This document shows positions 1 through 64,000 of a stretch of DNA of 64,000 nucleotides, piece after piece. The stretch comes from a virus, in IMG/VR virus record IMGVR_UViG_3300018080_003823, positions 1 to 64,000 of that record. One strand, 5' to 3'. The translations under genes and the position numbers were made by a program. The notes beneath the pieces were generated by a model. The model was not told the origin of the DNA and did no database searches. It saw only the letters and a list, made by a program, of their open reading frames with translations. Each line of letters starts with the position of its first letter. Position 1 is the stretch's first letter.

Positions 1-3000
1 CTGGATATCCTACAACAGATGAGTTGTATGTAATAGAGAAATCTGGAGTTCCTCTACAAAATGCTCGTTATGCTAGATTTATAGCTAGTTTTACTTGTCC
101 TACAGAAGTGTACTGGACTGCAGGAAATGATACTACACCTAAAATCACAGAAGTAGTATTAACATATTCAGGCGAATCAAGCTCTAGTAGTAGTTCTCAA
201 TCCAGTTCAAGTAGTTCTAAAAGCTCTAGTAGTAGTTCTAAAAGCTCTAGTAGTAGTTCTAAATCCAGTTCAAGTAGTTCTAAAAGCTCTAGTAGTAGTT
301 CTAAATCAAGTAGCAGCTCGCAGAGTTCTAGTAGCAGTTCACAGAGTTCTAGTAGCAGCTCAGAATCCAGTAGTAGCTCGCAAAGTTCTAGTAGTAGTTC
401 TGAATCTAGTTCTAGTAGCAGTTCAAAATTTAGTTCTAGTAGCTCAAAAAGTTCTAGTAGTAGTTATAAATCTAGCAGTAGTTCTCGATCCAGCTCTAGT
501 AGCTCGCAGAGTTCAAGTAGCTCACAAAGTTCCAGCAGTAGTTCTAAATCTAGTTCGTCTTCGTCTGCATCTTTAGGATATTTAACAATAGCCGTTGTTG
601 GTAACTTTGAAAGTTCTTTAACGGGCAATAGAATTAATTCTCAACAAGACGAAGTAAGTGGTCTTTATTGGAATGAATACCAACAAAGAATTTGGAGTGT
701 AGATGACAGCGGTTTTGTTATGTCCATGGACAGAGACGGATCCAATGACATTGAAGACACTGTTGCTTTTAATGGTTTAGATCTGGAAAATATTACATTT
801 ACTGATGAAGATTCTAACTATCTATATGTTGGAGAAGAAGGGCGAAATGCCGGTTCTATTCCTCCGGCGATTCGAGAATACAATCACGACACACAAACTG
901 CTACTGGTAAAGTCTGGAATACGACTATTTCAACATCTACCAGTGATGGTATGGAAGCATTAGAATTTATACCTATAGATGGACATGAACATGGTGGAGT
1001 ATTTTATGCTGCATGCCAATTCGAAGACACTCTTTATATATATGATGTTAATTTTTCTGTATCTCAAGATATCGAAGAATTAGCTAATGATATAACAATA
1101 ATAGAAAGTAGAACAGATTTATCTGGAATTCATTATGACAGAAATTTTAATCTTCTTTATTGTCAATGGGGATCTTCTAATAAGATATCCGTTCATTCTA
1201 TCGGTAAAGACCCCACGAATCCTGATTTAACTTTAATTGAAGAATTTTCGGATATTGGAGGGACATATGTAGAAGGTATCACTATTATTCCTGATAATAG
1301 TGGATTTTCGAAGAAAATATTAATTGGTGTTGATGATCCCACTGCAGGTGGTGTATATTCTCAAGAATTCACTCAAGGCGGGTCATTTGATGTAGTTTCA
1401 GGTACATATAGCACAGGAACAGTAGTTGAGTTAACGGCATATCCTGATCCGGGATGGCAAGTAAAAGAATGGTCCGGAACGGATAATGATGCCAGTACAT
1501 CAGTTACGAACGAAGTTACAATTACTGGAAGTAACATTGTTACTGTTGAATTCGAAGTAACTTCTTCTAGTAGTTCTCAAAGCTCCAGTAGCAGTAGTAT
1601 CTCTCATTCTAGTTCGAGTAGTTCACAAAGTTCTAGTAGTAGTTCTTTGTCTAGTTCAAGTAGTTCTCAAAGCTCCAGTAGCAGTAGTAGTTCTATATCT
1701 AGTTCAAGTAGTTCGCGCAGTTCTAGTAGTTCGCGCAGTTCTAGTAGTTCTCAAAGTTCTAGTAGCTCTCAATCTAGTTCTAGTAGCTCATTAAATCTAT
1801 ATTACGGAGATGAGTCTGTATCTCACAATATAACTACAGATCGTGTGGTTTTTATTTATAATACGAATATATCTGGATCATTAGAAGTCGCCCAATATTA
1901 CCAAGAAAAACGAAGAATTCCGGTTGATAATTTAATTGGATTAAATATACCTATTCCTGTAGCTGGTAGTAACGGTCTTGAATGTGAATCTCCAATTACA
2001 GAAGAAGATTTTACATATTTTATAGAATTGCCATTGATATCAGAATTAGAAAGATTTGGTGTTGATTTTTCTTCAGATGGAGAAAATCCGATTTGGGTAA
2101 TAATTTTAGGATATGGTATACCATTATCATATGATGATGGCTATGGTAATAATATTGCTATAGCAAGTAGATTGCATAGATTAGGTAAAGATAATAGTAC
2201 TCATGTTCCAAATCATACATTTGATCGTAAAATTTTTCAATTTTTTGATCATAGTGATGCTTCTAATGTTTTCTTAACGGCGATTTTAGATGGACCGAAT
2301 GTGGATTCTGTAAAAACCTTAATTGACAGATCTTTAGATGTCGATAATCAGACTTTTATTACCGGTAAAATTTATGTAGATCCTTACGGCAATAAAGTTT
2401 CATCTGATGATTTGGATTATCAAGATGATATTTTGGATTTTGCAAATAATGATATTCTTAATTTGGGGTTAGATGGTATTATAACAGTGGATGTTGATAG
2501 CCCTTATCAGGAGCCAACTGTATCTACTTTAACGCAAGATTCATTTTATTGGGGTTGGTTTAATCCCACGTTCTCCAAATCTTTATTCAGCAATCAAAAT
2601 GAACGAAGAGTTTTTCTGTATAATGCAGATGATAGGTCTGCATGTAATATTCATTATTATGACGATATTAATTCGTCACCATTTGATGAGAATGGAAGTG
2701 ATTATTGGTGTAATTTAGCGATAAACGTTCCTTCTGGCTACGCTTCATGTGCAGGCTCTGTAGGAGAAGTGGGATCTGACTCTTATTTGCGTCCAGTTCC
2801 GTTTTTCAGGGCATTACATCAAGGAGCTACTCTTGGAGAGGCGTTTTTATTTGCTTCTCGATATGTAAGTTGTAGTACAGTTCTTATTGGTGATCCTTTG
2901 ATGGTGGTGAATTTTCCGTCGAATTTACCATCAGATCAAAATACTTCATATACATTAATACCAAATAATGAGGTTATACTAAGAATAAAACAGAATATAG

Positions 3001-3671
3001 AATCATCATTAGGCTGGGGATTACGTCAATCTCGTTTGTTGGAAGATGTAAAAGAAAGTGTATATATTAGTGCGGATATGGATGAAGAAATAAAGCTTTT
3101 AAATCCTATTAATATGTGGTTAAATAGTAAAAATTCATCATCGCAATATAATTTATATTATTCATTAGTATCAACTTGGCTCCAATACATATTACAAACT
3201 ACTAACACGGCCTTATCTGATTGGCTAGAGTCCAATGATCAAAAAATAACAAGATATTTGAAAAATGTAATAAATCAAACTGGTACTCAGCCAATAGATG
3301 ATGATTATATTTATCCCACTGGCTGGTGGTCATTTGAGTTTGAATATACTCATCCTTTATTAAGTTTGGATAATATTTTCTTTCATTTAGAAGTATCTAG
3401 AAATTCAGATTTTAGTGATTTAGTAGTTGATTTAACTACCACAACTAATGTATCAGGATGGAAATACGAAGTCAATCCTTATGTATTTATGCCAATGCTT
3501 GATACTGGTCTTTTAGCTAGTTTTAGTGGCAGAAGAATTCGTTTTGAGTCTCCTGTAGACAATTATTTACAGACAACCGAAGTTTACTATATAAGATGGA
3601 CTCCTACTGACGTAGATGGATTGCCATTTTTAGTGGTGTCTGATATTCAAACTATGGTGATTTCAACATGA
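1..3671 (+). CDS. Serine-rich multidomain virion/adhesin-like protein (5' partial)
   Basis: The reading frame is open from base 3, so the gene starts upstream of the window; it ends at TGA 3669-3671. Two long linkers of five to six Ser interrupted by K, Q, E or R lie at about 176-570 and 1562-1790. Between them is a predicted beta-propeller resembling SdiA-regulated/phytase-like esterase domains (about 575-1370), then a short module like divergent InlB B-repeats (GWQVKEWSG). After the second linker comes a region resembling family TIGR03790 (about 1795-2920), followed by an unrecognised C-terminal domain. I infer an extracellular or virion-surface protein with domains on flexible stalks. The position directly before the terminase fits a structural role, but no enzymatic activity can be claimed. 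Confidence 0.75.
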   Translation, partial: GYPTTDELYVIEKSGVPLQNARYARFIASFTCPTEVYWTAGNDTTPKITEVVLTYSGESSSSSSSQSSSSSSKSSSSSSKSSSSSSKSSSSSSKSSSSSSKSSSSSQSSSSSSQSSSSSSESSSSSQSSSSSSESSSSSSSKFSSSSSKSSSSSYKSSSSSRSSSSSSQSSSSSQSSSSSSKSSSSSSASLGYLTIAVVGNFESSLTGNRINSQQDEVSGLYWNEYQQRIWSVDDSGFVMSMDRDGSNDIEDTVAFNGLDLENITFTDEDSNYLYVGEEGRNAGSIPPAIREYNHDTQTATGKVWNTTISTSTSDGMEALEFIPIDGHEHGGVFYAACQFEDTLYIYDVNFSVSQDIEELANDITIIESRTDLSGIHYDRNFNLLYCQWGSSNKISVHSIGKDPTNPDLTLIEEFSDIGGTYVEGITIIPDNSGFSKKILIGVDDPTAGGVYSQEFTQGGSFDVVSGTYSTGTVVELTAYPDPGWQVKEWSGTDNDASTSVTNEVTITGSNIVTVEFEVTSSSSSQSSSSSSISHSSSSSSQSSSSSSLSSSSSSQSSSSSSSSISSSSSSRSSSSSRSSSSSQSSSSSQSSSSSSLNLYYGDESVSHNITTDRVVFIYNTNISGSLEVAQYYQEKRRIPVDNLIGLNIPIPVAGSNGLECESPITEEDFTYFIELPLISELERFGVDFSSDGENPIWVIILGYGIPLSYDDGYGNNIAIASRLHRLGKDNSTHVPNHTFDRKIFQFFDHSDASNVFLTAILDGPNVDSVKTLIDRSLDVDNQTFITGKIYVDPYGNKVSSDDLDYQDDILDFANNDILNLGLDGIITVDVDSPYQEPTVSTLTQDSFYWGWFNPTFSKSLFSNQNERRVFLYNADDRSACNIHYYDDINSSPFDENGSDYWCNLAINVPSGYASCAGSVGEVGSDSYLRPVPFFRALHQGATLGEAFLFASRYVSCSTVLIGDPLMVVNFPSNLPSDQNTSYTLIPNNEVILRIKQNIESSLGWGLRQSRLLEDVKESVYISADMDEEIKLLNPINMWLNSKNSSSQYNLYYSLVSTWLQYILQTTNTALSDWLESNDQKITRYLKNVINQTGTQPIDDDYIYPTGWWSFEFEYTHPLLSLDNIFFHLEVSRNSDFSDLVVDLTTTTNVSGWKYEVNPYVFMPMLDTGLLASFSGRRIRFESPVDNYLQTTEVYYIRWTPTDVDGLPFLVVSDIQTMVIST

Positions 3672-4054
3672 CAGACGAAAAAATGATTTTTTATTCAGAT
3701 TATTTTGCATACATTGCAGAAGCAGGACTCAATAGATCTAGAGCAATTTTTCCTGCTATCGCAACTAGTGTTTCTGCTGATACTTCTACAATTGTTAACC
3801 CAGTTAATGCTGATTCTGCTATAAAAAACCTAAGTAATAAATTAGAGACAAGTTACGAGTGGTTTTGGAGTGATGCTCAGAATACTACACCTATGCAACG
3901 ATCATTTATTGGTTTAAGTGAATATATTAGAAAGAAAAGCGGACTAGAAGTTGAAGACTATTTGACTCAAGAAGGCATACAGGTGGAATCAACTTATGCG
4001 CAAATACATAACATTTTTGAAGAAACTGATATAAGTACTGGAAATGTGAAGTAA
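3668..4054 (+). CDS. Hypothetical protein upstream of terminase
   Basis: A 128-aa soluble, acidic protein whose ATG overlaps the preceding stop (ATGA), indicating translational coupling. It ends two bases before the terminase start. Its length and its position just before terL would suit a small terminase or head-assembly factor, but I see no helix-turn-helix or other family motif, so that role is only a guess from position. Confidence 0.7.
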   Translation: MTDEKMIFYSDYFAYIAEAGLNRSRAIFPAIATSVSADTSTIVNPVNADSAIKNLSNKLETSYEWFWSDAQNTTPMQRSFIGLSEYIRKKSGLEVEDYLTQEGIQVESTYAQIHNIFEETDISTGNVK

Positions 4055-4055
4055 C

Positions 4056-6398
4056 ATGAAACAAAATAGTAATATTAGTAAAGGTGATGATATAGCGGAT
4101 TTAATGGATAAGATTCGTTACGAAGTAAAAGCCCAATCTGGAGAACAATATATTCCAGATTTTATTGAATTTTGTGAGTCTAAATCATATCTTAATCTTC
4201 CTAGCAAAAATGTCCATCTATATCCAATGCAAAGAACCACTTTAAAGTGTTTCTATCGAGGACAACCTGGAAATGAGAATCTCCGGCTTACTGAAGATGA
4301 AATACAGTTGCTTTATTCTAACAAACTGGACAATGTTTTAGAGAAATATAATAGTAATTGCCTTTTTAGAGATTTAGTATTAGTTCTTGGTCGTAGATGT
4401 ATTAGTGGAGATACATTAATTTTTGATGCTAATACAGGAGAATCTAAAAGCATTCAAGAGTGGCATAAGATTGGGGAAAAATTTACTGTATGGGCATGGA
4501 ATGAAGAATTGTCACAGTTTGAAAAACATTTAGCAGAACCTATAGATCAAGGCGAAAGAGAATGTTTACGAGTTACTTTAGAAAATTCAGATTATGTAGA
4601 TTGCACACCCAATCATCCATTGTTGACTGTTGATGGTTGGGTTAATACAGAAGAATTAAAACCAGGCGATGAAATAGCTCAGAACAATTACGTACAAACT
4701 CCAAATTCTCAACCTAAAAGACCAATAGAATTTACAAAGATACAAACTATAGAACATATTGGAATAAAAAATACATATGACTTATCTATAATACACGAAG
4801 AGGTTAACAAGGAAACTTGTTGTAACTTCATGATTCATAATGGCTTACAAATGCATAATAGCGGTAAAGATTTTATGGTTTCATTGATTGCTTTGTATGA
4901 AGCAATGAGACTTTTAGAAATGCCTGGAGGGAGTCCATTTAAGTATTATAATCTCGCTGAAGGAAATCCAATTTTTATCTTAACAGTTGCTACGTCTTCT
5001 GACCAGGCTCGTATTTTGTTTACTGAAATTAAAGAAAAAATGATGTCGTCAGATTATTTTAAAGATAAAATTGGATTTGTAGAAGCTGATAGAATCTATC
5101 TTCTTACTCCTCAAGATAAACACAAAAATAAATCCATATTAGATAGTGGAGTTGAAAATGTTGCTGCTCGTACTAAGGGGAGCGTTGTTATTATGTCTGG
5201 ACATAGTAATAGTGAATCATTGTTAGGTAAACGTATTTACACTCTTTTATTGGACGAAGTTGCATCTTTTAAAAGTACGGGTGGATCGACTTCTGGTGAT
5301 CGTATTTATTCTGCTCTAACTCCAGCTACTGCAGACTTTCAAAGATTAACTGGAGAATTAGACGACAAAGGTAATCCAGTTAAAGTGCGTGATTCTAAAG
5401 TGATTAGTATTTCTTCGCCAAGATCAGAAGAGGGGAAATTATTTCAACTATATAAAACTGCACATGAAGATCCATTTAGATTAGCAGTTAAGTTACCCAC
5501 TTGGAAAGTAAATACTGCATTTTCTGAAGATTCTTTGCGTATGGAATTTAAACATATGAGTCCTGATGAGTGGAACATGGAGTTTGGAGCTGAATTCTCA
5601 GGAACTGCTGGAGAAAAATTCATTGCTGACCATTATGTAGATGAAGCCGTTGAAATTGGAGCAGAATTAAATTTACAGCAACGAACGTGTGGCGTGCCTG
5701 GTATGATTTATTATGCTCATTTAGATCCTGCTGCAACCAGTCATAATTATGCTTTAATTGTATTACATGTAGAACAAAGAGTTCGGTTAGCAGAGCGTGA
5801 AGGACGAGTCATAAAAGAAAAAACAAAAATGTTTGTAATTGACCATATTATGGCATGGGAACCTATAGCAGGTAAAGCGATTAATGTGTTTGAAGTAGAT
5901 AAATACATTACTGATTTAGCCAAGGTGTTTAGATTTGCTATGGTTTCTTATGATAATTGGAATTCTCAATCTAGTGTTCAAAAATTACGAAGAAAAGGTA
6001 TTCCTACTAAAATTACTCCTTTCCGCAAACAATATAAAATGTCCATTTATGATAATTTGCATTATTTGTTGGTTAATCATCAGTTAGCTTTACCTCCTAA
6101 GGGACCTTATGCTCAATCTATGATAATGGAGTTAAAATGCCTAAAAAGAATTTACACTCCTGTCGGCTTTAAAATACAACCTAATTTAGAAGCTCAGAAA
6201 ACCACTGATGATTTATGTGATTGTGTTGCAGGTGCTTGTGCAATAGCTGTTGAAAATATATATACGGGATATCCTCAATCTACTACAGTCAATATGCCGC
6301 ATTCTCCTACATTGGGATCAAATCAGTCGTGGCAGATAGGACAAGGGGTATACAATGACTCACAATGGCGATTCATGAATAAAAAGTTTGGCTACTAG
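4056..6398 (+). CDS. terL: Terminase large subunit (precursor with intein)
   Basis: DNA-packaging motor ATPase and headful nuclease. The 780-aa precursor contains a 154-aa intein (residues 115-268). After removal the P-loop reads LGRR-SGKD (precursor 111-114 joined to 269-272). Walker B is LLLDEV (D400, E401) and the coupling motif is ISSPRS near 453-457. The C-terminal RNase H-like nuclease shows acidic residues in HLDPA (D557), SYDNW (D633) and TTDDL (D718/D719). The spliced protein is 626 aa, a usual length for large-phage terminases. The gene ends with TAG, followed by 22 sense codons before TAA. Motifs and gene order make the assignment secure. Confidence 0.95.
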   Translation: MKQNSNISKGDDIADLMDKIRYEVKAQSGEQYIPDFIEFCESKSYLNLPSKNVHLYPMQRTTLKCFYRGQPGNENLRLTEDEIQLLYSNKLDNVLEKYNSNCLFRDLVLVLGRRCISGDTLIFDANTGESKSIQEWHKIGEKFTVWAWNEELSQFEKHLAEPIDQGERECLRVTLENSDYVDCTPNHPLLTVDGWVNTEELKPGDEIAQNNYVQTPNSQPKRPIEFTKIQTIEHIGIKNTYDLSIIHEEVNKETCCNFMIHNGLQMHNSGKDFMVSLIALYEAMRLLEMPGGSPFKYYNLAEGNPIFILTVATSSDQARILFTEIKEKMMSSDYFKDKIGFVEADRIYLLTPQDKHKNKSILDSGVENVAARTKGSVVIMSGHSNSESLLGKRIYTLLLDEVASFKSTGGSTSGDRIYSALTPATADFQRLTGELDDKGNPVKVRDSKVISISSPRSEEGKLFQLYKTAHEDPFRLAVKLPTWKVNTAFSEDSLRMEFKHMSPDEWNMEFGAEFSGTAGEKFIADHYVDEAVEIGAELNLQQRTCGVPGMIYYAHLDPAATSHNYALIVLHVEQRVRLAEREGRVIKEKTKMFVIDHIMAWEPIAGKAINVFEVDKYITDLAKVFRFAMVSYDNWNSQSSVQKLRRKGIPTKITPFRKQYKMSIYDNLHYLLVNHQLALPPKGPYAQSMIMELKCLKRIYTPVGFKIQPNLEAQKTTDDLCDCVAGACAIAVENIYTGYPQSTTVNMPHSPTLGSNQSWQIGQGVYNDSQWRFMNKKFGY
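4398..4859 (+). mobile_element. Mini-intein in the terminase P-loop
   Basis: A 154-aa intein runs from Cys (TGT at 4398) to the terminal HN (AAT at 4857-4859), followed by Ser as the +1 extein residue. Block A is CISGDTLIF, block B is CTPNHPLL with the TxxH signature, block F is NTYDLSI, and the end is QMHN. There is no LAGLIDADG or HNH endonuclease, so it is a mini-intein that is probably immobile on its own. Insertion splits the Walker A motif, so the packaging ATPase should be inactive until splicing. Confidence 0.93.
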
Positions 6399-6421
6399 AA
6401 GGAATTATGCACTGTGATACG

Positions 6422-6427
6422 TATAAT
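6422..6427 (+). promoter_or_regulatory. Possible -10 promoter element (TATAAT)
   Basis: TATAAT lies 38 bases upstream of the ATG at 6460, in the short gap after the terminase gene. No convincing -35 hexamer is visible at 16-18 bases. Confidence 0.3.
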
Positions 6428-6459
6428 TAGTGTTGAAATTCTTTCTCTTGGAGATAGAC

Positions 6460-7146
6460 ATGTTTAATATGCAGAAACGCAAACGTACAATAGCTCAACA
6501 AATACAGGAAAAATATAACCAGGAAAACAAACTTGGCCCAAAATCTGATGAAAATCCATCTATTCCGGAAAAAAAGTTTCCTCATCGTGATGGATTTGAG
6601 CAAACTATAACAGAAGACCAGTTGAGTTCAGAACAAAAATTAACGGATTCTACAACAGCTCAGGTAGTTGAGAAAGAGTTAGAATCCGCTTCATCACCGT
6701 TGGTAGATCATCGCAGTGATGCAGCCGAATTGTCCGTTCCACCTATTAACGCAATAGTAGAACAAATTCGTCAAAAACGTTCAGCTGATTACATAGAAGA
6801 TAAAGATCCTCATTGGAGTCATACATTTAATGAGAAAAAACAACAGGGTTCTCTTCCTAAGTGGAAAAAGAATGCGCCCCAACATGATAAACCTGTCTTA
6901 AATAATGACCCTCAGCGTTTTTCAACAACGAAAAATGATATTAAACCTTTGATCGGCAACATTACAACTGCTGATGTTGATAAAGTAGCTCATGGTATCA
7001 AGACGGGACGTTCTGCTGATTATGATACTGCCATGTTGGCTATTTTGCGACTCGCTAACGATGAAAGACGCGAGTTAACAGAGATAGAACGACGAACAAT
7101 TGTAGATTTAAAAATTGCCAGAACTAACAAATTAATGGGAACATGA
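6460..7146 (+). CDS. Hypothetical hydrophilic head-module protein
   Basis: A 228-aa highly charged protein rich in Lys, Glu and Gln with a basic N-terminus (QKRKRT). I choose the ATG at 6460 because TTGGAG sits six bases before it; an in-frame GTG at 6430 would add ten residues without a good ribosome site. The sequence looks largely disordered apart from a helical C-terminal third. Family not recognised. The position between terminase and portal suggests a head or connector accessory factor. Confidence 0.7.
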   Translation: MFNMQKRKRTIAQQIQEKYNQENKLGPKSDENPSIPEKKFPHRDGFEQTITEDQLSSEQKLTDSTTAQVVEKELESASSPLVDHRSDAAELSVPPINAIVEQIRQKRSADYIEDKDPHWSHTFNEKKQQGSLPKWKKNAPQHDKPVLNNDPQRFSTTKNDIKPLIGNITTADVDKVAHGIKTGRSADYDTAMLAILRLANDERRELTEIERRTIVDLKIARTNKLMGT

Positions 7147-7655
7147 TAACTATAATTAGTAAACAAATTATAGCCTTACGGGGCTCTCCTAGGATATATC
7201 AAGAACCATTTGATCGTCTTCAAGAGTGGTTAAGTGGAACTAATCCTATGTCTTCTTCTACTAAAAATCATGATAGTGGGAAACGTCGAGAAGTATTCCC
7301 GGATCTTTCTCCTGCAGGACCTGAAGAGATTTCTAAGGGACAAGGTAATAAAGGCGCTCATGATAACGTAGGATCAGGGTACGATAAAGATGTTGATTTA
7401 TTTGGGGGTCGAGCTGATGATGAGACCGGTCCTGGGAACAATCGTAATTCTGACCCTGAGCAAACTTTTACAGATCATATGACATCAGATTTGGCATTTA
7501 AAAACGATTATGATACATCAAGTACTTTAAGTCCATTAAATGAAGAAAGCCGTAAGCGAGATCGTAATTCTAATAATTATCTCATGAGTCTGCAACGACG
7601 TCCAAAAGTACAACCAAAAAGAGTTGCTTCTTGGAAACACACTTTCTTGGCGTAA
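7143..7655 (+). CDS. Hypothetical protein
   Basis: A 170-aa protein starting at an ATG that overlaps the previous stop (ATGATAA). The middle is rich in Gly, Asp and Asn and looks disordered. The C-terminus (VASWKHTFLA) resembles a WSHTF segment of the preceding protein, hinting at a shared short motif in the two products. Family not recognised. Confidence 0.6.
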   Translation: MITIISKQIIALRGSPRIYQEPFDRLQEWLSGTNPMSSSTKNHDSGKRREVFPDLSPAGPEEISKGQGNKGAHDNVGSGYDKDVDLFGGRADDETGPGNNRNSDPEQTFTDHMTSDLAFKNDYDTSSTLSPLNEESRKRDRNSNNYLMSLQRRPKVQPKRVASWKHTFLA

Positions 7656-7671
7656 TAGTTAAAATTTTTGG

Positions 7672-7677
7672 TATAAT
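7672..7677 (+). promoter_or_regulatory. Possible -10 promoter element (GGTATAAT)
   Basis: TATAAT lies 36 bases upstream of the ATG at 7708, in the gap between two genes. No strong -35 is visible. Confidence 0.35.
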
Positions 7678-7707
7678 GAACTTGTAATTGCTTAAAGGAG
7701 CATGAAT

Positions 7708-8547
7708 ATGATAGTAATTAAAGGAACGGATAAAATTAAAGGCGTTTTAGATCTTAATGATGTGGGACTGCAAATAAAAGCGGGTGATACATTTTCTCTT
7801 TCTGGAGATCAATTTTATAAACACGGGGTACAAGTTGCTCTTAAAATGAAATTCATTACTTATACCAATAATAATGTTCCAGATCCAGAATCAGATACCA
7901 TTGTTGAATTACGAAATATTTATGACAGATCTATTACTATTAATGCAATAGATTCTGATGTGCGTCCTGGACAGACGTTTGGTATTTCTGAAGAATTAAT
8001 AAATAATGCTGATATTCAGGGAGCACTAGCAAAGGGTATGCTTGAGATTGTATCGACCATTAGATCATCAGAATCAGATATGGAATCTGATATAGAAATA
8101 GGTGGATTGTTTGATGAGGCTATTCCTGGTCCTATACCTCCGATACGAGAAGAAGCATCAATATTAGAATATAAGACTGACGATGATATGCTTGAAACTA
8201 ACGACGAATTAAATTCTCCTAATGTCATTGAAGAAGAGCCTGCCAATATAATAGATAACGAAGATCCAGACCCTGTGACTAAATTAGATGTTCCTGATCC
8301 TAAGAAGAAATCAGTAGTTTGGAACCCAAATAAAGATCCTATTCCCCATACTCGCAATAAAATGGATTCAGTAGGTGCTAGAAAAGGAGAAATTGGAGAA
8401 GTTGATCCATTAATAGAATCTGATGTGAATTTAGGGGATGAAATCTCATTTGTAGACAATGAGCAGGATAAACAAAAACAAGAGTCTCATCCTATTTTAA
8501 AAGATAAACCTCAGAAAGATAATAATGACGAGCTTGATTTCATCTAA
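7708..8547 (+). CDS. Hypothetical protein with two similar N-terminal domains
   Basis: A 279-aa protein. The ATG at 7708 is seven bases after AAGGAG; the ATG at 7702 is too close to that site. Residues 1-50 and about 65-115 look like two copies of one small beta-rich domain: each has a hydrophobic strand, a GDTFSLS or GQTFGIS segment, and an ALxxxM helix. The rest is acidic and probably disordered. Family not recognised; likely a virion or assembly component from position. Confidence 0.7.
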   Translation: MIVIKGTDKIKGVLDLNDVGLQIKAGDTFSLSGDQFYKHGVQVALKMKFITYTNNNVPDPESDTIVELRNIYDRSITINAIDSDVRPGQTFGISEELINNADIQGALAKGMLEIVSTIRSSESDMESDIEIGGLFDEAIPGPIPPIREEASILEYKTDDDMLETNDELNSPNVIEEEPANIIDNEDPDPVTKLDVPDPKKKSVVWNPNKDPIPHTRNKMDSVGARKGEIGEVDPLIESDVNLGDEISFVDNEQDKQKQESHPILKDKPQKDNNDELDFI

Positions 8548-8725
8548 AATTCTCGATCTCGAAAGTCCTAATCACTGGATTTATGTTTTTGCAAAACTTA
8601 ATCCAAAGGAGAAAAGCTTTTTGAAGAGGTATTATTCCACATTGTATCCACGGGATTATGTTAAAAAGCTTGTAGCTTATCTGGAAAATAATGTTCAATT
8701 TAAAGAGTCACAACACAACGGATGA
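8525..8725 (+). CDS. Small hypothetical protein
   Basis: A 66-aa helical, basic protein overlapping the end of the preceding gene by 23 bases and the start of the next by 35. No family recognised. The double overlap is typical of a compact phage operon. Confidence 0.55.
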   Translation: MTSLISSKILDLESPNHWIYVFAKLNPKEKSFLKRYYSTLYPRDYVKKLVAYLENNVQFKESQHNG

Positions 8726-9449
8726 GTCAGACATTCTCAGGTATGAGTTAGAGAAATGTGATATTATTCCGACCAAACAAGGATATTGGGTTGAAATAGG
8801 TGATGAAACATTAGATTTCTCATCTTTGCAGGATGCTAAAAAACATATATTGCGTGGCATTGAGGAAATTCGAGAACAATTATGGGAGTCCTGGAAGGAT
8901 CTTGCTCAATTATCTATCCGAATTAGTGATGAACCAGGTCACAATTCAGGCAGCCTAAATAATATTCTTTTTTTAAATGCTTCAAAAAAATCATTTTCAC
9001 TCTCTCTGCTGTTCACTGACTTAGATTTTGCACACGATCAACTGCTTGCTCTTTTGGACACAGATATAAAAACAGTTGATAATTATCTTGTTAAACAATT
9101 TAATTTAGAGTATTTTAAAATTCGTTCTATGCATCGTTTGATTATGTCTGAGATGTACAGATGTATGCTAATTGATCGATATTTAACAAAATGTGCTCAG
9201 ATCTCTGGACCGTGGGCTAATTTAGACTTGCCTATAAAGGAGAGAGTATGGGACTGGAACGAAGGTGAAGATTCATATTTTAAAGATCGTCAAGATTCTA
9301 GACGTAATCAGATAAGATATAATCCCGAAAATGCTACTAGTTCGGGATTTTATTTTGTTTGGAATGATCTTACCAGAGATCCGTATAAATTTACAGACAT
9401 GAAGGAACAGTCTCCTTATAAATCCAGAAGACAACTACTAATTCCTTGA
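8691..9449 (+). CDS. Hypothetical protein
   Basis: A 252-aa mostly helical soluble protein containing many aromatic residues, starting MFNLKSHN inside the preceding ORF. A similar start (MFNLEKHN) is seen in the gene at 16127, which may be a short shared virion motif. Family not recognised. Confidence 0.65.
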   Translation: MFNLKSHNTTDESDILRYELEKCDIIPTKQGYWVEIGDETLDFSSLQDAKKHILRGIEEIREQLWESWKDLAQLSIRISDEPGHNSGSLNNILFLNASKKSFSLSLLFTDLDFAHDQLLALLDTDIKTVDNYLVKQFNLEYFKIRSMHRLIMSEMYRCMLIDRYLTKCAQISGPWANLDLPIKERVWDWNEGEDSYFKDRQDSRRNQIRYNPENATSSGFYFVWNDLTRDPYKFTDMKEQSPYKSRRQLLIP

Positions 9450-9471
9450 TAAGCCAATAGAGGATCTAATA

Positions 9472-10293
9472 TTGCCTTTACAAGAACAAAACAATCAGCG
9501 TACTAGGCAAGCATTAATTGAGGAAGCAATTTCTAAATTAAGCCGTTTTGCTAATTTCTATGATATAGATTCTCTTTTTGTAGTTGGTGATTATTGCAGA
9601 GAGCATTACTTAGGATCGGTTTGGAAAACTCCTAATATAAATGTTGTTTCTGCTTATAATGATCAGGCATTGCAGCTAGGCGGATTATTTGCTTCTGAAT
9701 TTATAAAAGTTCCTCCAGTATTTCATAATAAAACTAAAACTACAAGAATGGAATACAAATCTGAGATAGGTTCTATTTTAATAGAGTTTCAGGGTGACAG
9801 TGTTAAAACTTATATGAAGTCTGATGATGTAAAGGATTGGATGAAACGAACTGGCATTGAAGATATCCCTTTATTAAATAATATCTATGGCAGAGATTTT
9901 ACTATCAATTCTCTTATCTATTCTCTTAATAATAAACATATGTATGATCCAACAGATTTAGCTATTTTGAATTTTGACAAAAAGGTTATAAAATCATTAT
10001 TGCCTCCAGATATGCTAATTAAATGTGATCCATTAGCAGCGTTGAAAGCTATAGAATTCGCAATGTTGTATGACTTTAGAATAGAACCTGGATTACGACA
10101 TGCTATAAAATTAGCTGGAGTAGATAATCTAAAAGCTAGTTTGAGTGAAAAAAATATTGTAAAAGCAATCGTTAAAATTTTGACAATTAATGCTGAGAAA
10201 GGATTAGATATTCTGAAAAATTTAGAACTAGATAGGATATTATTTCATCCTGATGTAAAGAAATACTTAGAAAAAGGGTTTCAGGAGAATTAA
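9472..10293 (+). CDS. Degenerate CCA-adding/poly(A) polymerase-like nucleotidyltransferase
   Basis: A 273-aa protein starting at TTG 9472, which has GAGGA eight bases upstream. The order of motifs follows class II tRNA nucleotidyltransferases: a VVGDYCREHYLG segment in the place of the GGxVRDxLLG signature, then YGRDFTINSLIYSL (like RDFTINAL), and DPLAALKAIEFAMLYDFRIE (like DPLRxLRAxRFA). The second Gly and the catalytic DxD are not evident; the expected region reads TPNINVVS. I infer a catalytically inactive or repurposed homologue with a head-assembly role, given its place in the structural operon. Confidence 0.65.
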   Translation: MPLQEQNNQRTRQALIEEAISKLSRFANFYDIDSLFVVGDYCREHYLGSVWKTPNINVVSAYNDQALQLGGLFASEFIKVPPVFHNKTKTTRMEYKSEIGSILIEFQGDSVKTYMKSDDVKDWMKRTGIEDIPLLNNIYGRDFTINSLIYSLNNKHMYDPTDLAILNFDKKVIKSLLPPDMLIKCDPLAALKAIEFAMLYDFRIEPGLRHAIKLAGVDNLKASLSEKNIVKAIVKILTINAEKGLDILKNLELDRILFHPDVKKYLEKGFQEN

Positions 10294-10295
10294 AA

Positions 10296-10733
10296 ATGGA
10301 TGATACACAAATAGTAGATGTTGTTGTTAAAAAAGAGAATCAATCTCTTTTAGATTTTTTACAAACAACTCCATTGGCTAATTTTTTAACTCGACGTCCT
10401 TCTATTTCTAGTACAGAAGCTCAAGTGTTATATGACATTTGGAAACAAGGTAATACTAATGAATATGGCAGGCATGTTTTAGATAATAGTGTTGACCCTA
10501 TTCAAATAGCGACATTGACCACTAAAGGATATGTGCGTAATATTCCAACACATTTAGGTTCTGATACTTTATTGGAATTTACAGACAAAGGGAAAGAGCT
10601 TATTAAGAAGATTATATTAAATAAAGAAAAGTCAGCTTTTGAAAAAGAATCCCAAGATGATGATCCGTTTATAAAAAAAGCGTCTAGTAACTACAGAGTA
10701 GCTAATAATTGGCTCGGAAAGTCCTTAGCCTAA
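10296..10733 (+). CDS. Winged-helix-like protein
   Basis: A 145-aa protein starting two bases after the previous stop. The central part (SSTEAQVLYDIW, then TLTTKGYVRNI and FTDKGKELIKKI) has the pattern of a winged-helix DNA-binding domain with a wing before a final helix, as in MarR-like proteins. The C-terminal tail is charged. It could be a regulator, but its place in the structural cluster makes a virion-assembly use equally possible. Confidence 0.55.
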   Translation: MDDTQIVDVVVKKENQSLLDFLQTTPLANFLTRRPSISSTEAQVLYDIWKQGNTNEYGRHVLDNSVDPIQIATLTTKGYVRNIPTHLGSDTLLEFTDKGKELIKKIILNKEKSAFEKESQDDDPFIKKASSNYRVANNWLGKSLA

Positions 10734-10735
10734 CT

Positions 10736-11158
10736 ATGGAAGTTATATTACGATCAGTTAATAGGAGAGTTAAAAAGCCCATAATTAAAGACCACTATTG
10801 GTATGACCCAGAAACTAAACAGAGATTGCACGGACGCGGAGGAAAAATGATTTTTGTTTATGATCCGGGTAAAAAGAAATCTATTCCTAGAATTGTAGAT
10901 TCTGAAGAATGGGTTTTAGAAAATTCATATGAAGATATTATAACCTTTCTTCGTAAAAAAGGCATAACAATTGTCAATGAGACTCCTGGTCATTTTGTTG
11001 TAATTAATGTCAATGCTCAGCATTGGGGTGATATAGAAGATGATTTATACAGGCATAAAATTCCTTATGATTATGATACTAAGGAATTACACAAAGAAAC
11101 CCGAGGAGAAAAATGGCAAAACTCAATATCGAAATTGCCGATACACCCATGGATTTAG
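10736..11158 (+). CDS. Hypothetical protein
   Basis: A 140-aa basic protein. I choose the ATG at 10736; a TTG at 10709 would extend it into the previous gene. It overlaps the next gene by 46 bases and ends with TAG. No family recognised. Confidence 0.6.
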   Translation: MEVILRSVNRRVKKPIIKDHYWYDPETKQRLHGRGGKMIFVYDPGKKKSIPRIVDSEEWVLENSYEDIITFLRKKGITIVNETPGHFVVINVNAQHWGDIEDDLYRHKIPYDYDTKELHKETRGEKWQNSISKLPIHPWI

Positions 11159-11460
11159 CTAACGGTCTTATGCACAGAACTGAATTAGCTTCTGATGCAG
11201 GTATGTTGTTTAAATTTCCTAATATACAAGAAGCAAGATTTTGGGGTAAAAATACATATATCCCCCTAGATATAGCGTTTGTTAAAAATAATGTAATTAC
11301 TGCCATTAAAAAAATCACTCCTATGTCTACACGTTTAGTTAATAGTGATGGATTTTGCAATGTGGCCATAGAAACTAATGCTGGTTTTTTTAATGAAAAT
11401 AATATTAAACCCGGTAATAAAATAAAAATTTCAGGCAATACGGTCGAATTTGAATGCTAA
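11113..11460 (+). CDS. DUF192 (UPF0127) family protein
   Basis: A 115-aa protein matching the DUF192 pattern along its length: IADTPMDLANGLMHR, GMLFKFPN, FWGKNTYIPLDIAFV, ITPMSTR and NAGFFNENNIKPGNKI. The family is a small beta-barrel of unknown function, normally found in bacteria as secreted or stand-alone proteins. A good ribosome site (CCGAGGAG) precedes the ATG inside the preceding gene. In a phage head operon its role is unknown. Confidence 0.85.
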   Translation: MAKLNIEIADTPMDLANGLMHRTELASDAGMLFKFPNIQEARFWGKNTYIPLDIAFVKNNVITAIKKITPMSTRLVNSDGFCNVAIETNAGFFNENNIKPGNKIKISGNTVEFEC

Positions 11461-12050
11461 AACTTATTAATGCAAATTTAAGTAGATTGGGACAATCATT
11501 CATTGATGAATTGGATGATGTAGATTGGGGAGAAGATCCCCGTGCTCGCAAACAAGATAGTCCTTATCTCACTAAAGATACAACCCCTCCTATACCTCAT
11601 GGACAGCAAGGAGTAATTGGAGACGAGACTTTTGAAGATTTAGAGCCCGGAAGCGCTGAAGAACAGGGCATAGAACCGTATATGGAACCAGACTTATATC
11701 CTGAAGCCAGAGATGAAATTCCCATTGGAAATGAAATGCTAGGAATTCCAGAAGGGTCTCAGGAAATTGAATATAATGATGGGAAACAATTAGCTTATGA
11801 TGGTATAGATAGCAATGAGGTTATTTCATTCGATTATACTAATCGTTTTGGAATATATGCCGGAACAAGAACTGTGGAACCACATTACACATTTGTTGCT
11901 ACAGAAACAGGAAATGAAGTACTAGTCGGGTATGATCGTGACCAAGGAGATATTCGGGCCTTTATAGTAGGAAATATACACCCATTTGGAGTAAGATATG
12001 AGAGTGTCAATTTTACGCCTCGTGGTGAAATAATGAGAGGTATATACTGA
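11454..12050 (+). CDS. Protein with C-terminal WYL-like domain
   Basis: A 198-aa protein. The first 115 residues are acidic and Pro-rich, probably disordered. Residues from about 120 (VISFDYTNRFG, RTVEPHYTFVA, GDIRAFIVGNI) follow the WYL-domain pattern of an SH3-like beta-barrel that in other proteins binds nucleic acid or nucleotides. No helix-turn-helix is attached. It overlaps its neighbours at both ends. Confidence 0.6.
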   Translation: MLKLINANLSRLGQSFIDELDDVDWGEDPRARKQDSPYLTKDTTPPIPHGQQGVIGDETFEDLEPGSAEEQGIEPYMEPDLYPEARDEIPIGNEMLGIPEGSQEIEYNDGKQLAYDGIDSNEVISFDYTNRFGIYAGTRTVEPHYTFVATETGNEVLVGYDRDQGDIRAFIVGNIHPFGVRYESVNFTPRGEIMRGIY

Positions 12051-13750
12051 TGGACAAAGTAATAACAGATCACTTAGTGAAACTGTCAGATAGCCTCGAT
12101 AAAGCCGGGAAAACCCAGTGCTCTAATGCAATAGATGGATTGATTCAAAATAAATCTATCATAAAAATTGCTCAATATGTAGGAGCCATTGGGTATGTCC
12201 TTAAGCAAAATCGAGCTATGTCGAATTGTGTTCGTAAGAAACGAGTTGCTCATTCCGGATCTATGCAAGAAGTTGTACTGGATTGCTTAAAAGAATATCA
12301 AGATGGACAGGAGTATGGTAATAACGAGTGGACTGCCAAATATGCTAAAGTTATTGAGCAGACTCCAGAATATTTTGATTCTTTGCATGCTGATTTTCTG
12401 AAGATCATAGCAAGCGAGAATAATATATCTGACCATATAACTAAAGCCAAAGAAGCTAGTAGTATTCTTGTAGATAATGAGGTTGAAGATGATTTATTTA
12501 AAGCACTTCAAGCAGATTTAAACCAGCTGGATAATTTATTTAAGGAGGGTGACGCAGATCCCCGCCCTTTTAAATTAGCCGCAGCTCCCCGCTCTCAAAG
12601 AGGATTATGGAGTAGACTCTTCTCTCCAAGTGGGACAGCACGCGGCGTCCAGAAAGACACTGAATTAGAAATGGATAATATACTAGAAGGCATATCATCC
12701 ATTGCTATGATGACGCAGCAAATTCGAAATAATATTTCAATGATTCAATATCAAGCAGCATCATTGGGACAATACCCTAACGTTATCTCGGCTGCTCAAA
12801 ATTTATCTTCGAATGATTGGAATAAAAATTTACAAGCCATACAATCGCTCCAATCTGCATTAGGAACTATAACTCAAGATCCTAGTACATTTAGATTACA
12901 AGAATTAAGTTATAATATTTCTAATAATATGAGCAATATATATAGTCAAGTTGAACGAATTCAGAGAAATATGTTTAACTTAAGACAAAGAGATCCTATA
13001 AAAGGTAGAACTTATGGGCCTTCTACTGCAGAAGAATTTGGTCAATTAGAAATGGCGTTAGAAAAGTTAATTCGTAATCCTTTTGATGATAAAGCACTAT
13101 TTTATGCTCAAAAATTACATGGGCGACTGGAAGATGCTCTTAATATGAGACCAACAGAATTAGGCCCAGAATTCCAAGAATGGATTGAAACTCATCCTGG
13201 ACAATCTCAATTTGAGCCTCAACCTGAATTTGAAACAGAAACCGGGGAAGAAATCCCCGAAGTTGTTAATCAACCTCAATCGCCTTCGGAAGACTTAACA
13301 GAAGATACTGCCCAACAGTTGACTCGGCTATTAGGACCAGGTTTTACTAATGCACTTGTTGAAGTTTTGGGAGAAATTGCTCGAATGGACTATGGCAGCG
13401 CTTCAGAAGCTCAAAATTTATTAAGTTTAATTCAAGAATTAAATGTATTAAATGCTCCCAATGAAGGAGAAACTAGTCAAGAATCCGAAAATATAACTTT
13501 ACCGGAATCTGAAGAGCTGGAATTAGGAGATTCAGGTGGCGTTCCTGAAGAAGTTGTGCCAGAATCACAGGAATATGACGCTGATACGATACTTGACCTA
13601 GATGACTGGAATAATATTAAAGATCCACGAGAAGCTGCTTCTCGAATGGATACATTAATTAAGATAGCTGATATTGCTGATGTGGTATCACCAAGAATTG
13701 CAAATATAATTGACGAGTACATTAAATGCTCTAAACTTAGAAAAACCTAG
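12050..13750 (+). CDS. Large helical hypothetical protein
   Basis: A 566-aa protein starting within TGATGG at the end of the preceding gene. It is mostly helical with Gln/Asn-rich coiled-coil-like stretches (about 200-320) and an acidic, Glu/Pro-rich middle (about 390-520). The final 45 residues again form amphipathic helices. No enzymatic motif is seen. Ends with TAG. Likely a structural or assembly protein by location. Confidence 0.7.
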   Translation: MDKVITDHLVKLSDSLDKAGKTQCSNAIDGLIQNKSIIKIAQYVGAIGYVLKQNRAMSNCVRKKRVAHSGSMQEVVLDCLKEYQDGQEYGNNEWTAKYAKVIEQTPEYFDSLHADFLKIIASENNISDHITKAKEASSILVDNEVEDDLFKALQADLNQLDNLFKEGDADPRPFKLAAAPRSQRGLWSRLFSPSGTARGVQKDTELEMDNILEGISSIAMMTQQIRNNISMIQYQAASLGQYPNVISAAQNLSSNDWNKNLQAIQSLQSALGTITQDPSTFRLQELSYNISNNMSNIYSQVERIQRNMFNLRQRDPIKGRTYGPSTAEEFGQLEMALEKLIRNPFDDKALFYAQKLHGRLEDALNMRPTELGPEFQEWIETHPGQSQFEPQPEFETETGEEIPEVVNQPQSPSEDLTEDTAQQLTRLLGPGFTNALVEVLGEIARMDYGSASEAQNLLSLIQELNVLNAPNEGETSQESENITLPESEELELGDSGGVPEEVVPESQEYDADTILDLDDWNNIKDPREAASRMDTLIKIADIADVVSPRIANIIDEYIKCSKLRKT

Positions 13751-13852
13751 TATGTTGAAAATAAGAGCATAAAAAAGAAGGAAAGATAACTGTGAGCACA
13801 CAACTTGTACTACACAGGATTGTCTGTAGAATATTTAATAGGAGAGGAAACG

Positions 13853-14584
13853 ATGGAATTCTTTTCTCATAGAATTGTGAATCCAGTAGGTAATGGTTCA
13901 ACTTTTGATGATTGGATCAAAAAAAACTTTGTTAAAACATCTTCCGAGGCCAAACCAGAATGCGAAGATGATCCTCGTGGCCAGTGCAGAGGCCAAGTTA
14001 TCAATAATGATAACGAGGAAGGTGCGCATTCATACCAAGAGGGCGAATCAGTAGACGGTAAGCCAGATCAATCTGAAGGTTCTAAGAAAGAATCTAAGAA
14101 AGGAAAGGAAACCGAAGCAAGCTCTGATACACCTATCAAAGAAGCTGATTGCGAGAAAGAAATGGGTGAATCCAATAAAGCAGGAGATGTTACCGAGGAA
14201 CACTCTGATGCTGCTAGTGCAGATGTAGGAGAAGCCAAGGTAGAGCAGAACATTAATAATGATCCCAATTATCAAAAGGGCGAGTCTACTGATCCTGGTA
14301 AAGTTGATGGCAAAAACAAGAAAGAATCCGCTGTAAAAAATGCATCATCTAAAGGATTTAAGAAAGTAGCCTCAATGGGTCATAAAGAGAAACTTGAACT
14401 GTTTGCGTATATGACGTCACAGAAAACCAAATCAGGTGCTCCTGCCTGGCCTATGGAATACGTAGAAGCGATGGTTGGAACTACTTATGCTAATTTAAAA
14501 GACGATGAAAAAGCATGGTTCCGTAAATTCTGGGAAACTCAGTACCCTGACTCGTATGTAGCTGAAATGGTTAAGGATCGTTAA
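13853..14584 (+). CDS. Hypothetical protein with disordered middle and compact C-terminal domain
   Basis: A 243-aa protein. The ATG at 13853 follows TAGGAGAGG; an upstream in-frame start at 13805 lacks a site. Residues about 40-170 are a Lys/Glu/Ser-rich disordered stretch. The last 70 residues (from SMGHKEKLELFAYM to the end) look like a compact helical domain with several Trp. No family recognised. Confidence 0.65.
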   Translation: MEFFSHRIVNPVGNGSTFDDWIKKNFVKTSSEAKPECEDDPRGQCRGQVINNDNEEGAHSYQEGESVDGKPDQSEGSKKESKKGKETEASSDTPIKEADCEKEMGESNKAGDVTEEHSDAASADVGEAKVEQNINNDPNYQKGESTDPGKVDGKNKKESAVKNASSKGFKKVASMGHKEKLELFAYMTSQKTKSGAPAWPMEYVEAMVGTTYANLKDDEKAWFRKFWETQYPDSYVAEMVKDR

Positions 14585-14598
14585 AAAAAGAGGATTTT

Positions 14599-15204
14599 AT
14601 GTCTATTATTCCTACAGGAAAACGAAGAGACCAGGTAAAACAAGGAGACTATAAATATGACAGTCTGTTTGGTAATGACCTGTTCGAGAAAATAGCAATT
14701 ACTGGAGAAATGGATTTGAAAGAATCTCCTCCAGTAAATCCAACTGCTCCTACAGAGTTACAACAGGCTACCAATCAAGGTACCCTAAACTTTGATCGTG
14801 GTATGGGAGCTAATCCGTTTCAAGACAAACGACCTGAACAGAATGTTCAAAATAACCAGCATAGTCCATTTTTAACTGATACTGGTGAATCTTTAAGTGA
14901 TGAAGATGCTCAAGTAAATCAAGGACTATTGCATGAGCGTCAAAAAATTATGAATGTTTTGCAGGGTGGCGGATTTATCATGGATCTCAGTAATGCTGGT
15001 AAAGATGGTGCAATTAATCTGAAATTACGTCCACAGCCAGGACTGCAAATTACACCAGAACATTATGAGCGTTTGTTACAAAGTCTCGCTAAGGTTGGCA
15101 TAAATCCTACACAGATTTCTGATCCAGATCCGAATACAGGAGCGATGTCAATTAGCTATAAAACAAATATAGAGCCCGAAAAGGTAACCAAGCCAGGCAG
15201 ATAA
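14599..15204 (+). CDS. Hypothetical protein
   Basis: A 201-aa protein preceded by AAGAGGA and ended by TAATAA. The N-terminal half is Pro/Gln/Asn-rich. The C-terminal half (from about residue 115) has a predicted alpha-beta fold (GFIMDLSNAGKDGAINLKL, LQSLAKVGINPTQI). No family recognised; probably a head-module component. Confidence 0.65.
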   Translation: MSIIPTGKRRDQVKQGDYKYDSLFGNDLFEKIAITGEMDLKESPPVNPTAPTELQQATNQGTLNFDRGMGANPFQDKRPEQNVQNNQHSPFLTDTGESLSDEDAQVNQGLLHERQKIMNVLQGGGFIMDLSNAGKDGAINLKLRPQPGLQITPEHYERLLQSLAKVGINPTQISDPDPNTGAMSISYKTNIEPEKVTKPGR

Positions 15205-15219
15205 TAAGGAATAAATAAT

Positions 15220-16113
15220 ATGAAACTATCAGGACATAAATATGATAATGACGTCTTTAATAGTCTTTTAGATGGACTTTCCAAAGATGTTGAACTAAAG
15301 AAAAATGCTCAAACTATCCCAGAGGCCAGTGAAGATCTGTTCTCTTTCTCTTCAACTACAGCTGAGAATATGAGCGATGTGCAAGTAGATCAGTTGGAAT
15401 TCGTAGCAAATGAATTGTCTTTTGCAGCCGAAAAGGCTAAAATTGCCGTTAATGCTGAAGACTTAGCTAAATTTGCTTCAATTATTCAACAACAGAATAT
15501 ACGAGGGAAAAATATTGAGCGAGCTGCTCAAAAATATTGTAATGAAATTAATCGCGAAGTCGAATATTCTGGTACTACACGCATGAGTGGTCAAGAATTA
15601 ATTGACAAGTTGGCATCTCATAAAGTAACCCCAGCAGGCTACGATCCACAACATGGAGCAAACGATAGCCAGACAGGTAAATTTATGGGATCAATTCGTA
15701 ATCCTAATAGCGTATGGGATACCGACGCTCTAGAAAAGCAATCTCAAGTCGCATTGGGTGACGAACAAATTAAGGCTAGTAAGAAGTTACACGAAGAGCA
15801 TAGAACTGCTATGAAAACAGCTCAATGGGAAGAATTACAAGAGAAACATTCTGATCCAGAGCAAGTACATAAGGGTATCAGCAATACTGGAACTTCAGAA
15901 ACTTCTGAAACCTCGAATCCTAAATTAGCTGCAAATTCTATGAGTATGTTTAGCTCTGATAGAGATTTCGAAAATATTCCAGAACAAACTCTTGGAGAAG
16001 AAATAATCGCTCAAGCAGAAGCTAGAGCAAATAAGAAAATTGCTAATGATGAATCTCCACAAATTCAAAAGCCCATGAATACCAAAGATGTTTTAGGTAA
16101 ATTTTTTGAGTAA
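15220..16113 (+). CDS. Hypothetical protein
   Basis: A 297-aa hydrophilic, mainly helical protein with tandem stops (TAATAA). Ala/Lys/Glu-rich helices dominate the first 130 residues, and a Thr/Ser-rich stretch (GTSETSETS) lies near 225. No family recognised. Confidence 0.65.
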   Translation: MKLSGHKYDNDVFNSLLDGLSKDVELKKNAQTIPEASEDLFSFSSTTAENMSDVQVDQLEFVANELSFAAEKAKIAVNAEDLAKFASIIQQQNIRGKNIERAAQKYCNEINREVEYSGTTRMSGQELIDKLASHKVTPAGYDPQHGANDSQTGKFMGSIRNPNSVWDTDALEKQSQVALGDEQIKASKKLHEEHRTAMKTAQWEELQEKHSDPEQVHKGISNTGTSETSETSNPKLAANSMSMFSSDRDFENIPEQTLGEEIIAQAEARANKKIANDESPQIQKPMNTKDVLGKFFE

Positions 16114-16126
16114 TAAGGATGGATGA

Positions 16127-18091
16127 ATGTTCAATTTGGAAAAACACAACCAAATACCATCAGAATCCATCGAAGGAGATATAACCGGTGCGTTTGATGA
16201 CTTAGAGGGACAATATCAAGGAGAGCCTGTCGAAAGTACATCAGATGAACTTGTTGATACTGTAGATGATGCTCACCAGCAATTATTACTACAACAAGCA
16301 TCAAACGTTCCTATTTGGCAATATTTTTTAGATCTAGAACAAGAACATCCAGAATTAGCCCCTGATATACAAGCAGTAAAAACTCAGTCTGGAATTCAAG
16401 CATTAGAAGACACAATGAATCCGGCAGCTATTAGAGCTTTATATGATCAACTGGAAAAAGCCAATATAGAGGCAACATCTACATTATTGAATGAGACTAC
16501 TGATAACGTATTTTCGAAATCTGCTATTCTCAACGCTGCCAGAAAAGCTCAGAATGACAGAATACGAAATGTACAAACTCCAGAAGGTTTACCTCTTTCT
16601 GCTTTTAATATCAAACAATATAAAAAAGCCCAAATGGGATCATCTAAATTCCCGGTAGTAAATTTAGGAGATTTTATTACTAAATTTGCTGATGATCTTT
16701 TATCTTGGGATGGTGATCCAAGAACACCAGAATCGCAGTTAGCAAAATTAGCTTATGAAGAAATTAGAAATGCAGTAAGTCCAGGATTTGAAGAAGAAGC
16801 TAATAGTATTTTAGAGACTATTATTGAGTTGGATCCCATTACAGGACACTCGGATGCCGAAAAGAGCCTTATGAAAATTTATGATGTAATGCTAGCTCCA
16901 ATGGCAAAGAATGAATCAACTCAAGAAATGTCGTCTCAAATAACTCCAGAAATGGAGACTATGGAGCCCATAATGAGTCAAAATGAACCAAAAGGAATTG
17001 TCATACATGATCTAGCAGAACATGTTACAAAAGAATCCTCTAATAACAATATGACCAAAACCGCAGCTGATCAATTTGGTCAGCAATATCTATTGTATGG
17101 ACCTACAGAGAAACGCATTTGTCCTAAGCTGCGTGGGAAAAACCTAAGTGTTGGTGATGTAGTTTCAGAATATACTTGTCGCCATCATTGTCCAAATGGA
17201 ATCTGTATAGATGACAATAAAACCATTTGCGGAGAAGCACTTTGGCGAGCAAATGCAATGGACAAATTCTCTCGTGAATATGTAGATGCTGATGGAAATA
17301 TTCAAGGTGGTTATTTTAATAAACGATTTGAAATAAATAGAAATGTCCCCGAAGAAAATAAGATGCGTCTAAAGCCAGGCGAAACACGCAAACCACGTCC
17401 TGCATCCCAGGGTAATTTAGAGTCTAGAATGCAAGATATGCGAAATAAAGAAGGGCAATCTAGAGACTATCGACCTAACTCCGACACTAGCAAACCATTT
17501 AATTGGAGTAAAGATGTTGATCAAAATAATGTTCAACAAAATCAAACAAAACGCGATGCCCGCGAAAAAAATAGCGGACATCAATTAGTCCAATATACTA
17601 ATAGAAATGAAGGCGAAAATAATCCCAAAAAATTAGCCTTTAATTTGAAAGCCCAGAAAACAGCTAGATTATCACAGAAACCTAAAGATCTAAAACAAAC
17701 ACATAATCCGCATCCAGCTGATACTCATACTATAGAAGTAAATCCATCAGCTGCTCATGCTAGACAACCAGCAGATATAGATCCAAGAAAACAAACTCTA
17801 GATCAAGGTAAACCTATGGCTAAAAAACATTCTTTTAATCTAAAACAAGCAAAAGAATCAAAGACTTGTTACGAAGGAGAATGCTGGGATGTTAATCCAT
17901 GGGCGATTTGCAATAAATCAACCGGAGGCAAAAGCAAAGGTAAAGAAAAATTTGAACGTTGTGTACAAGAAGTAAAAAGTAAAAATATGCCCGAGGAAGA
18001 TTCCCCGAAAGCTGATAAAGAAGCTCAATTCTCATTAATTGAGTGGACTAAAAATCAATCCGCAGATAGTAATTCTAAAAAAAAAACTTAG
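16127..18091 (+). CDS. Large hypothetical protein with two Cys-rich clusters
   Basis: A 654-aa protein just before the portal. A helical N-terminal half is followed near residue 333 by a Cys/His cluster (CPKLRG, CRHHCPNGIC, ICGEALW) suggestive of metal binding, then a long basic disordered region. Near residue 581 is a second cluster (CYEGECWDVNPWAIC, FERCVQEVK), similar to short Cys motifs seen in other phage head proteins. Short FNLK segments recur at about 502 and 566. Ends with TAG. Probably a portal- or head-associated protein; the exact role is unknown. Confidence 0.65.
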   Translation: MFNLEKHNQIPSESIEGDITGAFDDLEGQYQGEPVESTSDELVDTVDDAHQQLLLQQASNVPIWQYFLDLEQEHPELAPDIQAVKTQSGIQALEDTMNPAAIRALYDQLEKANIEATSTLLNETTDNVFSKSAILNAARKAQNDRIRNVQTPEGLPLSAFNIKQYKKAQMGSSKFPVVNLGDFITKFADDLLSWDGDPRTPESQLAKLAYEEIRNAVSPGFEEEANSILETIIELDPITGHSDAEKSLMKIYDVMLAPMAKNESTQEMSSQITPEMETMEPIMSQNEPKGIVIHDLAEHVTKESSNNNMTKTAADQFGQQYLLYGPTEKRICPKLRGKNLSVGDVVSEYTCRHHCPNGICIDDNKTICGEALWRANAMDKFSREYVDADGNIQGGYFNKRFEINRNVPEENKMRLKPGETRKPRPASQGNLESRMQDMRNKEGQSRDYRPNSDTSKPFNWSKDVDQNNVQQNQTKRDAREKNSGHQLVQYTNRNEGENNPKKLAFNLKAQKTARLSQKPKDLKQTHNPHPADTHTIEVNPSAAHARQPADIDPRKQTLDQGKPMAKKHSFNLKQAKESKTCYEGECWDVNPWAICNKSTGGKSKGKEKFERCVQEVKSKNMPEEDSPKADKEAQFSLIEWTKNQSADSNSKKKT

Positions 18092-18147
18092 CGAATAGTT
18101 CCTCTAAGTCTGCTCAAACCTTAAACATCGAAATTAAAGGCAAAAGA

Positions 18148-18342
18148 ATGGGCGTACACCCAAATTTTGCTCATGAATTCCTGGATGCTGAAAGTATGCA
18201 AGAATTTTTGCAAAACCTACATGATGACGAATGCTGTATAATTGAACAGCACGGAAATGATCTAGAGATTTTACAGGCTCTAAAAAATCGAGCTGATGCA
18301 GACGTGCAGGAAAGTACAAAATCGCTTGTAATGGATGGCTAA
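18148..18342 (+). CDS. Small acidic hypothetical protein
   Basis: A 64-aa acidic helical protein between the Cys-rich protein and the portal gene, with an in-frame ATG after a weak AAAGG-like site. No family recognised. Confidence 0.55.
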   Translation: MGVHPNFAHEFLDAESMQEFLQNLHDDECCIIEQHGNDLEILQALKNRADADVQESTKSLVMDG

Positions 18343-18376
18343 ATTTCTATTACAAATTTTAGAGAACGGATAACAA

Positions 18377-21300
18377 ATGTCTAACATAATTCTACCTGAT
18401 GATCCCGAATTTAATAAGCCTATTATTATGGGAAATCCATTTGAAGTAGATCCTACACAAGATCTTAATAAACAAGCTATTACCCCAGGAACTAAACAAG
18501 CCGAAATGGATCGTCAACGAGCAGAAAATCCACATATATTTAAGTATGCTAATACCTTGCCTAGCTCAAATCCTGAGTCGTGGCAAAATTCTATGACTAA
18601 AATTAGCCAATCTACTGGTGTGAGTAATATGATGACTCAACCAATGTGGTTTTCTCCTTTGCATACCCCCCAAAACTGGCAAGTAGCCAGCAAGAGACGT
18701 GAAGTATATCAGTGGAGCTTCGTACCAGATCACTGTTATTTGCTTAATTATGGGGATTTTTCACTATTAGATATTCAAGATGTATATACAAAACATAAGA
18801 ATAACCAAACTATGTATATACAAAACAATAAAGGTGAAAAGGCGAGTCCAGATATATGCACGAAAAGATATGTAGAGAAACAAGTTAACACATTAAAAAT
18901 TATGGGTGTTTCTCATCCATTAAAAGTTACTCATGATCATAAATGCATGATTATTAAACGAGAACATGTTAAATGTACAAATGTAGACTCTCCAGGATGT
19001 CTTAAAGCCAAATGTGATTTACGACGTGCAATTGATTATAAAATATCTACAGTTAATGCCGAAGATGTGAGGAAGGGTGATTATGTTTTATGCCCATTCT
19101 CTACTGAAGTAAAAGAATCAGTCATAAAAACTAAAGAACAAGCTAGGTTTGCTGGACATGTGGCTTCAGATGGCTATGTTTCTAAAAAGGAATCTGGAGT
19201 TAGTATATTTTTACATCCAGATGAAGAAGAATTTGTAATGGATTCTGTCAAGCCTATATTTGATTCATATGGATCCAAAGCGAATCTTCAAAAAGATACT
19301 CGTAGTAAACAGCTTATGTCAATGCGCAGCGGAAGCAAACAATTGCATGTCTTTGCATCTAGTTTAGTCAAGGGTTCAAACATACACAAGAAATATACTG
19401 ATCAAGTTATGCTCCTTGATCCGAAACTACAGTTACATGTATTAGGAGCTTATATACAATCTGATGGTTCATATAATAAAGTAAATGAGCAAATAGAAAT
19501 AACTACATGTTCAAAACATTTAGCTAGCCAGTTGCAAATAATGTTCTATAGATGTGGAATTATGGCGTTTGCTAGTAGACAGCCAAGAGGGATTAAAAAT
19601 GGATACAAGACTAGTAATTCTCATTATTATATGATTAATGTTCCTAAAACATATGTATATATGTTGAAAGATTATGTTCCTGGAAAAATCCCAGAAAATG
19701 TATATGAGCCAGTTGAAAAAAGTATATACAAAGATTCAAAATTCAGGGGCAAAAGCAATATATATTTCAAGAAAGATGAACATGAAATTCATCGCATTCA
19801 GAATAGATTTTTCTGGAAAAATTATGTTGTAACTCCTGTTGTATCAAACACTTGTGAAGATTATAAAGGTGATGTTTATGACATTCGAACTCCTCCTACT
19901 TTTGCTATCACGGCAAATGGAATAGCTATTCATCAGTGTCGATTCTTCTATGAAGGAGAGCCGAAAGTTGCTGCTGCTATAGATTTTTATTGTTTCGCTC
20001 CTGAAACTCAAATTCTTATGGCTAATGGCTCTCAAAAATCTATTTCATCTATCGAACCTGGAGATGAAGTAGTATCACATTCAGGAAAAATTAACAAAGT
20101 AGCTAAAACTTTTGTTAGAGATGCATCTGAAGATATTTTGGAAATTCATTATTCTGGATCTAGTGAAATTCTGAGGGTAACATATGGTCATAAAATATTA
20201 GTCGAAGATAATGATTCAACAAAATACGTACAAGCACAAGAATTAAAGGTAGGAGATTATCTTTTAACTCCAATTAATCATCTTAATCTTGATCATGGTA
20301 GTGAACATGTAAAGAATTTAGATGGATGTGATTATATTTATCAGGAAATAAGAGATATAAATCATTCTGAGTTTGTTGGTAAATTATATGATTTAGAAAT
20401 AGAAAATGATCATTCTTACATAGCTAATGGAATAGCATGTTCGAACAGTCGCTTTCCTATGAATGGCTTTAAATTAGAATGCACTGACCCTAAAATCCTT
20501 AAATTCTTTGCTCATCATATTGTTAAAAAATTACATCTAAATGAACGATTTAAAGAAATATCTTCCGAATACTATATGCTCGGTGATGTGTTTGTACATA
20601 CAGATATTCAATGTGATATTTGCGGAGGTACAGGAGAAGATCCAGATACTGGCGAACGATGTGATCATCCAGGAGGAAAACTCAGCCGTATCTTTATTAT
20701 GAATCCAGATTGGATAGAAGTACAAAGGTCCCCTTTAACAGATGAACCACTGATTGTATTAATACCTGACGAAGAATTACAACAAATAGTACATAAACGT
20801 CAACCAAAAGCAATCTATGATAGAATACCAGAACACTTAAAAGCTCTTATTTTATCTAGAGCACCTATTCCATTATCGAATAGAACAATATCTCACCTAA
20901 AACATATGTCAGTGCCTTATGGTACTTATGGTACCTCTATAATCAGAAGACTTTTTACTACTTTGGCTTACAAAACGAAGATTATGACTGCTAACTGGAT
21001 TGTAGCTGAACGACTTATACTTCCTGTGCGAGTAGTAAAAATAGGTAGTGACGCTCGTCCTGCTGCTACTCAAGATATTGCTGATGTACAACAACAATTG
21101 GCAAATGTTGCCAATGACCCTAACATGACAATAGTAACCCACCATAACTTCGAGTACGACTGGTATGGGACTTCTGGAAAAGTTCTTCAAATTACTCAGG
21201 AGATGGAACACATTGATAAAGAGTTGTTAGATGGCTTAATGCTTAATCAAGCCCTTTTAAATGGCGAAATGTGCCATTCTGAAGATACTGAGGTACTTAC

Positions 21301-23437
21301 AGAAGATGGATTCAAAACATATGATGAAATAACCAATGAACAGATTATGTGTTTTGATAGCACCTCTTCATGTATTAGGTTAGAACCTCCTTATAAATTA
21401 CATGTCTACGATTATGATGATGAATTGATTCATTTCTTGGGAGAACAATTAGACATTATGGTTACTCCACATCATAAGATGTTGGTTAGATCCCCACATG
21501 GTGATAAATGGACAACTATCCTTGCTAAAGATGTAAAACCTGGAATGAGGTTTTTGGCTCATTCTGAGTATCAATGTAACTCTTATGCTGAAGACAGAAT
21601 TTCAATTGATGAGACAATCAGTATTGCTCCTAAAGACTTTTTTGAATATGCAGGATATTATTTATCTGAGGGTCATATGTCATGCCAGAAGAGCAATTAT
21701 CAGATTTCAATATCACAGTTGAAAAAATCGTCGGTTTTACAAACTATGTCATCTTGTGTTAGTAATATGGGTATGAATTTTAGCGAGTATGATTATGATG
21801 ACAGAACTACAAATTCTATTACTATCTGCAATAAGGAATTTGTACAATATATGAAAGAGAATTTTGGAACTCATGCAGAAAACAAAAAAATACCAGCTTG
21901 GATGAAAAATTATCCTGTTGATTATTTACATATACTGTTAAAAGCCCTGGTTGATGGTGATGGACATACAACCAAGCATAAAAATACAGAGAATCATGTT
22001 TATACTACTATATCAGAAGAATTAGCAGACGATGTGCAAGAAATAGCATTTAAATGTGGTTATAATGTAAGAAAAGCAATTCATGTTGATAGGACCAAAA
22101 ACATAAATAGCAAAAGTCGATTATTATATAGGGTAAAATTCAGTAAAGGGACATGGAGCAAGGGAAACGAGCCACGACTGAAAGAGCATCATATAAATAA
22201 AGTTTCATATAAAGGCAAAGTTTGGTGTTTTACTACTTCAACTGGATTTTTTGTAACTCGCAGGAATGGGAAAATGACCATTCAAGGAAATAGCGGTTAC
22301 CAGTCAGCTCAAGTAGGTGTTGAAACTCTTATTCGTCGCATTGAATCATGGCGACATACATTAGCTGAATTTGCCGAAGAAAGAATATTTAAACCTGTAG
22401 CAGAAATGCAAGGATTTGTTAATGAAAAAGAAAGTGAAGAAGTTGGTGAAACTGTCTTCATGTATCCTACTATTAAATGGAACGAATTAGAATTAAAAGA
22501 TAAAACTCAATTCCACCAGTTGCTCAATCAATTACATGACAAACAAGTCATTTCCACTCAAACTTTATTAGAAGAGTTTGGATTTGATTATGATCAAGAA
22601 GTTATGCGCATGCGTCACGAGCAAGCTCAAGCTGGACCTGCTGGAGCAATGCTAGGTGGCGGTGGTGGAGCTGGAGGAATGCCTATGGGTGGAGGAGGAA
22701 TGCCTGGAGTAGGCAGTCCTGCTCAAGGTGGCATGCCAGGAGAAGGTATGGACCCCATGGGTGGTATGGGAGGTATGGGTGGAGGCATGGACATGGGTGG
22801 TGGTGGCATGCCTGGAGCTGTTGCGGAAGGTGGAAAAATTACAAAGAAGGGTAAAAGTAAAGCTTCAGAGGAAGCAGAAGCTCCACCTATGATGCCTATA
22901 AAACTCACCAAGATTGAACAGAAAATGGCAGGAATGCTAGAAGAAGTAGCTAGTACTATGGGTTTCTCTCCTGCTAATATTCGCATGCAATTCCCAATTG
23001 AAAATCCCAAAGGTGGAAAACCCTTTACTATGGATTTTGCTCTTCCTCCATTGAAAATAGATATAGAAGCAGATGGTGAATTACACATGATTGCTGGACA
23101 TGCAGAACATGATCAGGAGAGGGATTATTTATTAGCTCAGCGTGGATGGACAGTATTAAGATTTGATGACAAAGTCATAGAAGAGGCTCCTCATCACGTC
23201 AAAGCAACTATTAATTCATATATTACAAAAGCAATGCAAGCTCCATCTAAAACGGCATCTACAGACAATGACCATACAGTTGGTTACTTCTCTTATAGAG
23301 ATGGATCACTAAAGGATTTAGGTAAAAATGCCCAGAAGTATTATGAAGGATTTGAGACCAGAGAACAAATTCATACTTCTGAACCAGTAGGGTCTCGTTC
23401 TGCGGAAGAATATTTTGCTACAGCAAGGAAAGTTTAA
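18377..23437 (+). CDS. Portal protein precursor (three inteins) with C-terminal Vsr/DUF559-like nuclease domain
   Basis: The 1686-aa precursor contains inteins at residues 120-520, 539-690 and 966-1305; the spliced protein is about 793 aa. Extein pieces join to give a portal-type core (CRFFYEGEPKVAAAIDFY then SRFPMNGFKL, and PYGTYGTSIIRRL). Behind the core is a Gly/Met-rich linker (1421-1482). Then comes a domain like DUF559/Vsr endonucleases (KIDIEADGELH at 1560-1570, RDYLLAQRGWTVLRFDD to 1598), with D1562, E1564 and D1566 as candidate active-site acids. Position between the Cys-rich protein and the protease fits a portal. The nuclease domain is an unusual addition. Confidence 0.88.
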   Translation: MSNIILPDDPEFNKPIIMGNPFEVDPTQDLNKQAITPGTKQAEMDRQRAENPHIFKYANTLPSSNPESWQNSMTKISQSTGVSNMMTQPMWFSPLHTPQNWQVASKRREVYQWSFVPDHCYLLNYGDFSLLDIQDVYTKHKNNQTMYIQNNKGEKASPDICTKRYVEKQVNTLKIMGVSHPLKVTHDHKCMIIKREHVKCTNVDSPGCLKAKCDLRRAIDYKISTVNAEDVRKGDYVLCPFSTEVKESVIKTKEQARFAGHVASDGYVSKKESGVSIFLHPDEEEFVMDSVKPIFDSYGSKANLQKDTRSKQLMSMRSGSKQLHVFASSLVKGSNIHKKYTDQVMLLDPKLQLHVLGAYIQSDGSYNKVNEQIEITTCSKHLASQLQIMFYRCGIMAFASRQPRGIKNGYKTSNSHYYMINVPKTYVYMLKDYVPGKIPENVYEPVEKSIYKDSKFRGKSNIYFKKDEHEIHRIQNRFFWKNYVVTPVVSNTCEDYKGDVYDIRTPPTFAITANGIAIHQCRFFYEGEPKVAAAIDFYCFAPETQILMANGSQKSISSIEPGDEVVSHSGKINKVAKTFVRDASEDILEIHYSGSSEILRVTYGHKILVEDNDSTKYVQAQELKVGDYLLTPINHLNLDHGSEHVKNLDGCDYIYQEIRDINHSEFVGKLYDLEIENDHSYIANGIACSNSRFPMNGFKLECTDPKILKFFAHHIVKKLHLNERFKEISSEYYMLGDVFVHTDIQCDICGGTGEDPDTGERCDHPGGKLSRIFIMNPDWIEVQRSPLTDEPLIVLIPDEELQQIVHKRQPKAIYDRIPEHLKALILSRAPIPLSNRTISHLKHMSVPYGTYGTSIIRRLFTTLAYKTKIMTANWIVAERLILPVRVVKIGSDARPAATQDIADVQQQLANVANDPNMTIVTHHNFEYDWYGTSGKVLQITQEMEHIDKELLDGLMLNQALLNGEMCHSEDTEVLTEDGFKTYDEITNEQIMCFDSTSSCIRLEPPYKLHVYDYDDELIHFLGEQLDIMVTPHHKMLVRSPHGDKWTTILAKDVKPGMRFLAHSEYQCNSYAEDRISIDETISIAPKDFFEYAGYYLSEGHMSCQKSNYQISISQLKKSSVLQTMSSCVSNMGMNFSEYDYDDRTTNSITICNKEFVQYMKENFGTHAENKKIPAWMKNYPVDYLHILLKALVDGDGHTTKHKNTENHVYTTISEELADDVQEIAFKCGYNVRKAIHVDRTKNINSKSRLLYRVKFSKGTWSKGNEPRLKEHHINKVSYKGKVWCFTTSTGFFVTRRNGKMTIQGNSGYQSAQVGVETLIRRIESWRHTLAEFAEERIFKPVAEMQGFVNEKESEEVGETVFMYPTIKWNELELKDKTQFHQLLNQLHDKQVISTQTLLEEFGFDYDQEVMRMRHEQAQAGPAGAMLGGGGGAGGMPMGGGGMPGVGSPAQGGMPGEGMDPMGGMGGMGGGMDMGGGGMPGAVAEGGKITKKGKSKASEEAEAPPMMPIKLTKIEQKMAGMLEEVASTMGFSPANIRMQFPIENPKGGKPFTMDFALPPLKIDIEADGELHMIAGHAEHDQERDYLLAQRGWTVLRFDDKVIEEAPHHVKATINSYITKAMQAPSKTASTDNDHTVGYFSYRDGSLKDLGKNAQKYYEGFETREQIHTSEPVGSRSAEEYFATARKV
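18734..19936 (+). mobile_element. Portal intein 1 with LAGLIDADG endonuclease
   Basis: 401 aa from Cys (TGT 18734) to an unusual terminal HQ (CAG 19934-19936), followed by Cys+1. The block B region is VTHDHKCMI and the block F region is GDVYDIRTPP. Two LAGLIDADG-type helices are present (FAGHVASDGYV and LGAYIQSDGSY), so it probably encodes an active homing endonuclease. Terminal Gln instead of Asn is a known but rare variant. Confidence 0.85.
19991..20446 (+). mobile_element. Portal intein 2 (mini-intein)
   Basis: 152 aa from Cys (TGT 19991) to SN (AAC 20444-20446), followed by Ser+1. Block A is CFAPETQILM, block B is VTYGHKIL, block F is KLYDLEIENDHSYIANGI. There is no endonuclease. Ser replaces the usual penultimate His. 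Only 18 extein residues separate it from intein 1. Confidence 0.88.
21272..22291 (+). mobile_element. Portal intein 3 with LAGLIDADG endonuclease
   Basis: 340 aa from Cys (TGC 21272) to GN (AAT 22289-22291), followed by Ser+1. Block A is CHSEDTEVLTEDG, block B is VTPHHKML, block F is KVWCFTTSTGFFVTRRNG. LAGLIDADG helices are YAGYYLSEGHM and LKALVDGDGH. Gly replaces the usual penultimate His. Confidence 0.88.
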
Positions 23438-23862
23438 TGTTAGAAATCGAAGCTTCTAGAAAACGTATTAGAGATCGTGGTATTCATTGGGAAGAACATT
23501 ATCACGAAAAATCTAAAGCTATGAAAAAGAAATTCGAGAAAATGTTACCCAAATCATATTTTCGCTGGGAAGGCATGGATCATACAACGGGTCATCCTTA
23601 TTATGTTGTTGTAGGACCAGCTATTTCTCAAAGATATGGTAAAATGTTTTTTGCGGGCATTAAAAAAATGCCTAAAAATCCTAAAAAGAAAGCATACAGT
23701 CCAACTGGTAAGTATTTTCCTTCTTTGCGTGGAGCATTAAGTCATGCAACAGAAATGTGGGGCATTCGTTTTCCTCAGGATGCTGGAGCTTATACAAAGA
23801 ATGATTTAGAACCCCTGAATATTCCACGACATATGAAAGGCATGGAGTCTCCAAATGGCTAA
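23437..23862 (+). CDS. Hypothetical basic protein
   Basis: A 141-aa basic protein whose ATG overlaps the portal stop (TTTAATG). It begins with a charged helix (residues 1-35) and continues as an alpha-beta domain (HPYYVVVGPAISQRYGKMFFAGI). No family recognised; coupling with the portal suggests a head-completion or connector role. Confidence 0.65.
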   Translation: MLEIEASRKRIRDRGIHWEEHYHEKSKAMKKKFEKMLPKSYFRWEGMDHTTGHPYYVVVGPAISQRYGKMFFAGIKKMPKNPKKKAYSPTGKYFPSLRGALSHATEMWGIRFPQDAGAYTKNDLEPLNIPRHMKGMESPNG

Positions 23863-26800
23863 ACGAATAGAAGGCAAAGTTAAAACTTTTTTGTTTAAAG
23901 AAGCTCACAATCGAAGAGAGCACCAAAAACAACAGTTTATAAACAAGTTTCTGTTTCATGAAGCAGAAGATCGATTTGCCAGTGTATTAAAAGAAGCTAT
24001 GCCTCGTGGTGCTGGTCAGTCTACACTAAAGAATTCTGGATGGAATACCGTTTGGGACTGGTCTTTCCCAAGCGAACGAGTAGAACAAATTCGACAGGAA
24101 ATCGAAGAAGAGTTTAGTCCATATTTTTATGACATTTTGCATGGTAAGCACAAACCTATTAAAGCAGGAATCACTATTAGTGATGATAAGAAACAGTCTT
24201 CTGACGATGTCCAAGATGGTTCTATCTATTTTAGATTTTCTTATCGTCGAGCTGTAGCTCCCTTGCCAAGTGATGACCCAACTCAGCAAGCAGCTCATGA
24301 TGTCTCACAAAATGCATTAAATACTCTTAACGAAATTCTTCCCGGATTTCGAGAATTTGCTGATGCAATAGAAGCGAATAACGTGCCTTTGCAGCCTTAT
24401 CACTATGGGGGTGATTTTAGCACTGCTTCCGGGGGTTTAACTGAAGGTAGAAAAGAATTTCTTTTTGATTTCATTAAACAAGAACGCCAAAGGCATTCTC
24501 AAGGTTTAGAAGGGGCACAAACTTCCACTTTTTACAGACAACATGAAGCAATGTTAGATGAAACAGGGGATATTCCTATATCTACTAGACAAGCTAGAAA
24601 GAAGATATTCTCCAACTCAGACATTCCAAATGTTGCTACTTTTAATGATTTATTTAGAGCAATTCAGTTTAAAGTACAAGATGGTTATACGCTCAATATG
24701 CCTGAATTAACCCGAACTGTAAAAGGGCTAATTGATGAAAGTTTACAAAAACATCAGCTAGATGTACAATCTCAAGATCCTAAAGAACGAGGATATATTG
24801 ATACGTATAAATATTTTTATTTTACTTTGTTTAAAGATATTACAACTTGGTTTGAAGCCTTTGCCACAAAGGGAACTAGTCCGACTAATGTAGATGTAAC
24901 ACTTCAAGAATTACGTTTAGCTTTAGCTCATTTAACAACTCCTACAGCCAATGGACGACATTCATTAGAACCTGATCAGTTTTCTTTGTCTACTCGAACC
25001 CCATATTATAGTAACGGATGGGATTCTTCACCTAACAATGCTCGTCAAAAAATGCTAACTTTGCCTCCTTTGAGACAATTACCAGATGGGGAGGTTCGAT
25101 ATGATCGCGGCAATGGAAACATGGGATATGATCATTTAACGTCCAACTGGAAAGATGGAGTAGAATTATTTTTAAGTAATTGGGGACCAAAATGCCACGA
25201 ATGGTATGAGATCTTAAGCACAGGAAATGCTAATGAAGCATTATCTACTCAGTCACCAGAAACTTTTGATGCGTTTCAAAATGTTTTTAATAATAGAACC
25301 AGTGCAGAAAATGTTTTGGATATTATAGCAAAATCACAAGGCAACTGGGATGATTTCAAACAGAATCATTTGGATAAATCTTTTTACAGTGAAATAAGAA
25401 CTGTTTATAATGGAATGAAGGTATTGGAGGCAGAAAAGCATTTAGACCCTTCTCCGGTTCGTCATAAATTCCCTATACAGGCAAATCCTGATTCTGATGT
25501 ATTACAGCAAGTAAATGAATATGCACAACAAATGTTATCTTTGTCTAAATCTAGTATCGAATATGCAACTGAAATGTTTGATGCTTTAAATAAAAATCTT
25601 ATTGCTCTGTATTCTAATCAAGAGTTGGATTGGGACACTTTAACGCTTGCTCTTAAACAACTTAATGATGCTAGGAAATTAACAAATATTAAAATTAATC
25701 CTCAAGATACTACCAAAGCTAATAATTGGGTTGGTCAAACTCAAGAAGATGCAACCTATAAAATGGATGCCAAAGGATTTGAAGCTTTTAGGAATTTTGG
25801 GTATTCTACAGCAAAAATGATGGATTTCTTATCGGCCGTAATGACTCGTTGCTGCGTTGAACAAGTCAATACTCGCGAAGATGGCAATCCTGAAACTTTT
25901 TATGGACATCAATATTCAGGTAGCTCAGGTAAGGGTCGTGGAGGAGAAATTATATTATCTGTTCGTTATGCGTTTAGTGCTCCTGAACTTAGTCAAGATC
26001 CGAAAATTATCCAACAAGTAAGAGATGAGCAACGCAAACGACATGTTAGAGCACGATCTAGACTGCAACGACAAACAAAGTTCCCAGAACATGCAGAACC
26101 AACTGGGAGATTTGCTGATCCTAATGATCCAGAAAGCGAAGTGGGTATTTTTGAGCCTCTTCCTAATGAACAAACTCCTATTGTTACTATTGTAGAAAAT
26201 GTGGAATATTTTTTAGGACAAGCAGCTGGAAAACGTCGATTTGCTAAAACTATTAGACATGGTTTGCCCTGGCGTCATATGATTGATCAATTTATGCTGA
26301 TGTACCCAGATGTTGGCGACCAATTAGGCGTTATATTTGAACCTATGAATGCTGATCTTCAACGTCTAGAATTGTCTTGTAAAAGAGCTATTGATAAAGT
26401 ACGACAAGGAATAGAAGTTCACTATACTAATGATGATGGAGAAACTACAGTATTATCTAGTGATCAATTACAGTCAGAATCGTTAGAATTAGGTGATATT
26501 CCTGAAGTGGAGACAGAAGCACCCAAGTCTCCGGAAATTCCGGTTACTTCACCAGGAGTAGCACAGCCAACAGCTCCAGCAGTTCAAGAAATTCCTGTTC
26601 CTGAAATGGAAGTAGTTGATCAACAGCCTGTACAAACTCAAGAAGAAAATGTACCTCCTAATGTTGTTAAATCAATGCCTTCAGTAAATTTTGTTGGAAA
26701 GAATAGAAATAACAATCGTCAATTATTAAGATCTCATTCGCATGTATTAGGAAGCGTATCAGAGAGATTTATCAGATCCGCAAATAAATTAGATGAAATC

Positions 26801-26866
26801 GGCGAAACAAAAATTGCTGATAAAATAGATGTACTATTGTCTAAAATCCAGGAAGAAAAAATATGA
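23855..26866 (+). CDS. Large hypothetical structural protein (about 1000 aa)
   Basis: A 1003-aa protein overlapping both neighbours (8 and 4 bases). It is mostly helical with many charged residues. Near residue 700 is a Gly/Ser-rich loop (SGSSGKGRGGEII), and after about 880 comes a Pro/Glu/Val-rich linker. The last 55 residues are a basic helical tail. Lying between portal and protease genes it is probably a head-related or injected protein, but no domain family is recognised. Confidence 0.7.
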   Translation: MAKRIEGKVKTFLFKEAHNRREHQKQQFINKFLFHEAEDRFASVLKEAMPRGAGQSTLKNSGWNTVWDWSFPSERVEQIRQEIEEEFSPYFYDILHGKHKPIKAGITISDDKKQSSDDVQDGSIYFRFSYRRAVAPLPSDDPTQQAAHDVSQNALNTLNEILPGFREFADAIEANNVPLQPYHYGGDFSTASGGLTEGRKEFLFDFIKQERQRHSQGLEGAQTSTFYRQHEAMLDETGDIPISTRQARKKIFSNSDIPNVATFNDLFRAIQFKVQDGYTLNMPELTRTVKGLIDESLQKHQLDVQSQDPKERGYIDTYKYFYFTLFKDITTWFEAFATKGTSPTNVDVTLQELRLALAHLTTPTANGRHSLEPDQFSLSTRTPYYSNGWDSSPNNARQKMLTLPPLRQLPDGEVRYDRGNGNMGYDHLTSNWKDGVELFLSNWGPKCHEWYEILSTGNANEALSTQSPETFDAFQNVFNNRTSAENVLDIIAKSQGNWDDFKQNHLDKSFYSEIRTVYNGMKVLEAEKHLDPSPVRHKFPIQANPDSDVLQQVNEYAQQMLSLSKSSIEYATEMFDALNKNLIALYSNQELDWDTLTLALKQLNDARKLTNIKINPQDTTKANNWVGQTQEDATYKMDAKGFEAFRNFGYSTAKMMDFLSAVMTRCCVEQVNTREDGNPETFYGHQYSGSSGKGRGGEIILSVRYAFSAPELSQDPKIIQQVRDEQRKRHVRARSRLQRQTKFPEHAEPTGRFADPNDPESEVGIFEPLPNEQTPIVTIVENVEYFLGQAAGKRRFAKTIRHGLPWRHMIDQFMLMYPDVGDQLGVIFEPMNADLQRLELSCKRAIDKVRQGIEVHYTNDDGETTVLSSDQLQSESLELGDIPEVETEAPKSPEIPVTSPGVAQPTAPAVQEIPVPEMEVVDQQPVQTQEENVPPNVVKSMPSVNFVGKNRNNNRQLLRSHSHVLGSVSERFIRSANKLDEIGETKIADKIDVLLSKIQEEKI

Positions 26867-28788
26867 TAGAAAAACGAGCAGACTATCAAGTGGTTGATGC
26901 TCAACCATTAAATACACCCAATTTTAGTGAAAGCTTTATAAAAGATCAAGCGCTAAAAGTAGATGCAACTGTATTAGCTGATACTCTTACTAAGATTGCA
27001 AATTCATCAAAAGAGTCTAGTGATAAAAGTGGTGATGCAGCAGAATCACCAATATTTGATCTAGAAGCAGAAATTTCTAGTCATCCAGATTCATTGTTTA
27101 TAAAATGCTTTGCCATTAAAGCCAATGAAACTAATGAAAATGGTGATTATTTCTCTGTGGAAGAACTTATGAAAGCTACTCCTACTTTTGTGGGAGTGCC
27201 ACTATTTACTAATCATGCTAATTCAGATATAAATGAAGCTCGTGGTAAAGTTGTCCATTCGTGGTGGGATGATGAACAAAATGGAATTATGATTATTGGA
27301 AGGGTTGATGCAGCTGCTTATCCTCAATTAGCCCGTGGTATAAAAGAAGAATATGTAGTTGGAACAAGTATGGGATGTTTTACTTCGAAGTGTCGCGTTT
27401 TAATGGCTAATGGGACCTATTTACCCATTTCTGAAGTCCAGGATGGCGACTTGGTATATACACACAAAGGAAGAACTCAAGAAGTTCTTAATGCTCAGAT
27501 TCGATATAAGAAAGAATTTATTAAGCAAATATCATTTGAAGGCTATTCTTCTGTTTTAGAAGTTACAAAAGAACATCCAATTCTAACTTTGAAAAATCCT
27601 GAAGATTCAGAAAATTTTTCTTCAGAAAATTTAACTTGGACTAAAGCTCAAGATTTAGGCGCTGGTGATTCTGTTTTGGATAGCGGTAATGTATATACAA
27701 AATCTGATGACTCAAAAAATAATGTATATACAAGTTCTGGATCGTATTTACTTCGAAAAATTAAGAAAATAGATAACCTGTTTTATGAGGGTCCAGTATA
27801 TAATCTACAAGTAGCAAAAGATAATTCATATGTAGTGGAAGATGTTGCTGTTAAAAACTGTCAAGTACAATACTCACTATGCTCAATATGCCATAATTAC
27901 GCTGAAACTCCCGATCAGTACTGCTCTCATATAAGAGAACAAAAAACACGAGAAGTACATGCAAGAAAAGTTGAATGCGCATATCACAAACACGGCAATG
28001 AAGAACAATGTCCAATCTGTGGAAGCAGAAAAGGAGAAAAGAAAGTTTTTGCAGTCAGTAGCAAAGCATTTGAGTACAATTATGGGATAAAATTTATCGA
28101 GAATTCCTTCGTAGTCAACCCTGCATGCCCAGATTGTGGAGTTACAGAAGTTATTGATCCTCATAAACTTCTAGCAAAAATTGCTGACATTCAAGCAGCA
28201 TTACCAAACCTTTTGAAAGTGGCTGCCGAACAAGATATGTTCTGCTCAGATAAACAATGCGTTAAATTAGCAGGACAAGCAGAATTAGATAGCCTAAACC
28301 AAGCCTTAGATCTTGTAAGTTCTGTGTCCCAGTCTATGTTATCTCAAAAAGAGCAATTAGATCTGGAATTTTTAAGTGATTTAGTAAAAGTGTTAGCAGA
28401 TCTGCAAACCGTTGTTGATGAATTAACAGAACAAGGATATGGAAGGTTGCAATCTCCTAGTGGTGTTGGTGCTGATACTGATGAAATTCAAAAACCAACT
28501 GGACCACCTATGGGTGATAATGTTACTCGATCAGTACAACCATTGAATCCTACTCCAGGAGGCGGATCTAAGATTCAAACAGGACCTGCAGGACAAGTAG
28601 GAACTGTTACAGGTCCTATGGCTCATAAAAAATTATTGCAATTGCAAAAATTAGCTACCAATCTAATTAAACGAACCGAACATAAATTTGAAATACCAGA
28701 CCTGCAAATAAGTCAAAAAAATATCAAATTAGCGTCTCAACGGCGTAAAAAGAGATTAAATTTGCGAATGAAATTGGACACAAAATAA
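26863..28788 (+). CDS. Prohead maturation protease precursor with intein
   Basis: A 641-aa precursor; removal of a 161-aa intein leaves 480 aa. The serine-protease features of phage prohead proteases are present: a catalytic His in FTNHANSDINEARGKVV (H118) and a catalytic Ser in GTSMG (S169). Downstream is a Cys/His-rich region typical of the large-phage type (CSICHNY, YCSHI, CPICG, CPDCG), likely zinc-binding. It cleaves scaffold and capsid proteins during head maturation. The position just upstream of the scaffold-like and capsid genes supports this. Confidence 0.88.
   Translation: MIEKRADYQVVDAQPLNTPNFSESFIKDQALKVDATVLADTLTKIANSSKESSDKSGDAAESPIFDLEAEISSHPDSLFIKCFAIKANETNENGDYFSVEELMKATPTFVGVPLFTNHANSDINEARGKVVHSWWDDEQNGIMIIGRVDAAAYPQLARGIKEEYVVGTSMGCFTSKCRVLMANGTYLPISEVQDGDLVYTHKGRTQEVLNAQIRYKKEFIKQISFEGYSSVLEVTKEHPILTLKNPEDSENFSSENLTWTKAQDLGAGDSVLDSGNVYTKSDDSKNNVYTSSGSYLLRKIKKIDNLFYEGPVYNLQVAKDNSYVVEDVAVKNCQVQYSLCSICHNYAETPDQYCSHIREQKTREVHARKVECAYHKHGNEEQCPICGSRKGEKKVFAVSSKAFEYNYGIKFIENSFVVNPACPDCGVTEVIDPHKLLAKIADIQAALPNLLKVAAEQDMFCSDKQCVKLAGQAELDSLNQALDLVSSVSQSMLSQKEQLDLEFLSDLVKVLADLQTVVDELTEQGYGRLQSPSGVGADTDEIQKPTGPPMGDNVTRSVQPLNPTPGGGSKIQTGPAGQVGTVTGPMAHKKLLQLQKLATNLIKRTEHKFEIPDLQISQKNIKLASQRRKKRLNLRMKLDTK
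27376..27858 (+). mobile_element. Mini-intein directly after the protease catalytic serine motif
   Basis: 161 aa from Cys (TGT 27376) to KN (AAC 27856-27858), followed by Cys+1. Block B is VTKEHPIL and block F is PVYNLQVAKDNSYVVEDVAV. There is no endonuclease. It separates GTSMG from CQVQYSLC, so the protease is likely inactive until splicing. Penultimate His is replaced by Lys. Confidence 0.9.
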
Positions 28789-28800
28789 ACCAATAATCAT

Positions 28801-28828
28801 TTGACACCAAATTTATGCAGGATATAAC
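28801..28828 (+). promoter_or_regulatory. Sigma70-like promoter TTGACA-N16-TATAAC
   Basis: TTGACA at 28801-28806 and TATAAC at 28823-28828, 16 bases apart, in the 141-base gap before the scaffold-like gene. A CACAC-ATTC-GTGTG hairpin lies in the leader (near 28867-28880), and GGAG precedes the ATG at 28930. It would drive the scaffold, decoration and capsid genes. Confidence 0.7.
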
Positions 28829-28929
28829 CATTTAAAAAACTAACACATGGGATACGTCTACATCTACACACATTCGTGTGGACAAAGAATATATAATTTG
28901 GTTGAGTAACAAAAATAGGAGTCCTACAT

Positions 28930-31900
28930 ATGCTCGATAATGACCAGAGACAAGCGTTAATGGAAAAGCTTCGAAATAAGGTTAAAAAAGCCAGTTCGAA
29001 TATTTCCACCAAGGTTGAAGCCCAAAAAGGTGATTTCAAAGTTGTCGTAGCATCAGATTCTATTGATTACTTTTATAAGACTAATAAAGTTGGCACAATG
29101 AAAGTCGCTGGCTTTGATGACGAAACAATTGAACTAATCAATGCTGATGCCAACGAAGCAGCTCACGAAATGCTCGAAACATTTGCAAGCACTTTCGACA
29201 CTCAAGAATTCACGAAAGAAGCTGCCCAAACTAAAGAAGCAGCTCATGAAACGTTAGATGAACATACTTGGCAGATGACTACTCAAAAGCAATTGGATGA
29301 ACAGAAAACTGCCCTGCACCCCAGAAAAGACGAACATATTAACAATATCACTCAAAAACAACTTCCTGAAAATGGAAAACGTCCCGGAACTTACGAAGAA
29401 GTAACCGAAGCCCAGATGGCTCAAGAAAAAACAACTTTCTATAACGAACCTTTAGATGCATCTCATAGAGTATTAGAAGACCGCAATATTGTCACAGAAG
29501 GTCAATTGGACGAAGGCGTTGCAACGTACTCCGATGAAGGACAGACAGAACGAGGAGAAATGAGTGCAAAATTTGATGGAGATTTAGCGAAACAGTCACA
29601 TATGATTGGTGAAAAACAATTAGCCGAATTACTGAAACATCACGAATGGACAGAGCCCCTTACAATTACTGAAGGTAAGGATCAGCTGCCCAAACAAGAT
29701 GGTGAACTCGGACGAATTACAGCAGAAACTGCAAAGAAAATCGTCACTTCTGCTCTTAATGCATTAGGAAATACAATTATTGCTGCTGGAGTAACTCCTG
29801 CAAATCTTTCCAACATCGTTAATAAACTTATCTCACATGCTAGTAAATATCCAGTATTAGCAGATACTCTTAATAGATATGCACAGTCAGATGTTACAAC
29901 TATTAATGAAAAGGTTGCTAATGCTCAATATTTTGGGTTAGTAACTAATGCTAATCAGAATTTAAGTGATACACTAATTGCTGATATATTAGTTCGGCAG
30001 TTAGCCAAAATTGCAGAAGACCCCAGACACATTGTTAAGGGTCTTATTTCTTTGGCTCAGTCGGAAGATTTTGAAACCAAAATAGATGAAGCCGCAAAAC
30101 TTAATATTACCGAACAAACTAATGATAATGTTAGCTCAGATGAAGATCTCGAAGTTTTTGCTAGCGTTATTAAGGGCGATGACCAGAAGCCAAAAATCGA
30201 AGGAAGCGCCAAAGAAGACGGACTTTATCAATATGCCGGAAAAATAGATGAAGTTAAAGCCGATGTCTCAGATAGAGACGTGTTTGTAAAAGCAGCTTCA
30301 GACTATGCCAAAGAAGTCATTGCTACTAATGTAGATACAGAATTAAATCTTAATCCACTATCAATCGATGTAAATGAAGAATTAGGTACTTTTAAAATAC
30401 AAATGAAAGATGCTTCGTTTGAATCAGATTCGTTAGAAGCAAGAGCTGAAAAACGCAGAGAACTCGTTAAAGAAGCTCAGTTTGGTGGCGGTGGCGGAAT
30501 GCCTCCAGCCGGTGGAGATCAAATGGGTAACCCAATGGCACCTCCTGGAGGAGGAGATATGGGAGCACCACCTCCTGGAGAAGCATTCTCACAAGAACCT
30601 CCTCCTATGGAAGAAATGCCCGACGAAGGAATGGGTGGCGAACCTAAACCTCCTGGAAGTATCTGTAGCGTATGTGGATCAGAAGACGTAGATGTGGATA
30701 ATGGAGAATTTAGATGTAATAGTTGTGGAGCCGAAGGTGATATTCATGTTAGATTAGATATCAAGAAATGGCCTGATACTATCCACGAAACCGAACAAGA
30801 AGAAGAGCCAGGATTCGGACTCGGAGCAGAAGACGAACAAGGTATCGGAGGAATGGAAGAGCCAGCTATGGGTGGAGAAGGCGAAGGTACTACAATGCCA
30901 AATATTCCTATCGCTGCATCCGTAAGAGTAACTCCTCGTTTGTTAGAAAAAGTAGCAGAACAAAAAATCGAAATGGGTTCTGTTTGTCCTAACTGCGGTG
31001 GACATAATACCGACGTATTCAAGAGCGCAAATACAAAGGGTAAACATGGTATTTGCTGGGATTGCTTGCAAGAATACAACTATCAAGTGAAAGCTAATAC
31101 CAAAAAGGCTCATCAAGTTTATGCCCAGTTTACATGGATTCCAAAAACTGCAGAAAAATGTACTACATGCAATAGATTGCGTACCTCTTTTGTTAAGTCT
31201 TTGGAAGATTATGGCATGAAATTCGATGAATTTAATAGTCTTAATAGCATTAAAGAAAAAGCTAATATTATTTTAGCTATGAATAAGGCAGGTACGCTGA
31301 ATATCAAAGAAGCCATGACTGCCCCACTATCTATTAATAAATATGCGGCTACATTTAAGCAGAAATTTGAGAAATTCCCAAGTGCTTCATGCATGGAAAG
31401 AATTGCTCGTAGGTTTGGAGAAAATGCAACCGCCATGGCAGGACCTTGCCAAGGTAAACCTCTCGCAGATTGCGTTTGTGGACAATTAGAGAATTTAGGA
31501 ATTTACACAGACGGACTGGCTGCCAAGGTAGCTCACGTTATGGGTAGCGAAGATCCAATGGTTAATAGCCCAAGTGAAACCTGCGTAAAAATGTTTATTA
31601 ATGATAATTATAACGTCAAAGAAGCATGTACTATCTGTGATGGACTCAGAGCAGCAGCTGCTACCGACGAAGAATTAATGATTGAAGCAATTGCCCAAAT
31701 GAGCCCATTCGCTAAACCTGCTCCTAAACCTATGGCAGCCCCCGTAGATCAGATGAAAGCTGCACCTCCAGCTAAGCCAATGGCAGCTCCTGTAGCAGCG
31801 CCAGCTCCTATGGAAGCTCCTGTAGCAGCTCCAGCAGCAGCGCCAGCAGCAGCGCCAGCTCCTATGGAAGCTCCTGTAGCAGCTCCAGCAGCAGCGCCAG

Positions 31901-33960
31901 CAGCAGCGCCAGCTCCTATGGAAGCCGCTCCTATGGAAACCCCAATAGAAGTTACGGATGTCCCAGAGATGGGTGATGGACATATGGACATAGAGATGGA
32001 TATTGAAGGAGATACAGGTTTCGAAGATGATATGGGTCTCGAAGAAGATTTTGGAGATACCGGACTAGAAGACGAAGGTGATTTCCAGACTATACTAATC
32101 GATGGATTGCAAGATTTACTAAATGCTCTGCAAGGAGTAATTGGTGAAGATATGATCGATACTACCAACGACTTCGGTGAAACAGATGATATAGGTGAAG
32201 AAATCTCCGAAGATGCATTAAACGTCAGCGAACCCGAAGCAGAAGAAGATCTCGATGTCGGTGATGTGGCAGATGTTGATGGCATTGAAGAAACTCCCGA
32301 AGAAGAAATTCCCGGAGTTATGGAAGAAGAAGATTTTGGTAAACATGGAGACGAAGACGAAGAACCTATGAGCAGTCCTATGAAGGAAAAACACATGGAA
32401 GCTAAGCCCATGCCCGAGCAAAGATTGCCACATGCTGCAGAAACAGAAGAAACTGAAGTACATACTGCAGAAACAGAAGAAGAAACTCATACTGCAGAAA
32501 CAAATGATGATTCTTCGCTAATGAAACAGGCAAGTACAACTAATGAATTAGATCGATTGCTATACAGAATGAAGAGTGGAACTATTACTAAATCAGCTAC
32601 CGCTCTTGATAATCTAATCGATGGATTAGCAGAAAGTACCCCTTCGTTGTTTAAAGAAGCAGCCAAAACCCAGGGTGATGTCAAAACATTGACTCGTAAA
32701 GAAGCGAAAGAAAGTAAACTTGTCACAACTCCCACACAAGATACTGATGGTATCGGGAAATATAAAGATGGCAAACCTATGGGACACGAAGATAAATTTG
32801 ATGCCGATAAACCCGATGTACCTCGCAGTGATGCAACCATCGGCGATGAAGGCAAAGAAGTTAAAGTGAATGATAATGATCGACCAACTGTACCTCATGG
32901 GTCACCATTAATGGATGGCGAAGAACACTATCCCGCAGAAAAAGGCAATGTCGTTGATGGAAATCAAGGCAGTATGCAAACTTCTGCAAGTACTGACTCA
33001 ACTAAAAAAGAAGCAAAATGCACAAAATCTTTAGAAGAAAAAGAGGAAGAAGACACAGAAAAGGATAAGTGTGCAGAATCAGAAACTTCTAATAATATGA
33101 AAACTGCAAAATATACTGTAAAACCCGGAACTAAGCATTATGACGAATTAGCCACTAGGCTTTCTGAGGGAAAAGACCAAGTTAAACTTGCAGATAATAA
33201 TGAATACACAATGAAACAGGATAACGAAAAAATAATCTATCTTACAGAAGTAGATAATATTACGAAAGAATCACAAACTGTTTCTCCTAAGAGCGTAGAG
33301 AAGTTAGAAGATGATCCAGACATTAATCCGAGCAGTGGACCGGGAGCGGGCAAAACTCATGCAGACGAAGCACATAGTCTTGGGGTAGACGAAAAGAAAC
33401 CGAGCGAAGGAATGGACGAACCATCTGTACCCGAAGCTCCAGAAGGTGGACAACTTGCCAGAGAACATACTTACGACAATAAGTTGGAAGGACCTTCGGT
33501 GCCAGCAGGTGGAGGCATGGATGAAAATTATGATCAGAACGAAAAGAATACACCCGAGAAATTAGATCAAGTATTAGGAAAAGAAAACGATATAGCCGCA
33601 ATGGCTGAAACGAACAAAGAACGAGCTACGAAAATTGCTGGACAAATGTTGAAGACTCAAACAATTTCGATTGACGAACTACCAAATAAAATTGCAGAAT
33701 TGTCAAAAGCAAGCTCTGAAATTTTAGATGATTACGAAAATATGCTCAAAGAAGCATCAACCAAAAAAGGATTGCAAAAATCGGCTAATGTAGGCCCTTC
33801 GGAAACCTCATTCCAGCTGCAATCCTCCTTCAAGCCCGTTGGCGAAGAAGGAAAAGATACTCCTCTGAAAGATTCACTTCAAGGATTATTTAGACTGGAT
33901 GAGAGAAATAAAGATTACGAAAAATTCGCAGCTAAAAAAGATAATAAGCTGTGGCATTAA
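28930..33960 (+). CDS. Very large low-complexity zinc-ribbon protein (scaffold/internal head protein candidate)
   Basis: A 1676-aa acidic protein between the protease and the decoration/capsid genes, the usual place for scaffold or core proteins. A helical N-terminal third (1-515) precedes a Gly/Pro/Met-rich linker (518-565). Two zinc ribbons follow (CSVCG near 578 with CNSCG, and CPNCGG near 686 with CWDC), then more Cys pairs (CTTCNR near 744, CVCG). Next are an 18-residue Ala/Pro repeat (about 959-1000), a strongly acidic stretch to about 1141, and a charged C-terminal part. Likely processed by the prohead protease. Scaffold function is inferred from position only. Confidence 0.7.
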   Translation: MLDNDQRQALMEKLRNKVKKASSNISTKVEAQKGDFKVVVASDSIDYFYKTNKVGTMKVAGFDDETIELINADANEAAHEMLETFASTFDTQEFTKEAAQTKEAAHETLDEHTWQMTTQKQLDEQKTALHPRKDEHINNITQKQLPENGKRPGTYEEVTEAQMAQEKTTFYNEPLDASHRVLEDRNIVTEGQLDEGVATYSDEGQTERGEMSAKFDGDLAKQSHMIGEKQLAELLKHHEWTEPLTITEGKDQLPKQDGELGRITAETAKKIVTSALNALGNTIIAAGVTPANLSNIVNKLISHASKYPVLADTLNRYAQSDVTTINEKVANAQYFGLVTNANQNLSDTLIADILVRQLAKIAEDPRHIVKGLISLAQSEDFETKIDEAAKLNITEQTNDNVSSDEDLEVFASVIKGDDQKPKIEGSAKEDGLYQYAGKIDEVKADVSDRDVFVKAASDYAKEVIATNVDTELNLNPLSIDVNEELGTFKIQMKDASFESDSLEARAEKRRELVKEAQFGGGGGMPPAGGDQMGNPMAPPGGGDMGAPPPGEAFSQEPPPMEEMPDEGMGGEPKPPGSICSVCGSEDVDVDNGEFRCNSCGAEGDIHVRLDIKKWPDTIHETEQEEEPGFGLGAEDEQGIGGMEEPAMGGEGEGTTMPNIPIAASVRVTPRLLEKVAEQKIEMGSVCPNCGGHNTDVFKSANTKGKHGICWDCLQEYNYQVKANTKKAHQVYAQFTWIPKTAEKCTTCNRLRTSFVKSLEDYGMKFDEFNSLNSIKEKANIILAMNKAGTLNIKEAMTAPLSINKYAATFKQKFEKFPSASCMERIARRFGENATAMAGPCQGKPLADCVCGQLENLGIYTDGLAAKVAHVMGSEDPMVNSPSETCVKMFINDNYNVKEACTICDGLRAAAATDEELMIEAIAQMSPFAKPAPKPMAAPVDQMKAAPPAKPMAAPVAAPAPMEAPVAAPAAAPAAAPAPMEAPVAAPAAAPAAAPAPMEAAPMETPIEVTDVPEMGDGHMDIEMDIEGDTGFEDDMGLEEDFGDTGLEDEGDFQTILIDGLQDLLNALQGVIGEDMIDTTNDFGETDDIGEEISEDALNVSEPEAEEDLDVGDVADVDGIEETPEEEIPGVMEEEDFGKHGDEDEEPMSSPMKEKHMEAKPMPEQRLPHAAETEETEVHTAETEEETHTAETNDDSSLMKQASTTNELDRLLYRMKSGTITKSATALDNLIDGLAESTPSLFKEAAKTQGDVKTLTRKEAKESKLVTTPTQDTDGIGKYKDGKPMGHEDKFDADKPDVPRSDATIGDEGKEVKVNDNDRPTVPHGSPLMDGEEHYPAEKGNVVDGNQGSMQTSASTDSTKKEAKCTKSLEEKEEEDTEKDKCAESETSNNMKTAKYTVKPGTKHYDELATRLSEGKDQVKLADNNEYTMKQDNEKIIYLTEVDNITKESQTVSPKSVEKLEDDPDINPSSGPGAGKTHADEAHSLGVDEKKPSEGMDEPSVPEAPEGGQLAREHTYDNKLEGPSVPAGGGMDENYDQNEKNTPEKLDQVLGKENDIAAMAETNKERATKIAGQMLKTQTISIDELPNKIAELSKASSEILDDYENMLKEASTKKGLQKSANVGPSETSFQLQSSFKPVGEEGKDTPLKDSLQGLFRLDERNKDYEKFAAKKDNKLWH
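31804..31911 (+). repeat. 54-bp tandem repeat, two copies
   Basis: Two adjacent 54-base units encode an 18-residue Ala/Pro/Met repeat (APMEAPVAAP then AAAPAAAP), with a partial third copy after 31911. Confidence 0.85.
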
Positions 33961-33985
33961 AAATCTAAATTAAGGAGATTTAAAT

Positions 33986-34660
33986 ATGGCTCTTATAGAA
34001 GTTTTTCATGTTGTGGCGAGCCAGTTCCCAATCGATACTAGCAGCGCAACCATCATTCCACAAGGTCGCCTTGTGACTTTGGATGGTAATGGGCAAGTGC
34101 AGCTATGCCCAGACGCAGATGGCGTAACTGGACCTTATCCTGTAGGAATCGCTGGTGACTCGCATTCAACTGGTACTACTAGTTATACACCGGAATCTGG
34201 TGCTCCACTTAGTAGAGACCCGGTAACTTCGTTGACAGGATCACTAATTGTTGGATCGTATGGTACTTCACAGCGATTTACTCAGAACCGATCTGCTGAT
34301 AATTATGACGAAGTTCTTGCTAGCGGCAAGATGACGGTTTATCATAGTGGTGGAGAATTCTGGACTGACCAGTATGAAGTTACTAACTCGGCGAGTGATG
34401 CTACTGTATTTACACCTGGATTCACTCTGTGGTCATCTTCGGTTGCTGCTAACATAGGCATGTTCACAGACGAAGAATGTGCAGATGCTACGCAGCTTAA
34501 TGATGCATCACATCGAGCTGGTATTACATTGACTTCTCCAACTGCATATCCAAGTGGTGTACCAGGAACTGGTACAAATGCAGTAGGTTTCTCGGCACTA
34601 CCAGAAGGTGGAAACTCGATAGCATGGGGTACGTTCCTGCATGTTAAATTGACTGTCTAA
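33986..34660 (+). CDS. Head decoration-like protein
   Basis: A 224-aa Ser/Thr/Gly-rich beta protein just upstream of the capsid gene with a good TAAGGAGAT site. Its size, beta-rich composition, position, and somewhat more GC-rich codon choice (shared with the capsid gene, suggesting high expression) fit a capsid decoration or cement protein. No named family is recognised, so this is inference. Confidence 0.6.
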   Translation: MALIEVFHVVASQFPIDTSSATIIPQGRLVTLDGNGQVQLCPDADGVTGPYPVGIAGDSHSTGTTSYTPESGAPLSRDPVTSLTGSLIVGSYGTSQRFTQNRSADNYDEVLASGKMTVYHSGGEFWTDQYEVTNSASDATVFTPGFTLWSSSVAANIGMFTDEECADATQLNDASHRAGITLTSPTAYPSGVPGTGTNAVGFSALPEGGNSIAWGTFLHVKLTV

Positions 34661-34710
34661 TTTAATTAAGCCAACTTACCTATGGTTTTTGGCTATTAAG
34701 GAGAATATAA

Positions 34711-34812
34711 ATGATTGATAAGAATAGTCTTACGTCCGAACAAAAAGAGGCTGTGATCGCACAGGCACTCAATACAGACGAAGGTCGAACGGCTTTGGCC
34801 CAAGCGAAGGAT
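34711..34812 (+). CDS. Major capsid protein, exon 1
   Basis: 34 codons from ATG (after AAGGAG) to GAT, immediately followed by an in-frame TAA. The peptide (LTSEQKEAVIAQALN, GRTALAQ) matches the N-terminus of HK97-fold capsid proteins of large phages, which normally continues directly into the VEPIRR segment found in exon 2. It is therefore read as the first exon split by a group I intron, not a separate small gene. Confidence 0.8.
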
Positions 34813-35978
34813 TAACACCATCGCCACTGTGTATAATTCACAGTGAAAAAAAATGCTATATGCAGGAAAGTCCTGACACTTTCAACACACTAACAAGGTA
34901 ACAGATGTTGATAGAACGGATAACCCGCAGGAAACCGAGAAAGTTAATATATGCTAAATGTTAAATGGTTGGCTGGTTTTTTTGATGCCGAAGGATCGGT
35001 TAGTTTTAACTATAAACCAAATATTGATTTGGTAAATACATCAGCTGCAACGATGTTTCAAATCAAAGATTTGATGAATAAGTTAAATATCGATTTAAAT
35101 ATGAATTTTAGAGAAAAACCCTCAAAAAGCAGCAAAAAACCACGATGGGATATTTTTTTAAGACATGAATATCAAATTATTCCATTTATTAAACATATTG
35201 GACCATATGTATTTGGGAAGCAATTTCAATTACAAATGATTAAAGATTGGTACAATAAACCTTTTGATGGAATAAAAGAAAAGATACAATTTACTAACCA
35301 GGTAAATAATAAGATTATATCTAATTCAACAAAAGTAATGGAAAAATTAGGTGTCACAAAACTTGAAATATATGATGATATACCAGTATTAACTGATGAA
35401 GATTCATATATAACAACTAACACATTCAATGATATAGAATATTTTGCAGGGCTGTTGGATGGTGAAGGTACTATAAATATTCATTATAGAGCTTCATCAG
35501 GGACTTCACTAGGAAGATACACTCCACAAATCCTGTTTAATAATACAGATAAGATTATTATAAAATGCTATTGTTCTACTCTAGTAAATAACAATATTCC
35601 ATATCATATATCATTTAGACAAGCTGGTACTACATCAAATCGTAGAAGATGGGATGTTATGGTTTCAGGTGTTAAACGGTGTGAAAGATTGTCCAGCTTG
35701 TTAGTAAACCATTTAGAAACTAAGAGAGAACAATGCAATCTCTTATTACAGTATTGTAAACACCGTTTACTTTCTCCTAAATCTATTAACGAATTAGGAA
35801 AAGAAACTAAAACGGCGTTACAACAAATGAGAAAAGGTATATATTAATTTGGGATCCTCAACGACTATATGCGTTTCATCCTTTCGTAGGATGGTGAGAT
35901 AGTCTGAACTGTATGGTAACATGCAGAGACAAGCAGAAATGACTTGTCCCACTCATAAGAGTGAGTAACAAAATTGTG
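34813..35978 (+). mobile_element. Group I intron in the major capsid gene
   Basis: About 1166 bases between the two capsid exons. It starts with TAA directly after exon 1, as in several phage T4 introns. The 3' part has a P7-like pairing of GACTAT (near 35868) with ATAGTC (near 35905) enclosing a P8-like hairpin (CATCC-TTTCGTA-GGATG). Exon-end AGGAT can pair with GTCCT at 34870-34874, giving the usual U-G at the splice site. An ORF for a LAGLIDADG endonuclease fills the middle. Exact splice points are estimates: GAT/TAA and GTG/GTA keep the frame and give intron-final G. Confidence 0.78.
34951..35847 (+). CDS. Intron-encoded LAGLIDADG homing endonuclease
   Basis: A 298-aa protein with two LAGLIDADG helices (LAGFFDAEGSV near residue 5 and FAGLLDGEGTI near 168), so it is a monomeric two-domain enzyme. 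Known members cut intron-less alleles to spread the intron. It lies entirely inside the capsid intron. A clear ribosome site is not visible before the ATG. Confidence 0.9.
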   Translation: MLNVKWLAGFFDAEGSVSFNYKPNIDLVNTSAATMFQIKDLMNKLNIDLNMNFREKPSKSSKKPRWDIFLRHEYQIIPFIKHIGPYVFGKQFQLQMIKDWYNKPFDGIKEKIQFTNQVNNKIISNSTKVMEKLGVTKLEIYDDIPVLTDEDSYITTNTFNDIEYFAGLLDGEGTINIHYRASSGTSLGRYTPQILFNNTDKIIIKCYCSTLVNNNIPYHISFRQAGTTSNRRRWDVMVSGVKRCERLSSLLVNHLETKREQCNLLLQYCKHRLLSPKSINELGKETKTALQQMRKGIY

Positions 35979-36749
35979 GTAGAACCAATTCGTCGTTCAT
36001 TGGAATATCAGGCAGTTGGTCGTAAACTGCTGTTGGTGGATGAACTTCCACAGGGAGCATTGGCACGCTACGAGAGAGATGTCTCGGCTATTGCTCATAT
36101 TATAGCTCGTCGAGGAGCTGTCCCTGATCAGATTCAGGAAGGTGAAGAAATTCTTGTCCCGACTTTCGAAATTGCAGCGAACCCGCAGGTTCGTCTTTCC
36201 GAGATTAAAGCTCGTCGATTCTATATCGTAGACCGGGCTCAAATCAAGGCTAAAGAAGCCATTCAGAAGGAAGAAGATTCGAATATCTTCAGTGCTCTTA
36301 TTGCAGCTGCTGACACACGTAATGATCAGATCGTCACCAACGTCGGTTCATTGTCGCCAGCTTCATTGAATACTGCTTTCCGTTTCATTGAGCAACACGA
36401 CTTGGTAGCAACCAAGATTATCGTTCATGCTAATCAGTATGCTTCGATTCGTGTATTCGGTAAGGATTTCTACGATGAAGCAACCACTCGCGAGATTTTG
36501 ACCAGTGGTTTGTTTGGTCACGTGTGGACTGCAGACATTCACGTTTCGTCACGAATGGATGCAGATACAGTTATGGTTGTGGCAAGCCCTGACACTGTTG
36601 GCGCTTTCCCGATTCGCCAAGACATCACAGTTCTCCCCGCTGATGATCCTAAGAAATTACGACTCGGCTGGGTCATCTATGAGGAGGTTGGCATCGTTGT
36701 CGTAAACGATTACGCTTTGGCGAAGATTGAGGTAACTAGCGGAACGTAA
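35979..36749 (+). CDS. Major capsid protein, exon 2
   Basis: 256 codons plus stop, beginning VEPIRRSLEYQAVGRKLL and continuing VDELPQGALARYERDV, IARRGAVPDQIQEGEE and VPTFEI. This is the conserved N-arm and core of a large-phage HK97-fold capsid protein. The ORF can be read from GTG 35961, but those bases are predicted intron. Joined to exon 1 it gives about 290 aa. Codon use is more GC-rich than in neighbouring genes, fitting high expression. A strong terminator follows. Confidence 0.88.
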   Translation, partial: VEPIRRSLEYQAVGRKLLLVDELPQGALARYERDVSAIAHIIARRGAVPDQIQEGEEILVPTFEIAANPQVRLSEIKARRFYIVDRAQIKAKEAIQKEEDSNIFSALIAAADTRNDQIVTNVGSLSPASLNTAFRFIEQHDLVATKIIVHANQYASIRVFGKDFYDEATTREILTSGLFGHVWTADIHVSSRMDADTVMVVASPDTVGAFPIRQDITVLPADDPKKLRLGWVIYEEVGIVVVNDYALAKIEVTSGT

Positions 36750-36790
36750 GCCTTTGTGATACAAGGACTTATAGTTTTATAGTTTTACGA

Positions 36791-36818
36791 GAGCAGGCAG
36801 AAATGCCTGCTCTTTTTT
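36791..36818 (+). terminator. Intrinsic terminator after the capsid gene
   Basis: A perfect 9-bp stem (GAGCAGGCA / TGCCTGCTC) with a GAAA loop, followed by six T. It ends the head operon. Confidence 0.93.
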
Positions 36819-36867
36819 GTTTAACCTATTCGTACATTATGTTCTGTTTTCTTTAGTTTGCAGATTT

Positions 36868-37100
36868 GTATATACATGTTTAAATTTTTGTATATACATT
36901 CACTTGGGCTTATCTGATATTTGTATATACGATTTACAAGACAGCACATTATATTATCTATCATAAGTTTGTGTTTTGTGTAACTGTAATTATATTTTGA
37001 ACTATACTTGCATCTAAACCTCAAAAATGTATATACAAATATTTTTGATTTAGTCGAGAAAATTATTTGACTTATAAATCATTAAATATTAAGTATATAC
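36868..37100. repeat. Cluster of five GTATATAC palindromes in the post-capsid gap
   Basis: Copies at 36868-36875, 36890-36897, 36923-36930, 37029-37036 and 37093-37100 fill the 315-base non-coding AT-rich gap between the capsid terminator and the free-standing homing endonuclease gene. No gene is seen in the gap. They may be protein-binding sites. Confidence 0.7.
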
Positions 37101-37134
37101 AGGATACTCGGAGCAAATTCATGTATAATGAAAC

Positions 37135-37803
37135 ATGAATACTATAGATCAATTTTATTTATTAGGTGCTTATTGGGGTGATGGTCATGTTTATTATATA
37201 AAGGGCAAACATGGAAGTTCATATCAATTTAGCATAGTTTCTGAAGATGAAGATTTTTGTCAATTATGTTCAAATATAGTTTATAATTATATTCATAAAC
37301 CTGGAACTGTTAAATTAGTTAATAATTATTATAAATTAATTGTTTGCAGTAAAAATTTATGTGATTCCATTTTGAATCATACTTGTTCTGTAACAAATTA
37401 TTATTCTGCTGATAGATATCAAAAGAAATCGCGATTACCTCACTTCCCTAGTTTAGAACATAAAAAATCATTTATTCGAGGGTTAATGGATTCGGATGGG
37501 TGGATTTCTAAAAGAAAAAATGGGAAGTACACAAAATACGAAGTGGGTTTTAAAAATAGCTCTGTTTTAAGTTCGGAAATTTACAAATTAATGATAGAGA
37601 TTGGACTATCCTGTGGTCAACTCTCTTTCAGAGAAGGAACCGTCAGTGTGCGTAATGGTAAGAAGTACAATAAAAGTAAAGAACAGTGGTTTTGGACAAT
37701 TACTCCGTTGAATTATATTACCACTGTTGGTTTTAGTATAAAACGAAAAAATCTTTTATGTAAAGAGTTTTTAAAAGACCGGAAATATACATCACAGTTT
37801 TGA
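37135..37803 (+). CDS. Free-standing LAGLIDADG homing endonuclease
   Basis: A 222-aa protein with two LAGLIDADG helices (LLGAYWGDGHV at about 8 and FIRGLMDSDGWI at about 114). It lies behind the capsid gene, a common location for free-standing homing genes that target the neighbouring conserved gene. A five-codon leader ORF with GGAG in front (ATG 37121 to TGA 37138) overlaps its start by four bases and may couple its translation. Confidence 0.85.
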   Translation: MNTIDQFYLLGAYWGDGHVYYIKGKHGSSYQFSIVSEDEDFCQLCSNIVYNYIHKPGTVKLVNNYYKLIVCSKNLCDSILNHTCSVTNYYSADRYQKKSRLPHFPSLEHKKSFIRGLMDSDGWISKRKNGKYTKYEVGFKNSSVLSSEIYKLMIEIGLSCGQLSFREGTVSVRNGKKYNKSKEQWFWTITPLNYITTVGFSIKRKNLLCKEFLKDRKYTSQF

Positions 37804-37812
37804 AAGATTAGA

Positions 37813-37861
37813 TACACATGACTACTAGAAAAATATTCAATTTTGAATCTGTAACACTAAA
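37813..37861 (+). repeat. Direct repeat copy 1 (49 bp)
   Basis: Nearly identical (three mismatches) to 38308-38356, which contains the start of the Vsr-like endonuclease gene. This copy would encode only a short truncated start (MTTRKIFNFESV) and looks like a relic or duplication scar. Confidence 0.85.
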
Positions 37862-37882
37862 CTTTATAAGGAGTATTTGAAC

Positions 37883-38323
37883 ATGAGCATGACATGTCCT
37901 AATTGTGGAGTTGTTGATCCACATCAAAAAACTGGAACACCACAACATAATGCACATACTGAAGCTTGTCTAAATGGAGAAATTATCGGTCAATCGGAAT
38001 ATTTCCGAAATGCTCCACAACAAGATCAAGAAAAAATCGTTAATCTTCTCAATCGTTTAGCTGCGGGTGAGGATGTTGGTTCGGAATATCAACAGCTTTT
38101 ACTCAAGATGGACAGTGATTACAAGATAGCCCAAAGAGGTGATCGTACTATTAATTGGTCTCAAGAGATGGATGTGGCTCTTGTTAAGTCTTTTATGGGT
38201 GATATGCATAATTTTTTTGTGTTTTGTAGAACGTATAACATTTGGACGGATGAAGCATTTGCTCGATATGATTTATTGAAGAAGTCTGAGGATTTTGATA
38301 AGTTAAGTACACATGGCTACTAG
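37883..38323 (+). CDS. Hypothetical protein with N-terminal Cys pair
   Basis: A 146-aa protein starting at ATG 37883, nine bases after AAGGAG; an upstream TTG is rejected. It begins MSMTCPNCG and has further His/Cys residues (HNAHTEAC) that could complete a zinc site; the rest is helical. Its TAG stop overlaps the start of the next gene. The gene is flanked by a 49-bp direct repeat. No family recognised. Confidence 0.65.
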   Translation: MSMTCPNCGVVDPHQKTGTPQHNAHTEACLNGEIIGQSEYFRNAPQQDQEKIVNLLNRLAAGEDVGSEYQQLLLKMDSDYKIAQRGDRTINWSQEMDVALVKSFMGDMHNFFVFCRTYNIWTDEAFARYDLLKKSEDFDKLSTHGY

Positions 38324-38356
38324 AAAAATATTCAATTTTGAATCTGTAATATTAAA
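38308..38356 (+). repeat. Direct repeat copy 2 (49 bp)
   Basis: Partner of 37813-37861; contains the first 14 codons of the endonuclease gene at 38313. Confidence 0.85.
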
Positions 38357-40040
38357 TGAACTTACTTTAGAAAAAGAAGGATATCATCCCGATAAATATG
38401 GTACTTCTTCTGCTAAATTTGTATGGGCTAGTTGTAGATTTTGTGGAGAGCCTTCTCGTATTCGTAAAGGATTCTTCAATAAAGCTGGATCTGCTTGTCA
38501 CAAAGAATGTAGATTAAAAGAGCAGAGTTTGGCTGGGTCTCCGTTTAAAGATCCTGCAGTACGTGATAAATCAAAGAAGACGAATAAGGAGCGATATGGA
38601 GCTGAACATGCTTGTCAGAGCAAGGAAATAGCTCAGCGCATATCAGCAGTTAGAAGTACTCAGTGTAATAAAGATAAAATTAAGTCTACTAATTTGGAAA
38701 AATATGGAGTTGAGAATCCGTTTCAATCTGAAGAAATCAAAGCAAAGACACGTGAAACCAATTTAGAGAAATATGGATGTGATCATGCTATACAAAATGC
38801 CGAAGTTCAACAGAAAGCTCAACAAACTAATCAGGATCGTTATGGTGTAAACAATCCTATGCAATCTGCAGATATTCGTAACAAGGCAGAACAAACCAAT
38901 TTAGACAGATATGGTGTTGGCAATGTTATGCAAGACTCTGCTATAAAAGCATATTCTCAGCAAAAGTTTATGAATGCAGTAGAAATAGATTCTACAGGTC
39001 ATTATAAGTTAATTAATACATTAAGAGATAATTCATTTTGGGATAGAATGAAACAATGTAATTCAACTTTAAAAGAATTATGTGATGAATTTGATATTGA
39101 TTATCAAAGTACCACCAGTCGTCTTTTGCATGATGAATTTAGAGATAAATATTATAAGCATTATTCATTTCCTCGACAACAACAGCAGAAACAGATTAAG
39201 ATTTTAGTGGAAAATTTTGGATTAAAAGTGGTATTTAATACTCGAAAAATTATTTCTCCTTTAGAATTAGATTTATATATTCCCGCGAAATCTTTTGCTA
39301 TTGAATTTAATGGTAATTATTGGCATTCTGAAGCTTGTTTAGACAAAAAGGCTCGTAATAAGCATCGTCATAAAACAGATCTTTGTAGAGAAAAGGGCAT
39401 TCGGTTATTTCATATTTTTGAGCATCAATGGGAAACTCGTAAATCTCAATTATTAAATTTTATTAGGACTATCGTTGGTGCTAATGAGATTAAAATAGCA
39501 GCTCGAAAATGTCAAATTACTCATGATGTTTGTAAAGATTTTTTAAACAGTAATCACATTCAGGGTTATGGTCAAGGAACAATTAAATATTTCAATTTAG
39601 TTTATAATGATGAAATAGTAGCAACTATGACAGCCTCTAAGCATCATCGTCAGAATAGTTCTAATGGGTCTATAGTTTTGAACAGATTATGTTTTAAAGA
39701 CAATATTACAGTTCAGGGTGGAGCTAGTAAATTATTCAAGAGTATGGTTGCTTGGGCTAAGGATGAATTGTATACTGATATAGTATCATGGTCGGACAAT
39801 TGCTGGACTGAGGGTGCTATTTATAGAACATTAGGATTTGATTTAGTTCAGGAATATGGTCCTGATTATTTTTATTGGGATTTAAAAAAGCATCGATATT
39901 ACAGTAAACAGAGTCAACAGAAGAAAAAAACGGGTTGTCCTGAGGGGATGACAGAGCGTGAGTGGTGTATTGAGCGTGGATTGAGTAGAATTTGGAATTG
40001 TGGGAAGAAGTTATGGAAATTCCCACTTCTTCGTGTATGA
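38313..40040 (+). CDS. Vsr/EDxHD-like homing endonuclease with KYGV repeats
   Basis: A 575-aa protein. Residues about 90-215 contain four to five repeats of the form TNxEKYGVxNxxQS, a DNA-binding repeat type found in phage homing endonucleases. The nuclease core (PLELDLYIP, FAIEFNGNYWHSE, CREKGIRLFHIFEHQW) matches the Vsr-like/EDxHD group. A GNAT-like segment (VYNDEIVATMTASKH, FKSMVAWAKDE, TLGFDLVQEYGPDYFYW) follows. N-terminal Cys residues (CRFCG) may bind zinc. It is probably a selfish element between structural and accessory regions. Confidence 0.75.
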   Translation: MATRKIFNFESVILNELTLEKEGYHPDKYGTSSAKFVWASCRFCGEPSRIRKGFFNKAGSACHKECRLKEQSLAGSPFKDPAVRDKSKKTNKERYGAEHACQSKEIAQRISAVRSTQCNKDKIKSTNLEKYGVENPFQSEEIKAKTRETNLEKYGCDHAIQNAEVQQKAQQTNQDRYGVNNPMQSADIRNKAEQTNLDRYGVGNVMQDSAIKAYSQQKFMNAVEIDSTGHYKLINTLRDNSFWDRMKQCNSTLKELCDEFDIDYQSTTSRLLHDEFRDKYYKHYSFPRQQQQKQIKILVENFGLKVVFNTRKIISPLELDLYIPAKSFAIEFNGNYWHSEACLDKKARNKHRHKTDLCREKGIRLFHIFEHQWETRKSQLLNFIRTIVGANEIKIAARKCQITHDVCKDFLNSNHIQGYGQGTIKYFNLVYNDEIVATMTASKHHRQNSSNGSIVLNRLCFKDNITVQGGASKLFKSMVAWAKDELYTDIVSWSDNCWTEGAIYRTLGFDLVQEYGPDYFYWDLKKHRYYSKQSQQKKKTGCPEGMTEREWCIERGLSRIWNCGKKLWKFPLLRV

Positions 40041-40056
40041 TGTAGGAGTTTATAGT

Positions 40057-40227
40057 ATGTGTATGTTTATGACTGTTAAGACTAAGGTGAAAGGTCCATG
40101 GTGTAGTGACAATATAAAATCTCGGAAGAAGTTTTATTGTGATTATTGTCGTAAGTGGAAATCAGGTGGGACAATTTATCGTTGGGTGGATGGGTTGCGT
40201 TCATGTATTTTGTGTAATATAGATTAG
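40057..40227 (+). CDS. Small zinc-ribbon-like protein
   Basis: A 56-aa basic protein starting at ATG 40057 (TAGGAG eight bases upstream). CDYC and CILC pairs separated by about 20 residues form a plausible zinc ribbon. Tandem stops TAG TAA end the gene. Confidence 0.6.
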   Translation: MCMFMTVKTKVKGPWCSDNIKSRKKFYCDYCRKWKSGGTIYRWVDGLRSCILCNID

Positions 40228-40283
40228 TAATAGGTTTAGGTGGTTTTTATTTCCGCGAAAAATTATTCATATAGGAGACATGA

Positions 40284-40538
40284 ATGTTAACCAGATTTTT
40301 TGAGAAGAGGTCAGACGACGATCCTATAACTAGCACTAATTTACTTTCTACTGTTAAGGATGAGTCAGTAATATTGCAAGAAGGTTTAGAGATTGTCATA
40401 GATAACAAGCGGTGTTCTTATGTTCGGTTTAAAATTGTAAAAGTACAGTTATTTGTTATGCGGACAGAACATGTTGACAAATTACGACAAGAAGTTTTTG
40501 TGAAGCGGATCTTTAAGGAAGAAAGCAATGAAGAATAG
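40284..40538 (+). CDS. Hypothetical protein
   Basis: An 84-aa alpha-beta protein with a TAGGAGA ribosome site. It ends with TAG and overlaps the next gene by 11 bases. No family recognised. Confidence 0.6.
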   Translation: MLTRFFEKRSDDDPITSTNLLSTVKDESVILQEGLEIVIDNKRCSYVRFKIVKVQLFVMRTEHVDKLRQEVFVKRIFKEESNEE

Positions 40539-40725
40539 ACAATGGATAGTGATTTTATTTGATGAAGAGGAGAATACTCCTTCTGATTCTGTTTTAGAAG
40601 TTTTTGGTCCTTTTAAATCATCAGATGAAGCAGAAGCTTGGTCTGATGACTATTGGTCGAAAATGTCTACAGAAATGCAAGAATTTCGAGGATTAACAGC
40701 TCATTCAATTTGTCCTATCAGTTGA
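40528..40725 (+). CDS. Small acidic hypothetical protein
   Basis: A 65-aa protein with a beta strand (QWIVILFD) followed by an acidic helix (SSDEAEAWSDDYW). A ribosome site (AAGGAAG) lies in the overlap with the preceding gene. No family recognised. Confidence 0.6.
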   Translation: MKNRQWIVILFDEEENTPSDSVLEVFGPFKSSDEAEAWSDDYWSKMSTEMQEFRGLTAHSICPIS

Positions 40726-40750
40726 GGAGAATGTTCAACTATGCATAATA

Positions 40751-40780
40751 CAAAAAGGCTAGCCACGAATGACTAGCCTT
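40751..40780 (-). terminator. Intrinsic terminator for the minus-strand gene at 40792
   Basis: An 8-bp stem (AAGGCTAG / CTAGCCTT) that on the minus strand runs into five T and then G. It separates convergent genes. Confidence 0.75.
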
Positions 40781-40791
40781 ATACAGGGAAT

Positions 40792-41019
40792 CTAGTACGC
40801 GAATGCTAATGTGTCGTATGTTTCGACATCATTAGGATTCACCGGAAGTGAATCAGAAGGGCATTTTAAGTAGTTTATACATGTGAAATCTTTGGCGGGT
40901 TTTTGTAACTCCATTGCTTCTTCGTAGTAATGAACTTGTCTAGCATGTAATAATTCTAGAGATACAATTCCGAACAACACAACTGCTTGTAATGTAAAGA
41001 AAATACTTTTTTGACGCAT
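40792..41019 (-). CDS. Small membrane or secreted protein
   Basis: A 75-aa protein starting at ATG 41019, preceded by AAAAGGAG on the minus strand. The N-terminus is MRQKS followed by a hydrophobic segment (about residues 5-25), a signal anchor or uncleaved signal. The outside part has two Cys (CINYLKC) that could form a disulfide. Ends with TAG. Confidence 0.6.
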   Translation of the reverse strand: MRQKSIFFTLQAVVLFGIVSLELLHARQVHYYEEAMELQKPAKDFTCINYLKCPSDSLPVNPNDVETYDTLAFAY

Positions 41020-41135
41020 GATTTCTCCTTTTAAATAGGCGCCTAAGTTACTTACATTATTCAATATAAACAATGAAAGTATGCGTTAATTTCAGGTTAA
41101 AAATACGTTAAGGAATGTTAACGTTGTGAGTTAGT

Positions 41136-41570
41136 TCATGAAACATCTGTTTTATTATCGAAGTGTTCTTCTTTGTCGTCTGCTTTTGTTTTGTGTATCG
41201 TACCCTGTTTATGATTAGGTGGTGAATAGATTGAATATAGTTTCAAGTCTTCTGTTTCAGATATATTGATTATATTATGTTTTGTGCCTGATGATATAGT
41301 AGCCGAATCTCCATCTGTTACTTTGTGTGGTGTTCCTTCTATTATCACTTCTCCTTGTCCAGCTTCAAATCTAAAGAATTGATCTAGATCATGTGTTTCT
41401 GTGCCTATCTCTTCTCCTGGTTTTAGAGACATAAGTACTAATTGGCTATTTTTGGTAGTAAATAGGACTTTGCGGTAGTTGGTATTTTCTAGAGTATCTT
41501 TTTCTATATTTGAGAAAAATGCTGTTTTGGGAGTATTTTTCTGTAGTTTTTTGCTGATTATTGTTTTCAT
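41136..41570 (-). CDS. Cupin-domain protein
   Basis: A 144-aa single-domain cupin. The two cupin motifs are seen as LKPGEEIGTETHDLDQFFRFEAGQGEV (His, Glu candidates) and GDSATISSGTKHNIIN (His). Cupins bind metal and small ligands; the substrate cannot be inferred. It lies in a short minus-strand group of two genes within plus-strand DNA. Confidence 0.8.
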   Translation of the reverse strand: MKTIISKKLQKNTPKTAFFSNIEKDTLENTNYRKVLFTTKNSQLVLMSLKPGEEIGTETHDLDQFFRFEAGQGEVIIEGTPHKVTDGDSATISSGTKHNIINISETEDLKLYSIYSPPNHKQGTIHKTKADDKEEHFDNKTDVS

Positions 41571-41714
41571 GATGTTGTGTAATTGGAAGAAAAATCAGTA
41601 ATTTCCTTCTTATCGCAGGAAATGAAGACAAATTTTGAGTAATTTTAAATAGATCATTTGTCTGGAGATCATCAAAAGTAGAACTAATTTTTAATATGTA
41701 AAGGGACCTTAAAT

Positions 41715-42038
41715 ATGAGTACTGTTTCGCCGACAGAAGACACATATATAGATACAAATTTACCAAATACTAATTATAGCAACTCTAATGCTTTAAAGAT
41801 TTGTTTTGTGGCTTTGAATTCTTCTAGAGCATTGTTTAAGTTTGATATGACCCAAATTGCTAACCCTAGTCAAGCAGCCAGTGTATTTTTTACCGGTTAT
41901 ATAAACCATATTTTGGACAGTGATGTTGAATTTGGGTTAATCCAATCTGCCAAACGCAATATCACTGGTACTACTTGGAATAAATGGAATGGAGTAGATG
42001 ATTGGAGTTTGGCGCACAGGAGGACACTTAAAACCTGA
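41715..42038 (+). pseudogene. Truncated DNRLRE-domain protein
   Basis: A 107-aa ORF resembling the N-terminal half of the DNRLRE-domain protein at 42367 (both have PTEDTY or PIEDTY, NTNYS or TTNYS, KRNIT and WNKWNGVDDW). Homology stops abruptly after GVDDW and the ORF closes twelve residues later. It looks like a truncated or frameshifted copy; a short functional protein is possible because the ribosome site (AAAGGGA) is intact. Confidence 0.6.
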
Positions 42039-42366
42039 TAATACCAGAATACTCAAAATAGTACCTCTTAGATTCCACAGAAGACAATTACACGCTTTAC
42101 AGTGTTTTAAAGGTGGAGTAAGAAAGAATTATGGCAGTACTAGGAGTTTGGGGTTTAAGAGAGGTTCGTTGGTTGAGCATAAGAAATACGGATTAAGTTA
42201 TGTCGGAGGAAGTAGTAGAGGAAGGTTAAGTTTACATTCTGTATTAAGTGGAGTACGTTTGGCTCAGAATGTAAAGGTAGAGGAATGTTCATTTAGGAGT
42301 TATTCGAGTGTTCGTTTTTCCTCTACAGGGGCTAAAGCCCCATAGTTTCTAAAACGAAAGAAAATT
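42039..42366 (+). other. Unexplained stretch between the two DNRLRE genes
   Basis: About 330 bases with no convincing gene. One frame is open (41998-42345) but its product is basic, Ser/Arg-rich and unlike a folded protein. A GGGGC-TAAA-GCCCC hairpin lies near 42329-42342. It may be decayed coding sequence or a structured RNA. Confidence 0.4.
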
Positions 42367-43446
42367 ATGAGTTCTAATATAAATCCAATAGAAGATACGT
42401 ATTTATCGGACGTGTCCCCAACAACTAATTATAGTTCCTCTGATAGGTTGTATTTAGTTAGCGCTGCTCCTGGTGCGGTATACAATGTTTTGATGCGTTT
42501 TGATGCATCTAGTGTAATTGCTTTGACAAATATTACTGAGGTTACATTACATTGTACAGTAGAAGAATCACATGTCCAAATTCCTGGCACAGATATCCTC
42601 ATTTATGCAGGTTTAGTTCCATATAACAAACGAAATATCACAGATTCTACATGGAATAAATGGAATGGAGTAGATGACTGGGCTACTGCAGGAGGGGATG
42701 TTGATGATGGATTAGGTTTAGTTACCATAAGCACTATTTCAGCAGAAGATCAAACCACTTTGTCTGGTGACGTAACCTCATTGTATGAATATGCTCGTGA
42801 TACTTTAGATGTAACTGATTGGTTTACTATTGTAATCAAAACAGGCTGTATCCTAGGATCTACATATACTTATCTTTATAGCTCTGAATATGCTACGGCA
42901 TCATATCGTCCGTATCTTACTTTTACTTATTCTTCTGCATCTACTACTCAGTCTGAACCTGCAGTAACTATTTCTCAATCTTTTGCTACCAGCTCAACAG
43001 TAAGTGCAGAGCGCAGTCAAGTCACATCTATAATAGTTCCTTCTGTGTCTAATCATACGGATACTCAATATCAGATATTTGATTATGTAGTATCAACTAA
43101 TGATACTCCATTAATAGATGTTCGATCTAGCAACACAGAATTATTGACCAATGGTAACATATCAGAATTATCTCTTATTGAACTAGGTATTATTTTAAAG
43201 ATGAATCATTTATATAAAATACGGTTTAGAACTAAAAGTGGATCATCGTGGTCTTCATGGTCTTCTTTAACCACATTTCGAACTAGGGACTTAGATTACA
43301 AGTATAAGCGCGGTCATCGTAACAGCGAAGTAGTTCAATTGACTACAGAAACAGCTACAAACCGAGGGGCTACTATAGTTAATAACGGTTCAGCGGTGAC
43401 TAATACTAGTACATCTCGTGGGGCAACTATCGTAAATCCTGATTGA
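42367..43446 (+). CDS. DNRLRE-domain structural/appendage protein
   Basis: A 359-aa protein. Residues 1-200 form a DNRLRE-type beta-sandwich (PIEDTYLSDVSPTTNYSSSDRLYL, LMRFDASSV, WNKWNGVDDW, YRPYLTFTY). A Ser/Thr-rich linker and a fibronectin-like region follow (YQIFDYVVSTNDTPL, YKIRFRTKSGSSWSSWS). The family is usually extracellular; here it is probably a virion surface or appendage protein. Confidence 0.75.
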   Translation: MSSNINPIEDTYLSDVSPTTNYSSSDRLYLVSAAPGAVYNVLMRFDASSVIALTNITEVTLHCTVEESHVQIPGTDILIYAGLVPYNKRNITDSTWNKWNGVDDWATAGGDVDDGLGLVTISTISAEDQTTLSGDVTSLYEYARDTLDVTDWFTIVIKTGCILGSTYTYLYSSEYATASYRPYLTFTYSSASTTQSEPAVTISQSFATSSTVSAERSQVTSIIVPSVSNHTDTQYQIFDYVVSTNDTPLIDVRSSNTELLTNGNISELSLIELGIILKMNHLYKIRFRTKSGSSWSSWSSLTTFRTRDLDYKYKRGHRNSEVVQLTTETATNRGATIVNNGSAVTNTSTSRGATIVNPD

Positions 43447-43474
43447 GCCCATTATTAAAAATTCACGAATTTTG

Positions 43475-43503
43475 TTGACTTACTCTAGATTATGCTGTAT
43501 ACT
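43475..43503 (+). promoter_or_regulatory. Sigma70-like promoter TTGACT-N17-TATACT
   Basis: TTGACT 43475-43480 and TATACT 43498-43503 are spaced by 17 bases in the gap before the small-gene operon starting at 43555. Confidence 0.75.
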
Positions 43504-43554
43504 ATAGGGCATGATGAGTTTGATGAAGTGTAATATTTTTGAACAGGAAAAGAT

Positions 43555-43746
43555 ATGACTACTCAACACGCAACTTGTCTAGTCGATGGTGAACCTTGGT
43601 ATAGCATGGATCTTCCTGAGGGCGTTGAATTTGTAGGCATGGAGAAAGATCCTAATCAACCGCCGAGATATGGCAAAATGTATCATCCCTGGTTCAATTG
43701 TCCTTGTTACGAGACGACTAAGGAGAAGGAACGACATGACGGTTAA
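43555..43746 (+). CDS. Small hypothetical protein
   Basis: A 63-aa protein, first gene behind the promoter at 43475, with CAGGAAA as ribosome site. Two Cys near the end (NCPCYETT) may bind metal. It overlaps the next gene by 11 bases. Confidence 0.6.
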   Translation: MTTQHATCLVDGEPWYSMDLPEGVEFVGMEKDPNQPPRYGKMYHPWFNCPCYETTKEKERHDG

Positions 43747-43936
43747 AGAACTGAAAGACAAATTGAACGATTTCCCGGATGACATGGCAGTTTGGTGGGT
43801 AGATGTTATTGAAGGTAATGATGACACTGTTGAAAGTGTTTACGAAGGACAGGATCCATACGGAGCAGATACTGATAAGGTAGTGTTTATTTCTCCTTCA
43901 TATGCTCCAAGGTGCAAATTAAATGACAAACCCTAA
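43736..43936 (+). CDS. Small acidic phage protein
   Basis: A 66-aa protein with ATG 43736 after AAGGAGAAGG. The start MTVKELKDKLNDFPDDMAVW resembles a common small phage/bacterial protein type in which a short helix precedes a two-strand domain; the function is unknown. Confidence 0.7.
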   Translation: MTVKELKDKLNDFPDDMAVWWVDVIEGNDDTVESVYEGQDPYGADTDKVVFISPSYAPRCKLNDKP

Positions 43937-44285
43937 TGACAGATTAGATTGTTCTGATGTGGAAGCATATATAGATCAAAAAGTTCGTCAAAAGTTACGT
44001 AAATGGCTTGGTAAGGATGGTATTTCTTTTTTTCGCGAAATTAAAGAAAAACATGGTCGAGTAGATGCCTGTTGGTTAGAAGGTTCTGAGGATGATCCCG
44101 ATAAGACTGTTCTGGCTAATGCTATCGAGAAGGCTAAATTTCCTGGAATTCCTCATCCTGTTCATTTCCGTGAGGGTATGCAAGTAAGGAATTTTTTGCG
44201 TACTATTTTTGGTGATACTTGGACTGCTCACGATTATGATAATAGATGGGCAGAGTTGATAGAAGATGCTATAAGGGAGAATTAG
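43923..44285 (+). CDS. Hypothetical protein ending in TAG directly before an in-frame ATG
   Basis: A 120-aa helical protein. Its TAG stop (44283-44285) is immediately followed by the ATG of the next ORF in the same frame, so amber readthrough would give a 192-residue fusion. No family recognised. Confidence 0.65.
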   Translation: MTNPNDRLDCSDVEAYIDQKVRQKLRKWLGKDGISFFREIKEKHGRVDACWLEGSEDDPDKTVLANAIEKAKFPGIPHPVHFREGMQVRNFLRTIFGDTWTAHDYDNRWAELIEDAIREN

Positions 44286-44501
44286 ATGCTTCCTAGAGAC
44301 AAGGAAATAATGTATATGCATTTGGATGCTATCAGAAAAGCTATACAGAGTTTGAATGATGAGAATGATCAATCTTGGGATTGGAGATTAAATTGCAACC
44401 TCATTGATATACGAGACAAAATTAGAGAACGCGTTCATTTGGATCCGACCAGAAAGACCATGGAGAGTTATAATGGAGCCGAAAAGACCGAACACGATTG
44501 A
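44286..44501 (+). CDS. Small helical hypothetical protein
   Basis: A 71-aa helical protein. It has its own ribosome site (AAGGGAG) eight bases upstream, so independent translation is likely even without readthrough of the preceding TAG. It overlaps the next gene by 29 bases. Confidence 0.6.
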   Translation: MLPRDKEIMYMHLDAIRKAIQSLNDENDQSWDWRLNCNLIDIRDKIRERVHLDPTRKTMESYNGAEKTEHD

Positions 44502-45021
44502 AGTTAATACTACTTCGCATGAGCATACTCATTTTTTAGCTGGGGTACAGTTAATCCGTCAAGCTAATGAAAAATATAAAGTTCCGTCAGAAAATTGGCC
44601 TTCTCCTACTCGTCATAGGATTGGCACTTCTAATGATAGATATTATGCTGAAATATGGACAGATGGGATGGATTGGCAACGCAATTATTGGTGTTTAGAG
44701 GCTGTTAATTATAGCCCACCTGCATGTTCTCCTTTTCTTAGATTCGCAGATTATAGCGAAGAAAACAAGTTTAACAACTATGACTTAAATAAAATGCTGG
44801 AAGCTTTATTGTATTTTCGGCGGAATGAAATATGGATTAGACATAACGATTGGAGATGTATTTATGGTGATGAAGTGTGGGGTTTTTTAAAATATAATTT
44901 AGGTTCAGCTAAAAACTCTTGGGTGGATTGTTCGTATGCTCACAATTCACAACCATTGGTTAAATTTCAAATAATGCACGATTTTTTACCCAATTGGGTT
45001 AATCACTTAGGGACAAAATAA
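44473..45021 (+). CDS. Hypothetical protein
   Basis: A 182-aa protein starting at ATG 44473 (GGAGAG seven bases upstream). It is rich in Trp, Tyr and Asn, with HEHTHFL near the start and WRCIYGDEVWGFL near the C-terminus. No family recognised. It touches the next gene without a gap. Confidence 0.65.
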   Translation: MEPKRPNTIEVNTTSHEHTHFLAGVQLIRQANEKYKVPSENWPSPTRHRIGTSNDRYYAEIWTDGMDWQRNYWCLEAVNYSPPACSPFLRFADYSEENKFNNYDLNKMLEALLYFRRNEIWIRHNDWRCIYGDEVWGFLKYNLGSAKNSWVDCSYAHNSQPLVKFQIMHDFLPNWVNHLGTK

Positions 45022-45588
45022 ATGATCTATGTTATTGGTCCTAAAAGTATTAAAGTACCCAACGCTATTAATACTACTTCTCGTTCTAAGAATTGGAGCA
45101 GAGGTTTAAGTCCTTTCTTTTTAGGTCCAGTTACATTAACAGGAGCCAACAATAGTATTTCTTATAATGTAGAGAATGCATGGCAATTTACCAAGGTATA
45201 TCCTGAACATACAAAAGATGGATTTCCCTCTAAAGAATATTTCAAATGGGCTAGAAGTGGATTTGAGGATCATAGGGCTCATCGTTATCCTATGGGTAAA
45301 GGTAGAATTCCGTGTTATTCTTGGTGGAATAAGGAAAAATTATCTTATATAGAGGCGCGTAAAGAAATTTATATACCTTTGTATTCATCTGCTGTTTCTA
45401 AATCTGATGCTTTTCAGAAATTAAAAAAGATTCATGAAGAAGGAAAAGATATTTGGTTGTGGGATTTTGATGGTTATAATCATCGAATTTTAGATATGTC
45501 TTGGGATGAAGTAATCAACAATGAAGACAGGAAGATGGGGCATGCTTTTGTTTTAGCTATGATGTTGGAAAAAGTCATAAAAGAGTAA
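45022..45588 (+). CDS. Conserved phage protein of unknown function
   Basis: A 188-aa protein. Distinct segments (SRGLSPFFLGPV, NAWQFTKVYPEH, RYPMGKGRIPCYSWW, YIEARKEIYIPLY, KMGHAFVLAMML) resemble a conserved family I recall as DUF6939, but the family number is not certain. The conserved Trp/Tyr/Arg set suggests an enzyme or ligand-binding fold. Confidence 0.65.
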   Translation: MIYVIGPKSIKVPNAINTTSRSKNWSRGLSPFFLGPVTLTGANNSISYNVENAWQFTKVYPEHTKDGFPSKEYFKWARSGFEDHRAHRYPMGKGRIPCYSWWNKEKLSYIEARKEIYIPLYSSAVSKSDAFQKLKKIHEEGKDIWLWDFDGYNHRILDMSWDEVINNEDRKMGHAFVLAMMLEKVIKE

Positions 45589-45633
45589 ACAGCATGCATT
45601 GTGTTCTGGTTATAAACTAATGGAATTGAAACA

Positions 45634-46149
45634 ATGAAAGCCAAAAACTGTCCTAGGTGTGAAAGTGACGATCTAGATATTAATGATTGTGGTTATAGTT
45701 CTTTTAATATTGCTTGGGTCCGTTGTAAACAATGTAATTTAACAGTTAAGGTAACAGGAGATAACGCTGTTAATACCTGGAACAAGTGGATAGAAGATCC
45801 TGCAGGGACACTAGTAGAGGAAATTCGCTACAAGGCTAAAGAAAATCGACGTTTACGAAAAGAGACAGGAATAGATATATCAGAATATGCGGCTGATTTA
45901 ATTTCTGTCTTGTCCACAAAGAAAACTCCTAAAACAAAAAAGTCCAATATGATCAGTAGAGAAGAGGCAGAGTCTTTTTTATACAAAGTGGATGTGGAAG
46001 GACTATGTTATGCAATTCGTAATTATGCTCCGGAAAATACCAATGATGAAGATCTAGAAAGAACATTAGCAGCTTTTAAGATCATTTATGGTAAAATTAA
46101 GGAATATGTAGAAGAGTTGCGAGACCATTATGGTATTGAGGAGTGTTAA
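45634..46149 (+). CDS. Lar-like zinc-ribbon protein with helical C-terminus
   Basis: A 171-aa protein. Residues 1-53 (CPRCESDDLDINDCG, WVRCKQCN, AVNTWNKW) have the zinc-ribbon pattern of restriction-alleviation (Lar) family proteins. The helical C-terminus is unrelated to Lar. Antirestriction activity is possible but not shown. Confidence 0.65.
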   Translation: MKAKNCPRCESDDLDINDCGYSSFNIAWVRCKQCNLTVKVTGDNAVNTWNKWIEDPAGTLVEEIRYKAKENRRLRKETGIDISEYAADLISVLSTKKTPKTKKSNMISREEAESFLYKVDVEGLCYAIRNYAPENTNDEDLERTLAAFKIIYGKIKEYVEELRDHYGIEEC

Positions 46150-46151
46150 AA

Positions 46152-46427
46152 ATGAGAGCACCAACAATTAGATTTGGTAGATATAGAATTAGATACAGAC
46201 AAGTACCATATGTGGATAGGTATTTTTTTGTAGATATTTTAAGAAGTCCTAGCGGGAAACGTTGGAGCAAAGATGAAATAAGAATTAGAGGCTTTCATCG
46301 CCTCTATGACATCGCGGTTTGCAAATTGTTTTGGTTTGTTGTATTAGAAACCGATCATAAGCGACTAGATGATTTCATGGAAAAAGTAAAATTGTACGAT
46401 GACTATTTAGACAAAAGTGAGGACTAA
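46152..46427 (+). CDS. Small basic hypothetical protein
   Basis: A 91-aa Arg-rich protein starting at ATG 46152 (GAGGAG eight bases upstream). An upstream GTG is in frame but lacks a site. No family recognised. Confidence 0.6.
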   Translation: MRAPTIRFGRYRIRYRQVPYVDRYFFVDILRSPSGKRWSKDEIRIRGFHRLYDIAVCKLFWFVVLETDHKRLDDFMEKVKLYDDYLDKSED

Positions 46428-46429
46428 AC

Positions 46430-46810
46430 ATGGAAGCTCCATCGGGTTACGTTTGTCTGAATACTGACGAGGTTATTCGTCGTTGCGAATTGGCTATCAA
46501 TGAAATTAAAGCTATTCGTCAAAAAGATGATGATGAATTTATAGCTCAATATATTGAAGATTATAATTATTGGTCTTTTCTACCTTGGCGAGAGTTTATA
46601 GATAAAGAACAGGCTAAACGGAATATAGCGAACTCTAAAAACACTTGCTATTTTTTTCGTTACCCTAGTATTTATGGAGATAGGTTTTTGGATAATGCAG
46701 AAAAGCTGTTAGAGGCTGCTCTTGCAACTCATCTTGAAGTTATGTGGATTGCTTCGGGAGCGTATATTCTTTTAAAGAAATTCAAAGAAACTTCTAAAAC
46801 AGATTTTTAA
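46430..46810 (+). CDS. Hypothetical protein
   Basis: A 126-aa helical protein starting two bases after the previous stop. It has aromatic-rich segments (YNYWSFLPWREFI). No family recognised. Confidence 0.6.
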   Translation: MEAPSGYVCLNTDEVIRRCELAINEIKAIRQKDDDEFIAQYIEDYNYWSFLPWREFIDKEQAKRNIANSKNTCYFFRYPSIYGDRFLDNAEKLLEAALATHLEVMWIASGAYILLKKFKETSKTDF

Positions 46811-46839
46811 AAAATGCTTGCCGACTTATGGAGAACCTA

Positions 46840-47190
46840 ATGCCAAAGAGATTTTATGACATTAAAGAAGTATCTGAAACACTAGATAAATCTGAAGATG
46901 AAATCAAACAGTTAGTAGTGAGTGGGAATTTGATGGAATATAGAGACGGAGGTTCACCTCTTTACAAAAGAGAGGAAGTTGAAAAGATTAAATCACAGGA
47001 AGATCTTCCACCTGTTAAATCTAAAGAATGGGAATGGGAACGGATAAGCTTGGTTCCCGAAGAAGTAGTACCCGAAGAGTCTACAGTAATTTCTAATATA
47101 TGTTCAAAATGCGAAAATGGAATTGTTATTAAAGGCAAAGTAGTAATTTGTTGTGTTGTATTAATTGTATTGAAAAGTTTAATCTTTTAA
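46840..47190 (+). CDS. MerR/excisionase-like helix-turn-helix protein, possibly frameshifted at its end
   Basis: A 116-aa protein starting at ATG 46840 (GGAG six bases upstream). Residues 1-50 (FYDIKEVSETLDKSEDEIKQLVVSGNL, YKREEVEKI) match an excisionase/MerR-type DNA-binding domain. Near the end a CSKC pair is followed by hydrophobic residues. A tandem TGTTG duplication at 47149-47158 may have shifted the frame; undoing it would give a second CxxC pair (CCINC) and a zinc ribbon. It may regulate neighbouring genes. Confidence 0.6.
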   Translation: MPKRFYDIKEVSETLDKSEDEIKQLVVSGNLMEYRDGGSPLYKREEVEKIKSQEDLPPVKSKEWEWERISLVPEEVVPEESTVISNICSKCENGIVIKGKVVICCVVLIVLKSLIF

Positions 47191-47203
47191 ACCGGGGGGA
47201 ATT

Positions 47204-47644
47204 ATGGTTTTTATGACAAGCGGACAGTATAAGAGGTACCTTAGGGTTATTAAACAACTAGAAGATTGTGAAGAAATATATTATGACGCTATTAAAGCTC
47301 TTCTGTTACGAATACATGAGATTTGTGTTGAGCAAGGAATTTCAAAGAGACTTACCAAGAAGCAGCGGAATAAAATTAGTTTTAGTTTTCGGAATAGGCA
47401 TGCCATTGATGATGAAACAACAATAAGCGTAATTGACATATATCCTCCATCTTTAACTGATACTTTTCATCTTGAGTATCTGCCAGTTTCATGGTTATGG
47501 CGGGGTAGTAGTTGGGAAGCAGAGTTTATCGAAGAATGGATCGAACCAGTTCTATTAGAACAAGAAAAACACAAGAAACAAATTGAAGATGATGAGTTTG
47601 AAGAGTATGAGCGATTACAGAAAAAATTCAAAAATAAGACATAA
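47204..47644 (+). CDS. Hypothetical protein
   Basis: A 146-aa protein with a GGGGGGAA ribosome site. The beginning (MVFMT) and the end (EYERLQKKF) resemble those of the 45-aa product at 48755. No family recognised. Confidence 0.6.
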   Translation: MVFMTSGQYKRYLRVIKQLEDCEEIYYDAIKALLLRIHEICVEQGISKRLTKKQRNKISFSFRNRHAIDDETTISVIDIYPPSLTDTFHLEYLPVSWLWRGSSWEAEFIEEWIEPVLLEQEKHKKQIEDDEFEEYERLQKKFKNKT

Positions 47645-47663
47645 GTACAATGAGAGAAAAATC

Positions 47664-47801
47664 ATGAAACCAGAATCAGTAGATTGTCCACGGTGTAAAG
47701 GTAATGGAAAGAATGAGTTCGATTGGAGGAAATGCAAATTTTGTCATGGTAAGAAAGAAGTCACTATAGAAGCTGTCAAATGGTATGAAGAAAGAAAGTA
47801 G
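47664..47801 (+). CDS. Small DnaJ-type zinc-finger protein
   Basis: A 45-aa protein starting at ATG 47664. CPRCKGNG and CKFCHGKK pairs form a single zinc site like one repeat of the DnaJ central domain. Ends with TAG. Confidence 0.6.
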   Translation: MKPESVDCPRCKGNGKNEFDWRKCKFCHGKKEVTIEAVKWYEERK

Positions 47802-47833
47802 AATTAGAAATTACTAATTAATGGAACGAACCG

Positions 47834-47929
47834 ATGAGAATCAAAGCAGAAACTCATATTTCCGAAGACCTTAAACAATGGGACAAAAGAAATCCTAAGC
47901 CTCGTAAGTTTCCGAAAAAATCACAATAG
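47834..47929 (+). CDS. Possible 31-aa basic peptide
   Basis: A short ORF of 31 codons plus TAG between two genes; the product is Lys/Arg/Pro-rich. The ribosome site is weak, so coding status is uncertain. Confidence 0.35.
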   Translation: MRIKAETHISEDLKQWDKRNPKPRKFPKKSQ

Positions 47930-47940
47930 ATTGAGATATT

Positions 47941-48741
47941 ATGCATTTTTTAATTGAATCTAGAATTTGGGAAGACAATGAAGAGCGTATTATTTCTGTT
48001 TTAACAGATAAAAAAATACCCTATACTACTCATCCTTTTGCTCCCTTCGATCCATCTATTTTAAATACTATTGATGATCCTAATATATTCTGTTACGGGT
48101 CATTACAATGGATTGCGCAAGCTCGAACAATACACGATCTCAGATTGAATATTATGTGTTCAATTTACAATTTTGATTGTCAAGTATATTACCCTTACTT
48201 TGAGGATTTTTTGTTTAATGATACATATCAAATGATGACTTTGTGTGATTTTGTATCTAATTTCAAAAATTTGTTAGACCAGTATGAAGGCAAGCTTTTT
48301 TTGCGCCCTTGTACTGGATATAAGAATGGTCCTATTTCAGGTGGTATATTTGATCAACATACATTTGATAAATACATTTATTTTTTTAAGGATGAATTAA
48401 AAAAAGAAGACATGGTGATTGTTGATAAAGTTCGTCATATAGATTACGAATGGAGAACTATAATACATGGTAATAGATGTATAACAGGGTGTCAATACGG
48501 ATCATTTGATTTAGAAACCCAGAGATATGGATTTGATCCTGATCCTAGTTTTCCAGATCGTGTACGTATTAAAGCGGAAGAAGTGGCTCGTGCTATAAAA
48601 TGGGTTCCTGATCCTATCTTTGTTTTAGATATAGTTGAGAGTAAGGGTGAATTGTCTGTGATGGAAATTAATGCTCTGAGTACTTCGGGGTGGTATGATT
48701 GTGATATTGGTGCTATTGTTGATTCGATTTGTTTAATTTAA
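47941..48741 (+). CDS. ATP-grasp domain protein (R2K-like clade)
   Basis: A 266-aa protein. The C-terminal two thirds follow the phage-associated ATP-grasp R2K type: KLFLRPCTGYKNGPISGG, then IDYEWRTIIHGNRCITGCQYG, and the metal-binding end FVLDIVESKGELSVMEINALSTSGWYDCD. ATP-grasp enzymes join a carboxylate to an amine or thiol. R2K members have been proposed to act in peptide or protein modification in conflict systems; substrate unknown. Confidence 0.78.
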   Translation: MHFLIESRIWEDNEERIISVLTDKKIPYTTHPFAPFDPSILNTIDDPNIFCYGSLQWIAQARTIHDLRLNIMCSIYNFDCQVYYPYFEDFLFNDTYQMMTLCDFVSNFKNLLDQYEGKLFLRPCTGYKNGPISGGIFDQHTFDKYIYFFKDELKKEDMVIVDKVRHIDYEWRTIIHGNRCITGCQYGSFDLETQRYGFDPDPSFPDRVRIKAEEVARAIKWVPDPIFVLDIVESKGELSVMEINALSTSGWYDCDIGAIVDSICLI

Positions 48742-48754
48742 AAAGGACAGAATA

Positions 48755-48892
48755 ATGGCTTTTATGACGAAGCAATGGATTAAGCCATACCAAATTAAAG
48801 AACAAAAATTGTTACAAAAGCAACAAGAACAAGATGATAAAAATGATTTAAAAGAATACAAGCGCTTAAAGAAAAAATTTGGCGGGAAATAG
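48755..48892 (+). CDS. Small charged coiled-coil peptide (45 aa)
   Basis: ATG 48755 with AAAAGGA upstream, 45 codons, TAG stop. A Gln/Lys/Asp-rich helix. Its start (MAFMT) and end (EYKRLKKKF) echo the product at 47204, as if it were a shortened copy. Confidence 0.55.
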   Translation: MAFMTKQWIKPYQIKEQKLLQKQQEQDDKNDLKEYKRLKKKFGGK

Positions 48893-48902
48893 GAGGTTAA
48901 TA

Positions 48903-49136
48903 ATGGTATGCACCCGTTGTGAAGGTACTGGTTTTTTGAATCTTCATCAAATAGATGAAGATAATGTTTTAGATGATGGAGTTGATGCTATTTTGATGTG
49001 GATACAGACTCACGACAATCATGATGTAATGATTTGTGATTGTTGTGGAGGTGAAGAAGGGTGGTATGGAGAGCCAGGATACCATCATCACAACGGATCT
49101 GGATGGGATACTCCTGGGATTCCGGATTGTATTTAG
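48903..49136 (+). CDS. Small DnaJ-type zinc-finger protein
   Basis: A 77-aa acidic protein with ATG 48903 directly behind AGGAGG. CTRCEGTG and CDCCGGEEG form a zinc site of the DnaJ-repeat kind. The TAG stop overlaps the end of the convergent minus-strand gene. Confidence 0.65.
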   Translation: MVCTRCEGTGFLNLHQIDEDNVLDDGVDAILMWIQTHDNHDVMICDCCGGEEGWYGEPGYHHHNGSGWDTPGIPDCI

Positions 49137-50272
49137 AATGGAGGATGTGAATATTTCCCATTAGGACGCCATTCTTTTCTGGCATGTGCAGATATAGTAA
49201 GTTGATCTAATCCGCTTAAATCATCGGATATAGTAAATTGCAATTCATCGTGATTTTCTGCTTTTAATATTACAGGTTCGTGTATTCTTACAGAAATAGA
49301 AATCCAAGTATTTATTCCTGTATTACTACTACCATAGCTATCTAATGAAACTCCTGGTAGTTTTAATATATCTGACAACTGTCGAAATATTAAAGATTCA
49401 CGAACTGTTTCATCTTGGACTCTAAGATAACGCAAACCACTATCTAAAGCAGCAACTCCTAGCCACGAATTATATGGAATAGCAGGTACAGTCCCGTGTT
49501 CATTATCTGAATTATAATCATTATCTGCTATAAAAACATGCAAACTACTTACATGAAGCCAGCTATCTTTTTCAGGAGTTACACAAAATGATATTGGAGC
49601 TATTCCACCTGCCGCTTCAGATAACTCGAATTGGATATCATCTAAATAATATTTCGGAGCTTTGCCTTCATCGGCTACTTGTTTGAATCTTAGAGCATTC
49701 ATAGTTCCTACTAAGTTCATATCTTCTAAAGGAATAGAAATTTTATGCCATATATCGAATGAGTTCCAAGTAAAATAGTCTTCCAAAGCTGCGGAAATTC
49801 CTATTTGTGAATTTGTTCCTGTATCCCATCCACAAACTTCTATTGAATCTCCTGCATTCCAGTCTTTATCAACATATATCCACATTGTCAATGATATATA
49901 ATTAGAAAGTATTAAATCGCTACCTTTTGCGAATTGGTAAACATCATCTACATCTGCATTATCTGTTTTAATGCTATATGTACCATTATGGCTTTGATCT
50001 ACGCTGCTGAATAGAGTTTTTACGCCTACAATAGAAGATCCTGTCCAGTAAGTGTCATCTGTTCCATTGTGTACATATTCCGGAGTTCCTGTAGGACTAG
50101 CACCCTGATTCATAGCTATTCCGTAATCTGGATTTGAGAAAAATATAACTTCATTCGTAAATATTTTATGATCTCGTGCAGCTACTACGAGTGCATGAGA
50201 TTCACCTTCAGAACAATCTACTTCTGCTTGTGTTCCTGTAGAAGGATCTGTTATGTGATTTTTAATAGACAT
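49133..50272 (-). CDS. Fibre/appendage-like structural protein with carbohydrate-binding-like domain
   Basis: A 379-aa beta-rich protein, last gene of a minus-strand operon. Residues about 75-215 (YSIKTDNADVDDVYQF, SLTMWIYVDKDWNAGDSIEV, PKYYLDDIQFEL) resemble jelly-roll carbohydrate-binding modules. The rest is beta-rich and unrecognised. Likely a surface appendage protein. The start overlaps the preceding gene's stop. Confidence 0.65.
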   Translation of the reverse strand: MSIKNHITDPSTGTQAEVDCSEGESHALVVAARDHKIFTNEVIFFSNPDYGIAMNQGASPTGTPEYVHNGTDDTYWTGSSIVGVKTLFSSVDQSHNGTYSIKTDNADVDDVYQFAKGSDLILSNYISLTMWIYVDKDWNAGDSIEVCGWDTGTNSQIGISAALEDYFTWNSFDIWHKISIPLEDMNLVGTMNALRFKQVADEGKAPKYYLDDIQFELSEAAGGIAPISFCVTPEKDSWLHVSSLHVFIADNDYNSDNEHGTVPAIPYNSWLGVAALDSGLRYLRVQDETVRESLIFRQLSDILKLPGVSLDSYGSSNTGINTWISISVRIHEPVILKAENHDELQFTISDDLSGLDQLTISAHARKEWRPNGKYSHPPF

Positions 50273-50832
50273 TAAACTTTTTCATGAAAAAACATAGCAA
50301 GGGTCATTATTACATTAACGCTGTCTCCACTACCTCCGGCGAAACAATAGGCAGTAAATATGTTATTTTTAGGCACGATAATATAAGAATCCCACTCGGT
50401 CTTTGCGCTAGATGTAGCTTCTGTAAAATATAACCTATCTATTTCCCATCCTCCAGCTAATCCGGTTATATCTGTACCTACTTGACACGTACAATCGGCC
50501 AAATTACCACTACCTGCGTTTCGGTTTCCTGGTGTACTATCTGTTCCATCTACAGGAGTACCAGTATCACCCAACTTGAAATAAATCTCGCAAGCATCAT
50601 TGACTCCAATACGGGCAGATGTTATTAAAAGATCTTTATCATCGGTGTTTTTTATATATAAAAAGCACGCATCATTACCATCCGGGACTTGATCAATCAT
50701 AACAGAATACATGTCTCCATGAGTATGATTTACGTGATGTTGATCAGATTGCGAAACACATGATGACGCAATCATGTTTTCATTGCTGACTTTTACTTTG
50801 TAACTGTGTCCTGTTCCATCTTCTATTTGCAT
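50272..50832 (-). CDS. Paralogous virion surface protein A
   Basis: A 186-aa beta-rich protein. It shares a pattern with the next gene upstream: DGTGHSYKVKVSNEN at the start, HHVNH, a CFLYIKNT strand, and a CEIYFKL segment. Such DGxGxxxxxxVxxxN starts are common in phage fibre or capsid-surface subunits. Confidence 0.65.
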   Translation of the reverse strand: MQIEDGTGHSYKVKVSNENMIASSCVSQSDQHHVNHTHGDMYSVMIDQVPDGNDACFLYIKNTDDKDLLITSARIGVNDACEIYFKLGDTGTPVDGTDSTPGNRNAGSGNLADCTCQVGTDITGLAGGWEIDRLYFTEATSSAKTEWDSYIIVPKNNIFTAYCFAGGSGDSVNVIMTLAMFFHEKV

Positions 50833-50844
50833 AATTCTCTCCTG

Positions 50845-51420
50845 TTACCCATGATGTGCCAGGGAATGATAATTAAATGGTATTGATGCAATAACAGTAA
50901 CAGAGCTAGTATCGCACCATACTGTGAATGTAGCACTCTTTGATACAATTATATCTTGAGGAAAATTACAATGGCTTGTGTTGGCAGCTGCTCTGAATAC
51001 ATGCCTTCCTACGATCTCTCCATTTGTCAAAGTAGCAGAGCCGCCATCTAAATCTGCTCCTTGCTCAAATACCCCATCTGCATCATTGTTAATACCTCCA
51101 TGAACATTAGCTGGGGTTATTGCTGTAGCATTATTTCGTGTACCTTGTCCATTTAGTTTGTAATACACCTGACATGCCCCATCTACTGACAAATCTATCC
51201 CTTCAATAACTAAGTCTTCTTCAGAAGTATTTTGTATGTACAATATACAATCATCATCAGCAGCAGGGGATTGCTCAAATAACAAAATATAAGCCTCTCC
51301 TTCATGATGATTTACATGGTGTTCTACCGTACTACTTATAGAAGTTACAGCCAATCTGTTTTCATTATTAACGGAAGCTAGATTCCCTTGTCCTTTTCCA
51401 TCTTTTATTGAGTCTGGCAT
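50845..51420 (-). CDS. Paralogous virion surface protein B
   Basis: A 191-aa beta-rich paralogue of the 186-aa protein at 50272 (HHVNHHEGEAY, CILYIQNTSEEDLVI, CQVYYKLNGQG). It begins DSIKDGKGQGNLASVNNENRL. Probably a structural subunit of the same appendage. Confidence 0.65.
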   Translation of the reverse strand: MPDSIKDGKGQGNLASVNNENRLAVTSISSTVEHHVNHHEGEAYILLFEQSPAADDDCILYIQNTSEEDLVIEGIDLSVDGACQVYYKLNGQGTRNNATAITPANVHGGINNDADGVFEQGADLDGGSATLTNGEIVGRHVFRAAANTSHCNFPQDIIVSKSATFTVWCDTSSVTVIASIPFNYHSLAHHG

Positions 51421-51432
51421 AACGCCTCCTAG

Positions 51433-52014
51433 TTACTTTAAAAATCCCAAAATATTTATAGCAGCTTCACCTTCTTCTTCTCCTTGAAGGTTTACAGATA
51501 TTGTGTCATTAGTTCCAATGATAATAGCACCTCCAACATGGTAATGCTGGGCTCCCTGTCCGTTACACCAATAAAAACCTGCAGTTCCAGGCGTGTGACC
51601 TGTCATGCCATCTCCTGTTTCGTCCCAATATAATACTGTTAAATCAGCAGACGATGGTATTGTGCGATTTGTAGCTCCAGCACTTCCGGTAGTTACATTT
51701 GTATCCGGTACTGTGTCATTAAATACTAATTGACCGAGCATTGCTCTATTATGGTTGGTGTTGCCCCCATTCCAATTAAACCAGAAATCAGTAAAATAGA
51801 AATTTTTGGAGGAGTCTAAATTTTTAATAAACAGTATTCTTCCACCTGTAGTTGTTATAGTTCTCATAGGAGTGGTAATGCCAAAAGCATTTCCATCGAA
51901 TTCACTTCGTTTGGCTATTAGAGGAGTAGTAGTAGCAAATGTCAGCAATTGTTGTTCGCTATTTACTTCTGCTAGATTCCCTTTGCCTCTTCCATCACTA
52001 ATCATATCCGGCAT
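51433..52014 (-). CDS. Paralogous virion surface protein C
   Basis: A 193-aa beta-rich protein with the same N-terminal signature (DMISDGRGKGNLAEVNSEQQL) as its two downstream neighbours but a more divergent body. The start overlaps the stop of the upstream gene. Confidence 0.6.
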   Translation of the reverse strand: MPDMISDGRGKGNLAEVNSEQQLLTFATTTPLIAKRSEFDGNAFGITTPMRTITTTGGRILFIKNLDSSKNFYFTDFWFNWNGGNTNHNRAMLGQLVFNDTVPDTNVTTGSAGATNRTIPSSADLTVLYWDETGDGMTGHTPGTAGFYWCNGQGAQHYHVGGAIIIGTNDTISVNLQGEEEGEAAINILGFLK

Positions 52015-52184
52015 TATGATAATTCCTCTTTAGTTATTTCATTATCTGTTATTATTTGCAAATGGATGTTCATTATTCTAAGTTCTTGTAAAATTTTAGT
52101 TAAAAGTCCTTGGATGTTATCATCAGTTACTGCAACTTCAGTTTTGGTTCCTTCTGTTTGAGTTGGTTGTATTATATGAGACAT
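52014..52184 (-). CDS. Small hypothetical protein in the fibre operon
   Basis: A 56-aa protein starting at ATG 52184, overlapping the previous stop as TAATG. An in-frame ATG at 52199 is an alternative. The C-terminal helix (NIQGLLTKILQELRIMNIHLQ) could be a coiled coil for trimer assembly. Confidence 0.55.
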   Translation of the reverse strand: MSHIIQPTQTEGTKTEVAVTDDNIQGLLTKILQELRIMNIHLQIITDNEITKEELS

Positions 52185-52789
52185 TATAAAATATGCCATC
52201 CACTTCCGTTAGAGATTATGGGAAAACTCATATACTGCTGAGTAATAGCTTGTGAATCTTCTCCGTCAATGCTTTCTTCTGATGGGGCAGCTACAATTAC
52301 GTTATTTGATCCATCACTTATACGTTTAATATTGAAGCAATATCCATTTATTCCTATTGCAGAAGGCAATGTTATTGTAACTTCTCCTGCACTAGCATCT
52401 ACCAGTATTACATCATCATCAAGTACTGCTGTGTAATCCGAAGACACAGTTTTAGTATTCCGAACTAATTCAGTAGCACGTTCTGCTTCTTCTGCTACTC
52501 TAGTATCAGCTAAAACTGCAGGAATTATATTATCATAAATATCAGAAGTATCAATATTTTCTCTGCGGCGATTTTTGAATCTTAATAATCCTAATTCTAC
52601 TGCCAATTTGAGATCGGTCGAATTTCCAATTCGTTGAATAGATGCTGATTTTAATAGATCATAAGTGCTACCGGGTAAAATTTCAACATTATCCAAATCA
52701 CCCAGAGTAATAGGATTATTTGTAAGATTTTGCACAATTCGTGTCTCATTGTTGGAATCCGAACCTCTACCTTCTCTTCGTCTAAACAT
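52184..52789 (-). CDS. Tail-fibre-like protein
   Basis: A 201-aa protein. The C-terminal 90 residues (SSDYTAVLDDDVILVDASAGEVTITLPSA, NGYCFNIKRISDGSNNVIV, SNGSGWHIL) match a beta-prism-like domain widespread in phage tail fibres and spikes. Residues 1-110 are mixed alpha-beta and carry a basic start. Confidence 0.75.
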   Translation of the reverse strand: MFRRREGRGSDSNNETRIVQNLTNNPITLGDLDNVEILPGSTYDLLKSASIQRIGNSTDLKLAVELGLLRFKNRRRENIDTSDIYDNIIPAVLADTRVAEEAERATELVRNTKTVSSDYTAVLDDDVILVDASAGEVTITLPSAIGINGYCFNIKRISDGSNNVIVAAPSEESIDGEDSQAITQQYMSFPIISNGSGWHIL

Positions 52790-53529
52790 TATTTTTTGAT
52801 CTCGTTAGTGGTTACTATTTTAGTGTTACGACCGGTATACATGGTTCGTTTAACAACTTCTTCATTGTGTCTTCCAGAGAATTTATCTTGCTTAGATTCT
52901 TCTTGTAATTCTGGATATTTTGATCCATAAATAGTTTGTTGCCAATTTTTTTCACTGTGCTGTAAATCTCCCTCATCAAGAGCAAGAATTTGTTTCTTAT
53001 ATCTATGTGTTTCTGCAATAGGTCTTATTGCTTCGCGAATTATTGGAGCAATTGTTGTTGGATGTTTCATATTAGCATTATGCTGTTTTTGTATACCGTT
53101 AAGAGCATAAACTAGAGTCTCAAAAACTTGTTTAGCTAGCTTCTCTTCGGTTTTAGCAAATTTCCATATGGATTGTAATGCAGCGTAATCGAAACTTCCT
53201 GAATAATGTGTTAATTTTAACTTATAAGAATCAGCAATTTTTCTAAGTATTACTTCACAAGAATAATTATCTCTATTGGCTTCTGTGGTCACGAAACGAA
53301 ATACTTGAGATTTAATTACATCTTTAGATTGGCTCTTTGCAAATTTGTCTAAGAAATCACTGTACCCTGCTATCGTAATATCCGATTCAGGAATATCGAT
53401 ATCATCATGTTCCATGACAATTTTAGCGATTTTAGCATAATTCTCAGTAAAATTGTCTAAAAAATGGCTACAATTGTTTCCCCATTTCATAGTACTTCCC
53501 TCGATAAGCGACTTGTAGTATATATTCAT
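52789..53529 (-). CDS. Hypothetical protein, first gene of the minus-strand operon
   Basis: A 246-aa helical protein with AAGGAGAG upstream of ATG 53529; ATG 53490 with GAGGG upstream is an alternative start. The sequence is charged and has no recognised family. It overlaps the fibre gene by one base. Confidence 0.6.
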   Translation of the reverse strand: MNIYYKSLIEGSTMKWGNNCSHFLDNFTENYAKIAKIVMEHDDIDIPESDITIAGYSDFLDKFAKSQSKDVIKSQVFRFVTTEANRDNYSCEVILRKIADSYKLKLTHYSGSFDYAALQSIWKFAKTEEKLAKQVFETLVYALNGIQKQHNANMKHPTTIAPIIREAIRPIAETHRYKKQILALDEGDLQHSEKNWQQTIYGSKYPELQEESKQDKFSGRHNEEVVKRTMYTGRNTKIVTTNEIKK

Positions 53530-53557
53530 ATATTATTTAGTCTCTCCTTTTTTAAAA

Positions 53558-53585
53558 ACCATTTTCCTGATATCAAGAAAATGGT
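53558..53585. promoter_or_regulatory. Inverted repeat in the divergent metK/fibre-operon region
   Basis: ACCATTTTC / GAAAATGGT, a 9-bp perfect inverted repeat with a 10-base loop. On the minus strand it runs into TTTTT just before the ribosome site of the fibre operon, so it could be an attenuator or operator. Confidence 0.45.
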
Positions 53586-53598
53586 CGTATCAAGAGTG

Positions 53599-53604
53599 TA
53601 TAAT
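53599..53604 (+). promoter_or_regulatory. Possible -10 element (TGTATAAT) for metK
   Basis: TATAAT lies 29 bases upstream of the metK ATG; no clear -35 hexamer. Confidence 0.4.
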
Positions 53605-53627
53605 TGAACTCACCTATGGAGATTTTT

Positions 53628-54842
53628 ATGTCAAAAAAACTTGCTCTTTTTACTTCTGAATCTGTTACAATGGGTCATCCTGACAAAGTCGCTGATAGTA
53701 TTTCTGATGCAATTTTAGACAGTCTTATTAAGCCCGATCCGCATGTACGAGCTGCAATAGAAACTTTGGTTACCACTGACACTGTTGTTGTTTCCGGAGA
53801 GATTACCGTTCATAATGAAGCGGCAAAACAAGCTCTTAAAAACATAGAACAAACAATAAGACGTACTATTCAGCAGATCGGGTATACCAGACCAGGCTCT
53901 GGATTCGATTACAAGACGTGCAAAATTGACTCTAAAATACATCCTCAATCCGAAGACATTAGTCGTGGTATTACACGAGATGAAAAGCCAGATACAGAGC
54001 AAGGAGCTGGAGACCAGGGGATGATGTTTGGTTATGCTTGTAATGAGACTAAATCCCTCATGCCTCTGCCTATTCAGCTGGCTCATCGATTAGTCAAACA
54101 ATTAGCTTTAGTTCGAGAACTGGATATTTGCCCATGGGTTCTTCCTGATGGTAAATCGCAAGTAACTATTGAATACGAAGATGGTAAACCAGTGGGTATA
54201 CATAATATTGTAATATCAACTCAACACACAGAAGATGTTATTTCGAGTTCTACAGATGAAATTAGTGATATTGCCAAAGAAGAGATTTTGGAGAATGTTA
54301 TAAAGCCTGCTATTCAGCATGAATGTCCACAATTCTCCAAAGATAATTTTTCTATTCATATTAACCCAACTGGTCGTTTTGTAATAGGTGGACCCCATGG
54401 AGATACAGGTCTCACGGGAAGGAAAATAATTGTAGATACTTATGGAAGTATGGGACGCCATGGAGGAGGAGCATTTTCTGGCAAGGATCCAACTAAGGTA
54501 GATCGATCAGCAGCTTATATGGCTAGGTATATTGCCAAAAATATTGTTAGTAATAAATTAGCTGATCGGTGCGAAGTACAGCTTGCTTATGCTATTGGTG
54601 TAGCAGAACCTGTGAGTGTTTTAATAGATACTTTTGGGACTGGTTCTATAGAAGAAGATAAGTTAGAAAGAATTGTTCGTAATATATTTCCTTTGACTCC
54701 AGCAGGTATTATTAAAGAATTAGATCTTCGTCGTCCTATTTATTATGAAACATCACATCATGGGCATTTTGGTGGGACTAATTCAGATTTTACATGGGAG
54801 AAATTGTGGGATTATACTATTCTTCTAAATAGAATTTTATAA
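53628..54842 (+). CDS. metK: S-adenosylmethionine synthetase
   Basis: A 404-aa enzyme making SAM from methionine and ATP. ATG 53628 has GGAG six bases upstream; an in-frame TTG at 53604 is rejected. All signature motifs are intact: [16 protein letters not shown] (16-31), [12 protein letters not shown] (126-137), [13 protein letters not shown] (254-266) and [19 protein letters not shown] (279-297). Length is normal for bacterial MetK. It is rare in phages; it may support methylation or compensate for SAM depletion. It looks functional. Confidence 0.97.
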
Positions 54843-54856
54843 TGTGTTTCATAGTG

Positions 54857-54862
54857 TATAAT
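54857..54862 (+). promoter_or_regulatory. Possible -10 element inside a small inverted repeat
   Basis: TATAAT 54857-54862 lies 32 bases before ATG 54889 and is enclosed by ATAGTG (54851-54856) and CACTAT (54870-54875), a 6-bp inverted repeat that could be an operator. Confidence 0.4.
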
Positions 54863-54888
54863 AAAAATGCACTATATGGAGAAATACA

Positions 54889-55557
54889 ATGAGCACAATA
54901 AGAGTAAAAAAAGTTGATAATTTAACTGATTCAATAGATCAAGAAGCGTTAACGGAAATGCAGAGGAAGATGAAATACAAGAAGATGGGCATAAAAAATG
55001 CTATGAGCCGTCATAGCAGACAAATGGAATTAGCAAGAAATAGGCTTGATTCTAACTTTAGTGAGTATTTGGAACAGGATGAAATAATTAGGCTATTAAA
55101 AATATCACACGATATTGAAGAAAATCCCAGTCAGTTACATTGTAAGTGCAAACACAAAGATGCCCCCCATACTCCTGATTTTGACTTGAATGTATTTGTA
55201 AATAGAATCAAACAAATGAAAATAGAGGATAATCCACGTCGTTTGTGCTCATCATTAATAGCAACATTAGATGCTATTAGCACCGATTTGACAGAAGATA
55301 ATATTAATACATTAAGAGAATTATTGCCAAAGATAGTTGATATATTACATTCTGTAGAAAAAGAGAGGAATAGGACTACTTCGATGGACAAGGAGGAAAT
55401 AAAAGAATTCGAAAAATCATGTTTGGTATCTACTTGTATGACTGACGAATTCTGGACGGATATCATTTTACAGAACAGATTGCATTCCATCACAAGAAAA
55501 GAACAAAATAAGCGTAATAATTTTTCGATAGATGATATTGACATCGATTTTCTGTAA
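54889..55557 (+). CDS. Hypothetical helical protein
   Basis: A 222-aa charged helical protein with TATGGAG upstream of the start. Cys/His residues near 85-92 (HCKCKHKDAPH) could bind a metal. No family recognised. The promoter of the suppressor tRNA lies in its last codons. Confidence 0.65.
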   Translation: MSTIRVKKVDNLTDSIDQEALTEMQRKMKYKKMGIKNAMSRHSRQMELARNRLDSNFSEYLEQDEIIRLLKISHDIEENPSQLHCKCKHKDAPHTPDFDLNVFVNRIKQMKIEDNPRRLCSSLIATLDAISTDLTEDNINTLRELLPKIVDILHSVEKERNRTTSMDKEEIKEFEKSCLVSTCMTDEFWTDIILQNRLHSITRKEQNKRNNFSIDDIDIDFL

Positions 55558-55565
55558 TGTATAAT
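55538..55565 (+). promoter_or_regulatory. Perfect-consensus sigma70 promoter for the suppressor tRNA
   Basis: TTGACA 55538-55543 and TATAAT 55560-55565 with a 16-base spacer. The expected start (about 55572-55575) coincides with the first base of the tRNA. Confidence 0.85.
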
Positions 55566-55574
55566 GTAGTTGTA

Positions 55575-55648
55575 GCGTCAGTAGCTCAATTAGGCAGAGC
55601 AGTTCTCTCTAATAGAACTGGTTCCAGGTTCAAGTCCTGGTTGACGCA
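55575..55648 (+). tRNA. tRNA with CUA anticodon (amber suppressor)
   Basis: A complete cloverleaf. The acceptor stem is GCGTCAG/TTGACGC (one G-U). The D-arm is GCTC/GAGC with GG in the loop. The anticodon stem is GTTCT/AGAAC with loop CTCTAAT, and the T-arm is CCAGG/CCTGG with loop TTCAAGT. Anticodon bases 34-36 are C55609, T55610 and A55611, reading UAG. Discriminator is A; CCA is not encoded. The charging amino acid cannot be told from sequence. Confidence 0.93.
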
Positions 55649-55685
55649 ATAGTAGATAATTAAGTCTATTTTAAGGAGAAAAACA

Positions 55686-56078
55686 ATGGGTTTTACGTAG
55701 GTACAAGAGCCGTATTTGTATGTCATAGTCCGAAAAGATCTTTCAACTCCACAACAAGCCGTTCAGGCAATGCACGCTATTTTTGAATTAACCACTTCAG
55801 AGTCCTTTAAACCACCGTAGAGACATCCTAACATAATATTTTGTGAAGTTCGTAATGAGCGTCAATTATTCAAATTTTCTCAGAAATTAAAAACAGAGAA
55901 TATAAAATTTGTCATTTTTCAAGAACCAGATATCGGTGATGAATATACAGCTCTGGCCACAGAGATAGTATATGATCACCGATCTTTGTTTAAAAATTTA
56001 CAGTTAGTTCAGGATAATTGCACAAAGGGAACATTTCATACTCTGGTTGCAAACAATAAAAAGGAGCCAAAATCATGA
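55686..56078 (+). CDS. Peptidyl-tRNA hydrolase 2-like protein with two in-frame TAG codons (predicted amber readthrough)
   Basis: A 130-codon ORF behind TTAAGGAG, starting ATG GGT TTT ACG TAG. The only internal stops are TAG at codons 5 (55698-55700) and 45 (55818-55820); no TAA or TGA occurs before the final TGA (56076-56078). That TGA overlaps the next gene's ATG as ATGA. The translation with X at TAG contains LYVIVRKDLSTPQQAVQAMHA and FQEPDIGDEYTALATE, the pattern of PTH2-type peptidyl-tRNA hydrolase-like proteins. The suppressor tRNA with CUA anticodon lies 38 bases upstream. The reading is therefore recoding rather than decay. The enzyme would release peptides from stalled peptidyl-tRNA; this activity is inferred. 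Confidence 0.82.
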
Positions 56079-56578
56079 ATAGTACTATTGTTGATCAAGC
56101 ATTTAAAACTAGATGGGGTTATGTTGCATATAGTTATGAGGATTACAAAAAGCTTAAAAGATTGAATATAATTTTCCAAAAAGCTCGCACTTATGCATAT
56201 CAATGGGAGAGATGGGTAAGAAAAGCTCCTCATAATAGAGTACGTAAAATTTGGAAGCGAGATGAGAATAGACACAAAATCGGATATACTATTTCAGGAC
56301 CATTGCCCGAACCTCAGTTTTGTGATATATTTTTCACGAAATTAGTAGATACTGATCGTAATCCTATTGGACAAAGATGGCTTAATATGGTTATTTATTC
56401 TAATATAGGATACATACGAATCGATAAAGATATTGCTACAGAATATCGTAATTCTCATCGTCCAGTAGAAACGTCCGAAAAGGTTCCGGAAGCCAATATG
56501 TCTAGTGATGAAATTGATGAATTACTTGAAAAAGCAGAAGATTGGTATAATTCAATAAATGCTGTTACGTCTGTCTGA
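56075..56578 (+). CDS. Hypothetical protein downstream of the PTH2-like gene
   Basis: A 167-aa basic protein translationally coupled to the preceding gene by ATGA and with AAGGAG upstream. Trp/Tyr/Arg-rich N-terminal helices and an acidic C-terminal helix (SSDEIDELLEKAEDWY). No family recognised. It overlaps the convergent nitrilase-like gene by 27 bases. Confidence 0.65.
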   Translation: MNSTIVDQAFKTRWGYVAYSYEDYKKLKRLNIIFQKARTYAYQWERWVRKAPHNRVRKIWKRDENRHKIGYTISGPLPEPQFCDIFFTKLVDTDRNPIGQRWLNMVIYSNIGYIRIDKDIATEYRNSHRPVETSEKVPEANMSSDEIDELLEKAEDWYNSINAVTSV

Positions 56579-57325
56579 CAGCATGTTTCTTTGTTTCCGG
56601 ATGGATGATATTTTAGAAGTATGTATAAATGAGCCAATTGTCTGTTCAGTGTCACCGGATGCTGAACAGACAATTGTGCCATCCGGATCTATTATTCTGC
56701 TTGACCCACAAAATGTTAAATTCTTATCTCGTCCAACTCTATTACATGCTACGACATATACCTGATTTTCGATTGCTCTGCACATAGTTAATATTTCCCA
56801 ATGTTTTAAATTAGTAAAAGCAGCAATGATAATAATTATTTCAGCCCCATTAGCTGCTAAGGTTCTTGCTACTTCTGGGAAATAAATATCATATCCGATT
56901 AAAAAACCGAATTTAATTCCTCTTATATTAACTATTGGAAGTGAATCACCAGGCGTCATATGATGTTTTTCATATACAGGATAAGAGTGCAATAAATGAG
57001 TTTTTCTATAACACATTGTTTTTTCCAAATCATATATCATCATACTATTAAACAAATGGCTGTTAGTTTTTTCTGAAAGCCCACAAATTACTCTTACATT
57101 TAATTCCTCAGCTTTACGTTTAATCTTGTCATACGGAGTATTAGAAGACCATGACGATGAGCAATCTGATATGTTTGTCATTTCATATCCAGTATCAGAT
57201 AATTCTGGGAATATTACTAATTGACAATTATCTAATTGCGCTTTTTCTATTGATTTTATGATTTTTGAGCAGTTATGTTCAATATTTCCAACATCACAAT
57301 TAAGCTGTACTACATTTATTTCCAT
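56552..57325 (-). CDS. Nitrilase/carbon-nitrogen hydrolase homologue lacking the catalytic cysteine
   Basis: A 257-aa member of the carbon-nitrogen hydrolase superfamily. Catalytic Glu (FPELSDTGY, E41) and Lys (YRKTHLL, K108) are present. The nucleophile position, normally Cys in a CYDxxFPE motif, is Gly in LIGYDIYFPE (G144, codon GGA at 56896-56894 of the minus strand). The fold appears complete, so I infer a catalytically dead binding or regulatory protein, or a recent inactivation. Confidence 0.85.
   Translation of the reverse strand: MEINVVQLNCDVGNIEHNCSKIIKSIEKAQLDNCQLVIFPELSDTGYEMTNISDCSSSWSSNTPYDKIKRKAEELNVRVICGLSEKTNSHLFNSMMIYDLEKTMCYRKTHLLHSYPVYEKHHMTPGDSLPIVNIRGIKFGFLIGYDIYFPEVARTLAANGAEIIIIIAAFTNLKHWEILTMCRAIENQVYVVACNRVGRDKNLTFCGSSRIIDPDGTIVCSASGDTEQTIGSFIHTSKISSIRKQRNMLSDRRNSIY
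56635..56676. repeat. Perfect 15-bp inverted repeat near the 3' end of the nitrilase-like gene
   Basis: CAATTGTCTGTTCAG (56635-56649) and CTGAACAGACAATTG (56662-56676) flank a 12-base loop. It could act as a bidirectional terminator between convergent genes or as a protein-binding site. Confidence 0.8.
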
Positions 57326-57452
57326 AATATTTTTGCACCTATTAACGATTAATCGAACTATTTAATGTTTCCTCCCTATTTAGTAGGAAATCAATATATT
57401 GTCGGATGATCATATTGCAAACTAGAGAAATATCACGCTAAAAATCATTAAT

Positions 57453-57638
57453 ATTCAAGAAAGTAGCAATTCTAAATTAGAACATGCCCGAAAAATTGGC
57501 GAATCAATCAGAAGAGACTGAAAGGCAATAGATTTTCCTGCAGAACAGTTTGTAATGAGATTATAAGTAGAGAAGGAACACGGATCTGATCCTGAGATCA
57601 ATGTTACAAATGAAGGGGGAGGGATTCTCTCGATCTAA
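57453..57638 (+). pseudogene. Decayed DUF5661-like gene fragment
   Basis: In one frame the 309-base gap between two minus-strand genes reads ARKIGESIRRD, stop (TGA), KAIDFPAEQFVMRL, stop (TAA), VEKEHGSDPEINVTN. This resembles the DUF5661 pattern of an EQF helix followed by EHG and DPxTNVTN. Two different stop types, neither of them TAG, and a missing start and end indicate a pseudogene. Confidence 0.55.
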
Positions 57639-58138
57639 AGGAAGTAAAGGCAAGTATAAATTTTGGAATCTACAAGATAACCCTGTTCTGCTTTCGTTTT
57701 AAGCCACTCATCTAAAATTTCTAAATGAACCTTATGTAGCACAATATCTTCAGCTGGATCTTGCCTAGGATTAGTGCATTTGGTAAGTCCTTCTGCTTTA
57801 AAAAGTGTTATCTTCTCTGAAGTTAATCCTGACGAAGTGGGAGTTTTCATGATTTTTGTTAGAGACTTAGCCTGATAGCCAGTTTCTTCTTCTAATTCAG
57901 TTTTAACTGCTTCTTCAGGACTCTGTCCTTCTAGATTGTCACCTACGAGTCCAGCTGGAATTTCAATAGTTCTATTATCAACAGGAATACGAAACTGCTC
58001 AACCAATAACAATTCATCGTCTTCGGTGATAGCTAAAATACCGATGACTCCGGTAGTATTACTTCGCTCTACATATTCCCATCCATATTTTGAAGTGACT
58101 TTTAAAAACTTTCCTTCGAACAATGAACTGCCACCCAT
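57635..58138 (-). CDS. Nudix hydrolase, ADP-ribose pyrophosphatase-like
   Basis: A 167-aa Nudix protein of the ADP-ribose pyrophosphatase type (EQFRIPVDNRTIEIPAGLV). The Nudix box reads EGQSPEEAVKTELEEETGY: the ELxEETG metal-binding Glu are present but the usual Arg before them is Thr. It probably hydrolyses ADP-ribose-like nucleotides if active. Ends with TAG. A strong minus-strand promoter lies upstream. Confidence 0.85.
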   Translation of the reverse strand: MGGSSLFEGKFLKVTSKYGWEYVERSNTTGVIGILAITEDDELLLVEQFRIPVDNRTIEIPAGLVGDNLEGQSPEEAVKTELEEETGYQAKSLTKIMKTPTSSGLTSEKITLFKAEGLTKCTNPRQDPAEDIVLHKVHLEILDEWLKTKAEQGYLVDSKIYTCLYFL

Positions 58139-58177
58139 GTTTTTGTCCTTGTTAATATATGTTAGAAACCTACTGCT

Positions 58178-58205
58178 ATATTACTACATTCTAGCAAAAT
58201 GTCAA
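58178..58205 (-). promoter_or_regulatory. Sigma70-like promoter TTGACA-N16-TAATAT for the Nudix gene
   Basis: On the minus strand TTGACA (58205-58200) and TAATAT (58183-58178) are 16 bases apart, in the gap upstream of the Nudix start. Confidence 0.75.
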
Positions 58206-58217
58206 GAATTTTTTTGA

Positions 58218-59228
58218 TCAGAATTCTGATTCATCAATTCTGTACCACTTTATATATGGTTTTCGAGCATTCCCAGTAATATAATTTACAATGAATATGG
58301 AATCATCTGGTAATTGTACCCATCCTGTATAACCTGAATCTGAACGAGAACTATTATCATGATCCAGAGGCAAAATAATTGATTTATCAAAATTACTTAT
58401 AAAAGAATCAGGGCTAGTCAAACAAGCAAAAGTGTTTTTAGCCCAATATCCTCGAAAAAATGAATGTGATGCTTCTCGATATGTTGTAAGTAAACGCCCA
58501 GAACGTAATATACCACAAACAGGACGATGACAACCAGCCATACGAGTTTCTATAACAGGAGACCAGCTAACACCATCTTTTGAAGTACAATAATATGCGG
58601 GTCTCCCTATTCCAGAATTTTCTCGCATTACACAAAATAAACGGGGTTTATGATAAAAAATAGAGCCTTCACAAAAATTAAATCCTGACTTGTGTGCAAC
58701 TGGATGTTGTTGCCATGGACCTTCTAGGCTGTTACTAATCCAGACATTTTGAGTTAAATTTTCTTGATAAGGCTCATCTAATGAACGCCTTCTGGTATGA
58801 GTAGCAATAAGAAACTTATTGTGAAATTGAAAGATTCTATCAGGAACTATTCCTGAAATTCCTAGATCTATTGGTTCTTCCCAAGTCTCTCCGTCTGTAG
58901 AACGCCATAGGAGGACGCTGGTGCGCTCTGGGGTATCTTCTGCTCCAATGTAGTCTTCTGAAGCCTCTACACGGTCACACAGGACGCACAGGGTATCTTC
59001 TATGACCATAATGCGGGGACAATTGTAGCGATCTTGACTGGTAGATATTGTTATTGGATCTAGAAATGTTTCAGCATCTTTGGATTGAGCAAGTTTAATT
59101 TTAGTTTCACTAGCTGTTTTATGTTGGTCTGATTCTCTGTAAACTACAAACAATTTTCCATTGAAAAATGCTATATCAGGATGACCTTGCCAAATTCCAT
59201 CGTCTCGATTAACTATTCCTTTTTGCAT
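58218..59228 (-). CDS. Sialidase-like beta-propeller protein
   Basis: A 336-aa protein with Asp-box repeats (STDGETW and SKDGVSW) and repeated YRE segments (VVYRES, TTYREAS) typical of exo-sialidase/neuraminidase-fold propellers. The catalytic set of true sialidases cannot be confirmed. Possible glycan-binding or glycan-cleaving protein acting with the neighbouring glycosyltransferase. Confidence 0.75.
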   Translation of the reverse strand: MQKGIVNRDDGIWQGHPDIAFFNGKLFVVYRESDQHKTASETKIKLAQSKDAETFLDPITISTSQDRYNCPRIMVIEDTLCVLCDRVEASEDYIGAEDTPERTSVLLWRSTDGETWEEPIDLGISGIVPDRIFQFHNKFLIATHTRRRSLDEPYQENLTQNVWISNSLEGPWQQHPVAHKSGFNFCEGSIFYHKPRLFCVMRENSGIGRPAYYCTSKDGVSWSPVIETRMAGCHRPVCGILRSGRLLTTYREASHSFFRGYWAKNTFACLTSPDSFISNFDKSIILPLDHDNSSRSDSGYTGWVQLPDDSIFIVNYITGNARKPYIKWYRIDESEF

Positions 59229-59234
59229 GCATTA

Positions 59235-59870
59235 TTATACACATTTTTTGAAATATGTTTCTACTACGCCCATGTTAGTAACTTGACTGTCTTCAACAGA
59301 ATTCCAAATTATTTCTAATTTTTCACAATGAGCAAAATCATCAGCAACTATGGTCTTTCGTCCAAATCGTTTTTTGCTTTCGACTAATCCTGGGTGACAA
59401 AAATCAATTAATTCTGTACAACTAAATCTATCTGTATTGTTGAAATCAAATCCAAAATCATATGGACTTCCAACTACTTCTAAAGCTTTTTTGATCGCAT
59501 CTAATTGTCCTTCGGGTGGACGCAATATGATAAGATGATCTGTTCGTATAAAATTAAGAAAATCTTCTTGTAATACTCCATCACTTACAGCATGGACTAC
59601 TTGTTCTGGCTGTCCGTTTATGTTCCCGACATACAATCCAGCGTGATTCCAGAATCCTGGAAAAAGATATGAACTTAAATATCCATCAAATCTACGTAGA
59701 AGGATATCTCCTGGTTGCATTATCTTAATTATTTTTCGATAATGTTCTCCTTTTAATCTATATCCTACGGCATTAATTGTAAACCAGAATGGATGTGCGA
59801 TTCCTCCCCATTTAATATCCCCGATAAATCGGAAAATGGCTTTTTGAAATCTATATAGATATTTATTCAT
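59235..59870 (-). CDS. YiiX-type permuted papain-fold (NlpC/P60 superfamily) protein
   Basis: A 211-aa protein with the permuted order of YiiX-like enzymes: catalytic His in FWNHAGLYVG (H76) first, then Cys in RFSCTELIDF (C151). QPGDILLRR precedes the His as in the family. Such proteins hydrolyse or bind amide or acyl bonds, often at membranes or cell walls. The N-terminal 40 residues are basic and hydrophobic and may associate with membranes. Confidence 0.82.
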   Translation of the reverse strand: MNKYLYRFQKAIFRFIGDIKWGGIAHPFWFTINAVGYRLKGEHYRKIIKIMQPGDILLRRFDGYLSSYLFPGFWNHAGLYVGNINGQPEQVVHAVSDGVLQEDFLNFIRTDHLIILRPPEGQLDAIKKALEVVGSPYDFGFDFNNTDRFSCTELIDFCHPGLVESKKRFGRKTIVADDFAHCEKLEIIWNSVEDSQVTNMGVVETYFKKCV

Positions 59871-59889
59871 GGACTGGAATACGCTTTTA

Positions 59890-59905
59890 AAGGATAATTA
59901 TCCTT
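59890..59905. promoter_or_regulatory. Perfect 16-bp palindrome (operator candidate)
   Basis: AAGGATAATTATCCTT lies in the divergent region between the YiiX-type gene and the glycosyltransferase gene. Confidence 0.5.
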
Positions 59906-59926
59906 CCGGATTACATACAATTGCGG

Positions 59927-59932
59927 TATAAT
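59927..59932 (+). promoter_or_regulatory. Possible -10 element (GGTATAAT) for the glycosyltransferase
   Basis: TATAAT lies 41 bases upstream of ATG 59968; the -35 region is weak (TTCCGG). Confidence 0.4.
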
Positions 59933-59967
59933 GTACCATCATCTTGAACTTGAATATGGAGATTATT

Positions 59968-62055
59968 ATGCGATTTCATATACCAGGATTGCCTCATACA
60001 GTAACCAACAAAAAGTTTTGTCATTGCGCGTTTACTCAAAAAGTTTATAAATTATGTGATATGCTTCATTCTTTAGGGCATGATATTATTCACTATGGAT
60101 GTGAAGGTAGTGATCCGGTATGCACTGAACATATTGATGTTATCACCGATGATTTTCGTAAACAATATTATCCAGATGAATGGCATGATAAACAATGGGA
60201 CTATGATGTTAAAGATGAATGCCATAAACAATATTTCAATAAAACTATTACTGAGATAAAGAAAAGAAGAACAGATGACGATTTTCTTCTGTGTAGTTGG
60301 GGATGGGGGCACCAACCGATAGCTTCTGCTCTAAGTGATTCTATAATGGTTGTGGAACCCGGAATTGGGTACAAAGACACTTTTTGTAGTTTTAGAGTTT
60401 TCGAATCATATAATTGGATGTCTCATGTCTATGGTCAAGGTCAAATGGATTCTAAAACAGGCAAACGAGTAGCCCAGGAAAATGGGCGTTTTTTTGATGC
60501 TGTAATTCCCAATTACTTTGATCCTGATGATTTCGATTATACCCCTAATGACAAAGAAGATTATTTCTTGTTTTTAGGGCGTATTGTTAAGCGAAAAGGA
60601 ATACATGTAGCTGTTGATGTTATGACTCGAATTGGTGGGCATCTTAAAGTGGCAGGTCAAGGTCAATTTAACAAAATGCCTTCACGGTGTGGAGAAATTA
60701 TAGAACATATAGGATTTGTAAATGTAGAGCAACGAAGACAATTGTTAGCTAAAGCCAAAGCTGTTATTATGCCTACGCTTTATATAGAACCATTTGGAGG
60801 CGTTGCGGTTGAAGCCATGATGAGTGGAACTCCAGTCATATCAACAGATTGGGGAGTATTTCCGGAAACTGTCTTGCATGGGCTTACAGGTTATCGATGT
60901 AGGACACTAGAGCAATTTGAATGGGCATGCCGTAATATAGAAAATATATCTCCGGAAACTTGCAGAACATGGGCTATGAATAATTTTGCCATGGATCGTG
61001 TGGCTAAAATGTATCAGGAATATTTTGAATTCCTTTCTTATACCAAAGAAAAAGCAGGTTGGTATAAGATGAATCGTCAGCGTAGTGAAATGAGCTGGCT
61101 AGACAAGCAATATCCACAAGCATCTCCAAAGTCTGAGTCTCTACACACAGAACCGGTTTTATCAGAAACCAGAAATATTCTTCCGTTAGAAAATGAGCCT
61201 GATTACGAATTAGATCTTAGTTGGTATGACAAGCAAAGAAAACCTGGTATATCATTCTTAATGAGAGCAAAAAATGAAGAGAGAACTATTGGAATGGCTC
61301 TAGATTCTTTGAGTCAATTAACAATTCCATATGAAATAAATTTAGTTCTTAATAATTGCGAAGACAAAACCCGTGATATTGTACAGGACAGAATAGATAA
61401 AGGTTATCCGATTAATTTATATGATTATCCATTTCAATTAGGCAAAACCGGCATTGAGAATCAATGCACTCCTGTAAATAGTGTGCATTCTACTATCTGG
61501 TTGTTAAATTGGATGCTTTTAAAAGCTAATTATGAATATACTTTTAGATGGGATTCGGACTTCATGATGACTTCTGCTTTGGCAGAAGAAATCGAAGAGA
61601 AAGTTATTCAAGATTCTGAAGCAGATATTTTCAATATTTCGGCAATATTCTCGGATTCAGGCAAAGCCAATAAAGAGCCATATCTCTGGTCTAATTCCCT
61701 AAAACCTCGTTATTGCCGTTATTCACTATGGCATTTGACGAAATTCGGAGTCCAAGGACCACGAATATCTTCGCTAGATGGTGCAATAATTCACGATAGC
61801 CCGTTATCTCATGTGAAGAGCTATTGGGATACTGATCCATGGTGGGAATCTGAGCACAGAGAAGAAACAGAAGAAATGATTCAAATGTGCAAGGAAAAGT
61901 ATGCAAAATTAATAGAAGTAGCAGGTGATTCTAGTCCTCGCGGTAGAGCATCGTGTCCTGAATCAGAAGAATTAGCCAAAAAAATTCAAAAAGCTTTAGG
62001 AGGTGTTGATGTCGAAGAAATCATTCCCCTTAAGGAACATACATTAATGATTTGA
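59968..62055 (+). CDS. Two-domain glycosyltransferase (GT4-like plus GT2-like)
   Basis: A 695-aa fusion; ATG 59968 has GGAG upstream and a TTG at 59944 is rejected. Residues 1-385 are a GT-B-type GT4-like domain ([38 protein letters not shown] with the EPFG-E pattern). After a linker, residues from about 430 are a GT-A-type GT2-like domain ([29 protein letters not shown] with the DxD motif). The protein probably transfers two sugars, or acts on two substrates, in glycan modification of virion or host surface. Confidence 0.88.
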
Positions 62056-62098
62056 GTTTAAAAAGAGGAAAAAGGGAGTCGAATCTCACATTATTTGT

Positions 62099-64000
62099 AT
62101 GGCCACGACCGTTGATCATAATTATGGTGTCGAAATTCAAGCTGGTATTCCACCAATGCTGGCGGTACCTATATCTGGTACTGTTAGTATTCAAATTTTC
62201 AATACTAGCAACGAAATTGTAGGAGAAACCACATCAACTCCTCAAGGAATATGGCGTCAATCATTTCAATTAGAAGATGGATCTTATATCGTCAAATTTA
62301 GTGGTAGATTCCGTCCTATTGGAATTGGATTTCATTCATCATTTACCAAAACTGTACCTTCAGTAACATTAAATATAGCAGTACCTTTATCATCTGATTT
62401 TGATCCAGAAATACCGTCTACTACAGGTAAAACTGGAGCAACAGGACCAGAAGGACCTATGGGATTAATTGGTCCAGCTGGACCGGCAGGTTCTGACGGG
62501 TTGCCAGGTCCTATTGGAGCCACAGGACCGGAAGGTCCTATGGGACTAACAGGAGCTGATGGGTCTTCTGGATCTCCCGGTGTTCAGGGTATACAAGGAC
62601 CTGCGGGACCACAAGGCAGCCAGGGAAATCAAGGGGCCGCAGGGCCTCAAGGGCCTATAGGTCCTCAAGGATTACAGGGTCCAGTAGGAGCTACTGGACC
62701 TGTGGGGCCAGCAGGAGCAGATGGATCTGGCACAGGAGCAACTGGAGCTGGAGCTACAGGACCACAAGGAGAAATAGGAGCTACTGGACCTGCAGGAGCA
62801 GATGGAGCAATTGGAGCTACTGGCCCTGCAGGAGCAGATGGAGCAATTGGAGCTACTGGCCCTGCAGGAGCAGATGGAGCAATTGGAGCTACTGGCCCTG
62901 CAGGAGCAGATGGAGCAGTTGGTGCCACAGGTCCTGTAGGTGATGCAGGTGACCTTGAACTTGGCACTCCTACTGATGGTAGCTGGGCCGATGGATTGTT
63001 TTCTTCATGGACTAGCTCTACATGGACTAATGATGCTATAGATGATATAAATGAAGTATTAAGCAGTTTGGCTCCTTCTCCAGCTCCAGATCTAGATGAT
63101 GTAGATGTAGATACTAATGGAGAGAATGGAAAACTCTCTTTTGATGGCTCTAATCCAATTGCAGAAGATACTTATTATGCTGTTACAGGTATTGGTTCTC
63201 GTCCTGCAGTAACTGTAGATAATGCCTTTAATGATAGTGGAGATCGAGCAGGTATTATAGGTTTAAACACTGATGTTACTGGAACTCTCAATGAAGATGT
63301 AGATGAAGGAGCTGGGAGTCCTACTGCGGCTTATCCTGCTAATGCTTTTGGAGATGCAGATCAGGGTAATTTAATATTAGAGCTTAATGGAGTCACCGAG
63401 CGTACTATAGATCTTTCTACTGCTGGAGCAGTAGATGATGGTTCTGCTACAACTGGATTTGATATCTCTGATCATTCATCTGTTAGTTTTCCTAATGGTG
63501 ATCCGTTTACTCAATTCCAATACAGAACTGGATCTTGGAGAGTAGATAGCTCTGATATGAGATTAGGGTGGAATTATGTTAGAATCCGTCATGAGAAAAC
63601 TGCTGGAGTTTTTACTGATACAAATTATGTAGATTGGGTAGTAGATGGTAATGCAGCTGCTACTACATTCTCAGGAGAAACACTAGATAATTTATCTATG
63701 TCAGGAGCAAGTACTCTCTCAGGAGTAACTTATCACACTTCTGGAGATGCTGATTATGATGTAGTAATAGACAATGGACAAAGAAACACTTATATAGAAA
63801 CAAATGCTATAACTTTTTCTACAACTAGGTGCAGCGTATCTTCTTTGAGCTTTTCTGCTACAGGAGGCAACGAGTTAGCCACTACTACTATTACCAATAG
63901 AACTGTAACAGTTAGTACGGGTAGAATTTTAAACCAAACCATTGAAGTTCAAACCTCAGTTGATCGTACTACAAATAGCACCTTAAGTAGCACTAATAAA
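62099..64000 (+). CDS. Collagen-like fibre protein (3' partial)
   Basis: Open from ATG 62099 to the end of the window (633 codons). Residues 1-110 form a beta-rich N-terminal domain. About 112-280 are collagen Gly-X-Y repeats ([20 protein letters not shown]), including four copies of a 12-residue unit. The rest is a Thr/Ser/Asp-rich beta region typical of tail fibre shafts. Collagen-like stalks are common in phage tail fibres. The ribosome site is weak (AAAGGGAG, 19 bases upstream), so the exact start is less certain. Confidence 0.82.
62777..62920 (+). repeat. Four tandem 36-bp units in the collagen-like gene
   Basis: Units start at 62777, 62813, 62849 and 62885, each encoding [11 protein letters not shown] plus Ile or Val. 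The near identity suggests recent expansion. Confidence 0.9.

Follow-up and report, generated by a model that had tools for sequence, protein, structure and literature searches.

A start-proximal stop codon in PTH2-like genes of large phages covaries with the anticodon of a suppressor tRNA

Features of the locus

The window (the whole stretch of DNA that was analysed, 64,000 nucleotides of a 65.8-kb virus record) carries an amber suppressor tRNA, an open reading frame (ORF) for a protein similar to the PTH2 family of peptidyl-tRNA hydrolases, and a gene of unknown function (Table 1). The tRNA, which is the only one in the record, was detected by ARAGORN and scored 62.5 bits against Rfam RF00005 (cut-off 29); the ARAGORN label "tRNA-Pyl" was taken to signify the anticodon CUA and nothing more. 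The promoter-like sequence matches the consensus at 12 of 12 positions and is the sole such match in the region. In the PTH2-like ORF, no stop codon other than TAG at codons 5 and 45 was found before the terminal TGA, and the peptide encoded ahead of the first TAG (MGFT) is similar to that of the homologue L097 (MGFS). The ATG of the following gene (56075) and the TGA of the PTH2-like gene (56076-56078) overlap as ATGA; no match to the product of this following gene was obtained in Pfam and PHROG searches. Given the promoter and the terminator-like hairpin, the tRNA, the PTH2-like ORF and the downstream gene are likely to form a single transcript, which is inferred from sequence alone. The window also contains a phage S-adenosylmethionine synthetase gene upstream (53604-54842) and a carbon-nitrogen hydrolase gene (56552-57325).

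A sequence-only reading of the window had claimed a cloverleaf tRNA with a CUA anticodon, a perfect TTGACA-N16-TATAAT promoter, a strong ribosome site ahead of the ORF, TAG at codons 5 and 45 with no other stop, an ATGA overlap with the next gene, and PTH2-like sequence around the TAG codons. All of these claims held, the last one on the basis of the Pfam match of the read-through product.

Table 1. Coordinates of the features of the tRNA and PTH2-like locus in the window
Feature	Position	Strand	Basis or remark
Promoter-like TTGACA-N16-TATAAT	55538..55565	+	TTGACA 55538-55543, TATAAT 55560-55565; overlaps 3' end of preceding ORF
Amber suppressor tRNA	55575..55648	+	Anticodon CUA 55609-55611; CCA not encoded; ARAGORN, Rfam RF00005
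Shine-Dalgarno TAAGGAG of PTH2-like ORF	55672..55678	+	Sequence
PTH2-like gene	55686..56078	+	ATG 55686; 130 codons with TAG read through; Pfam PTH2, AF2 fold, jumbo-phage homologues
Start-proximal TAG (putative gate), codon 5, followed by G	55698..55700	+	Sequence; conserved in homologues
Second in-frame TAG, codon 45	55818..55820	+	Sequence; loop between helix 1 and strand 2
Next gene, 167 aa, unknown	56075..56578	+	ORF list
Terminator-like hairpin	56559..56584	+	End of likely transcript

Protein family and genetic code

Read through both TAG codons, the window protein scored 23.7 bits against the Pfam PTH2 profile (cut-off 23). PTH2 was matched by 61 of 71 homologues at E <= 0.01, and the profile of the phage family matched PTH2 with E=1.9e-9. 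The structure predicted by AF2 (pLDDT 91.6) was aligned with VIA-align to the PTH2 structures 1q7s, 3erj, 1wn2, 2zv3 and 1xty with Z scores of 13.7-14.2 and an rmsd of about 2.0 over about 100 residues, versus Z scores under 5 for unrelated folds. A PDB search using the single window sequence returned nothing; no non-PTH2 fold was seen in a second-look alignment, yet such folds are not thereby excluded. Both requirements for membership of the PTH2 family (PF01981), profile cut-off and fold, are met, and the protein is homologous to PTH2 by fold and sequence. Its hydrolase activity is unproven. The phage family retains the Q..H motif; GKGK and DAGxT are absent, and when the profiles of 2zv3 and the phage family are aligned, these segments coincide with phage-family gaps of 2 and 4 residues. 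Residues of the GKGK and DAGxT...T segments are catalytic in PTH2, and the criterion of canonical segments for an active peptidyl-tRNA hydrolase is not met.

Ten of the 57 ORFs of the window terminate with TAG. Coding coverage was 0.89, versus 0.93 with TAG read as sense and 0.91 in the TGA control, and the window does not qualify as a phage with genome-wide TAG recoding (code 15). In those parts of the homologue loci that were analysed, the code is likewise standard.

Homologue survey and position of the stop codon

PTH2-like homologues were found in jumbo phages by tblastn. Two alignment scans of IMG/VR provided a set of 126 loci. Dereplication at 90% gave 117 clusters, whose PTH2-like genes come mostly from large phages. 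Scans of IMG/VR with single proteins (P0001, the window terminase and L002) returned nothing; the alignment queries did succeed.

When the frame was read upstream of the domain, most loci displayed an ATG and one to three further codons, with a stop codon separating these from the domain. Genes with such a stop at codon 2-5, directly ahead of the domain, are called gated hereafter, and account for about 70 of the 117 clusters: 60 with TAG, 4 with TAG that are fusions, the PTH2-like part lying behind an extra N-terminal domain, 5 with TGA (L071 among these being doubtful) and 2 with TAA. Under the counting rule used, 46 clusters lack a start-proximal gate. The peptides ahead of the stop are varied (MK, MT, MS, MCL, MKK, MTH and MGFS among the homologues), and the stop lies at codon 2-5 in 75 of 77 members. 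The nucleotide after the stop is A in 48 members, G in 27, C in 2 and T in none. Thus 75 of 77 members have a purine at this place, whereas the coding background would predict 42% pyrimidine (p about 1e-15 on the assumption of independent rows). A U at this +4 position lowers bacterial readthrough (PMC5289835). A Shine-Dalgarno match was detected in 46 of 77 members and in none of the other 31, and 47 of 73 genes contain no ATG, GTG or TTG between the stop and a conserved Arg.

Stops within the domain were found in 6 of the 117 clusters, all of them TAG, with no TAA or TGA; in five clusters (the window and four others) the TAG falls in the same loop. L115 has no start-proximal gate, a TAG within the domain and a CUA tRNA 0.5 kb away.

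Among ORFs of the scanned loci having a start-proximal stop and a Shine-Dalgarno sequence, 25 of 30 were the PTH2-like gene. The remaining candidates for other recurrent gated genes were rejected, being scattered or fragments of PTH2. No other family recurs beside the PTH2-like gene across lineages in the comparison of gene neighbours.

In phage XacN1, ORF364 is a fusion of an N-terminal domain to PTH2, and an in-frame ATG AAG TAG precedes it. The TAG thus lies at the start of the fusion (L003, 2443-3300), which indicates that the gate is a property of the start of the gene rather than of the PTH2 domain; a weak HD match of the N-terminal domain was obtained in the CM1 homologue only.

Two other arrangements were observed. 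In L035, the gated PTH2-like gene is closely followed by a second ORF (3692-3943) that starts with ATG, one codon, TAG and ATT and is possibly also gated. In L023 (1930-2680) and L028 (2246-2985), a broken 5' end of a gated PTH2-like gene runs into an ORF resembling an HNH-type homing endonuclease, and the intact gene follows directly after this broken copy, which gives the gene the look of an endonuclease target.

Correspondence between stop codon and suppressor anticodon

Gated genes were paired with suppressor tRNAs according to two sets. In the loose set (tRNA within 3 kb; 51 clusters), 45 TAG/CUA, 4 TGA/UCA and 2 TAA/UUA pairs were obtained, without mismatch. The strict set (52 clusters), from which genes were removed if an ATG or GTG lay after the stop but ahead of the domain, and to which whole-record tRNA checks were added, contained 48 TAG/CUA, 2 TGA/UCA and 2 TAA/UUA pairs, again without mismatch. 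The probability of such pairing by chance is 4e-9 (loose) or 6e-7 (strict), clusters being treated as independent. The membership criterion for a suppressor-gated gene, namely that the identity of the stop matches the anticodon of a suppressor from the same genome, is met.

The best tree implies about five switches to TGA or TAA, every one matched by the anticodon; this tree is poorly resolved (96 columns), with well-supported branches under only 2 switches. L138 (TGA/UCA) and L133 (TAG/CUA) share 71% identity. For gated genes without a flanking suppressor, a cognate tRNA was found elsewhere in ten records (XacN1 and LR756511 included). Whole-record checks revealed no cognate tRNA in three gated huge phages of 635 kb (LR745206, LR756504 and LR756502), and none was found in one 175-kb and one 58-kb gated record and a few short fragments; ARAGORN may overlook divergent tRNAs, and some of these records are partial.

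The bodies of the suppressor tRNAs are of many types, so a single tRNA identity for all suppressors was rejected, and what is conserved is therefore decoding and not one amino acid. Suppressors also occur near non-gated homologues (17 of 46 clusters). Lak phages L016 and L017 carry a UUA tRNA (2240-2312 and 2347-2419, respectively) about 0.7 kb upstream of an ungated PTH2-like gene.

Cultured phages and their annotation

As a test of prediction, six cultured jumbo phages were fetched once the pattern had been seen. All six (Serratia BF, Cronobacter GAP32, Pectobacterium CBB, Xanthomonas XbC2, Salmonella Arash and Tenacibaculum pT24) carry a start-proximal TAG and a CUA tRNA 1-4 kb away. The gated gene is unannotated in the BF record, and in the GAP32, CBB, XbC2, Arash, pT24 and ME3 records the annotated start lies within the domain or past the stop. 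Phage Atu_ph07, which has a UCA suppressor and two Pth genes (PMC6102473), was not among the tblastn matches.

The cluster C mycobacteriophages I3, Myrna, Phabba and ScoobyDoobyDoo, together with L088, have ATG or GTG, then TAG, then GTG, and were excluded from the strict count. In the mycobacteriophages the GTG directly after the stop is at good Shine-Dalgarno spacing, and it is possible that these genes and that of L088 start there.

Gated genes in Planctomycetota

When bacterial and archaeal genomes were scanned, six gated genes were found on contigs of Planctomycetota metagenome-assembled genomes (L249-L254); for 3 of the 6 loci, the sequence retrieved includes a CUA tRNA. Several of these contigs contain neighbours of cellular type (ClpA-like ATPase, DUF1559, histidine kinase), suggesting a chromosomal location. 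The gated gene lies close to a ClpA-like gene in L250 and L254, and in the latter close to DUF1559 genes as well. The planctomycete module may thus be chromosomal, a tentative placement, as misbinned or integrated phage DNA remains possible. The gated gene is rare and patchy in this phylum (1 of 392 genomes drawn phylum-wide, 3 of 95 in one family).

Proposed mechanism and alternative explanations

A dedicated suppressor tRNA very probably gates one conserved, PTH2-like gene; readthrough in cells is inferred, no proteomics or reporter data being available. This interpretation rests on the conserved gate, the covariation of codon and anticodon, the purine-biased 3' context and the ordinary TAG stops elsewhere in the same phages. 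In the proposed mechanism, ribosomes would initiate on the PTH2-like mRNA and reach the stop 1-4 codons on, where termination would follow except when a suppressor tRNA of matching anticodon, encoded by the phage itself, outcompetes the release factor. The gene would report suppressor activity, its expression being proportional to suppression, and the second TAG of the window would impose a steeper dependence on the suppressor. Suppressor tRNAs would also push ribosomes past normal stops, leaving peptidyl-tRNA and stalled products that the protein would clear, and this clean-up factor would thus be produced only when needed. That clean-up of such products is indeed the purpose is a weaker inference than the gate, at slightly less than even odds.

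The sequence-only reading had proposed such a recoding switch, in which the PTH2-like protein is made only with the phage amber suppressor. This is supported, without proof at the protein level, by the conservation of the start-proximal stop in phages of many hosts, the anticodon covariation and the 3' context favouring readthrough. Its suggestion that the protein may recycle peptidyl-tRNA remains unproven, two canonical active-site segments being absent. It had expected decay to mix stop types, and the in-domain stops of homologues are TAG only. It had also held that relatives with TAA or TGA would refute it; such relatives exist, but with UUA or UCA suppressors, and the case for recoding is therefore strengthened.

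The best-surviving alternative, which is possible, is a homeostat, with the gate acting as sensor in a negative feedback loop: strong suppression would yield PTH2-like protein and the latter would in turn weaken suppression, perhaps through stripping of the suppressor tRNA or release of nascent chains where stops are read through, in the way that RF2 restrains its own production at the in-frame stop of prfB. The architecture is that of autoregulated prfB, where a start-proximal stop is decoded by a regulated activity (PMC12421855); the frequent proximity of ungated homologues to a suppressor tRNA suggests that the protein may act with that tRNA, and the altered active-site segments permit a changed substrate. 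However, biochemical data are absent, and it is merely supposed that the protein binds the suppressor tRNA.

Re-initiation or internal initiation after a tiny leader ORF with a real stop, the tRNA being unrelated, is very improbable. Ile or Val codons (ATT and GTG included) are frequent after the stop, and the TAG-GTG arrangement of the cluster C mycobacteriophages would suit this explanation. However, most genes offer no usable start codon ahead of the conserved Arg, and re-initiation leaves unexplained both the tracking of the anticodon by the stop type and the TAG-only in-domain stops.

There is equally little support for code 15, under which TAG would be a sense codon throughout and the TAG of the PTH2-like gene unremarkable. 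Genome-wide TAG recoding together with CUA tRNAs does occur in phages (PMC6784885, PMC9523058), and L035 holds its other ORF with a start-proximal TAG. Against this, the coding gain with TAG as sense is close to that of the TGA control, many ORFs end in TAG, and the stop keeps to codon 2-5, with TGA or TAA in place of TAG when the suppressor is a different one.

In a minigene explanation, also most unlikely, the 1-4-codon ORF would itself drive peptidyl-tRNA drop-off, titrating a tRNA or host Pth, and the PTH2-like protein would relieve this. The lambda bar minigenes, of similar length and with a strong Shine-Dalgarno sequence, cause drop-off and are toxic when Pth is limiting; this precedent and the Shine-Dalgarno matches favour the explanation. 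However, many members lack such a match, and drop-off alone does not predict codon-anticodon covariation.

A decayed gene, to which the in-frame stops might point, is all but excluded by the restriction to suppressible stop types, the intactness of the domain in phage and bacterial copies alike, and the recurrence of the gate across distant lineages.

Beyond the gating of one gene by a suppressor tRNA, a bolder reading would see a widespread mobile module (phages, planctomycete bins) in which the level of stop-codon suppression in the infected cell is set by a self-sensing circuit of the PTH2-like protein and a nonsense-suppressor tRNA, suppressors of standard-code phages existing for the circuit rather than for genome recoding; the balance is slightly against it.

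Significance and comparison with known systems

Many phages with a standard code carry suppressor tRNAs without apparent purpose. The authors of the XacN1 genome did not find the target genes of its two CUA tRNAs (PMC5852040), and a study of crAss-like phages asks why "non-functioning" suppressors are retained (PMC12386605). The PTH2-like gate supplies a conserved target gene and makes this question directly testable in cultured phages. It also accounts for the PTH2-like gene being overlooked or truncated in phage annotation, and represents a natural part for stop-codon-controlled expression. The sequence-only reading had considered a dedicated tRNA/PTH2-like pair to be undescribed, and no earlier description of the pair or of its gate was found in the open-access literature searched.

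The phage family shares with PTH2 hydrolases (PF01981; PDB 2zv3, 1xty, 1q7s) the fold (Z about 14) and the sequence profile, but lacks canonical GKGK and DAGxT and is stop-gated. As in the Lak and crAss-like code 15 phages, a phage-encoded suppressor tRNA would decode an in-frame stop; many genes are recoded there, whereas here the code is standard and there is one recurrent target in unrelated lineages. In pyrrolysine and selenocysteine decoding, a dedicated tRNA likewise decodes a stop in few genes, but the heterogeneous suppressor bodies found here imply no fixed amino acid. In prfB (RF2), a start-proximal in-frame stop also ties full-length synthesis to the termination state of the cell (PMC12421855). 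However, a +1 frameshift senses low RF2 in prfB, whereas the reading frame of the gated gene is unbroken across the stop, so that the criterion for a prfB-type programmed frameshift is not met; its stop is apparently decoded by a suppressor tRNA that has a gene of its own, and codon and anticodon covary. The logic of the two circuits is alike, and their mechanism is not.
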